This document shows, piece by piece, positions 1 to 64,000 of a stretch of 64,000 nt of DNA. Below the pieces are notes generated by a model, which saw only the letters and a program-made list of their open reading frames with translations, was not told the DNA's origin and did not search any database. Origin of the DNA: Pegea sp. RAD2-039 (taxonomy: Eukaryota; Chordata; Thaliacea; Salpida; Salpidae); the NCBI GenBank assembly GCA_034620365.1, contig JAQGEQ010000043.1, positions 310,001 to 374,000 of the forward strand, in the 5' to 3' direction. How positions within the stretch are numbered: the stretch's first letter is position 1; the number at the start of each line of letters is the position of its first letter. The translations under genes and the position numbers were made by a program.

Positions 1-1430
1 ATTGCACCAGTACTAGTTCCAGCTATCCAATTAAACAACTCTTTAGATTTTTTACCTGTCTTTTTTTCTAATAAAACTAAGATTTGACAAAGAATAATGC
101 CTCTTACACCACCTCCGTCTAATGATAACAATTTTGGTCTATGACTAATGCTTGATGATATAGTTTGACGATTAATTGAACTATTTTTATAACCAAGATT
201 ATGTGAACTATCTTGATGCTTATCACTTAAAATGTTTAAAATTGTTGTCAGATTTCTTGTTCCATTATCGCTAGCATATGTATACGCAGTTTGTTCTTTT
301 ACATTTTTTATATTTACATCAGCTTCAAAGAGAATTAAAGCTTTAACAATCAATATTTCACCTTCTTTAGCAGCTATATGAAGAGCAGTGTTACCTATAA
401 CATCTCTGGCGTTAATATCAGCATTTCTTAAAATTAAAAACAACATCATTCCAATTCTACCTTTTTCAGCCATAACATGAATAGGACAATATTTATGACG
501 ACTAAAAGAGTTTAGAGGGCTTTTAGCCTCAACTAATAGCTTTGCTTCATTAGAAGTTTTACACCAATGAATAGGTAATGATTTATGTTTAGTACAAACA
601 GTATTAACTGCATCTGGCTCTTCTTCTAACATTAATTTCAAAACATTAGTAGCTTTGTATTTACAAGCATAATGCACAGCAGAAGCGATAGTTCCATTAA
701 CCGATGGACTAGCACCATAATTTAATAGAATTGAGCACTTTTTTTCATTGTTCAGTTTACTAATTAAGTGTAAAGGAGTTTCACCATCTTTATTCAAAGC
801 TTTAAAACTATCAATTCTTTCAGTGGATGAACAATATTTGCATAAAATTTCTAAAATATTATTAGACCCATTTTGAACAGCTAAATGAATAGCATTCTCA
901 GAGTTCTCATTTGAAAAAGTTACAGAGGCTCCAGCTTTGATTAATTGTTTGCAAATAATTTCTTTATCTAGTTCAATCGCCAAATGAAGAGGTGTTATTA
1001 TAAAATCATCTTGAGTGCTGTTTATAATTGGTTGTAACTGTGGTGATGAATAAATACCAGTAAGTCCAGCCTCTACAGCTACATGACAAGCAGTCCAAGA
1101 AATGTTTTTTCGTATTGCATCACATATATCTTTCAACACATTAATACTTGCATCAGGTAAGCATTCATGAAAAACTGTCAACTTTTCTTTATATAACATA
1201 TAATTTTGAACTGCTTCTTCTTCTCTATCAGATGGTAAATGAAATAACTGAAAAACTTTATCTTTAACAGATGTATACAAATAAAAATGACTCTGAATAG
1301 AAAACAATTCCAAAGATCCATCTTTTTGGATTAAGTTGTTATATTCTGGATTAAATCTACCAGATATGTCATAAACTTTATAATAGTTGTATGGCAAAAT
1401 CTGGCCAATTTTAGTCCAGATAGAGTTCAT
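1..1430 (-). CDS. PLA2G6: Calcium-independent phospholipase A2 beta (group VI), N-terminal part, runs off window
   Basis: This is the 5' part of a group VI phospholipase A2, which hydrolyses membrane phospholipids to free fatty acid and lysophospholipid without calcium. Reading from ATG at 1430-1428, the frame stays open for 476 codons to the window edge. Residues about 145-375 carry ankyrin repeats with recognisable cores (TPLHLAI at 146, TPLHLIS at 218, NTALHIAA at 347). A patatin-type lipase domain then begins, with the oxyanion motif DGGGVRG at 438-444 and the lipase motif GTSTG at 471-475, nucleophile Ser473 (codon 14-12). Ankyrin plus patatin in this order is diagnostic of the family, and Ser473 sits close to the Ser465 of the human short isoform. 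The catalytic Asp and the rest of the patatin domain lie outside the window. No intron interrupts these 1430 bp, unlike the neighbouring genes. THSD7 diverges from it about 3.9 kb away. Confidence 0.93.
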
Positions 1431-2529
1431 TTTCAAGATATATTTTACTTGAATGGTCAATCAGTTAGTAGAAATGTTAAAAACTATAGAAAGTTATTGG
1501 TTGCTGGAGTCATCTTCATAAAAAATCATATAAATCATAATAAATAAATAAATAAATATGAGAAAACTAAAGTCAATTTAATGAAAAATCATATGAGAAA
1601 ACTAAAGTCAATTCAATAAAAAATCATATGAGAAAACTAAAGTCAATTTAATAAAAAAACAGAATCAAGATTACATAATTTACAAAATCTGATTAACATA
1701 TAGTTTAAATAAAAAAAATGCTTGAATCACTTTCTAGATGGTACTAGAAGTCACTTCTAAGCAAAGATATGTCTATAAAGTAAACAAAAGCTTTATATGA
1801 TTACATTACGGTGGTAAATTACAATTAAATTGAAAAAGGACTCAAATAACAAACTTATTGCGTTAACAAATTTATCATACCAAGTAAATGATATTTAAAA
1901 TCATTAAATAACCTTACCACAGCTACATAAAAATTAAAAAAGGTTTTGATTTTTTAGCATATGTAATAAATAAACAAGCCCAAATAAAATTGTCTAATTA
2001 TAAGATTACACGAATTAACAATAGTGTCATTTTTGAGAAAAAAGTAAACAAATAAAATTAATTCGGTTTGTGAATAAGTAAATCACCTTTAAACAACATG
2101 TAGAAAATGTATATCATAAAATTAAGATTAGAAAAAAACATTAATATAAATAAAAAGTAAATCATAAAAATAGAAGTTGATTTAAATTATAGTTTAAAAG
2201 AAGCAACAGTAAATTTTTCAAAACTAATGTAAAAAATAAAATATTTTATCTACATATGAGAAATTTAATAAAAACTTAAACTAACTAATAAATGTTAAGC
2301 AAATGAAAAAAAAATTAAAAATAAGACCCTTAAAGCTAACATTAATTTGCTTTTTACTGAAAATAGGTGAAAGCACATTACGATTAATTATTATAAAAAT
2401 GTATGTATTTATTTGTTTCTATGAACTATAAATGATTTATATTTTTGAGGAGAATAATTAAAAAGTTTGAAAATATTTACACTAAAAACAACAAATTTTT
2501 AAAAACTTTAAAAATAGAATTTATTCTGA
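1431..2529. other. AT-rich non-coding DNA upstream of PLA2G6
   Basis: This flank should hold the PLA2G6 5' UTR and promoter. I see A-rich sequence and a three-unit tandem repeat at 1558-1660, and no ORF or RNA gene that I can support. Confidence 0.6.
1558..1660. repeat. Tandem repeat, three units of 35 bp
   Basis: Units start at 1558, 1593 and 1628. Each begins ATGAGAAAACTAAAGTCAAT and continues with an A-rich tail ending in ATCAT. Units 1 and 2 differ at about two bases, and unit 3 is truncated at its 3' end. It lies about 130 bp upstream of the PLA2G6 start codon. Its function is unknown; it looks like a small minisatellite formed by recent duplication. Confidence 0.85.
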
Positions 2530-3225
2530 AATCTTGGCAACGTCAATCAATCTTGTTTACCCTACTGTTAATACTTCCTTATCAATCTCTTTAAATTGTA
2601 CCTATGTCTAATTCTTGAATATAAGGTCAGTGCATGGATACCATATCAAGCTGTGAAAGATTGGTTTGAAAGAAACTTGATATAAAATACAAAAGTTATG
2701 AAGATAGAGAATGTTGTTGAAATTTAGATAGTTTGGAAATTCAATAGAAAATTTTTATTTTTAAAATTATCCATAATTTAGTTGACCTTCAATTCGATAC
2801 TTTCTTTTCCATTATTCCTTCCTACAAGCTATATCAACTCAGACGACACACATTACATCTTAATAAGCCCGTATCATCTGGTGTTTTAATTAAAGCACAT
2901 TTTTTATAATAGCGAATAATTAATACTTAGAACCAGCTGCCATCAGACATTGTCATAATAGAATCTCTTGTGCTGTTCAAGCTGATGTTGACCCATTTTA
3001 ATATTTCCACAAATGTCATTTATAGGATGTGATTCACTTTCTTTCTTTATTATATTAGCATTATATGTAATTTTTGACTGCTATATTGTATGGGCGCCAC
3101 TGAAATGCCATCTTTTATTTCTATATTCGTATCTTAATTGTTTATGAGAGGAGGTGTGCCAGCGAAAACTGGTCTTCTCAGGCACTTTCCTCGCGTTTGT
3201 TGTAACAAATAAATCAATAAAATAT
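2530..3225 (+). mobile_element. LINE 3' fragment, copy A (CR1-like, decayed)
   Basis: This stretch matches the end of copy B (from about 21750) base by base over long blocks, with deletions. Shared landmarks are the segment around 2608-2660 that in copy B encodes the region after the reverse transcriptase core, the block at 2780-2900 ending in a HLNKP-like motif, and the 3' end at about 3150-3225 containing TTCTCAGGCACTTTCC and an A-rich tail. Frames are broken throughout. It is a 5'-truncated dead copy in the divergent promoter region between PLA2G6 and THSD7. Confidence 0.8.
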
Positions 3226-5365
3226 CTGACACTTACTTAAAAACAGCATTAATGCAAAAAATTAATCTATCAGGAGTATTAGAAACACATCTAAGCAATC
3301 ATGTGATTAATGCTATAAGGTTTTTTATGAAGTTTATACGCTACACTGTATTGGTGATTTTTGGTTCTGCGTATTTTATGAATTTCTCTAAGCACCCTTA
3401 ATTACCCAATTCAACATTTTTATTTACGAAAACGTTTATTTGTTTGTGCATCTGGACAAAGAGTCTTAACAAGTTTAACAGTTTTAAGATGCTATAGTTT
3501 TACTTGCGGTCAGAATTAGCGCTGGTAATCTAGATAAAAATGTCAATTAACCAGCCTAAATGAGCGCACTTTGACTGTCGTAATATAAACGATTTACTCT
3601 GACTACAAAAACAAAAACAAAATATAAATAATATTAATTTTTGATGAATTTAACAATTAATGAAAGCATATATATGAAGCTACGTCTAATAACCCGTTAT
3701 TTGTACAGATAAAAACACAACTATTAAGATAGATGTTTTAACGTAAGAATTTAAAAGCAGATTTGTTCAAAGTACTTTCACCATGAAAAATAAGATCTAA
3801 TAGCAAAAAATGTGACTATAAGATAGCTTTTAAACGATTTCCAAAATTTTTTGCCGAAAAGCTTTAATCTTTAGTAACTTTTGATTATTGCCATAGAACT
3901 ACTCGATATAAGAAATTTTAATTTAATTTACAAAAGTTAATAAATGATTCGTTTATTATTAATAAATATTGTCATTACCAATTTGTAACTCTCAACCTGG
4001 CAAATAAATAATTGATTAAATTTAATTTTAAACATATTGGAGATAACTTTTAAACACTAGTTGGCAATGCTTTGTTAGAGTCATAGCTACTCCTAAGATG
4101 AAATGTAGGAGTAAAAATAGCTTCGGTAGTGTTTGTGCAGAAAGTTTTAAATTTCCAAGCTTGATTTTTGTAGATAACGATCAACTTTCTATAGTTTTGT
4201 TTATCATTAGTGAGTCTTAGTAGAGCTTTTTGAAACTTAACTTTTTGTTCAATAAAACTTTTAATCTTTGAATTTTTTATGGGTAGGTAGACACAATTGC
4301 AATCAAATCAATCGTTATTAGTAAAAATTATTTGATTATTTTCTAAATTTTATAGAAAAAAACTAACAAGTCATGTAACAGTATTGGTAGTTGGGAGTAT
4401 TTTTCATAAAACTGCATGTATTCAAATAAAATTTAAAATAAATATTGAACGATTAAATTTAAAACGATTGTTTTGAATACCTGATCGGCTATTTTTATAC
4501 TTAAAAAATGTTTGTTGACCATTAGCACAAGCATAAAAGAAAATTACTTTTAGCAATTTTTTTGACTCAATGATGCTTTGAACTAATTGCTTTTACAATC
4601 TTGATTTGCACTTTAAAAGATAATTGCTGAATAGTTAGAATATCTTTAAACAAGTTTTTAGTTTCAAAAAATGTCTATCTTTAAGTTTGTACGGTTTTTG
4701 TACGACCTTATTCAATAATTTTGATCATGATAAGTGTTTCAATTCAAGCTTTATCCATGACGTCACATCAATACACTTGAACTAGCTTGTTGAAAAAGCA
4801 AAAAAAAACTTTCTTATGAGCTGTGAGAAAGATTCATTTCTATTAGCTCTATTAGTATCGTTTTTGTATTTAAGTTATCAGAAATCTATATAAATATCAA
4901 CAAACGTTTTCTAATTAACTTTATATTAAACTTAAGCAGTAGTTTAGAGTTATTTAGATAATCTAATTTAATTACCTTTTGGATTATCTGACTGAAAAAT
5001 TTATATCATATTTTGAAAGCCACAAATTTTCTTTAATATTTCGATAAGCTTATCTAAAAATAATAAAAAAATCAAACGAAAACATACGAAAACACTTTAA
5101 AAGTATCTTTTTGTAAAATTCAGTTAAGATAAGGATTTGCCACGAATAAATTATTTGAAGATTCATTTGTTTGATTTTTATTAAATATAAAGACGTTTTG
5201 AATTTCTATTTTTCAGATGTAACTTGGTATGCTAATTAAAAAAATTGTGCTACATATAAGATTTTTAACTTGTGATTTTATTTAGCTTTAGTTTATTTAA
5301 TACTTTAAAGGTATCAATAATATATAAAAATACTTTTATCTACGTTCAAATGTAATCAGCGAGTG
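3226..5365. other. AT-rich intergenic region upstream of THSD7
   Basis: No supported coding exon or RNA gene is visible. The THSD7 promoter and 5' UTR presumably lie here. A perfect CRE palindrome at 4758 is the only recognisable regulatory motif. Confidence 0.6.
4758..4765. promoter_or_regulatory. CRE palindrome TGACGTCA
   Basis: A perfect eight-base CREB/ATF site about 600 bp upstream of the THSD7 start codon. In AT-rich DNA an 8-mer with two CpG-flanking GC pairs is uncommon by chance, but function is only inferred. Confidence 0.4.
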
Positions 5366-8300
5366 ATGAAAAAAGAAAACAAAAAATTTCAAAGAAAACT
5401 TTTCAAAGGATCATCACAGCGTTTGGGTTTTATTCATCTTACTTTTTTAGTCTGTGTGTGTTTATTTTCTTATGAAGTTTCATCTCAGTTTGTAGACACA
5501 TCACCTTATTGGCTGACAGGTTAGTGACTAAGCTGATAGAAAAGTAAAACTCATTTTGTTTATAAAACTGAAATACTTTGATACAAATGATTTTCAGGTA
5601 GCTGGGGCCACTGTGTGAGCCAAGGGTGTGGACTTGGAGGTATCCGACTCCGTACAGTGAATTGTTATAGTTATAAACTAGATAGAAGGGTCAATGAAAG
5701 TTTTTGTCATGCTCTTACGAAGCCGAGTAACCAAACGAGCTGTTTCAAAGTACAAGATGTTTTTATCGTTATTAAATAAAATCTAAATTTTTGTTGATTT
5801 AAAAGTTTAATCTGAAAAATATTTTTGAATTAATCGACTATTAAAGTTTTCTCAAAAATTGTATACATATTGGTTAAATTCTATACAGGTTTTGTTATTT
5901 ATTTTGTTATTATTTGAATTTACTCTTGAAATGTTTCATAAGACTATTAATTGCTAATGTAAACTGAACTATAAACTTAGATATGTGAAGAGCATAGGCA
6001 AAACTTTCAATGGTCCAATAGTAGCTGGAGTGAATGCAAACCTAATAGATCCTTTCAAAGTGTGAGCAAAAACACACTAATGCAGATTTGTGGAGAGAAG
6101 TCAAAACAAATAGGAATTCAAAACCGTCTTGTTCGATGTGTTTGCCTAAAAAACTCAACTGCTGTTGTTGATGATGTTATCTGTGCTAAGTATAAAATAT
6201 TGTAATTTAAATAACTAATAGTCTGATTAGTAAATTTTTTGTTCAAGTTACATTATACAAAAGATTCTTAAAGCCTTAGTAATAGCAGATTTAAGTAGTT
6301 TGCCCTAATGTAGAAAAAATAAAATAAATTAATTTTTTATGATATAGTAGTAATTAACTAGTTTGTTGTGTTAGTCATTTAAGTAGAAAATTAAATTCCA
6401 ATAAAAGGTTTTAGATAACAAAAAATAGTTCTAACTTTTAAAATGAAAGCAAATTGCTTTATTGCGTAAGTTGCCAGCTTTTATTATAGCTGAAAGCTTT
6501 GATAGCCTTTTAAGATCATTATACGTGTGCTGTGATATCCATAAATATATCAGAAAGAAAGTTTTTTTTCTCAGATTTGCTCCAAAACTCGCTGAAACGC
6601 AAAGTTGTCAGCTTCCTTGTCCAATTGATTGTGTTCTTTCGGAATTTAGTTTCTGGCAAAAGTGCTCTGTAACATGTGGAAATGGAACTGAGACAAGGGT
6701 AAGTCAATAAATAAAAGCTTCAAAAGTAACTTCATTTAAGTTATTTGGAGGCTGGTCATTTTAATTTTTTATCTGTGAAATATTTTAAAGATTGATATAC
6801 TTAATCGTAATTAAACGTTCAAATGAAAACAACTACAAAGTAGTATAGTAACTTTTCTCTATTTTGTCTAAAAAGTCAACATGAGCCACTTTGAAATGAA
6901 CCAAGGCTTGAAAATTGTTTTAGTTTAAAAATCTTGATATATTTGCGTAAACTCAGAAGTTTACCGTCTTATTCAACAGTTCTTATGCCTTCTGTGAATT
7001 CAATTCATTATTGATTAGGTGATGCCCCTTTTACTCACCGAAAATCCAATCTACAATCGATTTTTTCAAATATACTTTTTCAATTCATGTAATAAAAAGC
7101 ATTTTTTTAGTTTAGACGCGTTTTAAGAGAGCCTAGACATGGTGGACTTCCTTGTGGTGATTTGATTGAATTTAGATTGTGCTCTAGTCATGTCTTGTGC
7201 TCACTTGGTGGGATGGTGACAAATGAAAGAGATCGAATCAGAGTTGGTAGGTGGTCTTCCTGTCAAAGACAAAGAGAAAAAGTAATAAAATATTTTGAAT
7301 TTCACTTTTTGTAGAGATTGTTAGATTTTATTTAGTCAAAACTGATAACCATTACACTAAGTACCACTTTAAGTCTTTAAAAAGATTATTTTTTCCTTAA
7401 TCTTTCTTCATATTTCTATCTACTTTCTAATCAGACGTCTTAATAAATTGTAAATTAATTAGCTTTACAGCTACTATTCTGATAATCGACAAAACTCAAT
7501 TAAACTCTAAGCTAATACAAGCTAGGATTTTTATGAAAGAAAGTCAATATATTTTGTTTACGAGTTTATTAAAAATTCTCATTCAATCTAATTTTATATG
7601 TCTACTTGTAGTGTATTACTTTACTTAAAAAATACCCTGTTTGCACGAAAAATCTACCTCCTTAGAAGCTTATAAAAATTTAAAAACATTTAAATCACTT
7701 TAAACTATAAAATTAAAAACTAAACCATTTTAGTAAATCCAATAATTCATCAGAATCTAAAAAAACATTGATTAAGATTTAAGTATGAGTAACACTATTG
7801 TATATTAACAAAACAGGAACTTATTATCAATTTATATAAATTTAAAATTAAGCTTTGAATGTGTAGACTTGATTGGATCAAGAGGATTTTTTATGTTGCG
7901 AATAAAAAAATTGTCTTCTTATATTTTTAGTGTCTCGTGTTAAGGCTATTCAAACTCATTTTTTTCAAAAAAATGTTTATGCATATTTTAGAAGAGATTA
8001 ACTTTAACTTCTACAAACTTTTAATTTCTTACTTGAACTTCTAATTTCAGTTTTTCAATTCCAATAAATATCACACTTCATCTAATAGAAGCAATCATGA
8101 AAGACGTACTTACAAACAAGCGACCAGAAGACCTTTTAGTAAATTAAATGAGCAATTAATCGGTTTTCGAAGTCGTCAAATTGAATGTGACATAAATAGA
8201 AACTTAGAAGAAATTCAGAAAAGGTTTGTTTTTACATTTCATTTATAACCTTAGAAAGAATCAACAGATTGCGTGTTTGAAAGTAATAAATCAAGTCTGA

Positions 8301-11300
8301 TTTTTTTTGTAAATTTCTAGCAAACCTGAATCTTTAGTTATTGTTGAAACTTGTGCAATGTCTCAAAAATATCAAGTGACTTCATGGACAAACTGGTCTT
8401 TATGCAAATCGAAATGCTTTCAAACTGGAACTCAAACTCGCAAGCGCCAAATTGTTCAGCTTTCTATAAACAGTTTGGCTTCGTGTCCCCAAGTAACAGA
8501 GGAACGTAAATGCAGATCTAGTCGCGCTAAGAACCGATCATGCCAACGGTGAGAGTTTACAAACTTAACTTAACATATTAAAGATTTTTATAAGGTCATA
8601 AAAGGCTTACACATTAGTATTCTTATACGTTAGTATTCTTTCTAAATAGTTTTTTGACGAAGTAATAAACAGTTTTAGTTAATAATTTATTTCAGTAACA
8701 TGACCAAGAACAGATTATAAATAATGTAAATTTATCATTCTAAATCTGTGAGCCTGTGTGGCCACACGACACAACTTTGATAAAAAGAATCAGTCAGAGC
8801 TATTCAGGTATCATTTGGATCAACAAAATAAAATAAAACGCAGTCAGGATAAATTTAGTGATCTATATAGATCTCCAGTCAACAACTCCAAACCAAAAAG
8901 AACCATTTTCGTAAATCTTATAAATTTCTTTTAACTTTTAACTTGATTGTTGTGAATACTTTAAAGATGCACAGAAAAGTAAAGCAATATAGTAAAGGAT
9001 AATAATTAGTGGTTGTGGTGCAGTACTTTCCAAAAAAGTTAAGCAATTAGCAACCACCTCCAAGAAAAGCTAACTTTTGTTTTACAGAGTTACAAGTATT
9101 TGTAGATTTTTGTCTGAATTTGTAAAAAAATATTTCAGTTACTTGTGGTCAAAAGGAGAATGGAGTCCGTGTGAGACTGCTGGACCAAGAAAGTGTGGAA
9201 GAGGAACTCAATGGCGTCATGTATTTTGTGTAGCAAAGTCTCAAAAAAGAAAAGTAAATTTGTATTTTTTTCAATCGTAAATTATTTATGTAGAAGTAAT
9301 TTTCAAATTCTTCAATTTCAACTTTTTACTTTTTCAAGCTACTGTATTATTTTACAAATTTATTTCCAACTTTCACGAAAGTTTTTTAAATTGTAAACCT
9401 TTATATTTTAGAAAACTTTTTCGGATATAAACAGTCCCATCAAAACAGCATTGGAATCGTACTGTGACAAAGTAAACAAACAATTAATCAGTAATAGTTA
9501 AAAATAAAAAATATCCATTTTCAGTATTTCATTAAAAATTGAATTCTTTTTTAGTATATTGTTAACAACATTAAGAAATTAATCTTTTTTTACATTTGAA
9601 ATACAAAATCAATAAATAATGCTCTCTTTTGTTATCTTCTTCTGATAGTAAAAGATAAATAAAAAAGTTTCAATTATTTGTTATTACCAAAGTTATTATT
9701 ATTATTATTTTTATTTTTATAATAATCAAAAACCTTTAACTATTTTTACATTATTCCACCGAATACCGACTGAAATTCAAAGCTCTCAAAGTGAATGTTG
9801 AATTTTGAAATTTTTGAAGTAAAAATGAATTTATGCTATTAAAATTTGGCCTTCAAAACTCTAAAGCTGTAATCTATATTCGAAACTGCCTTCAAAGATT
9901 ATTTACGTTTGTATCAGATAAATTCAAGGTTTGATAAAAACTAAGTTATAATTTCAATAATCATCGTAACAAATTTTAAATATGAAATTTAAGTTGTCCT
10001 AGATTAAACCTAACCATTGCTGGTGTTTAAAATATTTTTATCGCATATTAATAATGAAATATATAAAAAGTAATATGAGAGCAGCAAATGTTTATTTGAT
10101 GTTTACAAACTTTACAAAAGTAAAAAATAAAATAAAGTTGTTTGTATAATTTAAGACAGGCTAGTTTGGGTAATGTTGCTTTAACATTTTAATTATTTTT
10201 TTTGAACTAAATAAAAGTATTAGAAATCAATTGACTAATTTGTTTAGGTATTATAATTATTGTGAAGATAATTTCGGAAAATTCAAAATTGGCTAACCTT
10301 TAGGAAAATAAGCTAAGTTGACGATTCCAAGTAAAAACTAAACGAATAAAAGCAACTGTACGTGTAGTTTTAAGTACAGCTTTTAGGAATAAGTTGTTTT
10401 GTGGCCGAGTCTAATTTTACCACTGAATTGGACAAGTTTCTAGCAGTACAGAAAATTACAAACAAACTAATTTTCTCAATTATTCTAATCTAATATTTAT
10501 ATAACTTGTAGCTTATTGTCACATCAAGTACTTCTTTTACTCTAATTATTTAACTGCTACTTTATAAAGATGCATAATAAAATTATCAACATCCAAAAAA
10601 AGTTCTCATAAAAGCTTGGAAGCAAGTTAAACATTTTTCGATAAAACACTATTTGTATTTTGTGCTTTTATGATTTTAGTAAAACTTCTAATTAATAATT
10701 CAAAACTTTATTCCAAAATTGACTAAACTAACTATTGATTAGTATTTTTAAAAATCGATTTTAAATGAATAAGCTTTACAATAAGATTAAATTTTACTTT
10801 TTCAATGTTCTCTATTAACTTCAAACAAATTTCTTTTTGTTAGATCATTAAAAAAATCAATTAATTTTAACAGATCGATTTTTCATTTATTTTATTTTTA
10901 TAAGCAGATTAAGAAACCCAAAATTCGGAAGGAGTGTAATGTACCTTGTCAATCGACATGTGTCATGGGTTCTTGGAGTGAATGGTCTCAATGTGCTCCA
11001 TTAGAATGGTGTTCATATGACCGAAATGGCCTTTTCGGAAAACTTTCATCTAAGCAACCGAAGCAGCAACAAGGTTTTGCTCGTCGCATTAGATCAATAC
11101 AAGTAGAAACAGGAACAACTGATGATTGCGAACACGAAATTGAGTTAATTCCTTGTAAAAATCCATCGTAAGTTACAGAAACTTGTAGCGTTTTGTTGAT
11201 TAATTTCTCAATGCAGCTGTTACTTCTGGAAAGCAACAAACGTATCAGAGTGTTTACCAGAGAATCAAAGATCGAGGTGTGGGACTGGGCACATTGATCA

Positions 11301-14300
11301 ATTTATTGAATGCCGGAATGTATGGCGCCAAAAGCTTCCCAATGAAGAGTGTAAAAATCACAAAGCAGATCTACTACGACGCCTCTATCCATGTTACAAG
11401 CCATGTAGTGGTGGTGAGTGTGTCTACAGCGATTGGACAAGCTGGTCACCATGCGCTATTGGTTGTTTACATAAGAAAACACCATCAGTTCAAAGCAGGC
11501 AATATATTTTATGATTTGATTAAAAATTTATCAAGTTTTCACTTACTAGAACCCGAACACTCATAGGATCTGGGCTTGAACCTTGTAAAGAACATTTGAA
11601 AGAGACTCGTTCATGTCAGCACTATCGATGCTCTGTATATCACTGGAAGACATCCTTATGGAGCCCTTGTAGTTCACATCCTCAATTAGGTTTATCAAAT
11701 GATGTAAAAAACTTCTTTCGATATTTCGATAGCTTACGATATCCTTTTAAAATTTTATTCTTTTAATTGAGCTTACCTTCAATTACAGAAAAGCAAAAAT
11801 CAAATTGGTAGACAAAAAAGAAATGTTTTCTGCAACAAGAAACGTTACGGAAAAGTCAAAAATAAGGTGCCTTTGTTCAAGCGATTTTTATGGTTATGTT
11901 AATAATGTTTTGAGGCAATTTAGGTCGAACAAAAGAACATAATATTTAATTTATGCACATAGTATTTAAATGTTTAATGACTTTACTTACTTAAGAAAAA
12001 AATATTGATTTTAAAAGAAACATTTTGAAATATTCTAAACTAATTAACTATATTCACTTATTTTATCTCGATTTAAGAAAATTTAATTATAACCTGACTT
12101 GTAGAACTGCTTACCTGAGTTCAAACCGATTTCTTCTCGAATGTGTGTAGTTAGTAAAGCACAGAGATGTGTATTATCAAAGTGGACACCGTGGACCACC
12201 TGTCCAGACCTTTGTACGGAACTTAAACAATTTCAGGACTCCTATTCTAAAATAAACATTTCAAGTATGATTCTGTGAATAGTTTGGATAAATTAGTTTA
12301 GATAAGACTTCTATAAATGTATTGTACAAACAACAATCGGTTAAATAAATTTTATCTTAATTCTAGTGACTAGAAAGCGTAAGCGTTATGTAATAAAGCA
12401 ACCAACAGGATCAGAACTGCCTTGCAATCTTGCTCTTGTTGAAGAGACGTTTTGTGAAACCTCAAAAACTTCTTTCTGTCCACAATATAAGTAAGTATTT
12501 AACTTATCTCAGTTACCTTATAAAGTCTGTAAAATTTGTAGTTTATCAGCGGTTTTGGTATTTCGAATGTATTTATTTTGTTTGCTGTATTTTTGTAAAA
12601 GTCTTCAAATATTATTGTCAAGATGGATACCTGGAAACTGGTCGAAGTGCTTGGTTGCTAAAGAGGCTACTTCAGTATCTGGGTTGTGTAAAGGTATACA
12701 AAAACGGTTGATAAGGTGCAAATTTTCTTTAGCAAACTCTACAATTCTTGAGCCTGCAAATGATTATTCAAAATGTCTAAAGGTATTTATTAAGTTTAAA
12801 AAGTTTTATGATTTTAAAGGTATCATTAAAATTTTATTAGAGGCTTGGTAAGTATCCTGAAATAATTCGACCATGTAATAAAAGATGTGACACATCAAAA
12901 AAGGAGTTACTTCAAGATAAATGTTTTTTGAAGTACTTAAATTTGAAAGATGAAGATAATAGATTTTTAAATAAAACAAGGTTGAAACAAAAGCTAGTTG
13001 TTCAGTCCTTCGGAAATTGGTCTTCCTGTATCTTAAATGTAAGTGAGTTTTACTTTGAAAAGGAAAGAATTGGTTTTTAATGTCACCAAGCTTATCGAAT
13101 TACAACTAAAATAAAACCTTAAAAGTTTGTCTTTAGTAACTAGTTAATTTTCGTTATTTAGTTTATATCGTTAGTAAACTTACAATAACTAAACTATGAT
13201 TTTTTGTTTAAGTAAAGTATAAATTAATTAGTTATTTTTATCAGTTTTTTTATAAGCCAAGCATGTTTGTAAATCGTTTTACATCAAATATTATACTAGT
13301 ATATACTTAAATATGCTTCGCCTACAAACTTATACTCGTTTAAAAGCACAATAAGATGTTTGATTGAAATAAAAGTGAAAGTAATTCAAACTTCTTGTGG
13401 GGTACAATATATTAATCAAAACTATTTAAACCAATTAAGAAATTTAATTTAAAAAAACTTTTATGTCGAAGAACCAAAGTTTTGATTTATCTGGAAAATT
13501 ACGCCTGACGTCTTACAAAAATAAGGTTTTTTGCGATTAAAGAAGCTAAAGAACCCTTTTCAGCGTTTTGCGGCAAAGTACCTGCCTTCATGATGTAGAT
13601 GCTTACCACAGAATAAATTATTGACTAAAATATATACCATGTCCACCTGTAAGATAAATTTCATTGATTCAGTTTTAAACTTACGTGTTAAACATATTAT
13701 TAATATAAATAGATCTTTAGTGGAATATACTATCTACTTACATTTTTTGAAGAACAATACCGGATACATTAACTTAAAGTATAATATTTTCAAACAACAT
13801 ACGCGGTATAGGAAAATTGAATTCGCTGTGATCGATAATTTCTATGTATTAAAATATTCTAACTGAAACTTTAAAAGTATCTTCAATGAATAAGTTGAAA
13901 ATATCGTTCGTTAAAAGTTAGTAAGTGCTCATCTGTTAACAAGATATGGGACAATAAAAATTTAATTTTAAATCTTTGTTAAAATTGGTAGATTAATTGT
14001 TTGATTTGTCTAGAAAAGAAATCTGAATAATTCTGACTGTGGAGAAGGAAATAAATATCGAGCTTTATCATGTGTTGATGAAGAAACAGGATTACAACTG
14101 GATTCCTTAAGCTGTAACATTAACAGTTTTGAAGTTGAACTTTGTAATGTGAGTAATTTTTTCATATCTAAAACATTATTTCGTTAATTTTTCCCCATAA
14201 ACTCCGTTCAGATACCATGTCCAGAAGACTGTAAGTTAAGTGATTGGATAGTAGAAGAATATTGTGGAAATCAAGAAAACGATGCAAAACAGATATGTGG

Positions 14301-17300
14301 TTCAAACTTAAAAAATCGCTCTCGGCATATTATATCTCATGCAAGGAATGGTGGCAGAAAATGCCCGGATGTTGATGATCAAAACAAGGTTATATAAGGG
14401 CGTTTAAATAAAGAAATTATCAAGATTGAAAAATAGTAATCAGCGTTTACTGTTTTTAATAAGACTTTGTTTTGCTTTTAGCTCAAAATTAGTTAACTGC
14501 TTCTGATTACAAAGAAATTTACTTACAGATTTACCAATCAATATCTTGCTTTATTGAATGTCGTGAATACTTTTGGTACGCTTCAGCTTGGAGCACTTGT
14601 CAATCAACAAAATCTTCTCCACAAACAGTTTGTGATGAAGGTGAATTCTTTGAGTTTAAGCATATATTATAATAAACTTAATTTAACATTTCATAAATAC
14701 ATGAATTTTGAAACCTTAGACTAACTAAATTTTCACTTGATTAAGGTATTTTCCTTAAAATTAGATTGCAACAAATATTTTCGTTTTTTATTAATCACTT
14801 TTTTTATTACCATCTTTGTTTTAAAAAGTAATCAAATACAAGATAGTAAGTTTAAATAAGTTTAGTTTTAGTTTTATCGTAAAAATATTAATAGATTTAA
14901 TCAGCAAATTCTTTTTATATATTTTATATTTTAAAAGCTAGACAGCAAATTCATATGTTACAATGAAAGTATTATAAGAAAAAAATTTATATTAGTTGAA
15001 TGTTTTTAAAGTATTATCATTATATAAATTTTACAAATACTCGCTGGATAAGTCAACAGAGTAATTTCGAGTTGTAACAACGGAATGACGCCGATTTGTA
15101 CCATCTATGAAATATATATACTTCTTATCATACGAAAAATTGATTTGTTATACAGCCTGGCATATTTTCAAATCTTATTTTTTAGGATTTCAAGCAAGAT
15201 CTGTTGAATGTTACGCCAGTATATTTCCTGACAATTATCCAAACTTTGCTAACATTGAAAGAGATAAGCAAAAGTGTGATACAAATAAAATGCCTATTGG
15301 TTCAAGAAAATGTAGAACTCCTTGCCCAGGGCACTGTCTATTATCTGATTGGTCAATTTGGAGTGAATGCCTAAGACCTTCGATATGGACGCACAATAGA
15401 AATAATTCTTGCTCGGGAAGACGGAAAAGATTTAGAACCATTTTACGAGAACATGATATAAATTTTAGTAAGTTTTTTTCGATTAAATGTCAATATTATT
15501 TTTCACCAAATGTTGTTTTATATCTTTATAGTCACTAATGTAACCAATAATCTAAGTTGGCAATGTCCAGGGCAGTCCAGGTTGGAGCAATCTGAAAGCT
15601 GTGATGCGCCAAACAATATGATACACACGAGAGACTGTTGGATTTACAAGTCTGATAAAAATACATTTTTTAACAAATATTTAAGAAAAAATTAGCTTAT
15701 TGTTCAATGTACAATCTGATACAGCATTCGACAATTAAATCAAAATGCTTTAATTTATCTGAAAAATGCACACACTGTAACGTTTGGAAAAAATTTAAAA
15801 ATAAATATTCAAAGCGTTCAATGGACTTCATGGACGAGTTGTGTCCTTCCACCTTTGGCAAACTGTGGTAAAGGATACCGACAGCGTGCAGCAAATTGTG
15901 TTGGAAGGGACGGTCGTGCTGTGCTACCATCAAAATGCAAAAGACGATTGATACAAGTTCCTCCTCCTCAATTGACATCTTGTGATGTTTTGTGTCCAGT
16001 TGATTGTGTCGTTGGTGAATGGTCACGATGGTCAAAGTGTAACTTTGAATGTGGTCGCTCTAGAATGAGGTTCCGGACCAGGGAAGTAAGATACTAAGAA
16101 TCTTTTTGACAAATGAGCTCGTATTTATTGATTGCTCTTAAAGATTCTAGTGAGAAGTATCGGTAATGGGCGAAGCTGTGAAGACGTCACAACAGTTCAA
16201 AGTCTTCCATGTAAAGCAGTTTTTTGTTATTCGTGGAAATTTGGACCATGGGGAAATTGCCAGATCTCTAATGATGTTTGTGGACATGGAATTCAAACTC
16301 GAAAACTCAAATGTTTTCAAGAAAGTAAATTTACAGCTTTAAAATTTCTTTTTCTCTACTTAGTTAAGATATTGAAATATTTTCATTTAATGCTATATAG
16401 TGATTAATACTTTTTGTGTAAAATTTTGGTGGTGTATTTTTGATTAGTTAGATCTTTTATTGTTTTAAAAAAGCATTTTATTTTATCAACAAAAAACACT
16501 TTTTAATTTTATCACTGATAACAATTTCAGATTTTACAGATGGAGTAGAAGTTGATAACTATTTCTGCAACAAAAAAGCGAGTATTCTACCAACGACAAC
16601 TGGTGTTCAAGGAAACCTCAATGCAAATGAAAATACGAAGTCCTGTTATTTACCTTGTCCTGGAGAATGCACAATGAGCAAATGGTCCTTGTGGAGTAAA
16701 TGTCAAGATGATTGTAAAATTGTTGATAAAATCAAATATAAGTCCAGAAATTCAACTGGGACTCAATCTCGTTCAAGAGTTGCTGTTATCACCGGAAAAG
16801 TAATTTTCTTAAAAATTCAATCTGCTTGTGATTACACTTGTAATTTATGAGTAATTATTTGCTTTTAAATATGAAATATTAAATCGTCTTATACTTGACC
16901 AAGCTTGATGACATTTTCATTATTAGATGTTTAATTATGTATGTCCTAAGCAAGAAATTCAATCAAGAAAATGCCGATCTTCAGTTTGTTATAGTTATAA
17001 ATGGAAAGTAAGTTTTTTCATTGTCATCATGACGTATTCTTACTTAATAAGAATTATTAAACTAGATGGGACCATTTATCAATAAGATCAGGAAAGTTTG
17101 GTGCGAGAGACGACCAGACGGAAAAGTAGTTTCAACTGGTTGTTTTTTAAATGATAAACCAAATGAAGTGAGAAAAATATTTTTCCTAGATTAATAATTA
17201 CATCAACTGAAGTTTTTTACAGAAGTTATTTTTGTTCCTTTTTTCAGCATCAACCTGAATGTGATGTCAGTTGTAGAAATATAACAAATCTAATTTGTCA

Positions 17301-18728
17301 AAATGGTAAATGTATTTGCCGAGAAAACAAAAAACCACTTGAATGTTTTCAAAGCTTTACTAATATGGTAAGATTTATTAACAATTTTGTAGTTAAAAAT
17401 GGAAACGACTTTGAATTTAAAAAATTTCTTTCGACCGTATGGTTTAATAGAAAAATCTTTGTTGCAAAAACAAACTTTAAGGTTCAAAAGGAAAATCTAA
17501 TTTCATTTATTCCATTCAACATAAAATATATTTGAGCCAAAATTAGATATTTAGTTTATTCATATAAAGACAAATGCAACTGTACTTTGAAAATATATTT
17601 TTATGTATGACAAACTATTACATTTGCTGGTACTAAGAGCAGTTGGTTTAAACAAATTTTATAAGTAAGACTTTACAATTTTAGGATCAAAACTACTTTT
17701 TGATAAAATAGAATAAGGAACTAATTAAACATATTCAGGATTATTCTATATCCTCAAATGAACGTGGAAAGGCATCAAGTGAAGCTACGCTAAGTTATGA
17801 AGTAAATGAAAATGTCTGGATGTTGCCAAGTCCCATTACTCAAAATGGAGAGTTAAAAGTAAGAAGTCATTATAAGTTTGGGTAAAGTGTCTTCACAACA
17901 ACTTATGTAAAATTAATTATCTGGTTCTGTGGCCAGTAAACATCGTTTAAACTTTTTTGCTTAAATAGACTTATAATCAAGGTTATAATAAATACTTATG
18001 ATGGCAAATGCAGAATTCTAAGAGTTTTAAAATATGCTGAGTTTTAATATCACCAGCTTCAAAACGTTTGTTTTTAACGGTATCTGAAAAACCTGATCCA
18101 AAAACTATCAATGGTCATCAAACCATTTAGCTTGTAATTAGAAAATAGAACTAATTCCAATTATTTGTTGAATAGATTATAACAAATTGTATTTCAATGT
18201 AAGAATGATTTTTTCTCTTCAAGTATTTGTGATACAACTCTTTCAGTCTTATCAGTAGATAATCAAATGTTATTCTTCTAGGTTTGGGCATATGGAGTGC
18301 TAGCAGGGTTACTGGTACTAATAGTTTTGGTTTTTGCAGTCATCTATCTAACTGTTAGTACATGTAGACGAACAAAAATAAGGAAAACAAACAGACCAAT
18401 AACAAGCACACGACCTTACACATATCCTAGATTTTCATCTACTGCTCATAGTCAACTTCGATTTAATACTAACAGTAGTAGAGGGGGCGACAGTACTTTA
18501 AATAGTATTAGAAAAATAAAAACTCATCGCCGAAAAAAGAATGAAGTTTTAAGCAGTAACCAGTCTTTCAATGGATCCAGTTTGTTTGGTGACCCTTCCA
18601 ACGGTATACCTCCTTATTACAACGCACGAACATCTAGTATAGGGAGGAATTTGTACCCCCCGTTTCCGCTTAGTGGAAGCCCTTCTGCACGCAGTAATCT
18701 TTCACTTAATGAAGATTTCAATGATTAA
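5366..18728 (+). CDS. THSD7A: Thrombospondin type-1 domain-containing protein 7-like transmembrane receptor, 30 exons
   Basis: This is a single-pass cell-surface glycoprotein of the THSD7A/B family, implicated in cell adhesion and migration in vertebrates. Exons: 5366-5519, 5598-5749, 5981-6189, 6575-6698, 7111-7281, 8051-8223, 8321-8548, 9139-9253, 9412-9471, 10908-11167, 11217-11498, 11550-11703, 11789-11866, 12105-12264, 12367-12490, 12623-12782, 12841-13038, 14014-14148, 14212-14388, 14529-14640, 15186-15467, 15532-15649, 15725-16085, 16144-16324, 16531-16799, 16927-17007, 17066-17167, 17248-17367, 17739-17858, 18282-18728. All phases agree, giving 1768 aa (human THSD7A is about 1657). 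A hydrophobic signal segment spans residues 20-38. Thrombospondin type-1 modules follow, with WxxW C-mannosylation motifs (WTNWSLC, WSEWSQC, WTSWSPC) and one CSVTCG O-fucosylation site at residue 202. An EGF-like cysteine cluster lies in exon 28, and the conserved juxtamembrane VWAYGV opens the last exon. The transmembrane segment is about 1625-1645, with a Ser/Asn-rich tail of about 120 aa. Vertebrate A versus B paralogy cannot be decided. Confidence 0.93.
9472..10907 (+). other. THSD7 intron 9, longest intron of the gene
   Basis: A 1.4 kb AT-rich intron with an ATT/TTTTA-rich low-complexity stretch near 9700. No nested gene or RNA is supported. Confidence 0.75.
11499..11549 (+). other. GC-AG intron in THSD7 (51 bp)
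   Basis: Exon 11 ends ...AAAGCAG and the intron begins GCAATA. It ends in TTACTAG before exon 12. Only this junction joins AGC AG to A ACC CGA in frame, giving the expected SRTR run of a thrombospondin repeat. The nearby GT alternative at 11489 gives a stop in exon 12. The CAG exon end matches the strong exon consensus usual for GC donors. Confidence 0.8.
13039..14013 (+). other. THSD7 intron 17
   Basis: A 975 bp AT-rich intron. An 81-codon open frame at 13621-13866 has no recognisable features and is taken as chance. Confidence 0.7.
14641..15185 (+). other. THSD7 intron 20
   Basis: A 545 bp AT-rich intron between exons 20 and 21. Nothing else is seen in it. Confidence 0.75.
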
Positions 18729-20859
18729 TTGTTTTTTTATGTTATACGATTGACTCAAAAGTTTTCAAATTGTTTGAATCAAGTTTGAATGCGAACATTT
18801 TAATTTTAAGTGATGTGAAAAACTGAGATAGGTTTGTTTTATGGAATGTTGTGAATTTTCTTGCGTTTATGAGCTGTTGTCATTCTTAAACTATTTATCA
18901 GTAATGAAATTATAGATGTTCAAACTCTAGTTGAAGTACAAAATAACAAAAATTAAGCTTGACGACGAGTCTATTTAAACATTGTATCATTTTAACAAAT
19001 TGCTATTCTTATAAATCTCTCAGATACTACTAATATAATTTTCTGGGATCTTTAAGTGCGGTATCATTCCTGTTACCGTTTGCTGTGTTTCGTTATTGTT
19101 TTCAGTTAAAAAACTTTCCACCAAAAACAGTGGAATTTAAATATTTCACAAAAACTTATTAAAAATAGTCAGTTTTTAGGCTATTAACATGAATAATTAT
19201 TATTGATTAGTTTGTTTGTTTACTAAGTGATTAGTTAGTAGAAAAGAACTTTCTAAAATATTTGTGTAGTAAGTAAGCTTCTAATTACTAATTACTTTAT
19301 ACCTGTATACAAATCATTAAGCAGCTTACTATTATATCGAACAGGTTCTTAATATAGATATTGCCCATTTTTTCAATATCTAAAGCTTTAAAGTAGATTT
19401 CAGTTTTACATAAAAGTTGTTTATCGAGCTGTCATTGTAGACTAATCTTTTTTTTTATCTGGATTTTTTCAGTTTACGTTGCAATGTATTAAGTAGAAGG
19501 TAGAAATAGAACGGTTTTACAAAATAATAAGATTAAATTATAGAAACACTTTCATCGTATTTAACTTTATTAAAGATAGCTTGTTTTTATTTTTATTGTA
19601 AATAAACAATTCTCAACTGGTTAATGATAAATAAAATTTTACTGAAAAAAATCTTAAACTATTGAAAATTAGTGAAAATCGATTTGTAAGAAGAGCTGTG
19701 TTGCATCTTTAGTTATAGCTCTTCTTTCAGATACCACTAATAAATTGAAAATATGTTAGCTCCAAGTTAGATCTCCCAGTATCCATATAAAGTATACAAA
19801 ATATTGAATATTACTAATATTAATTTTTGGTAAACTTTTTTCGTTAAAAGAATAATTAGGAAAATTATATGTTGAAAAACTTGAAATTATTTCATAATCT
19901 TTTCTTTAACCACATCCTTTTAAACTCCTTGAAATTTATCTGTTAAATATAATAAGGTTTATCTTTTTTGTAACTATCCTTTTTAAATCTAAGTAGTTTT
20001 ACTACCTAATAAAATTTAAAAAAATAATGTCAGCCAATATGTAATTACTGTTTAAACCTAAAAATGTGATTTAATATAGACTTTTACAAAATCAGAATTT
20101 CAACAAATTTGTTTAAATTATTTGATAAAAATTATTCATAATAAAACTCATATATAAACATATTATTATAAGCACAAACAATGTTTAAAACATCAACATT
20201 TTTATTGCATCCTACAAATGATACAGCTCTAAATGAAATCCTAAGATCCTTAGCGATAGAATTGATTCTACTTGCTTCCATGAATCAAAAACCACCAAAT
20301 CGCCTTTCTTCGATTAGTGATCGAAGCTAAGAAGGGTAATAAAAGATTTTCAAATAACACTCTCTTTATTTATCAAATCGAATATTCTCTCTAAATCTGT
20401 AAAAAATATCAGTTAAAATGAATAATAAAACATTCTATTTATGTTCTACTTGAATAAAGGTTATAAGTATTTATAATTTTTTTACTCCTTCTGTTATTAT
20501 GGACTCATATTAAGAGTGTTAAAGAGTCAATCGAAAAATTCATAACTTTTTATAAAGTAGAATCCACATTTGCCCAGATATCTAAGTAATTTACAACATT
20601 TGAAAAACCTCCTATTATACAATATGTAACAAATATAACAACAAGAAAATATAGTTGAAAAGAGCGTTGTTAGATTAAATTGTTAGATCTTATAATTATT
20701 TAGTTTATTATTTTTTTATCGTTTGAAGGAAAAAAATAAAAAAAGAAACATTCAAAAAATCAGCAGGTGATGTTATTTAATGATAAATTTTTTTAAATGT
20801 TTTCTATAAACAAACTGAAGCAGATCCTTCCATCAAATAATAAAGATAACTTCTACTTA
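18729..20859. other. 3' flank of THSD7 and intergenic DNA
   Basis: It should contain the THSD7 3' UTR. Several AATAAA hexamers occur, for example around 19600-19640, but the true polyadenylation site cannot be chosen from sequence alone. No coding exon is supported. Confidence 0.6.
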
Positions 20860-22515
20860 GGAAGAGAAAGTGCAGTCTTATCTTAACCTTGCAAAAAATG
20901 TTTTTTTTTTTCGCTTCATAAATCACAGGCTTAAGGCGAGATCTCAATTACCTCCCTTACTTGATAACACAGACCAGCTTGTGATGGAACCAGAAAATAA
21001 AGCTGAATTGCTAAGCAAACAATTTAATAGCGTTTTTATAACCGACGGTGGCAATACTCCTTCTCTCTCCTGCTCCGACATTCTTACAAATGTCTCTGAA
21101 ATGGTAGATCTTGACATAACTGTCGATATAGTATCTAAATCAATTTCTTCTTTAAAACCATCAGTTTCCAACACCCCAGATCAGATTCCAGCTTTATTTT
21201 TAAGAAAAACTACTTCCTCTTTATCACTACCTCTATCGCTACTCTTTAACATGACTCTTAGGTGAGGAAGAGTTCCACAAATTTGGAAGAAAGCTATTAT
21301 TACTTGAATCCATAAAAAGGGTCCCAGAAACACTGCACTTAACTACAGACCAGTTTCGCTGACTTCAGTTATCTGCAGAACTGAAGAGCATATTATTCAC
21401 AATCATAAGACCAGTCATTTCATGGAGCACCATCTAGTATCTGATGTCCGACATTGCTTTGTGAAACGGAAATCGTTCCTGTCTCAATATCTCACTTTTC
21501 CTAAGATATTATCTTGCAATCCTTCAAATATTCAGACTTCACTACAGGATGTAGATAACTGGTCTACGAATTGGCAGCTCACAATCCAACCCACAAAATC
21601 TGAACTTATAACTTTCTCCAGTAAACCAGCTGCAAATTCCTTCAACCAATATTCCATCAATGGATTTATTATTCTACGAATATCTTCGGTTCTAGACCTT
21701 GGCATTACCCTATCATCTGACTTTAAATGGCACAGTTATGTTTCTAAAATTTTTCAAAATCAATCAACCTTGTCTACCTTAATATAAAGATCTTTAATTC
21801 TAAGGATCCATTCTTTTTTATCAATCTTTTCAAATTGTACGTACGTCCAATTCTTGAATACAATGTCAATGCATGGATGCCATATCAAGTTGGTGATAAC
21901 AAAAAAAATCGAATCTGTTCAGGCCATATTTACGAGATTGGCATGCAGGAAACTTAATATTAAATATGATAGCTATAAACATCCTCTCAGCTTCTTCAAT
22001 TTAGGTACTTTGGAAATCAGACAAATTAAATACAATTTAATTCTTATTTTTAAAAGTATCAACAATTTAATTGACCTTCAGTTTGATGACTTCTTTTTCA
22101 TTAGTCCTTCCCTCAAGTTATACCAACTCAGACGGCATACATCTTAATAAGCCTATATCACCTGGTACATTAATCAGATTGAATTTTTTCTCATACCGCA
22201 CAGTTAGTACATGGAACCAGCTGCCATTAGACACTATCATGTCAAAATCACTCGCGTTGTTCAAGCAGAAGTTGAACCGTTATATTGCCAACATTGCCAT
22301 ATCTAAACTGCGAATTTTTCCATTTTTATTATTACTATAATTCTATGTGAATGTTCACTGTTACATGTTTTGAGGACTACCGAAATGCCATGTGTTACAT
22401 CTTTTGCTTTTTATATTTCTAACATAAGAGATGTGATTTGAGAGAATGTGTGTTAGCGAGAAGTGCTCTTTTCAGGCATCCTCTTTCACCTTTATTATAA
22501 TAAATAAATAAATTA
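20860..22515 (+). mobile_element. Decayed CR1-like LINE, copy B, with internal deletion
   Basis: Conceptual translation shows a non-LTR retrotransposon polymerase ORF in pieces. The region before the reverse transcriptase is at 20870-21265 (FRFINHRLKAR near its start). Fingers motifs KKAIIT and NYRPVSLTSVICRT lie at about 21280-21380, interrupted by stops. Then come LVSDVRHCFVKRKSF, a jump to the post-catalytic segment (NWQLTIQPTKSELITF), and the C-terminal RLACRKLNIKY and TVSTWNQLPLD blocks typical of the CR1/Jockey group. The catalytic palm with YxDD is missing, so roughly a hundred residues or more were deleted. The 3' end has AGTGCTCTTTTCAGGCATCC followed by a TAAA-type tail at about 22495-22515. 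It is a non-functional fossil downstream of THSD7. Confidence 0.88.
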
Positions 22516-23729
22516 AAGAATGATGCAAACATAGCTATCACCCATGATGTATGCTTAGATAACATCAATGATAAGAAATTATCAGATGCACAGTGCATTT
22601 GAAGCATGAAGGCATTTCAAATGCTGTATGACAAAAGATTTGACTTTCTGTGTAAAGTAGATAATTCCAGAAAGAGGTCATTGGCCTCTTCCAGTCTTCT
22701 CTTATATCTGTGTAAAGACTGTACACAATGTATTAAACCAGATGAAAGTAGTTTTATTTTGCCTAATACCGAGACACATGCTGAAATTAAGGATTTTTAA
22801 AAAAATGTTTTCTTTAAAGAAAAACTAAATAATTAGATTTAAGTTTTAAAAGCTCTTATGCTTTGTGTAACTAAATAAACCTTGAAAATTCAAAATAAGC
22901 AAGTTAATCAAATTTATTTAAATAATATTAAATTACGAGCTGAATTATCCTGTAAAATCCTCTTAATATGGTATTCCACGATGAAATTTAGCAAGAATCT
23001 CTATATCTCTCAACATACGTATCTTTAAGATCCCTGAGTTTAAAATGAATGATTCAATCATCAATACAAGGCAGGATTTCACACTTTCCTAAAGTCGACG
23101 AGACAAAGCTCCTCTGACAAAAGACGATGAAAATCGGAAAGCTACCCAGGTGGGTAAGAATGGTAATAACGTTGCTATTACCAACGACTCTGTTGTCAAG
23201 CTTCATCCCTTTCGTTTTAATTACCAGATTTTGAAAACTTAATGTATTGATGAATCTACTCATTCAAAAAGTAAATATTGGATCTCTTATTCTATGATTT
23301 CATGACTGCTACTCTACTCAGTTAATTCTTTTTCTTCCACCTGCACATGTGTTGTTATCTTTTTTCAAGTTCTGTTTATTTCAACTACAAAATTTTCTCA
23401 ACATTTTATTTAAATGTAATCCCACTAAAGGTTCCCACCTACCCCAGTTGTGATAACCTTAAATGAAGCGCTTATTAAATGAAAAACATCTCTTATACAA
23501 AAAATCTAAAGTAGAAATTCATTCAAAGCAAACTACAAGCTTAAGTGTAAATAATATGAAATTGAAATTAATAAGTGGCACGACTATAGGGAAAGTAGAA
23601 TTTGTGGCAGCGGCTCTTCAAGTAAATTCTATAAATTTGTTAAATCAAAATTAAACTTCTGATCATCACTCTTATTGATGACTTTGTTATCACAGAATTT
23701 GACATTTTCAAAGGACAAATTAACTCGTA
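22516..23729. other. Unassigned AT-rich DNA between LINE fragments
   Basis: Short open frames at 22606-22800 and 23463-23654 have no recognisable motif. Given the flanks, part of this may be further eroded transposon sequence, but no specific match could be made. Confidence 0.5.
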
Positions 23730-24300
23730 CACCTGAAAAATTCCTTGCTACTTCATTAGGAGATGTATCTATTCTATGATACAACCTGTATTACATGAAT
23801 TTATCCACCTAGTTACCTTCACAATGAAAAAGTTCCATCATTATTCCAGTTTATAAAAAAACGGAGACAGAAATAAACCACCGACCAGTTTCTCTCACTA
23901 ATAGCTTCCGCCGAGTCTTTTAATGAATCATTTCAAATAAAATTCTGAATTATCTTCTCAGCAACACTTTGCTCTCTGATTATCGATTAAGATTCTTTCT
24001 TCGAAGATCTTGCAGTGATTTGCTACTGTCTCCACCAGTGGCTATATTCCTCAGCAAATTATTTAACAACCAATATTATCTATACAGATATTCACGATAT
24101 CTGTGACTTAGTTTCACATCCCATATTAGTAAAAACTCTCAGACAGTTTAAAATTAACCCCACACTAACATCTCTTGGATTCAGTAATTTCTTAAATATG
24201 AAACTTTTTAAATGTAAACTAATACTGGGTTGTCTATCAGTTGATGACTTCAGTATTAGTGAGGTTACGGAAGATAATTTTAGTATTTGAAGCTTTGGGA
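23730..24300 (+). mobile_element. Second decayed LINE reverse transcriptase fragment (copy E)
   Basis: The segment reads in shifting frames as a reverse transcriptase. SIIIPVYKK at about 23835 is followed by HRPVSLTNSFRRVF, a block with ISNKILNYLLSNTLLSDY, RRSCSDLL, and then IIYTDIHDICDLVSHPILV, which aligns with the usual motif A region (YTDF..AFDSV) with its residues altered. Stops and frameshifts show it is dead. It is not the same stretch as copy B, where this region is deleted, and it may come from a related family or from another part of the same one. Confidence 0.75.
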
Positions 24301-25389
24301 ATAAAATTAGGATCAAAAGTTAGATCTTTAAAAAACATAGATTGTTATAACAAACAAAATTACTGCCAGAAATTCAAAAATTAGCTTAGAACTATACGAC
24401 TGTATACTATTTATAGAGATAAATTTTGATAAAATTAATGCTTACTACGCAATTAAGAACTTGTAATAAAAGTAAGTGTGTGAAAGTTTGCACTTTGGCT
24501 GTAGTCTCTTTGCTTTCAAACTTTATATTCAAGGAACGGCATCTACATGAGATCATGATTCTCACACGGGAGGATTACCGGCGAGATAAAAACTTTAATT
24601 AAAAACATCTTTATGACATTTATTCATTTTCAACAAAAATACAAGATGAATAAAAGAAAGTAGTCTAACAGCTATCGTATTTGGAAGAAAAAATGAAAGT
24701 CAATTCTTACTTTGATAAACAATTTCCTAATGTTAAGATGTCGTCTTTAAGTGATGCTAGTAATAAACAGAATGAAAAGAACATAGAAACAAACTGAACA
24801 ATTCTGAACTGAAGCTTAAAACGGCAAATTGACAGCAATGTACACAACAGTTGAAACTGATTAATAGAAAATGTTTGAAAAGCCTCAAACTCTGTAATTA
24901 ATCAATTTAACTTAATTGTTCTGCCTTGATCACGTGACAAAAGATTTAAATCCGTTTTAAAAATAACAGATTTTTAGATTAGCAGAATTAAAGATAATCA
25001 ATTAAATGTTAGCAACAAAAAAATCAAAGTTGCAATGAGATAAAGCTGCATACTTAGCTTCAAAATTTAGTAAAACTATTAGTCACTAGTTGTAATAGAT
25101 TTTCAATGAAATTGTGAAACTGTTGAAGATTCATAGAATTACAAAAGGAAATATTTGATGAAAAATAAATTTAACAAATTGTCTTTCCAACAATTTTCTT
25201 CATAATTCTATCAATTTCAGCAAATCAAATTTGTTCAAGTTAATTGTAACTCTATTTAGTTTCAGTTAGAATAAAATAGCATCCAATCTATAAGAGATAA
25301 AAATATGAATGATAAAGATGTAGGTGGTAAATTTAAACATAAATAACTCAAAATTATTTACCTATTTCTTATTTATTATTTTCGACGTA
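24301..25389. other. Unassigned AT-rich DNA
   Basis: No ORF, repeat or RNA gene can be supported. Confidence 0.5.
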
Positions 25390-25620
25390 TTATTTTATTT
25401 ATTTATTACAATAAACGCGATGGAGGGTGCCTGAAAAGAGCACCTCTTGCTAACACACATTTTAACAAATAATAATGTCAACAAAAGTAGATGGAAATAT
25501 AGAAAAAAAATTATCACAGTTACAAAATATGTATCTAAAAAAATGTTTATAGTTTTTAAACAAGAACTTTAGTAACGGTCAGTGAGAAGGTTTAGTATGC
25601 TATCAGCTTTACATATTTGT
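25390..25620 (-). mobile_element. LINE 3' end, copy C, inverted
   Basis: The reverse complement ends in GTGTGTTAGCAAGAGGTGCT, CTTTTCAGGCACCCTCC, and a TAAATAAATAAA tail. This is nearly the same terminus as copy B but on the opposite strand. Upstream, a short frame reads ADSILNLLTDRY, comparable with the LINE C-terminus. Only the last 200 bp or so remain. It lies just downstream of the SH2B stop codon, so it may form part of that gene's 3' UTR. Confidence 0.78.
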
Positions 25621-25973
25621 AAGTTATTGTTTTTCTTCAATAACATTGAAGATATAGAAACTAAAAATACGAAAAAATTTCATAAAATTTTTCTATAATT
25701 CTATTTTCATCTTTGATAAAATAATAGAAAGAAAAAGCCTCAGCTAAATTGATATACAAAAACCAATTCAGTTGAAGAGCAAGCATCTACACAAGCCTCA
25801 AATATTAGCAGCCAGTTTTTCAAAACCTTACACTTGTTTTGTTGGCAGAAATTTAAAGATATTAGAGTTTTGTATCTATAAGATTGAACAGAATGATGGC
25901 AATATGACAATTAAATGGCAAAACAAACAGAATCGATGATAAAAGTGAACCAAAGTAATAACAAGTGAAATTG

Positions 25974-28900
25974 CTAGCCCCGTAAAATAGTAATTGATGC
26001 ATCTTCATAAACGTTTCCATTCTTCTTCTGATCTTCATCAATCTCTGAAGATTTTATCATCTCAGATCTCTCATCAATTTTTGCCACACTATGATTGATG
26101 TAACTAACATTGTCTGTACATATTTGTTGTGTAAGGTTTTCTTCTGAGTTTAGCTCTGTGTTCGAGTTCAATAAGCTTACTGGTAAATTATTCTTTGGTT
26201 TATCTGAAAACCAAAAAGTAAAAATGAATAAACTGAAGGAATTTATTTGAGCTTGTCTCTGTAAAGTACGACGGACAGGGGCTCAACTATCTTTTTCAGT
26301 TTTTAAGCTATCATTATAAGCAAATAATAAAATGAATTCAGTCAGTTTTTCACAAAACAGTAATTTGATAATTGTTCCAAAATACTTTCATCCATTTAAT
26401 TCTGCCAACTTGTGACTTTTATAAATTAAAAAGTAGAAGGTTAAGTAAGATTAATTTCTTAACCGACCAAACAATTTGATCAATTTTGTAAATTTTTTCT
26501 AACTTAATAAAAAAGCTCATTAATCAGCTGGGCAAGTAAAAAAACAAATTTTACTTTTTGGTGAAACCATCAGATGAGGAAATTTGATTTTGTTGAGAAC
26601 AAAATCAGAAAGAAGAACTCGATTAGGATTTGAGGCAGCTGTGGAATCAACTGTTATAGGAAACTTATGATGAAATTGAAGCATTTTATTGACAGAAAAA
26701 AAGTTTTTGTTATTAACTCTACATCTTCCTTCGACATCAACTGTAAGTCTTTGATGCTGAAAAAAAAAGTCTCTCATCAACGCTCAACTAAGTAAGAAGA
26801 TCAAAAAGCGCCGGAAGAGAAATTAACAGATTGATGGAGTCGACTTGAAGCTCAAAATTATTTGATTGAATTTCAAAACAAAAAGGTTTTTAAAATTAAA
26901 AAAAAAAAAAGGATTTTATTGAAGTTCCATCACGTGACAGTTATGTGTTGAATATTGAGATGAAATTGAAACTAACAGGTTAAGTTACTGCAACTGAAAT
27001 AAGTAAACTTTAGGCAGAAAAAAAATTCTAAAAATATCAGCTAAAAATAGATCTCAACCCCAACAGTTGACATATGATAAAGTGATTGACAAAATATATA
27101 TTTACTTTTGCTTTTCCGTGGTAGCTAAAAGTTATAGCAAAACAGCGTTGATTTGCAGAATAACGAAGAAGAAATACTCCATTCTTCAAGTTAGCGATCA
27201 GTAAAGATGCATTACTTCGCGATAAGTTTCCATGAAACCATGGATACACAGAAAGATGCTCTCGATTTACGACTACACTTTCAACTACACTGCAGCAGTC
27301 GGTGACTGTTTCTGTGCTGTCAGTAGTTGATGAGAGAGAACTGCAGCCTGTAGAAGAGGATTCGTGGCTGTCTCGTCTGTCTGCTTCATCGTCAAACATC
27401 GGGAAAATATTCTCCCATTTGGCAACTAACAAAGCAAAAAAAAAATTGTATTCAAATGTATTTTGGGGATTTCAATTTGGATCAAAGTATTTAAAGCATA
27501 AAAAATAAATTTTTTTGAATGTTAAATAAGATAAAATTACTAAAAAATTCAATTATAGATTTGTAATAAAATCATAAAAAGAATTAGTTGGTAAAAACGT
27601 AATCATCACAAGAAAATGAAGTAAAAACGCTAGAGTGATAAATGTGGCTGCAAACGCCGTCTGCTTCTACGTGATGAGAATTTGTATTGGTAATGTGGAA
27701 ACAAGATTCAGATACAAAGTAAGTTCCTATACAGTCTACTTGCCGCCATTAAATACAAACAAACAAAGAGACTTGCTTAAACGTTAAGCTTAAGCAGTCT
27801 AGTAACTATTGAATCGACAAAAACTATTAAACTTAAAAATTGATGAATTGTGAATGAAGTAGTCCACAAAAAGCGAACTTCTCTAGCTTATATCGGTTAG
27901 TTTGTTACGTTTTGTGCTACTTTTCAAGAAACTTGAAATGAGATAATTTAAGGCAGTCTTATCTGCTGATATATTTGTCAATTTATTGACTTATCCTTAT
28001 AATTGAACTTTTTATTAGCAGCAATGAAATAAATTTGTTCTTATCATTAAACTTTTCAGCTTTTTGTGAAAAAATCTTATTCTGCAGTATTTTAGTTCCG
28101 AAAAATTTTAGCATCCTTTTAAATTTAAATTTTTCTGAAACTTAATGAGCAAACTGGTAATAAAAACTAGATTGATAAGAAATATTCCCCCCAACATATT
28201 CCAACTGAAACAAAAAGGTTTTTACAGATATCATTTGGTCACTTTTATCAATCTTAAATATAAAAACTTCAAATCTTCTTTAACTACCTTCATTCATAAA
28301 TTTATCAATTTTGATGATTTATAAAATTTGTTGAAATATAATAGAAAAGCAATTACCAAAAGATGAATGATTGAAGTTAATACTTTCATCAAATGATCGA
28401 TTCTCTATTAATGTACTTTCATTTTCTTGGTGATTATGAAATGATCTTCTATTCTGAAGCAAAATATTAAAGTATGGATTAAAATAATCTGAAATAGAAG
28501 AATTATTTGATGCAGGCTGTCGAGGTTTTGTAAACTTTTTTAGGCAAATTAAATAGCTGACAGGAAAACCATTATTAGCTGAAAAGAAGTTTTCGAACAA
28601 ACTTTATTTATCTAAAAGCAAAATTTGTAAAATCGCTTTAAGAATTTTCAATCACATTTAGAGTTAAAATAAAATATTTATAACTGCTTGCCACCCAGAA
28701 TAGAGAAATCAATTATACTAAAGTCAGATTTTTGAAAAAATAAAACAAATAGTAGTAAAAATGTACATTCAAAATTGATGACACAAACTGCCAAGCATCA
28801 GAAAAGTTAATATTGAACAGACTTCTTTATAGAAACAAGCCACAAAAGGATTGTTGAAAAGACCTACAAAGTTAGGTTTGCTACTACTACAAACTTGTTA

Positions 28901-31900
28901 AATAATTTGAGGTTTTTGAAAATTATTTTCATTCAGTAGAAATTCTGATCAACATTAAAAACAATGAAGAGATAAAGACAGCAATCTGTTTTCAATTAAG
29001 AGCTAAGATGGCAGATATCTCAGTAAATTACTGTTTAGTGATTAGAAAAATGAAAAATATTGAAACATTAAACAGTTAGGTCGATGTCAAAGGCCTTAAG
29101 TAGTGTGACCAAAAAATATTTTAAAAATGTGGCAGCTTAACATCAACTTTCAAAATTACATTATTTAAAAAGCAATTTTCCACTTTTAAAATCTTTATTT
29201 TAATCCTATCAAAACTCAAACCAATTTTTTTTAAAGCTCACAAAAATCTGCATTAATCAAAGTTTAATAAGATTTAAACCAATTTCATTTACACTTGATG
29301 GAATATTGAAGCAAGTATGAGGTTTTCGAGGGATTAGTTTGCACATTGACTAATTTAGACTGTGATAAAGTACTTTATGTTTTCTTGTTGATAAAATTAC
29401 TTCAAATGACTGTTGATTGTTCATTTCAGTTTGTTGGCAACTTTCTTCATTCTTTAGAACTTCTGGAATGTAAGGATGTTTGTAGCATTCATAAATTTGC
29501 GAGCTAGAAAGTACAAAAAGAAATTTAGCATGGAAATAAATAAACCATCTGCAAAGAAGTGTAGTTGTGAAAGCAACTTTGCATAAAATAAGAATGAAAT
29601 CATTTTATTTAAATGAATAAAAAGAATAAAAGATTAATAGTTGATTAAGATACAATTTTTTTTTTAATTTTCTGATTACTTTCGATATTTTAAACTATTT
29701 TTTCACAACAACTTCTAATTACAGTCAATTTACAGAAGAAGGAATGTTTAAAAGTTTCGACTAATGATTTAAAGGTGACCAAGTGTAAATTTAAGTTTTT
29801 AATTTTGTAACTTTTAGTTAAACTCTGTTATTTTAATCACAACTGTTTTCATTTGCAACAAACGTGACTTTTCTAAATCAATTCTAACATCAGAAAATAT
29901 AAAAATATAAACAATTGTATGTACTGTGTATTTCCAGATCTTATATTTGCATCGTCTATTTCTGTAATCCAAACCAATACATCATATCTTGAAGTAAACT
30001 TGATAACAAATTCATGATTTATAGACTGAAAGAGAAAGATGATCTTCAAAAAAGTTTGAACACACAAAATTTAAATGAAAAATATAATTTAGTAACAAAA
30101 GTCGTGATGAAGAATATTATAAAACAACTTCTGAGGTAATATTGGTGAGAAATCATTTCTTAAAATAAAAAAAAATATTGAAAATCAAATTGCAAATATC
30201 TGTTTGGTTAAACGCTTTGTTTGATTTTGCTCAATACAAACCAGCAGAAAGCTAAAAATAAATTTTATTCATTTCTATGTGGTTTTTGGTGTTATAATCA
30301 CTGAAGAAAAACGATGACTAGAAAGCATAGTTGCTTACAAACTGAATGAAATAAAATTGGGTCTTATGAATGTAAAATAAATGTTCATTTTAAATAGAAT
30401 AAATTTGTAAATTCTTTTGATGGTTATATACCACTGAAAGTGCTGTTTAAATTGAAATGTTATCTTTCTTATCAGAAAAATCGACAAATTGAAGCAAATT
30501 TAAAACTAATACTTAGAATACTATTTATTATGACTAGTAGGTAATTTACAAAATACTTTTTGTTGCACAAGTAGCATCTTTGACTAGTCAGCAAGAAGTT
30601 GATTTTAGCATTAATTGAACAACTTTCATATTTTAAAATGACTATTTTAAATTAAGTGACATTTTAAGTTTGATATTATATAATTTTTTGACATCTAATT
30701 CTGATGTTCAGGTTGTAGATCATTGGCATTGAATAAATAAAGAAGAGTATTTTTGTTGCGCAAAGACAGTTTTTTACACATCTAAAATCCCGTGGTAAAT
30801 AATAAAAGTAAATCTGATAAACTAACTAAAAAAGAGGTTTATCTGCCAAAAACATCATTTTATTGACTAGATTAAATTTGCTCTAAATACTTTAGAACAT
30901 TTTGAAGTAATAAAAACCTTGAGAACAAAGCAGCAATCAGATTCTTGAATTCTTGCTGCCTCCACAGGTCTTACTTGAAGAACTTCAAAACCATGAATTA
31001 CATGTTTAGGTCGAGAGCTCTGTAAAAACCACATAAATAGGTTTAAATTACATCAATTAGCACATTTCAATAAAAATAAAAACCAACTTTTATTGGAGAG
31101 TAGATTTCCAATTGATAGATATCAGAATTTGTTCTTAACAAGATTTTAGCTTTGAAAAACGGACTGATATTATGAGTGTCGGTACTAGATCTGGCTCGAT
31201 ATTCACAAATTTCTTCTAATTTCACCAAACCATCACTACTAGTATCCTGTAAACAGTTTTGTTATAATTACAATTCAGATACAGTTTAAATTTATCAAGA
31301 ATTAGTTAGAAAAATTATGTTTACTGAAATTTACAACGAAAGTTCAATCAAAGAACTAGACAAACCTTTACAAGTTTTGGTGCATGGCTGCTCTTACGAA
31401 ATCTGTTCCTAACTAGAGAAGATATCTTTCCAAATTTACTGCAACTACTATGATCAAAACAAGTATCTTTTTCCACATCTGCCCAACCTTTATCATGTTT
31501 ACCAACTCTTTTTTTGTTATATCTTGCTAAATTTATTTTCTTTTTATTATAAAATTCTAAATCGCTGTTAACATTGCATAAATCTTTTTCTTTGTAAAAA
31601 ACATTATCGTCTATACTCAACTTTCTGGATAAATATTTATTAGAACTGCCACTAATGTTTTCATTACTAGGTGAATCAAACTGATCTTCTTCTAGTTCAA
31701 AAGTTGATATATAATTAAAATGATTGTCAAAACTAAAACGATTTCTTTTAATTATTTGATGAGCTTCAGATATCACTTCCGATTGACAATTTTCTTGTAA
31801 GATCAGATTGAGTCCAGAATAAAATACACTTTTAAATAATTCGATATAATACTCGCAGATGATATGCAGCATACCAGACTCACATTGAACAAACTGATAT

Positions 31901-32064
31901 TGTTCAAAATACTTGTGTAAGGCAAACAATAGGTGATTGGCATTATCATTCGCCTGCTTAGAATAAATTTGGCGGAGATTTTCGTTCTTAAGCACGGTTG
32001 TTTCCCACTTTTGTTTAGAGCCAGCAACAACAGTTGAAACAGGTGGAACATTTACAAATGACAT
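25974..32064 (-). CDS. SH2B1: SH2B/Lnk family adaptor protein (Phe-zipper, PH, SH2), nine exons
   Basis: This is a cytoplasmic signalling adaptor; in animals the family binds activated JAK2, insulin and other receptor kinases through SH2. Exons (minus strand): 32064-31366, 31246-31088, 31019-30918, 30025-29925, 29503-29361, 28578-28357, 27425-27106, 26756-26555, 26203-25974. Together they give 2178 nt (725 aa plus stop) with matching phases. Residues about 15-75 resemble the Phe-zipper dimerisation region. A PH domain spans exons 2-4 (about 234-345; motifs KAKILLRTNSDIYQLEIY and FVLK). The SH2 domain runs from YPWFHGNLSR at 536 with FLLRYS, whose Arg563 is the phosphotyrosine-binding residue, to about 640. 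The C-terminal tail contains a lone VYED tyrosine. The exon 5 to 6 junction is the weakest: it needs a GTCTAA donor. Reading through the exon 8 donor gives a stop at 26520, an alternative C-terminus. The invertebrate gene is expected to be co-orthologous to SH2B1, SH2B2 and SH2B3. Introns of 300-930 bp hold nothing else except the possible exon at 27726-27610. Confidence 0.88.
27610..27726 (-). other. SH2B1: Possible in-frame cassette exon of SH2B
   Basis: Inside the 930 bp intron between exons 6 and 7 there is an open segment of higher GC. It is bounded by TATAG (acceptor) and a GTGATG donor. It is 117 nt long and enters and leaves in phase 1, exactly what its neighbours need, so inclusion would add 39 residues rich in Ser, His and Cys ahead of the SH2 domain. 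The acceptor lacks a good pyrimidine tract, which argues for optional use or for chance. Confidence 0.4.
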
Positions 32065-34576
32065 TTTTCAGTTTTTCTGAAAGATTTCTTATGACTAAAA
32101 CGTTATTTCTAGCATAGAATTGTGTCTGTAAAACACAAAATTAAAAGTAAACACATTGTATAACTTTATTGTGGTAAATAAAAAAAGTTATAAGAATGTG
32201 TACTGTTGTTATAGGGATAAGTCAGGCTTTGTTGAAATTTTAGAAAACAGAATGTAAATATCTTACTAAAACTTCAACTGATATCAATATTAATCAATAT
32301 TAATAAACATTCTTATTTCATAAATAAATAATCTGTAATTACGATATCTAATTATGTATTAATTTTGCTCATTTAAAATATAACTAGCTAAAATTTAAAT
32401 GTTTATAGTATATTACCAAGTTTTTTGCATTTATAAGCTTTTAAACAATTTATTAAAGTTTTTTAACTATATTCAAAAAAAAGTTGACACTAAAGAAATG
32501 TTTTCAAACTTTTGCCTATAAAAGACTTCAAGTGAGCTTTATTGATATTAAAGAGGAAAACTTGCTTTTAATTGCAGATTCTGCTACATGCAGAAGACAA
32601 CAAAGCACTTTTATTGATTAAAGCAAAATATATGTCTGAAAAAATATATTAACAAATTGAATATTTTAATAGGAAAAATCTTAGATACTTAAATAATTAA
32701 AATTATTTATAATTATCTAATTAGCAAAATATTAAGAGTGTGTGGGTAGTATAAGTAGTAAACAAATATATATTGTATATGGAAACCAGTCTACCTTTTT
32801 CAAGTAATAAAATCAAGAAGAAACAACTGCAAATAAAAAAGCTATTTTTAAAAAAGACATCCATTAAAAAATGACTTTCTTAGTAAAATTACTCTAGCTA
32901 TAAGGAGAGTATATCACTAATAGCTATACAATCTAATTTAACAAATGTTAAGCTAATAATAAAAATGTAACCAAAGTAACATTTTTTTAATTTGTCATAA
33001 AACTGATGAAGTTCATTTCAGTTATTACTTTTTATCAAAAATTAAAACATAGTTAAAATTGAAAAGTAGTTTTAATTTGGTCGATCACCTTAAAAAATAA
33101 TTAAATAAGAAAAAGAATTAAAGGTAGAACATTAGGGCTTAGATAAACCCTGTACAAAATGTTAGTCAAACCATTAGAATTGAATAATATTTCATTTACA
33201 AATTATAATATTTGTAAAATAATATTTTTATAATTAATAGTGAGCACAAGCTAGATTATATGAAATCTTTTTATTAATAATATAATACTTTTAAAATATT
33301 TTGGTATACCTATAAAACTGACTTGATCACTATTAATGCAATTACAAAATTTAATTCAATAATTGTAGCTACATATAATGGTGTAAGAATGTAACTAATA
33401 AATAAATGGAACCTCTAACATTAAATAGTTTAGTTATTAATAGTGATATAAAGCAATCAAAGTATAATAACAATAATTAAATAGCATGATAATTAGTTTA
33501 CTTACCTAATAAACCAAACTTCAAATATTTATTTCAAAAACTGATTATTTAATAGATTTTAAGATTCCTTAGTTTATTAAATTAATTAACATTTATTAAT
33601 TTAATTACTGAGTGATAAATAGAAATATTCAATTATCACACAAATTTTATCTCAATAAAACTTAATTTATGAACTATATTGAATAATAAGCTTCTTATTG
33701 ATTAAATTTAATCAATCTATAACTGCAATTAGTATAAGCATAGTAAAATACTAATCTTAGGTTTTAATTGTTATGACAGGAAACATATTTTGTATGAATA
33801 CAAATTACTGTTTTAAAGTAAACAAAATATTTTTTTAATAGCAAACTATTTAAAAAATTATAATCCATCAAAAAAATCTTAAAACTAAAGAAATTTTGGC
33901 ACGCTTACCACCATAGAAAATTCTAACTAAGTTATGAAAAGATAAAATACACTTCTTAAATAAATAAGTTCAAAGAATAAAAAGTATATTCATTAAAAAA
34001 GATAATAACTATTAAAAATAGCCTTAAAATATATAAAATGAAAACGAAACTATGAAAATAAATGTTTGAATAAAATACAAAAATTAATAATAGGGATTAT
34101 TAGACACCATACCACATGTGCAAACATTGCTAATATAATGAAAGCTGACTAAGTAATAGAAAGCTCATGTTTCAAAGTAAAAACATTTGCAACAAAATGC
34201 TCCAAACAATTTGGAGTCGGAAAAAAATATATTTGCGGCGAATAGAGTTTTACTTATTTGGATAAGAACTAAAAGTTGAACTTATTTAGGTGATTATATG
34301 ATAAAAATACTGATTGTGATAAATTATTGGAAATTATAATAATAGTTCAATTAAAAAAACCTGATTTAAAGACAAAGAAACCTTATTTGAAACACAAACT
34401 TATTTGAATATATTTCTGTGTCAAAACTTATTTCTAGTAAGAATATGCTTTCTAAAAAAGTAGTGAAATATTAAGTACCAAGGAAATCGTTAATAATAAG
34501 TTTATTGAAATTTAAGTAGAAGTAAGTGTAGGTAGTATCGTAAATTATTCTAAACTTACATTAGAAAATTTAGCGT
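32065..34576. other. AT-rich intergenic region upstream of SH2B
   Basis: The SH2B promoter and 5' UTR are expected next to 32065. The remainder is very AT-rich, with no exon, RNA gene or clear repeat that I can support. Confidence 0.6.
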
Positions 34577-34915
34577 CATTTGCCCTTGAATAAATCCCTC
34601 TCTCCAGGGTCTGAAAGTGAAAACTGTAGTTTTAAACCGTCTAGATTAACTGATTCAATTTCATTAATCAATTATATTATCTTAATGATACCCTTAAACG
34701 GCTGTTTAATATCTGTTCAAATATTCAATAGAATGCCGAATAATATAAAATCTGAAGAACTAACTTATAATTGACCCTATACAGGACTTATACTGAAGTT
34801 TTATAAAACTGATCTGCACTTATTCTTAATATTATTTTTGAGAATGTATGTTAATGATATGTGTTTTTTCAGGCACTCTTATCTGCGTTTAGTGCAATAA
34901 GTGAATAAAAGTATA
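34577..34915 (+). mobile_element. LINE 3' fragment, copy D
   Basis: It begins with a frame reading LNKSLSPGSES, comparable to LNKPISPGTLI of copy B, and continues with NRMPNNIKSEE, comparable to the C-terminal WNQLPLD block. It ends at TTTTTTCAGGCACTCTTATC followed by GTGCAATAAGTGAATAAAA, the family 3' end. It is more diverged than copies A-C. Confidence 0.7.
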
Positions 34916-35329
34916 TTTGTAATTCTAGTAGGTTTGACATACTGCTGGAGTAGGATGGATAATTTTTTTCATGATAATTTAGATTAGACTACTCTTTGAT
35001 CTATAAGATCTCTATGACTAGTCACTCAAGTTTTAAACGTAAAAAGAATCCACTTTTTTTGTCAGGAACAGTGTTCTAAAACTTGATGTATTTATCTTAT
35101 TAAAAAAAATTACTTAATTGTATCTTTTTAAGAATGCAAACAGCACCATAGATGCATGTTTTATACCGCTAACTTCTAACTCAATAAGTTTTTGATAAAT
35201 GATAGCTTTTAAATTTTGTGCTGTTAGAAAAATTCAAATCAGTGATGCATTTTTTGGTGTCGTCATCTTCACGTGAGGTGAAGACGACTTATAATCCGTA
35301 CCGCTGATGTAGAATTGTGACTGTAGCTT
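34916..35329. other. Spacer between LINE D and the SINE, with a hairpin
   Basis: No gene is seen. The only structure is the imperfect inverted repeat at 35259-35288, which may belong to the 3' end of the adjacent SINE. Confidence 0.5.
35259..35288. repeat. Imperfect inverted repeat (hairpin)
   Basis: The left arm GTCGTCATCTTCAC (35259-35272) pairs with the right arm GTGAAGACGAC (35278-35288) across a five-base loop, with three unpaired bases (ATC) in the left arm. Confidence 0.7.
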
Positions 35330-35640
35330 CTAAATACTATTTCCCCTAACTTATAATAAGACTGTTGTAAGATGTATGCTAGCCTCATGCATACGTATTA
35401 GCTTCAATTATAGTGGAGAGTAGCATACGCTGAAGGATTCCCACTCTTTAAATTTGCTGTCCAGTGACACGGTCAAGTGACCAGGGACAGTGATATTAAG
35501 GTCAGTAGATTGTAGAAGATACTTTCCGCACATATTAGATGGCGAAATGATTTTTGATGAAAGTGGGATTTGAACCCACATATCATAGATTATCAGCCAA
35601 TAGACTTAACCGCTAGTTCATCTCGTACTATCCCATTGTT
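35330..35640 (-). mobile_element. tRNA-Ser-derived SINE, copy 1
   Basis: On the minus strand a tRNA-like head (35622-35556) is followed by a tRNA-unrelated body. The body contains GCGGAAAGTATCTT, AATATCACTGTCCCTGGTCAC and ACTATAAT..CTAATACGTATGCATGAG, all of which have counterparts in the same order in copy 2 at 41864-42240. Copy 1 lacks about 100 bp present in copy 2 between the first two blocks. The 3' limit is uncertain. Confidence 0.78.
35556..35622 (-). pseudogene. tRNA-Ser-like SINE head (pol III promoter relic)
   Basis: It has a near-complete acceptor stem (GATGAAC with TTTCATC, six of seven pairs), GCGGTTAAG in the D region, and an anticodon loop CTGATAA that would be CTGCTAA in tRNA-Ser(GCU). 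The T arm is perfect, GTGGG TTCAAAT CCCAC, containing the B box GGTTCAAATCC. It is only 67 nt, with a shortened D arm and no long variable arm, so it is not a working tRNA gene. Confidence 0.75.
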
Positions 35641-36103
35641 TTTGACTTTTTTAAGTATCTTGTTTAGACGGTATTTAAATAATAAGTAATTAGGTGATAT
35701 ATTTCACTTACAAATTGATTTCCTCTCTTATAGATAATCAACTAACATGTAGCAAATACAACATCGAATTTGTTAATTCTTGGAATAATTTGATAATCAC
35801 TTTTGTTTACATTCCATGAGAATGAAAATATTCTTTAATGACAAACTCGGATTGTTTATATTGCTATAAAAAATGTTATCTTACAGATAATGTGTAAATA
35901 ACAAAGTGAACGAAAAATATTTCAAAACAAAAACTAAAGTAACTGTTAATATCATGATTGCTCACATCAGTTATCACTAATGATTGCTGTTGGTAGGTGT
36001 AAAAAATTGACCAATCTTTTCAAAAAATTCCAGCAACATAATTTTTGCAGTCTTGGTTTCAAGTGGATGGAAGAACAGCATGATCCAACCAACAGCACAA
36101 AAA
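35641..36103. other. 3' flank of TTF2
   Basis: AT-rich sequence just downstream of the TTF2 stop codon, likely including its 3' UTR. Nothing else is supported. Confidence 0.6.
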
Positions 36104-39100
36104 TTATAAGTTAAAAATATACTTAATATCATCTAAAGACAACGCTGTCTTCTTCTTATTTTCTGTTCTTGCTCCTTCCATACAGTCATGTGCTTCTTTT
36201 AATTTACGGTTTTGTAGCTACAATAAAAATTAAAACTACAGTTTTAATGCAACGACTAATTTATTTCTAATGTTGATTGCTAATAATACAATAACTATAA
36301 AAATATTACAATGTTATTCAATGCAATAGTTTTAATTTTCAATATTGCACCTTCAAAATTGATTCTTCAATTGTATTCTTCACAATAAACTTGTGAATGT
36401 AAACGTCTTTTTGTTGTCCAACTCGATAAATACGATCGCAAGCCTGATTGTAAAAAGTTGTTAATTCCAATTAACATAATCATTGGGCGAAAATATTTCA
36501 CAAAATCGGATTGATATAATGACCTGTTTTTCAAGAGCAGGGTTCCAGTGCATATCTATCATCACTAAATGATTAGCTCCAATCAAGTTTAAGCCAACGC
36601 CCCCAGCTTTTAGTGAAACTAACAAAACCTACAAATATGAGTTATTTTTTTGTAAAATTAAATCAATATTAAAAAGTACCTGTAACCGGGTAGGGTCATT
36701 GTTAAATGTTGTAACTGTCTGTAATCTTTTACTCGATGACATTTTACCACAAATTGTTTCATGACTGATTACTTCTTGGTTCAAATAACAATGAACAATG
36801 TCAAGAAAAGAGGTCCACTGACTTACTACTACGCATTTTTCACCGTTTGCACTATACGAATGTGTAAGAAGTTATTTACATCAAATGATAATAATGTTCT
36901 TACCAAATATCTTTCAGTAGTTCTGCTAAGAGTTTAACTTTGCTGCTTAAAAAACTTTTCTCAAAGTATTTTGAGTTTAAATCACAACTCTTTCGTGTCA
37001 AATCTTCAATTGCTGCATCTATTTAAACAATTAGTCAGTAGCTGACTTATATCATAATGTTCTAACCCTTGTCTTTTAATGACAACAAATTAAAACAGTC
37101 TTCAATTGAAAACACTGATGAACTTTCCTCTTCTAGTATAGATGGTTCAATAACGTTGGTGAGTAGATGAAGATGACAACAACATTGCCTTAATCTAAAC
37201 GAAAGTTATACAAACAAAGTAAATACTTCGAAAATAATAAGTTGACAGTTCAATTATTAATAATTATTAGTATTACAGTGTAAATGCAACTGAATATTTT
37301 GAAATTAATTTTTTTTTGTGTATTGATTTTATCCAAGAAAAGATTATGTAGTAACTTAAGTTTTCCAATAAAAATGTTGGTATTTTCAGAATCACAGATA
37401 TATGCTCTAATTTATAATTTTCAATCTTTTCAGCCAAATATACCAATGATTACATTTAAGCATCACATGATCAAGTAACTCAATGGAATGTAAAGTCTAA
37501 AAATATTTATCAACTATTAACGATGATACCTGAGTAAAATTGTAAGAACACCTATCATATTTGTCTTGCCATTTCCACTTAAGCTTTTTTTGATAATGTT
37601 TTTGTATGCAACTAGGAGTTTAGTGTACACCTTAAAAGAATTTACAAAGCATTTTATAAGATGGCGAGACATGTGCAAAGAAAATTGAATACTTTCAACT
37701 CAACTTCACCCAGAGTAATTTCATGAAGTTTAAATACACGTTCGGGTAATTCAATAAGAGCTTTACCATCAATATCTTTTTGTTCTTTAGTTCTGTTAAA
37801 AATGAAAACAATTTAACAAATATTAAATTAAAGAGTCGATTTTATCTAAACCTTTGTAAAATAAAGCAGGAAACCAAAGTTTTGATCTTTTGGTTCCCTG
37901 TTATATCACCAGTAGCAATCTCCTTCATCCACAGATCGTGATTGTTAAATGGATGACAATTCAAAAACTTTAACATTGCAAACAGATCTCCGATATTATT
38001 TTGAATTGGAGTTCCTATTTGTACATATTTCAGCACTTACTTTTTCATTCAAACTCTCACAAACCTGTAACAGCCCAACGGACTCTAGACTTTAAAGCAC
38101 AAACAGCTAACGACTTTTTAGTCGAAGTATTTTTTATCTCGTGGGCTTCATCCAGTATGACACGTCGCCAATTGATTTCAAACAGACAATTTTCTTTAGA
38201 AATTACACAAATTTAATATAAACATATCAAACTTGATTACAAAAAGTCAATTCAGAAGCAAAAGAAATTTAAATAATTGAAAGCAAATACCTGAGTTAGT
38301 CTTTTTTCCGTCACTAAAATAAGCATTTCGTACTATAGTAGAAAATATCAGTTGAAAATGAAAGCTAATTTTGTAATTAAGTTACCTAAATCATAAGTAG
38401 TGATGACGACATCAAAATCAACAAGTCTTTTTGCTCTTTTTTCTCGTTTAGAACCATGATAGACGTGAACAACTAAAGCTCCGGGTGAACAACTAAATAA
38501 ACATTTTTGTGAAAATTTGACATTTATATAACTTAGAAATTTTACACAGAAGTAAGTTGATCATTCTGAAACATACCGTTTATCTATTTCTGAACTCCAT
38601 TGATATATAACAGAGGCAGGGGCAACAACCAACGTTGCATCAGTATTCAGTAAAGTTCTTTGGTCTTCTTTTAATGAAGGTTCTATTTTATTTGAGTGTT
38701 GAAAGATTTTATCTAATAAAGGCTAAAAGAAAAAAAAGATTTACAAAATGGTAAAAAAAAACTTTAAAAATACCTTTTGATGCAGAATTAGAGCAATCAT
38801 GGTAATTGTTTTACCTAAACCCATGTCATCTGCTAATATTCCTCCACGGCAATCTACCTGACTCTCTCTCCAAGATAACCAACAAAGAGCCTGGCTTTGA
38901 TGTTTCATCAATTTTACCTTAAAAAACTCGTAATAATTAAACAAAAAGAAAGGTTAAGTGAAGTAAAACCCCAAATACCTACTTACAAGCAAATTTGGGG
39001 GATCAGCCACTTCTGAAGTAGGGTCCGGACAAGTTTTCAACAACTCATGTAACTTTTGAATAGCTTTATATGTAACCTTGAAATAATAATAATGATAAAG

Positions 39101-39826
39101 ATCTTACATCTGACAAACACAAAAGTTTACTTTTTCTTCAGCTGGCACCTGCTTCTTCTTTGAAGTTTTTTGTTCTTTCTTATTTCTGATGGAATCATTG
39201 ATATTGAGAGCTTTCAAAGCTTCATCAAATTCCAACTGAACTTTTTGTCGAGCTGTCATACGATTTTCTTCAGCAGTCTTCATTCTTGGTTGAGTTTCCG
39301 TTCTTATACCTTTAACTCTCTCTTGAAGATTTTTAATTTGTACATTTAACTTAAACCCTTTGTCAGGTAGTTTCGAAGTATCTAATGTTCTTAACAAATT
39401 TTCTTTCCTTTTAAGATCAGACTTCATTTTATCAACCAAGTTCAAATTTTCTTTATCAGTCCTCTTAAATTTTTTTTCTTTTTTCATAAATTCTGCATTA
39501 AAATGATTGTCTTCAGTAGATTTTCTGACATATACATCATACGCTAATGGTTGCCTATTAGTCTTTTGTAGCTTGACATCCAAAATTCTTCCCTTTTCAA
39601 CAGACAAATAGCCAGATTTATGAAGCTCTTTAATACTTAAAAATGCATCTGTAGGAGGAGTTGTCTCACATTGTATGAACCCATAACCTCTGGTGTTATC
39701 AAAAAATTTTACTGTAGCCATTACTGCTCCATCAGCAGGCTTACGTCTAGAAGAGGGTTTAACTCGTGAATGATGACTTGAACCTTCATCCCTATATTGT
39801 GTAAAGGAACATTTATTTGATGACAT
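36104..39826 (-). CDS. TTF2: TTF2/lodestar-type SNF2 ATPase with N-terminal cold-shock domain, 16 exons
   Basis: TTF2 is a dsDNA-dependent ATPase that removes RNA polymerase II from DNA, notably at mitosis. Exons (minus strand): 39826-39131, 39076-38987, 38917-38774, 38722-38577, 38492-38386, 38332-38291, 38193-38065, 38014-37852, 37792-37693, 37630-37530, 37194-37067, 37018-36904, 36851-36681, 36628-36524, 36443-36351, 36217-36104. My translation gives 814 aa. Residues 36-101 form a cold-shock domain. A lysine-rich coiled-coil follows, with the LPDKG-type segment seen in TTF2/lodestar, then the helicase. Walker A DDMGLGKT is at 292-299 and DEAH at 423-426. Motif III-like TGTPIQNN opens exon 8, and the C-terminal lobe has [14 protein letters not shown] and [12 protein letters not shown]. 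The GRF zinc finger of vertebrate TTF2 is absent. The ATG at 39826 lies seven open codons inside a possible acceptor (39850-39849), so an upstream exon may exist. Exon 13 counts one base short of frame by my coordinates. Confidence 0.9.
39524..39721 (-). other. TTF2: Cold-shock domain within TTF2 exon 1
   Basis: Residues 36-101 read as a nucleic-acid-binding beta-barrel: [15 protein letters not shown] carries RNP1 (GYGFI, 47-51), AFLSI at 61-65 occupies the RNP2 position, and GRILDVKL forms the later strands. It shares one exon with the coiled-coil that leads into the helicase, so it cannot be removed by exon skipping alone. Confidence 0.85.
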
Positions 39827-41863
39827 CTCAAATAAATCAGTCTTTTTTCTGTTACAATAAATTAAAAGTTAAAACAATTTTATTAAAAATAAATTGTGGA
39901 TTAATTGTTCATCAATAAATCATGATTTTAACGATTAACTCTATTTATTTGAAATGCATTTACTAAAGTTATATAAACAAAATAAGTGAAATTATTTTGA
40001 CATAAAAAATTAAAATCAAATTATTCAAATAAATAGAAACAATTTGAATTACAATAAACAACATTTTAAATTATCTTAGTATATACCAAACTTTATAAAA
40101 TATTTAATTTATATCAAAAGTTTTAGTTATAAAAACTTATGGTAGAAAATGAGCAATAAATTATCTTGATACAAAATAGCTTTAAGTATTTATTATGCTC
40201 TATTAATTCTATACAATCGATACATAAATAAAACCTATCATAATACTATATTTCAGTTTAAGGTCATTTTTATTATAGTAAAGACTAAGAAATTATATAT
40301 ACAATTTGCTATTATCATCATTAAATTATTTATAATGTAAACAAAATGTTTTTAACAATAATGAAATGAATAAGATCAGAATAGAGATAAAAAATAAATT
40401 AATTTTATCATTACGATTAAACTTGCAATTAAGTTAAAATGATCAAAACTTGCATGAAAATATGTTCAATCTAATAGACATAATTTATTACAAAGTAAAT
40501 TTAGATTTTCAAACAACTCATTAAAATAATAAATCAAAATAATAAAATAAAAAACCTAACACCAATAAAATATTTTGTATTGATTTAATTAAAATTATAC
40601 ATAAAGCTGTGAAACATGATTTGGAACAATAGTTAAATTTTTGAGCTGGAGAAAAATGGTGTTAAACGTAAATGGCCAAATCCAAGTGTCAGCTGCTAGA
40701 ATGCCGATTCGAGTATTTTTATATATTTACTCAACGAATATTTATTAGTTACATTCAACATAAAATGAATCTTTCAACCAACTGAAAATCCAGTATACAC
40801 CCATTGAACTTAACTGAACATGTTATGATATTTATTTTGTAGACCAATCCACAAACTATTTGCTGATTAACCCATTTTGTAATGTCTTATAAAGTATAGA
40901 AATGAAAACAATGTTTAACTGTTTTATTAATAGCTTTCTAAACTAAAATCTTTTTGTGTCTAAGCTAGAGGTCCACACTATTGTTGATAAATTTAGGTTT
41001 AACTTATATATCACTCGTTATAAAGTTAAATATAAATATGTAATAGCCTTGTATGATTTTAATAGGAGCATTCTCTAGTGTTTTACAAACACAAAGCCCT
41101 CAGTGATTTATGCATATACTTGTTATAATTAAGGCTTGTACAAGTTTTGTCGTTTTATATTAATATATGAAATACTATAGTATCTGCTTAGTAATAAAGT
41201 TAAAAATAAAATTTTTTGTTTTTGTTTATAACAGTACCTAAAGGCACTCTATTTTTTATATATATCTAACAAAAATCGTAGAACATACTCTTTTTAGAGC
41301 ATTAAATGAAAGTTTTGTAATTATCATTAGAATCATACAAACTTATTGAAACAAAAGTTTGAAATAAATATCTTTTTGAAATACTTAATAATAATTACTT
41401 GAACTAATTAGCAGAGTATTTTTTTATTTTTAAAACTAATTATTGCGTTATGGTTAAGTTTTAACTTTAGATAAAAAAATTATACAAAAATGATATTTGA
41501 CATTTAGATACTAAACTTTACGAAATATTACTTATGATAAATATTTAATTAAATTATGTTTTATAATTTATTGTTCCTTTTGCGTTTAATGTTTAAAATA
41601 ATGAGTTTAAATAAAAAAGTACTTTTTAAATCATACAGTGTTCCTAATGGTTCTAAATTAAAATTTTTGCTAAATTTTAAACTATAATGGATGCTTTGGT
41701 TTATATATCTAATGATAAATTTTAAGAACTTTTGCTATTGAAAAATTGTTAGCTAAGCTATATTAGATGTCATTTTCGAAAAAAATGATTGCTACAAACA
41801 AGCATTTGAGAAATAAATACTAAGTTGACATAAATGTAGTTTAATAAAGTAAAACCCATATAA
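39827..41863. other. AT-rich region upstream of TTF2
   Basis: The TTF2 promoter, and perhaps a further 5' exon, should be near 39850. The rest is AT-rich, with no supported exon. Confidence 0.55.
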
Positions 41864-42240
41864 GCGACGAGATTAACGAGGGTTAACTTGATTGGCTGCT
41901 AAACCCAGTTTGGCATACTTGAATATAGCATTCTATATTACACTACTAACTATAAACGCAGAAAGTATCTTTTCGAAGTAAGGGTAATTAGTGTACTTCT
42001 TTTGGTTGCTTCGGGAAAAGCAAAGGCTATGGGAGAAAATCAGACAGAAAACTTACAATCTGATGACCTCGATATCACTGTCCCAGGTCACTCCCCTGTG
42101 CCACCTACGATTGGATATAATGAGTAATTCAGCTCACACTGCTTTCTACTATAATCTAATCCCATGCGTAAACGAGAAAGAAGTATAGAAAGAAATTAGT
42201 AACCTTTCCTTCATTTACTGCTTCGGTCTTCAAAGTCAGC
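41864..42240 (+). mobile_element. tRNA-Ser(GCU)-derived SINE, copy 2
   Basis: The head GCGACGAG..GGTTAACTTGATTGGCTGCTAA keeps the tRNA-Ser(GCU) D region and anticodon loop (CTGCTAA), but its T arm is decayed. The body contains GCAGAAAGTATCTTTTCG, GATATCACTGTCCCAGGTCA and a 3' block TTCTACTATAATCTAATCCC. These blocks match copy 1 in the same order. The element is visibly richer in GC than its surroundings. A 65-codon open frame inside it (41991-42188) is not a gene. Confidence 0.75.
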
Positions 42241-45200
42241 TAAAAAAAGATGGGATACAAAAAACTTAAAAAAAAACTTCTAATTCAAAAATAATATTAA
42301 GTTTTGAAAACTATAAATAAAAATTAACTTAAAGAATAAAAGGAAAATAAACTTTAAAAATTTGTTTTTCTTTACAACTATTTATAAAGTTTAAAATTAA
42401 ATTTAAATAGTTTGTTTTTCTAAAGACTCCGTGATTAATCAAAAAACAATTTAGTTTTTATATTTATGCGTAAAGCAAACATGGAAGGTTTAAATGTTAT
42501 TGCTTTTATAATTTGTAATGTTAAGCTGCAACAACAAAAACATTTTTATTAATAGTTTTAGGATGAATTTTCTTCTGCTCCTTTTTATTTAAAAAATCAA
42601 ATTAAAAAATAATTTTATTCTGAGAAATATTTACCATATTTTTACTTTGATGTAAATCAAGATTTTTATAAAATACATATAAAATTTAGTGATTGCAGAT
42701 TTTTGTGAAACTTATGTTATGCTAAATCTATCTTGCAGAACATTAGATTAAAAAATTAATAAAATCTTTAAACCCTCAGAACTTAAAAATTGCGGAAAAA
42801 AAGTTTGAATAACGAGCATTTAGGCAGAAAAGATCCTTAAATTAAATATCCAATAATAATAAGTTGATTTAATAGGAATGAAAAAAGAGATAAATTTACC
42901 TGAAATCTTCTTTTCATTAATTTAATTTTATGAAAAAAGTTTTATGATTGTAAAAGATGAGTTTTAACTTTTATTTATTTAAACTTTGAAAAATAAGCCA
43001 CCCAGAATCTGAAAAGATTTCGGATCTACGTTTAATTAATTACCAATTACTCAAAACAAAGTTTAATTACTTTGGCAAATTTGCCATTTTCCAATTTATA
43101 ACATTTACTAATTTATTAAAATTTTGTAAACACAAATTTGAAACCTAATTAATTAACTTGTTGAACCTTTTAATTAAAAACCCAAACTTTCTCACATTTT
43201 TATATTTTTTTTTGTTGATTTTCAGATATGAAAAAAATGTTAATTTTTTCCTGAATCTATTTTGATTTATCACTAGATGTAAAATTAATAAAATTTTAAT
43301 AAACTTGCAAGTTTCAATATTTGAAATATTTATTACAAATTAAAATTTTTCAATTAAAACATTGCTAACTAAGCGCTAAACTAAAATTTTAAGAAAAACT
43401 AAATTATTTTATCATTCATATCCAATTAAATTATATCTGTCTTTTATTTTAAAAATAACTTGTTGAGAAAATTGTAAAAAAAAGTTCGTTTTCTCCTATC
43501 AAGATCATTTCAAGTTTTGACAGTCATATTAATAAACGAAATAAAACCATAAGTTCGTTGTTATTGAAATTATTTTGTATCTAATTGTTTGAAATATCAA
43601 ATATATTCTTGGCAAATTAATTTTCATCTTGCTCTAAGTTAAATAAAAAATGTCTAATTTCGTCAAAAAAATGATCTTCTAATATTATGAAACAAAAATA
43701 AGTTTCTTTTAGTAAGACTTATCTAAGACTAAGAAAAACTTAAATTTTAGTTATGAAAAAGAGATAATTTTAAATTTATAGAAGTTACCATTAAAAGTGA
43801 GAGTTGTACAAATATTATAAAGATGAAACTTGCAAACAATTTGTTACTACTTGAAATAATGATAGAAATGTTACAGCTGTTAAACAAATTGTTGTTTACA
43901 AAAAAAAGAGTCATTAAATAAATGTAGCTTGTACATAAATTATCCTAATCTGATTACTTAAAAATATATGATCTCATCTCTAAGACGATTTCTTTTCTTA
44001 ATTTACATTTGCGTCAATTGTTTCTTTTTAATACACTTGTTATTTACTATGAAAATATTTTATGCAAATTTTAGTAGATCTTTGTACAAATTCTATGTTA
44101 TACCTTCGTCTAATTTTGTGGCCATGTTTAAAATGTTAAGATACCCTTCAGTCTTAACAAACTCTCAACGCAACAAATGTTTTTTTCGAAGTTTTTCTTA
44201 TAATGTAATCTTTTTCTTGTACTACTTTGTGAAATGACATCATGAAATTTCACAGCTTGTCCAAAATTTTGCAGCTAAGACAATTATATGAAAAGCTATT
44301 CAAAAACTTTTAAAGTTTATTTTCATCTTACATTATTAATTTATATATAGTATCATTTATACATACTTATAATTAAACTTATCTTCTATTTATTTAATTA
44401 TTGAAAAAAGCTTACTGCTTTTCAGTACTATGAAAAATTGACTTTGTTTATTATAAAGTTGAAAGATATAATTGTGGTCATAATGGTTATAAATATTATG
44501 TGTTTATAATTATTTGTTTCACTATGGAATAAATTAAAAGCTTGATTTATTAGTAAGTTAACTCATGATGAATAAATAATCAAAGTATAACCAACAAAGC
44601 TTTCTTTCTACCAAGCATATGTCATAATTTGATTCGAAAAACTGTTAAATGATATAGAAAAATAAAGGATAATTTCATGATAAGAGAAATAGAAATGCAG
44701 TTTGCAAAAAAGAGCTTATATACCAAGAAAAATTTACATTCTAGAGCAAAATTCTTTCAATTATCTTCTATTGTACGCAAAAAACTTATAACAAACTAAA
44801 TTTTTTACACAATTTGTTTTACCTTCAACTGTTAAGTTAAGATTTACAAGAATAATGTGTGTACCAGTAAGTCTTGAGCTAGAAGCGCAATGAAAACAAG
44901 GTTATGATATACTTTGATTGATTTTTTTAAGTGTTTTAAGCATTAAAAATCTTTGAGCTTGATTAGAAATTAGTTTGCTAATAACTTTGAACAACTTAGC
45001 AACTATCTTTTGTTTACTGGAACCAATTTCCCTTTCAATAAAGTTCGTCAAGTGCTTGAACCCAGTCATTATTTGCAGCTGTTTTTACTTCAAGGGTATC
45101 TACCGAGTTAGGGGACTTGGTTTACTTTAAAACAAATTGAGTTCATAACGAGGTCAAAATTACCAAATTCATTATAAGATTACTGAACGTGAAAATGTAA

Positions 45201-48200
45201 AAATATATTATGTTATATTATCATATTATTATTTTATTACATCTCAAAATGTACTGACAGAAAGTCGATTATTGAGTTTCGCTGAAAGTATTCATCAGAT
45301 ATTACGATTTTGAACCTTTTGTTTCATGTTAATTCAAAATAAGATTTTTTTGCTTTTATTGAAACCGTTGCTGATAAAATAATATAAATAAAATATTTAA
45401 AATTTCTAAGAAGATCAATCAAAGACAAAAGTTTGAAATAAAAGAAACCTTTAAATTTTTTGATGTAGTTTTTAAGACACTTCAACAACTAAAACATGTC
45501 AACTAATGGTTATAAGGATGCCAATCATCTTGTTTGTATCAAAAACTCGCTCCAAGAAAAATAGTCTTCACTCGTGCCACATAATATTACAGAAAAATTA
45601 TCAATTGTACCAGAAGTTTTAATCAATAATGTTTTGAGCAAATATAATATTTTGTGTTTGTTCTTAACTCGCTAGTTTTCAGAATAAGCAATACGATATT
45701 TCTAGCAGATGTTATGAAGACACAAAAAACTTACTCTTTCAGACTTTCGAACAAATTTAAAAATTTAGTTTCTTGGTAAAACGGCGCACAACAATCTGCT
45801 TATAGAAGTCATGTAACAGTCTCTCATTAAAGTATAAAATAGGTATGCAAAATTTAACAGTTTCATCAAATCTAATAACCTGTGCAGATATAAACAAGAT
45901 AGCCAGAATTGAAAATCCTTAAAAGGTTAAAACATATATAGAATCATGATAATTTTTGTAAAATACTGAATGACAAATTATCTTATTGCAAATTTTCACA
46001 AAAATCTAAAGTTATAACCTTTAGTTTTATACTAACTTGGTAATTTTGTTTTAGATAAAAACTTATCTCAATAATTGCATAACCGTATGCAATAGTAGTG
46101 CTATTTGAAATTTTAATATAAAAATATAGTTTTGTCTGAATTTGAATTATCTTTTTAGCGAAGATGACAATTTAACGTTTAAAAATAAACTAAAACTAGA
46201 CAATATTTAGAAATATATTTTTTGTTTTTTAATAATTAATCTATATTCTTTAGAGAACAATTTTTTTATTTTACAAACATAATTTACATTTATAAAACCT
46301 ACACAGCTTGTATAACATTTGAGATACCCAACTTATATAAGCTTGGTTGAACATACCAATATCTATGTAAGATCATAGACGTCTGAAGCATTAGAGGAAA
46401 ACAATCACAACCTTATTTTGTCTAAAGACAGCTTTCAAGAATTTAGTATGATGTTAAAGTCTATGATGTAAAGATTAAAAATTAATTTTCCTTGTAGCTT
46501 ATTACTTGTAAATCTTTACAAGCTAATGCGTATTTACAAAGGTATGCAAAAAATCATATGGAAAAACTTTAGGCTAAGCTGGTTATTAGTATTGAAAATA
46601 TTTGATTTTTCCATTGTAATGTGAGGTATGAATAGTTACAACCTCAATAATCAAAGTAACAAAAATAAGATTGTCAGAAAATTTTACCAGGCTGCTTGCT
46701 AGAAGCTTCAAAAAGTATAATAGATTGCAAAGCTTAGTTGATACCTGCCAAATACTTGTCTAAACTAAGAAATTACGAGAAAAAAGAAGATAAAAAATGA
46801 ATAGGAAGTATATAAACAAACACCTTTAATGTGAACTAAACGATTACTCAGCTTGAAGATCGGAAGTAATTAAGTGTGATTTAAAGATTGTTTGAATTGA
46901 AAATTTAAAGTCGTTACTAGTAGATAGCCATGACTTTAGATTTTCAAACAGTAGACATCATTTCTTAAAGTGCATATTTTACCAAAAGCCGTATAAGCGT
47001 TCATTTCCATAAAGTAATATTAGTAATGCTTATAGATAAATAAGAATGAACAAATTTTTAATTGATATTCTATTAGATTTAATAAACAACAATAAAACTC
47101 TTATCTAACTTGTAAATCAATTTATCGAGCATTAATTTATAAACCTCAAAGCAATTAGTTTTAAGAAACTACCTCAGATATTTCAAACTTTTAAGTAATT
47201 AAGCTTTAAGAATTTGATAATATTTTTACAAAGTTAAATTATTTGTTCTAAGAACAAACTGTTATGTTGTGAAGATAATCTTTTTCAGCGATAATAATTT
47301 ACAACTTTTCTAACCCTCTGGACTGGAATTTTAATTAATTCTCTTTAGTGAAGCTTATCCTATTCTCAGTTGAAAAGTTGGAGTATTCAAAACATTTTGT
47401 TGAATATTTAAGATACTGAATTTATTACAAAAGTACTTTTTTTGGAAGTAATGTTAAATTATAAATGTATATATCTTTAAAATTAAGTTTTCGTAGTAAC
47501 TGTATTTGATAATTCATCTTCATTGTATTCTTTTCATTTTAAAAATAAAATCTGTATACTTATTCGAATTAACATCTTTAATGATTTTTTAACTTTTGTT
47601 AGAAGAGCAAGAAATAGAACAAATTAAAATGTTGTTTTGAACACAAAGTAGCTACTTCTTACAAGGCATTGATGCAAATCTAATAAAAATACTGCTTATA
47701 ACGTTTTTGTACGTGACAATCAAGTTAAAGTTTATTTTTCAAAACAAAGGTAACTTCAAAGTTTAGTTCTATCTTTAGTTTTTGGCTCATAAAATAAATT
47801 ACTATCTGATGCATACATCACGAATAGCATTAATCAAAATTATTTGTTGAAATGACAAAACTTAAATAAGTAAACTTATCATCAGCTAAATATTTTTTTC
47901 TGAGTTTATATATCGTAAAATATTGAATTAATTATTGCATTTCTTATTATATAATGAACAAGTATTACAATATTATATTAAGGTTATATACAAAGAAATT
48001 TGATTGAAACATTATAAGCTGATGCTTTGTTTGAGTTAAAAATTTTCTATACCCACAAAAATTTCATCAAAATGAAATCACAATTCATGTAAGCCACTTA
48101 TAAAGCATCAATCAGCTGTATGTACGTGCTTCTATGCTTTTCAACATAGATTATTTTCTTTTTCACGACTAACCAAATATAACTGTAAATCCATGGTAGC

Positions 48201-50072
48201 AGATTTGATGTCATACTTTGAAATCTTTTTACTTTGTATTTACGAAATCTTTATTAGGTCAAATATCATTTTGGTTTTTAGTAGTTTTTAAGTCACAGTC
48301 AGAGACACATTTTATCATGTAAGCTTTATTATTCAAGCTTAAACTTATACTGTAATACTTTTGAGTTAAATACTTTGAATAATTTCAATAAGCTCAGATG
48401 GCTTCTAGCCAAAAGTTAATTTTAGAAAAGTATAAAATTTTTGTTAATTATATTTTGTTTACAATACTCCATGTCTTGAAATAATTTGTTTAAGAAATCC
48501 AATTTTTGAATCACTAAAAAAACAAAACATGTAAAATAAAAACTAAAACTTCATTTTAACGATGTAAAAAAATCAGCTTATAGTAGTTTTTAATTGTTCT
48601 TACTCAAATTATATTTCTGTTTGACATTTAAAAAATATAATTACTTAATTTAAAACTATAATTTAAAGGTGCTTTGCTTTAGTCCTATCAAATTTTGAAT
48701 AGATAAAATAAGAAAAGCTGAACAATTAACAAAATTTTACTCAAAGAAATTTGTTTTTGAACTTTAATTTTTATTTATTGTCAGCAAGAAAGCAACTACA
48801 ATGTAGTTTTGCTCCAACTATAGTTAATTTTATATCTTGAAAAACTTGTAATATCAAAAAACTTGAAATAACTGGAGAAAAGAATCGATTTTTTGAGTAA
48901 CTGATCGTTTAAGTATTTAAATGACTAAAAGCATAAAACTTAAAACGATTCATTACTATTGTTTAACAATGTTGAATCATTTTCAGCTTAATGAATAAAA
49001 ATTTCAATTTTTCACGCAAATGATTTTCTTGTAAACTAGCTATCGATAATCTGTCTTCTCTATTACACAATTTAGGAATATTTTCTCAACTTCAACAACT
49101 TCACTTTTAAACAAAAATTGAAAAATCAGCTGAGTCTTTTCATTTTCATAAATATCTGATGAAATAGCTTCAGTGACCTAGAATAAACTATTATTTTATC
49201 TCTTTATATTATAATTAATACGCTGTACCCTGCTCGAAAGAGATTTATATTTGATGATATCAGACTAATGATAAGAGATAGCTGTAAGCTTTTGTGATTG
49301 AACAAAATACTTTTATTATTTCTAAATTTCATAACTACTTGAGTTTGAAAAGTTATAGAATATTATGATAACTTAAAAAAAGATACATTTGAATAGACCA
49401 TGAAAACTTGTCTTTTGATAAATACAAACTGAATTCATTTTTTAATAGCTTGTGAAAAAAACAAACAATTGTAACAAATTCAAAATTTAACTTCTTTGTT
49501 ATGTTTTTATTTCTGATAAATAATCAATTAAACCATGATTATGTTACAGTAAGGTTGTTATCCATTGGGATTGTCTTGATCACTTCAGTAATTAGTGAAG
49601 ATTGTCTGACAATGAACTTTATGTTGAAGGAAAACTAAGAGTTTAATGGTTGAAGAACAACAAAGCATCTTTCTTGATGTTAGTGGGTATGATTTGAAAC
49701 TTTTTACTTAATTATGCCATTAATTAAATACTAATAAAAGCAATTGACAATTTCATTGGTGTATCTTTTTAACTTTTTTAAAACTAAATATCAGTGATAA
49801 TGAAGACAAGATTGTACATTTAAAAAATAGGTATCTAAATAATCTCCAAATAAAAATAGAATTATAAAGTAACAAGATTTTTTACTTTTAAAATATTTGG
49901 ATACATAAATTCAAACTTTACTTTTAATAATAAGAAGTTAAAATATTTGCTAGAAAGAAAAGCAAAATTTTCAAACTTTAAAAAATCTGTAAAATACAAA
50001 ACAAATTTTCATTTGACATTTGTGATTCAGTTTGTATTCAACTATCCACTCAACAGATTAGTTTTAGTAGCG

Positions 50073-50080
50073 TGACGTCA
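50073..50080. promoter_or_regulatory. CRE palindrome TGACGTCA
   Basis: A perfect CREB/ATF site in the gene desert, about 1 kb from a second one at 51078. No promoter or exon is visible next to it. Confidence 0.3.
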
Positions 50081-51077
50081 TCACAACTTGACTTCGGTAA
50101 AATGAGATTTTTAAAGCTGTGAATGGAACAAGTTGTTTTCACTGCTCTAGTTATCTTCAATTTAGTCTACAATTCAATCAGAGATTATTTCAAAACAAGT
50201 CTTGTGAACTTGATTTTGTGTACATAATCATTTATATAAAATGTTCTTTGTTTTTATACATTAATAAAATAAAATTGTTTGGTGCTTCATGATAAAATTT
50301 TAAGCAAGCATATGCTTTGGAATTAAATGAAACAAAATTTGCTATGGTAAAATCTAGTTTTTAATGTGAATAAATGGTCGCAAATACAACAAAGAGATTT
50401 GTCATAACAAACTTCTTGCATTGCTTGTAATTATAATGGCTATACCAAAGCTTTTAAAATACCAACCACTATTAGTTAATTCTTTATAAGAAACATATTA
50501 ACTTGATAAAATTCTTTTTGTCTGGGACATTAGTTGATAGTATAATAAAGATGTTCTTACAGTCTACTTACTATTTAAGTAATTAGTAACAGAATTGAAT
50601 ATTTAAATTTTTCTACTTTTGTTCATCAATATCATCAGCAAAAATTTGGCTCTTATGGAAACCGTTTTGAATATTTTTTTAATTATATAGTAAGATTAAA
50701 ATTTCTGCTCCTACCTATAATTATATTGGCAGTAAATATTTGATTCTAAATTTTAAAGGTTTTTAAATATTTCAACTTTGTTTAAACTTCATTAATCAAA
50801 AATCTTTCAATTTTGCTATAAAACAGAAATTTTAAAATTAAGTTATAATTGTGTAAGCAATATAATATTTCAAATAAAATTCCCTTTTTATATATAAAAT
50901 TTAATTATATTTCATATCTTTATTTGACTTCTTACAATGCGATCTAAAAACTTGAAGTTAACCAACGAGTTTCTCCATAATACTCTATAGCTTATTTCAT
51001 ACTTAAAATTTAGTAAAAACAAAATTGGGCCAACTTCAAGATATGGTGAGTTCACTCAGTTACTAGTAGTTAGTAAA

Positions 51078-51085
51078 TGACGTCA
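51078..51085. promoter_or_regulatory. CRE palindrome TGACGTCA
   Basis: The second perfect CRE of the desert. The surrounding sequence is AT-rich without a gene. Pairing with the site at 50073 is suggestive of an enhancer only. Confidence 0.3.
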
Positions 51086-54000
51086 TTGTAGCTTTTCATC
51101 GTGGTATTAGGGTTTTTAACTAGCAGTTGAAATATAAATATCGTTTTTAATCAGAGCGTTTTTTTGTACTAAAATTTAACTCAGGTAAGTTTTGTGGAAG
51201 TTTTAATCGAAAGGTTTCACAAAAATGCCCTTTTTAAGTTTAAAAGTGAAATTTTTTTTATGTATTTTAATAAAAACTTTTGAAATTTTACTTTAATATT
51301 TTAGAAATAACTTATATGTTTCTAAATATTGGCTTTTAGCATAAAACAATAGTAATTAAGTTAGTATAAATATAAAATAGTGGCAGAAATTCTCATAACA
51401 GACTTCGTTCAGGCCTTGATGTCGTCATCAGATGTATTATCAGCAAATGTGATATAAAACTTTATATACATAGCAAAAAAGTATGAATAGAATATTTTAA
51501 ATCTTATATATACATCTATTCGTAGTTTGAGTCATCTGATGCTGATGATATCTTAGAAGCTTTGAGATATATAAACAGTTTTCAAATTTATCAACAAATG
51601 TTTTTAAAAGCAGCTGTAGGTTGTTGTTGCAGTATCACGCGAAGGTTCGACATTATTCAGTTCAAATAAATTCCAACAAAAGCTTTTTGTAAAAAGCAAA
51701 TCTGTTCGATGGTTTATCAGTATTTACAGGAACAAACTTTTACACTTCAAAAGTTGTTATTTTTACTACGAAAATGGATTTAGAAGTAGATACTGAAGAC
51801 CTACGTTTATTTGATATAACGTGAATTAGGTCACACGAGCTCCTTTGCTTTTAAACTTTTATAGAAAAAGTTTACATGAAAATTTTCATGTTGTATTTGC
51901 TTCTATGAATTTGTTTTATTAATAGCTTTATAAATACTTCAATTCTACAGATTATCTAGTTTAAACAGCTAATATTTATAGAATTTAAAAAAAGATCATT
52001 AATAATTATCTAATTAATGATTTTAAATTCTCCAATGTTCTTTTTTGACATTCTCTGAATGTGAAAATCATTCAGTCGTAACAGTGAGATTGTAAACTGT
52101 TTAACTTGATTGACATCAATAATATTATTGTCTTAACCGTACAAATCTGTCAAATAATGGAAATATTTTTAAAAAAACAAAATATTATACGATAAAAAGA
52201 TTTCAGTTTATAAAACATAAAAAACCGTTGAGAAATTTTGATATAAACACAAAAATAAACTCCATAAACATCTGGAGAACTTATATAAATAACTTCGTGT
52301 TTACCATATGGCAAAAAGTTAAATAAACTTGATGATATGAGAAAACGTCGACTTAAAATCAAAAATATGAGATTGTAAACAAGCTAGTAAGTTCCCCAGC
52401 TTTGGATAGCAACCGAATTTTCTGTTGCTATAGAAACTGTAATTTGATGACAACTTCATGAATAATTATGAGCAGGGTTTTTCCCGGTAAGGACCATCAT
52501 TTTTACTGCATTGCAATTAAACAAGTAGACGAGATGTCAATGATAGTGCAAGAATGAACAAGAGATGACTGGAAATAACTTTGATTATAAGTTTCTTATA
52601 ACTATAACATATCGTTGAAGATAGTTTGTTTATTAAGCTGTTTCGTAAACTTTATTTCATAAATGTGAGCCTGCTTATATTTAATTCATAGTTTTTTTAG
52701 TCTTTGTAAAAAATATTCTCGGTTTTAGTGTTTGTGGGCAGAAAGTTTTGTAAAATATTAACTCATTATTACAAGGAATTAAGTACAGTTTTCGTGCCTT
52801 AAAAGTTTTGAATACTTTTGAGTGAAAACACCTTCAATTTACACACTACAAAACTCAAGTCAAACCAGCTCTGAATGAAGACTTTGTTTTAAGACACATA
52901 CTTAAAACTGAAAGCTAAGTGACGGTAACATCTTCACAATTTACTTTGAAAAATTAAACGCCGATAAAAGATTATTATAAAATTAAATTGTTGAAGTTTT
53001 TTTTGTAAAAAAGTCAGTTTTCAAAATGAGTCACTTGTTTCAAGTCAGGCACATTCAAGCTATTTTTCTCAAGTGCACTTAAGACTTTTTCGATAAGCTG
53101 TAATCTACCTGTCACAGTAAATTAAATCTATATATAAGCTGAGAAGTAGTGACCAATTAAATTATTCTTTTTTTTGTATAAATTTAAAACTGAGAGGTAA
53201 AGTAACCTGAAAGGTACATTTATAATTTTCTATCTATTAGAAAGAATGCAAACATATTAACTGTAATAAGATAATAACCAGATAAACTTTTAAGGCTATT
53301 AAAATCATATTATTGCTTGTTTAATTTAAATTACTTAGATCTTATAGGCTTAGTAATCTTGATATCCAACGTTTGATTGTGAAACTACAGCTTATATCAG
53401 TAAAACTAAAATTAAAGTTTTTATAAGCCTTAAATTTTAAAGTCTAAAACCTAAGTTAGGTTTTTATTAGCTAGCTTTTAACCTTATGCTTAAGTAAATT
53501 ATTTTAAAGTTTATAAAGTATTGTGCTTTCGTTAAAAATAAGATTTCACTTTACAATAGTTTACTATTTTAATGATAAATCTGTGGAGATAAAGATAAAC
53601 CATTAAAATGATAAAAACAGCTTTTTTGAATCTTTCAAAGTAGTTTATATAAATAGCACATTCAGAAATAAACAAATTTGAGTAACTAAAGTGAATAAAA
53701 GTCGACAACAAAAGTCGGCGCAAGTTTAAATCCAGTCTTATTACAAAAAATAATTGCTTGTATCAGTCTTAAAGTAACTGAGATGTAAAATAGTTGACTA
53801 AATGGAAAAAGTCAAAGTTTTGTTTGAAAATATCCAAAGCTAAAGTTGTCATCATTATCAAGTTTAAGTTAATTTTAATTAATTTGTCAAATGCCTTGCG
53901 GCACTTTAACAGTTGAAATGAAAAATATTGGTTCATTTAATTAAAATAGTTTATGAGGAACTATGATTGATTTTTGGTTATTCAAATCTTAAATCAATTG

Positions 54001-57000
54001 TTTAAACTTTATAATTTCAATTTTTTTAATAGTTGTAATAATTTGCAAGAATTTAAAGTTGTTCTATAGTTTTATAACAGCAATAAGTAATAAATAAGAG
54101 TATAAAAGTCCTCCAACCACTCGGATAACAGCAATATAAATAATCAACACATTTTGAAACTGCAATAATAAAACAACCTAAAATGAAACACATATTTCAT
54201 CTACTATCACCATCTTTCAACTTTATTCGAGCGGCTCGGCAGTAAGGAGAAATGTTCTCAGAAATTTATGGTTGGCTTTTAAATAAACATATACGATACT
54301 TAAAAACAAACTCTACAAGAGACTTGTTGCTAGAATCGAAAAATTAAGCAAAAAAGGAAAACATAATTAACTAATTGTTTTCATATCTTTATGCTGTAAA
54401 CATCTAAGAATTTATAAATATTTAGAGAGAATTACTAATCTTGGTAATGACTTATATTGTTACATTAAACAAATATAATATCAGACGACATAAACAAAAA
54501 AAAATTACTTTTTCAACTGTCTTCTTTAATAAATATAAAAACAACTAAACAGCTGTTTTTTACATTCAAAAATGTCAATTTCCTTATTTGCTAACTTATA
54601 AAGTAAATTATTCAAACATAGAACAGTAATTTAAGTTTAAACTTCATTTTCAAATCTGTTTTTTATCCATGTGCACAAAATTTGACACCTAAAACAAAGA
54701 TGATATTTAAAGCTAATCATCTTTTTATATAAACAAATATTTACACAACAAAAACATAAATAAACTTCAAAATAAGTTGAGCTGATATGTCAAATTTCAA
54801 ATTTAAATTATTCAAATTTTTATAGAAAAATCATTGTTCCTAGATTTATAAGCAACATAAAGGTGTTAGCTGAAGGCAAATATACAGCATCTACCTGTTT
54901 CAAGTACTTTACAATTCTGAAACCTTGATTTAAAACTATTTATTGAACTTTATAATCTGCTTAAAGTTTATCAGGTCTGAAAAAAGTAGATTTGACCTTT
55001 AGTGCTAATTAAAATTTTACTACAATTAAATCTTTTATGTCAATTTTTGATCCAAAAACTTTATCAAACTTTTCATTCTATCAAAAATCAGTATTTGTTT
55101 TCATAATATTGAATATTCATTAAAGTAATCTTTAAGTTATATACAACTTAATTTCGTTTTATTACTGTTTTATGTTTAATAATTTTGTTGACCTAAGTAA
55201 AAACCAAACTAACGAGGTTTTAGTTAAGTTCAAACAAAAAGATAAAAGAAAAAGATTTTATGAATTTTTACTAAAAATTAAACCAACTGAATCTGTTTTC
55301 AATATTTTATGAGTCTGTTAGGTAGATGAAGTTAATAACCATTGAAAATTAAGAATAACTTCACATAAAAAGTAATGCATTTAATTTTATTTAATTATCC
55401 ATTGCAAATAATGTAATTGCAGTTGTCTTACCATTAAGTAACTTTAACAGCTGTTTCTTGATTTTCTATACCAACATTCAACCAATTAAATTAGACAAAG
55501 AGAAAGTCTGAGTATTTTGCTTCTGACATCATGCTATTTATTACTGGAAACTCTTATTTTATAATATATATTTTTCAAACCAACTACATGTTATTAAAAG
55601 TTGAGGTTTATTTTACCAAAATTACAACTTCCAGTAGATTAGTACAGTTTGACTAATATCTAGCTAAGGATGTTATTTTCAAAGTTTTTTTAACGAAGCA
55701 AATAAACAAATATTAAAAATATCATTTTATGATAAAAGTATAATGAAGTTTACCATCTATAGGTAATGTTTGAAATATTTTTATTGTTAAGGACTCATTC
55801 TTCAAAAGTGGGTATGATGTGCACTATACGGATCTCATATCTTAAAAGTTTAAATGAAGTAGATATGAAGCTTGGAAATTATTTTCTCTCACAAATTGTT
55901 GTTAGGATAAGTCACCCATGTTTTTAACTAGTTCTCTGAAAAAAAGCGATTAGAAAACAAATTTGCAAATTATGATAGTATTAATAAAAACCGAAATGTT
56001 TAAAAACCTATAATGATATTTTTTTGTAATAATAAATTATTGATTTAGTTGAAACTTAAATAAGTTTAGAAAAGCTTACAAAAAGTTTGTATTATCTATG
56101 ACAATACTTCAAAGGAATTTTAGTTTACAATTCCATATTCTTTTCTATAAACTTGTTTCAATAGCCAAGTGAGCTATCTTAAGAGTGAGCAGTTTCATTG
56201 GTATGAGCAACGCTAGAATGATAAATATTGTGATGATACATTAAGTGAAGTGAAAAGTTTTTGACTTTGCTCCACTATAACTTTCTTCACTTGTCAAGTT
56301 GCTTTACTCATTAGAGATACAAGTTTTATTGCAAATACTAATTTTTATACACAACTGCTCAAGTAAAAAGAATCTTTTATATTTTCAGGAATGATTATTA
56401 AAAATTTTAAAAATAGATTTCAAACATTGTATTAGAGATCTTTAAAAAAGTTGCAATTGTTCAAGCATCGCGTTTACCATCACAGAACTTATTAAAAGTT
56501 TTTTCAGTTGGCTTTTAAGCAAAATGCTACAATTCTATACTATTGATTGCAAGAACATTTAAAAACCAAGTTATATCGATTTATAGGCCTAATTATTTAT
56601 TCCATTAGGCAAAGTTTTAAGAATAGCACTTCTAAATTTTATTCATATAATGAAAAAATTGAATAAATATTTTAAACTCGAATCGCAAAAGCTACATAGT
56701 TTCTAATTATTTATGTCGTCATCACTTCTGGATTGTGTACATTAAAAGTTTAATTGAAACATCTATTGCTTAGAAATGTAACTTTCCTCAAGCATGTATC
56801 CAGTATAATCTTTTAGACGTAATAAAAAAAATTTCTACGAAAAAGTTAAAGAGTAATGAATCTTGTTGATATGTTCATGTTCTCATATTTATACAATTTT
56901 AGCGTAACCATTTCAATATTGCCAAAACTTTACGATAAATATTACTTTTCAAATCATATGCCAATCAAAATGATCTTTGCTTTACAAACACTTTTCTAAT

Positions 57001-58539
57001 AGACATTATTTGTTAAGATGACAAAATCTATCAAATATTGACATCTCTTACTGATACAAATCATTTTCCATAATAGCACAAGCATGTTAGTATAGCTTAC
57101 AGATTTTTTAAACAAATTTAAATAGAAAAATTACTATTAATCAAAGTTCAATTTTAAACAATGAAGTGAAACTTAACATACCGTACAACCTCATAATTAA
57201 TGAGTAATGTATGAAAGATTTTCATCTGAAGTTACTAAATTGATATGTTGTAATATGTAGCAGGTAGGCTTTAAGATTGATATAAAATTATATGTATTAT
57301 TCTAAGAATTAAACTTTAAGGATTATACGTTATTTTACTTTTATTTCAATATATACTTCTAAACTAAATATTTCAAAAATAAATCTATCTTACACGAGTT
57401 TTGATTTTTACTAAAGTTTACAAATACGCTCATAATCAAACGTTTAAGGTTTATTTCTTACATAAATTCAAATATCTGTAAACATGATGCTTAGACATCT
57501 TTTAAAGTATATTTGCAAAAAAAATCATAAGCTCATTTCTTTAAACTTTCCTTTTTTCTAAACACAATTAATTACAGTTTCTTTTTAATCGGATTAGTTT
57601 ATGTTTTGATTTATGGTTAAAAAAATTTTTGCGTGTGCTTATACGTATATGAACTTTCTAAGAAATCGATTATTTAGAAAAAAATAATTACTTATATGAT
57701 ATTTAATTCTAATCTAGACAATTTTATTTATTTATTTAGTCTATCGAATTTAATAACTTTACGTTATGAATATTTTCACTTAGCATTTTAAAATTTATAA
57801 TTGTTGTGGCAAAACTAAATCGTTTTTAATGTTGTTATTTAGAGTTAGTTATTTAGTTGAAAAAGTACTCAGCTAATAATAAGATATACTATCCGCAAAA
57901 ATCTTATTTTATTAGTATATTTAATACACTTGTAAAGCTTATTTTCTAAGCTCTTAAATTCAAATAAAGTCTTGAATTTTTTTTGCATGAGCAGAGCAAT
58001 CAAAAAGATTTGCTACAAACATGAGTTAAAAACATCTAACTATCTTCTCTTATTATACTTTAAAAGTACTTGAAGAAAACTTCACTAAAAATGTAGAAGA
58101 GATAACTAAAAAATGCAATTTGTTAGATACTAAAGTTTCATAAATTGTTTTTTAAGTTGTACTTGGGTGCTTTTACTTTCCTTATAAAACCTTTCCAGCA
58201 TTAATGGCAAGAGTTATCGTTAATATTTATATGTATTACATCATGTTGAATATTTTGAATTTAAATAGCTTAACAAAAATGTAAGTTAAATAAAACTCAA
58301 TTTTAAATATGAGCAGAGTAAAAATAATATTGATCAGCCCAGTATGCAACAAATTTCATCTGATATTGTAATTATTTTAGTGATGTAACCAAAATGTTAT
58401 CAATCAAAAGGTACATTCTGTCATTTTTCCTCATTTAGAAACTTGAACAATACTAGCTAGTGAGTAGAAACCAATAAATGTTATTGTTATTGCCCTTCAA
58501 GTTATATTTTATATAAATGTTTTTTTTTTCTTTTAGTAT

Positions 58540-59010
58540 TCCATTCTTTGGCGCTTAATTGTTTTAAAACCTTTATCAATCTTTAACAAATTTAAAATGT
58601 TTTTGAGTGAGAAGAGAAAGCTGTTCTTCATCTTGGCGAGCGAGAGAAAACCTTTCTTCCTTTTTTTCTTTTTAACTTAGTTGGGCGATCTTGCTTTCAA
58701 ACACTTTTGAAAAAAACTCATTGAAAGCAGTTTTTGTAGCAGACACATGCCTAGAACCAGTGTAGTGTGTTTTACATCTGAGTTGTAAAAGCTTTTCAGT
58801 TGTGCGGCCTTACAGTAAGATGATAACTGCAGAGTCAAGTTTTACGAACAGCTAAAGCTATTTATTAGCAGCTCGTAGATATTTTTCTGTTTATTTTTTG
58901 GTTGTTGACTTTTTTAAACTTATATACTCATAAATATTTTAAAGGTACAACAGTGTTGTTAGGGCTGTGAATGAAGGTATTCGTAAAAAAATTATTTTTC
59001 AAGCTTTTAC
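58540..59010 (+). promoter_or_regulatory. Candidate promoter/5' exon region of the downstream PDZ-like gene
   Basis: Base composition becomes markedly more balanced here than in the 16 kb before it. The stretch includes CpG-bearing segments (GGCGAGCGAG near 58636, GTGCGGCCTTAC near 58801) and a possible donor AAG|GTATTC at about 58975. It lies about 2.3 kb before the first coding exon I can support on the same strand. A non-coding first exon is plausible, but no motif proves it. Confidence 0.25.
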
Positions 59011-61193
59011 AATATTTTCAAGAAAAATTATGATGAATTTCAAAATCCTTCAGGTAATTTGATAATTTCTTTTGTATCAGTTCTGTTTTTATTAAGCTCC
59101 TAGATTGTAAAAATATTAAGCGTGTAGCTTAAGTAGTCGCTAATATTCTTAAAAATAGTGGTTCTTCGCAAAAAATTGTATTTCATATTTTAGCAAAAGT
59201 ATCCTTTTTTTTCCATTAACTTGACAGATTTTAGATAAATCATGAATTTTAATAATAATTCATTGATTATTTACATATAAGGTTTTTCAACTAAGCAATT
59301 AGCGTTTAATTGAATTTTATATGCAACATTCAGTAACAGTCTTACTTTCAAAGCTTTCATTAGAGTCTTTTGTTTACATTGCCGCTATATATATATACTA
59401 AACTTGCTTTTGATGTAATTTCATTATGTAATTAGTTCTTAAGAAAGATGATTAAAAATAAATGTAGCTAAGCAGAAATTAAGATTCCATTTATAGTTTT
59501 AAAACTTCTCTAAAATTCAATTTCTCTAAAAAAGGAAAAAGTTTTTGGTTTATTTTCTAAACAAATAAGAAAGGGTAGAAGTCAAGTTATTAAATCGAAT
59601 GAGGTTTACATAAAGTTATTTAAATTTACATTCTTGTTTATTATCAGATATAAATTTACAGGTATGTTTTTTGACTCATCAATTAGAAAATTATTGAAAA
59701 TATTTATCATTCTTAATTATAAATCAGACGTTTTTAATCAATATTTCGAAGTGAATCTAGTTCATCTACACTTATGATAACTTCAGATGTTAAGATAATG
59801 CTTGCATTTGTAAGCAACATCCGCTAGTTATGATAATACCTACTGATATGTAATCCTTTGGGAAATTTAAAAGTTGTTTGGCTTAAACAAGCAGCATAAG
59901 GTAAGGGTTGAGGGGTTAAGCAGGAAATAGGCAGTCGAAGATATTAGATCATCAAATGTCATATTAAACAACCAAGTGTTTGTTCTACGCTACTTCCAAA
60001 CTGTAGTCGACCACCGCGTAAATAAGCTCCTTGTAGTTCGGTACTTTGTTTATTTTCGTCGCTATTAATGCAAAAGCACACATTAAAGTCACTTTAATGT
60101 TACATCAGCTAACTTGCCTTGTCTTCAAAGGTAGCGGTTACAGCAAATGTTTAGGTATATCGGCGTTTACGTTGGTCTTATACAGTTTTGTGATGTTTTG
60201 TTTGTGGGCTTTACTGGCATTTGTAATCTGTTTTGTTTGACCACTTAATACAGGATTTCATTACCTCTTTTAAATACTTTTGGTTGCTTTACGTTGGTAA
60301 TTTTGGCTAAATTTTAAGCTGTAAGTTATACACAATATTGAAATAATGAAGCAGTTAGGAGAACAGGTAGTTTTAACCGAATTATTTCAGTACGATTTCA
60401 AGTGATGCTTATGAAAAAGAAAGATTTACTTTAGCAAAGGTAGATTATAAATGATTTATTTCATTAGTTTTTATTTAAATTGTCAGAATGTACCCCAATT
60501 AATTTCAAAAATTTTAACTTTGTAAATAAAATATTATCCAAACAATAAATTTAGTAAAAACTATATTTATATGTTCATCGGTAAACTCGAATAGTTTAAA
60601 GATGGTGATTAATTATCATGATAAAAAAATTAATTGAAGACAAAGCAGCATAAGCCCTGCTAAAGTACAATACTTAGAAAACGACATCAAAACTCTTCAA
60701 CAAATTTCTTAATCTTGTTCATTATTAATTAAAAATATATCTTCATTTTTACACTTCAGTTAAGCGGCGCTTGATCCTTTGATTTACTATCTGACGGTAT
60801 CAGCAATTTCATGAACGAATTTTATGTTTCGAAACATTGCCCCACCTTTAGAAGCAGCAAGGTTATTTTAGAAATTATTTGTTCTCTACGTGTGATAGCC
60901 GGAAAGATTCTTTCATCAGTTTTGTGAATCAATGTTTTCATGATTGTATCTTTAAATTGCGACCTCCCTATTCTGACATCAGTACGCTTGCGAAGTTCTT
61001 GCCAGCTTCATGATGATACCCTTGGGCTGAAACCTTTGCGAATTATAATCACACTACTGATATATGTGTTTACAAATATCATCTTTTTAGTAAAACAGAT
61101 TTTATCGGTTTTATAAATAAATTATAACAGCTATTACTTGTGATTGGAACTAATTTTTTATTGGTATTCTAAAACGTATTCCTTTATCATCAG
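59011..61193. other. Region before the PDZ-like gene
   Basis: Mostly AT-rich, with two GC-richer islands (about 59880-60260 and 60760-61040). The first holds a 64-codon hydrophobic frame (60046-60240). The second is open for long stretches on both strands. Neither can be tied to a known family. Confidence 0.4.
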
Positions 61194-61202
61194 GTTGATA
61201 AT

Positions 61203-62889
61203 ATGGACTTGATAAGTTCTTCAAATGATGAGGCATCGGCTTTTGAACGATCTGAAGAACCTATTACAACTGTAGTTAAGCGTACATCGCCAGTTGATTT
61301 TCCAGTAAAAGATAATTGGAAAAAGCTGATTATTAAATCTGGTGTTTGTGTTTCAACTCAAACTGAGCAATCATTTAGTCAAATCACCACCAGTCCAAAG
61401 CCATCCGTCTGTTTTTGTCAGCATTTGATGCAATTACTTGCAGCTAGCAATGATAGTAGTGTATTATCTACATTAGCAATGAAGTAAGTTTCAATCTTCT
61501 TATGTAATTTTTACTCGAAAATGTATAAATAAACTGTTATTGCAGTGAACTGATGCGTCTGAGCAATAAAGCAGTTCAGCATTCAAACTTACAATCATCA
61601 AAAGAAAAATTGAACTTTTCCGTTTCAACTGAGGAAGACGATGATGTATTTGAAGGCGAAAAATTAGTTAGTTTATTTATAATTTCTTGTAGAAGCTAAC
61701 CCAAAAGAGTCACTTAACTATCACTAGCTTTTGGTGCTTTTTCAACATTATGATGTTCTATTTTTAACCTTTTATTCATCATGCTTCACCTTTTAATGCT
61801 ACTCACCACATTTCTGCTTAAACTTCAGCTAACTTTGAATCAGTGAAAAGTTTATTGATAACTTTCATTAGAGCTTGCAATTGATAACCCGAATATTTTT
61901 GTATTGTAACCGGATCTTCACGTAGTTTAGTTCATTAATCAGTTAATTGATTCTTATCATCTACCAGAAACCTAATTTACTTTCTTCCTTTGATCTGCTA
62001 AAATTAGAATAATAAGTGTAATAATGTGATGGGTGTTAATGGTACGCTGAAAGCAAGTTTTTTGAAGCAAAGCAGAATAATTAAGTTTATAATTAACTGA
62101 AGAAAGCTAAAATACGAAAACGTATTGAATATGTCATCTTAGCAGCTGTTAAGTGGAAGCAAAAATTTATCTTTGGTATAGCTAGCTTCTCGCTCATCTG
62201 ATGCGACAAATGTTCAGCAAAATAATAGAGAGGAAAGAATGTCCTAATCACTGTAAAAATGTTCCAAGAGTTTTATTGATTTTCTTAGCATCAAACAAAC
62301 TCACATTTTAGGAATGTGAACAAGAGTACTTCACATATAATGTCAAGAGTACTGCTCAATTTTAAACGTGTTCTAGCAATCATGCAAAGTCTACTCTTTA
62401 TTTAGCTATAGCAGCAAGTCATTATCTACATGCTTTCAATTAATTTAAAAGCTCAAATCTCTATCAATACTTATTTCTAGTATGGTGGTTTCTTTATGAA
62501 AAATACACAAACAATGTCCATTGGTTTGAATAGTATTGGAAAGTCCTTTAAAGAATCAGTCAGTTTTAGCTGGTGCTGGTATCAGACGCCTTTCTGTCTA
62601 GTCTGTCGAAAAACTAGTTCGATGATTGTGTATGTACTTTAAAACCGCATCAACAATTCCTTTTTATGAATAGAGTCATCTTTGTTATTAAATTTTATGA
62701 GATACACACCTATGCAGGTGGCATAGTTATGTTTTGATTTACAACCTATGTCAATTTGTCGATCTTTTATTCTTTATTTTGATTCAGGAAGTCGTATTAG
62801 AACGTCCATCTCTTCATCACAAGCTTGGAATTGTTCTTCGTGATCACCGAAGTCCTGCTGATAGCTCTGTATTTGTTTACATCAGTGAT
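61203..62889 (+). CDS. Start of a gene with a PDZ-like segment, three exons, continues past window
   Basis: Exons 61203-61483, 61546-61666 and 62788-62889 join in matching phases (2, then 0). They give 168 codons without a stop before the frame leaves through a GTGAGT donor at 62890. The first two exons are Ser/Thr-rich, with an acidic EEDDD patch and no clear domain. The third reads EVVLERPSLHHKLGIVLRD then VFVYISD, which resembles the first strands of a PDZ domain: a hydrophobic strand, a GI-type carboxylate-binding loop (LGIVL in place of GLGF), and a V-Y-I strand leading into the next exon. PDZ domains bind C-terminal peptides of membrane proteins. The rest of the domain is not seen. The ATG lies nine bases after an acceptor (TATCATCAG, ending 61193), so this exon may be preceded by a 5' UTR exon or by further coding sequence. 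Family unassigned. Confidence 0.6.
61667..62787 (+). other. Intron of the PDZ-like gene
   Basis: 1.1 kb between exons 2 and 3, with a GTTAGT donor and a TTGATTCAG acceptor. No nested feature is seen. Confidence 0.55.
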
Positions 62890-63540
62890 GTGAGTAGTTT
62901 TTTCTTAATAAACAGGAACTACAAAATCTAAGATAAAATAAGATTTATTAGAAAGACTTGCTCAGTGTTTAAACATTTTACCTGCCTTTGAACAATTGCA
63001 CACCTTTGAAGTACGAACAAAGTTTCAACTTTTTCGTTTACATTTAAGAAGGTTAATTAAACTTTGATTAGTTTTTACAATCGACAATGAAATTTGCATT
63101 TTTTCCTGTGTTTATCCAACTGAATATACTTGTCACGTAAAATTAATTTAAATCAATTTGAAGAAGGAAAATAAGATGAGTTTAGTAGCAAATAATCTGA
63201 GGATTTTTTTTTACTTTTAGCAGCATTTAAAATGAGACTTCTATGATTCACACATAAAGGTTTAATAGAATAAAGCTATAATCTAAGTTACTGATAAGGT
63301 TAAGCTGGGTCCGTTGATTGAATACATGATCAACAAACGAGTTATCTCAAAAACAAAGAAGCAAAAACATGTACTGCGGATATAACATTTACAGTACAAA
63401 GGTTTAACTGGAGAATAAAATTAATCTGACACAGTTTTACTAGTATCAACTCAACTCAAAGTAAAATCTTAAACTTTTTACAAGTCGATTTCATTTTCAT
63501 CTGTTGCTTACAATCAACAATTGCTTGCTGGTATTTTTTC
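62890..63540. other. AT-rich intron-like DNA downstream of PDZ exon 3
   Basis: No exon is supported in this stretch, which is probably the next intron of the PDZ-like gene. Confidence 0.4.
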
Positions 63541-63890
63541 GGCCTATTCTCAGTAGCCCATATGTTGAAGAAAAAATGTCACAAATACATGATTATTTTT
63601 TCAATCCCTTTGAAAGAAGTAACAAACATCAACGTTTCAAACCCTATAAGCTTTCTTCAAATATGAAAAAATTTGATCCACTCTATCAGCTGCCGTGTCT
63701 AGCAGTGATTGACAAAATAATAGTGTTGCGTATGTGGTCCAAGCACGCGATTGTGAATGGCTACGGATGAGTGAGCATAGGACAGCCGTATCCGTCTGTG
63801 TAGGTAGTAAGAACAGACGATTACAGTTTGATAAACTTTCGTTATGTTTGAAAACGAATTGAAGTTTGTGGCGCCTTCCTCTTATCTTTA
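63541..63890. other. Unresolved GC-richer segment with open frames on both strands
   Basis: After an acceptor-like TATTCTCAG (ending near 63553) a plus frame stays open for about 72 codons (YVEEKMSQIHDYFF early, VNGYG at the end) and stops at about 63770. The minus strand is also open for 89 codons (63906-63637). The plus frame does not continue the PDZ segment in an obvious way. It could be an exon of the same gene, a separate small gene or an eroded repeat. Confidence 0.25.
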
Positions 63891-64000
63891 TAAGTAACTG
63901 TATCATTGATGTTCATATATATATATAGAATATTAAGGATTTTTATAAAATAATATTAGCGAAGACTGTTATATTATTATCATTAATTATCTCTTATAAA

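Follow-up and report, generated by a model that had tools for sequence, protein, structure and literature searches.

A TTF2/lodestar-type gene of the salp Pegea sp. that appears to encode a cold-shock domain at the position of the vertebrate zinc finger

Introduction

Does a gene on contig JAQGEQ010000043.1 (contig C30) of the salp Pegea sp. RAD2-039 encode an ATPase of the TTF2/lodestar type with a cold-shock domain (CSD) at its N-terminus and, if so, how might such a protein differ in function from vertebrate TTF2? According to passages of a preprint, the two halves of vertebrate TTF2 have been reported to split their jobs, with the finger helping to unload replisomes via TRAIP and the ATPase evicting RNA polymerase II (PMC11623681, preprint). 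The N-terminus of the Xenopus protein (1167 aa) comprises a zinc finger (residues 1 to 94), a POLE2-binding motif (residues 120 to 125), and a long disordered stretch; in Xenopus extracts, the finger and the motif reportedly link POLE2 to TRAIP phosphorylated at T325, a function for which the ATPase is dispensable (PMC11623681, preprint). Eviction of RNA polymerase II in cells needs the ATPase, and the ATPase half is enough, according to the same passages (PMC11623681, preprint). These passages also state the conservation of TRAIP T325 for vertebrates, and the preprint's authors note that a direct contact between the finger and TRAIP was not demonstrated (PMC11623681).

A CSD at the end where the vertebrate protein has its zinc finger suggests that the motor can be steered differently. 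Such a gene also offers a natural way to ask two questions: is the replisome job of TTF2 ancestral or a later addition, and can RNA steer the release of polymerase? The window analyzed here is a stretch of 64,000 nucleotides (C30:310001-374000) with a GC content of 27.3%, from a genome of 105.7 Mb in 387 contigs. Positions below are those of the window unless a contig is named, and all features of the TTF2 gene lie on the minus strand.

Results

A single reading frame contains a CSD, the LPDKG motif, and an SNF2 ATPase

Using the TTF2 family as a guide, exon boundaries were set manually, and 16 exons (39826..36104) gave a single stop-free reading frame of 814 aa in which all 15 introns are GT-AG. 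Exon 1 (39131..39826) encodes residues 1 to 232, i.e., an N-terminal tail, the CSD, and a helical linker with LPDKG. The CSD (39530..39718, residues 37 to 99, with RNP1 GYGFI at residue 47) was recognized by Pfam (PF00313), by PDB matches to CSPs, and by a structural model with Foldseek. The LPDKG motif of TTF2/Gdown1 (39356..39370, residues 153 to 157) is exact and has no second copy in any of the six frames of the window; it sits downstream of the CSD in the same exon, with no intron between the two, and within a stretch predicted by AlphaFold2 to form a helical/coiled-coil linker (39167..39457, residues 124 to 220). The POLE2-binding motif of vertebrate-type TTF2 is basic and adjoins the finger; in the salp protein, basic patches are found near residues 20 to 31 and 115 to 128.

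Intron 1 (39077..39130; 54 nt, GTAAAC...TTCAAG) couples exon 1 to exon 2 (38987..39076) in phase 0. Around this intron, 35 GT/GC-AG joins with introns of at least 40 nt keep the frame open; the chosen pair has the most ordinary signals by eye, and its acceptor is common to 9 of the 35 joins, the chosen one included. From the sequence, we infer that the CSD exon is spliced to the helicase exons in vivo. The conserved parts of the ATPase are encoded by exon 3 (38774..38917, Walker A DDMGLGKT), exons 4 and 5 (38577..38722 and 38386..38492, SNF2 lobe 1), exon 7 (38065..38193, DEAH motif), exon 8 (37852..38014, GTPIQNN, its first codon being shared across the exon 7 junction), exon 11 (37067..37194, RQCCCHL plus some of the stretch between the lobes, which has no RING), and exons 13 and 14 (36680..36851 and 36524..36628, helicase C lobe), while exon 16 (36104..36217) encodes the C-terminus and the stop. 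Exons 2, 6 (38291..38332), 9 (37693..37792), 10 (37530..37630), 12 (36904..37018), and 15 (36351..36443) were likewise placed manually between GT-AG signals. Searched with Pfam, the whole 814-aa protein matched the CSD at residues 37 to 99 (27.8 bits; cut-off 27), SNF2-rel_dom at 268 to 582 (234 bits), and Helicase_C at 642 to 755 (69 bits). The ATPase motifs are intact, with Walker A at residue 292, DEAH at 423, and motif VI at 746.

A preliminary description of this DNA had proposed a CSD in the first exon, an LPDKG segment in that same exon, and an in-phase splice into the helicase of a TTF2 protein. The open frame 39826-39131 with PF00313 above its cut-off, the exact LPDKG at residues 153 to 157, and the 54-nt, phase 0 GT-AG intron agree with this, as does the fusion itself, since one 814-aa frame holds CSD, SNF2-rel_dom, and Helicase_C. 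The TTF2 identity is upheld by the exact LPDKG and by a two-lobe SNF2 ATPase with no RING, as detailed below. Upstream of exon 1, a 3' splice site-like sequence, TTATTGTAACAG, ends 22 nt short of the start codon (39827-39860); it could mark an intron in the 5' untranslated region or be an acceptor for trans-splicing.

The ATPase is assigned to TTF2/lodestar

Drosophila lodestar, the founder of the subfamily, is an SNF2 ATPase of the Rad5/16-like group and, to our knowledge, has no CSD. Among sequences of solved structure, the nearest to the ATPase was Rad5 (PDB 6l8n, E 2.5e-79), a nearness that is expected from the place of lodestar in the Rad5/16-like group. Rad5 and HLTF, however, carry a HIRAN domain as well as an inter-lobe RING, and the absence of the RING separates TTF2/lodestar from them; vertebrate TTF2 has no RING insert. 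Neither feature of Rad5/HLTF was found here: Pfam detected no HIRAN domain in exon 1 or in the whole protein and no RING between the ATPase lobes, where the stretch of residues 583 to 641 contains two Cys and no His. The SNF2 ATPase and LPDKG are common to this protein and vertebrate TTF2 (Xenopus/human), and we take RQCCCHL, DMHWNP, and a C-terminal stretch to resemble human TTF2. Since LPDKG is present and both RING and HIRAN are missing, the gene is assigned, by motifs and Pfam, as a TTF2/lodestar orthologue. In passages of a study of these proteins, LPDKG is described as functionally critical and as the motif of TTF2 and Gdown1 that metazoan evolution has conserved most (PMC8887472).

A genome search with the ATPase gave 55 matches (58 candidates scored), of which 11 lie within the gene itself. 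The best other SNF2 match by E-value was 30% identical over residues 21 to 526, with shorter pieces reaching up to 52%, so that no second TTF2 copy was found among the 58 candidates scored genome-wide. As a separate observation, contigs C102 and C247 hold 27 of the 55 matches (17 and 10, respectively), all at the helicase-C end of the query and 17 of them with internal stops (maybe introns). These may represent an SNF2-like family that has expanded or is decaying and that is possibly mobile.

The CSD match is modest in score and coding in character

PF00313 scored 29.2 bits on the exon 1 piece and 31.6 bits in a six-frame search of the genome (cut-off 27). With scores of 27.8 to 31.6, only slightly above 27, we regard the match as real but modest. 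Across the 105.7 Mb in six frames, CSD matches were found at six places (10 candidates scored), and the five places other than the TTF2 gene make up three loci with the look of ordinary CSD genes, named by eye as Y-box type, CARHSP1 type, and UNR type (three exons). We also scored codon usage, with training on four other frames of the same genome, two of them SNF2 genes. The CSD scored +0.18 in frame, compared to +0.04 and +0.03 in the two alternative frames; the remainder of exon 1 reached +0.21 and the helicase exons +0.16. For 21 intergenic stretches that stay open over 50 codons or more, the mean was -0.19 and the maximum -0.04. Judged from the sequence, the CSD match is not due to chance.

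The predicted barrel retains most, though not all, of the compared binding positions

Folded by AlphaFold2 without an alignment, exon 1 alone left the CSD unfolded (block pLDDT 29 to 39) and gave linker helices at residues 124 to 147 and 154 to 220 (block pLDDT 56 to 91). With 28 bacterial/phage CSD rows, taken from 92 distinct sequences that had been fetched for likeness to CspB and 19 to 32% identical to the query CSD, the model had five strands and a pLDDT of 85.3. Foldseek returned 38 matches at E<=0.001 for this model, including the CSDs of CspA, YBX2, CspB, YB1, and Lin28, with TM-scores on the query of up to 0.76 among the 50 matches listed. The CSD sequence is therefore described as compatible with a five-stranded OB barrel; the model shows compatibility and is not independent proof, because the alignment itself leans to that fold.

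Aligned with CspB, the CSD is identical in 20 of 61 columns. We compared 12 contact-region positions, among which Lys7, Phe9, Lys13, Tyr15, and Asp25 of CspB were taken by us to belong to the contact region. Seven are identical (K7, F9, Y15, F17, D25, F27, and R56), three show conservative changes (W8 to F, K13 to R, and F38 to Y), and two are lost (H29 to S and F30 to I). Thus, the RNP1 aromatic motif GYGFI is present, while RNP2 reads DAFLSI instead of DVFVHF, with Phe27 kept and His29 and Phe30 replaced. The affinity of the CSD may be low, since its RNP2 is without His29 and Phe30. According to passages of published work, the binding sites of CSPs include Trp8, Phe17, Phe27, His29, Phe30, and Phe38, and YB-1 has Gln at positions 30 and 38 and hence is without those aromatics (PMC4493011); the mobility of Arg56 is described as essential for high affinity (PMC8417293).

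The CSD resembles bacterial CSPs most, with no confirmed relative in the collections scanned

The best PDB sequence match of the CSD was a bacterial CSP, the CspB mutant 1hz9 (E 2.5e-6), with weaker matches to Lin28 (17 bits) and YB-1 (15 bits). NCBIfam likewise put CSP models on top, with nine families at E<=1, all far under their cut-offs. CspA, CspB, and CspE are alike in the predicted barrel but are free-standing proteins of 65 to 70 aa with an intact RNP2. The animal CSD proteins (Y-box, Lin28, UNR/CSDE1, and CARHSP1) share the CSD fold and RNP1, with weaker sequence matches, and we know of no helicase in any of them.

We considered whether the CSD came from bacteria or viruses. Pattern scans of a genome-contig collection with the CSD (110 matches) and of a viral-contig collection with exon 1 (28 matches) gave no confirmed relative, and the CSP top scores were not taken as a sign of horizontal transfer, because CSPs lie near the family consensus. 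Recent copying from a CSD of the salp's own genome was not supported either: five own-genome CSD exon pieces, some of them shortened by introns, aligned to the CSD of the TTF2 gene over 5 to 18 columns, around RNP1 only, and one of the five aligned no better than shuffles. The nearest case in the literature searched was prokaryotic: CSD-like domains are found on McrB-type GTPases of CoCoNuT systems, according to a passage of PMC11090510.

No GRF finger was found in the protein or on its contig, and a TRAIP-like frame has no T-P dipeptide

Pfam found no GRF finger in the protein, and on contig C30 there was none even at E<=10 (six candidates scored; this search could overlook a finger that an intron interrupts). 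Genome-wide, GRF matches occurred at four places at E<=0.001 and at five at E<=10 among the six candidates scored, and the four were named by eye as TOP3A (two), APEX2, and ZCCHC4. In the preliminary description, the CSD stood in place of the GRF finger of vertebrate TTF2. Within the scope given, no finger was found, and "in place of" holds as a comparison with vertebrate TTF2. In contrast to the zinc finger N-terminus of the 1167-aa Xenopus protein, the 814-aa protein has a CSD and a short linker.

The genome was also searched with TRAIP, which gave 24 matches at E<=0.01. The best (E 7.2e-14, 40% identity over query residues 3 to 69; second-best E 1.6e-6) is a 424-aa frame on the minus strand (L034, G000:C35:411690-411896), taken as a putative TRAIP orthologue because no other frame matched a fragment of the human protein as well. 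This frame has four S-P and zero T-P dipeptides, counted in one frame to which extra exons could be added, and its ESPAP was likened by us to the CDK site near S295. The lack of T-P in this frame and the missing finger fit the view that the phospho-T325 contact of TRAIP is absent here. The absence of T-P may also be ancestral and not a linked loss, because conservation of T325 is stated for vertebrates.

Discussion

We favor the reading, at a probability of about 0.68, that the gene is a TTF2/lodestar orthologue with an N-terminal CSD in the place of GRF, in which release of RNA polymerase II is kept, the CSD binds single-stranded RNA or DNA, and the TRAIP contact is missing. The SNF2 ATPase would engage DNA while the LPDKG linker touches RNA polymerase II, and ATP-dependent release of polymerase and transcript would follow, as by TTF2 elsewhere. 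With the ATPase motifs and LPDKG intact, polymerase release should therefore be kept. The CSD would bind single-stranded RNA or DNA (the exiting transcript, the bubble, or an R-loop) with modest affinity and would help to bring the motor to transcription complexes or hold it there; by analogy with the CSD family, sensing of nascent RNA or of an open bubble, as put forward in the preliminary description, is plausible. Without the finger, phospho-TRAIP can probably not be bridged to the replisome in the vertebrate manner. We infer that the CSD binds nucleic acid, that the protein contacts and releases RNA polymerase II, and that a TRAIP contact is lacking. A bolder version, in which TTF2 of this lineage has swapped its replisome tether for an RNA/ssDNA-binding CSD that reads nascent RNA or the bubble and aims release at stalled or mitotic elongation complexes, with TRAIP, devoid of its T-P docking site, working without TTF2, seems to us doubtful.

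Another role for the domain was considered. It could be a structural or protein-binding OB barrel, without nucleic-acid binding, that attaches the enzyme to RNA polymerase II or to some other partner; the RNP2 change from DVFVHF to DAFLSI, by which two stacking side chains are gone, and the low score for a CSD would suit such a barrel. However, the RNP1 aromatics, Phe27, the aromatics at 8 and 38, Asp25, and Arg56 are all retained, and YB-1 binds RNA without aromatics at positions 30 and 38, as described in a passage of PMC4493011, so that we consider a non-binding barrel unlikely. The gene model bears on a different doubt, namely, that exon 1 belongs to a separate CSD/LPDKG protein of a Gdown1-like kind and that the helicase starts elsewhere. 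Read through beyond its donor, exon 1 runs into a stop at the ninth codon, and LPDKG is present in Gdown1 too (PMC8887472, in the passages cited above). Yet a single 54-nt in-phase intron is all that lies between exons 1 and 2, no minus-strand frame of more than 64 aa was found at 39.9 to 43.7 kb (short exons could escape), and a TTF2 without LPDKG would miss its most conserved motif. We regard two separate genes as very improbable.

How far the arrangement reaches beyond this salp is a further matter. The CSD-bearing TTF2 might be widespread in invertebrates and already annotated automatically, with the GRF form as a separate branch and nothing specific to this lineage; the short alignments with own-genome CSD pieces, over 5 to 18 columns only, would suit an old fusion. 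Against this, we recognized no paper on such a protein among those listed in a search of an open-access library, and a wide distribution appears to us somewhat unlikely, although automatic annotation may already carry the arrangement, which may be common in certain phyla. The remark in the preliminary description that the architecture was undescribed is in line with that search of open-access papers. The terms "cold shock domain" and "TTF2" co-occurred once each in two papers judged by title, one on glioblastoma and the other an expression study of sticklebacks.

Surroundings of the gene

The neighboring genes, which are of animal type, were named by eye as an SH2 adaptor, a protein with thrombospondin repeats, and an ankyrin/patatin protein. 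The first of these, at 27037-32067 on the minus strand, resembles an SH2B/Lnk-type adaptor and has an SH2 domain. Broken frames at 20861-22147 on the plus strand resemble, by eye, the reverse transcriptase of a non-LTR retrotransposon. Searches turned up no COX1 and, with up to one mismatch allowed, no nematode SL1. A single-frame HDAC8 is nearest, among the 60 of 66 matches listed, to HDAC8 entries of the PDB that we take to be human and not schistosome. Elsewhere in the genome, the 18S-bearing places at G000:C1:6131841, C125:283894, and C278:8943 differ from the copy on C27 at the same two pattern bases. Two loci among the 18S-bearing places, L032 and L033, hold incomplete and altered stretches of rDNA, and their surroundings differ. 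On either side of the TTF2 gene, similar words were seen by eye in 35400-35640 (minus strand) and 41900-42200; a tRNA match at 35555-35627 falls inside the former, and the two stretches are a possible tRNA-derived SINE-like repeat.
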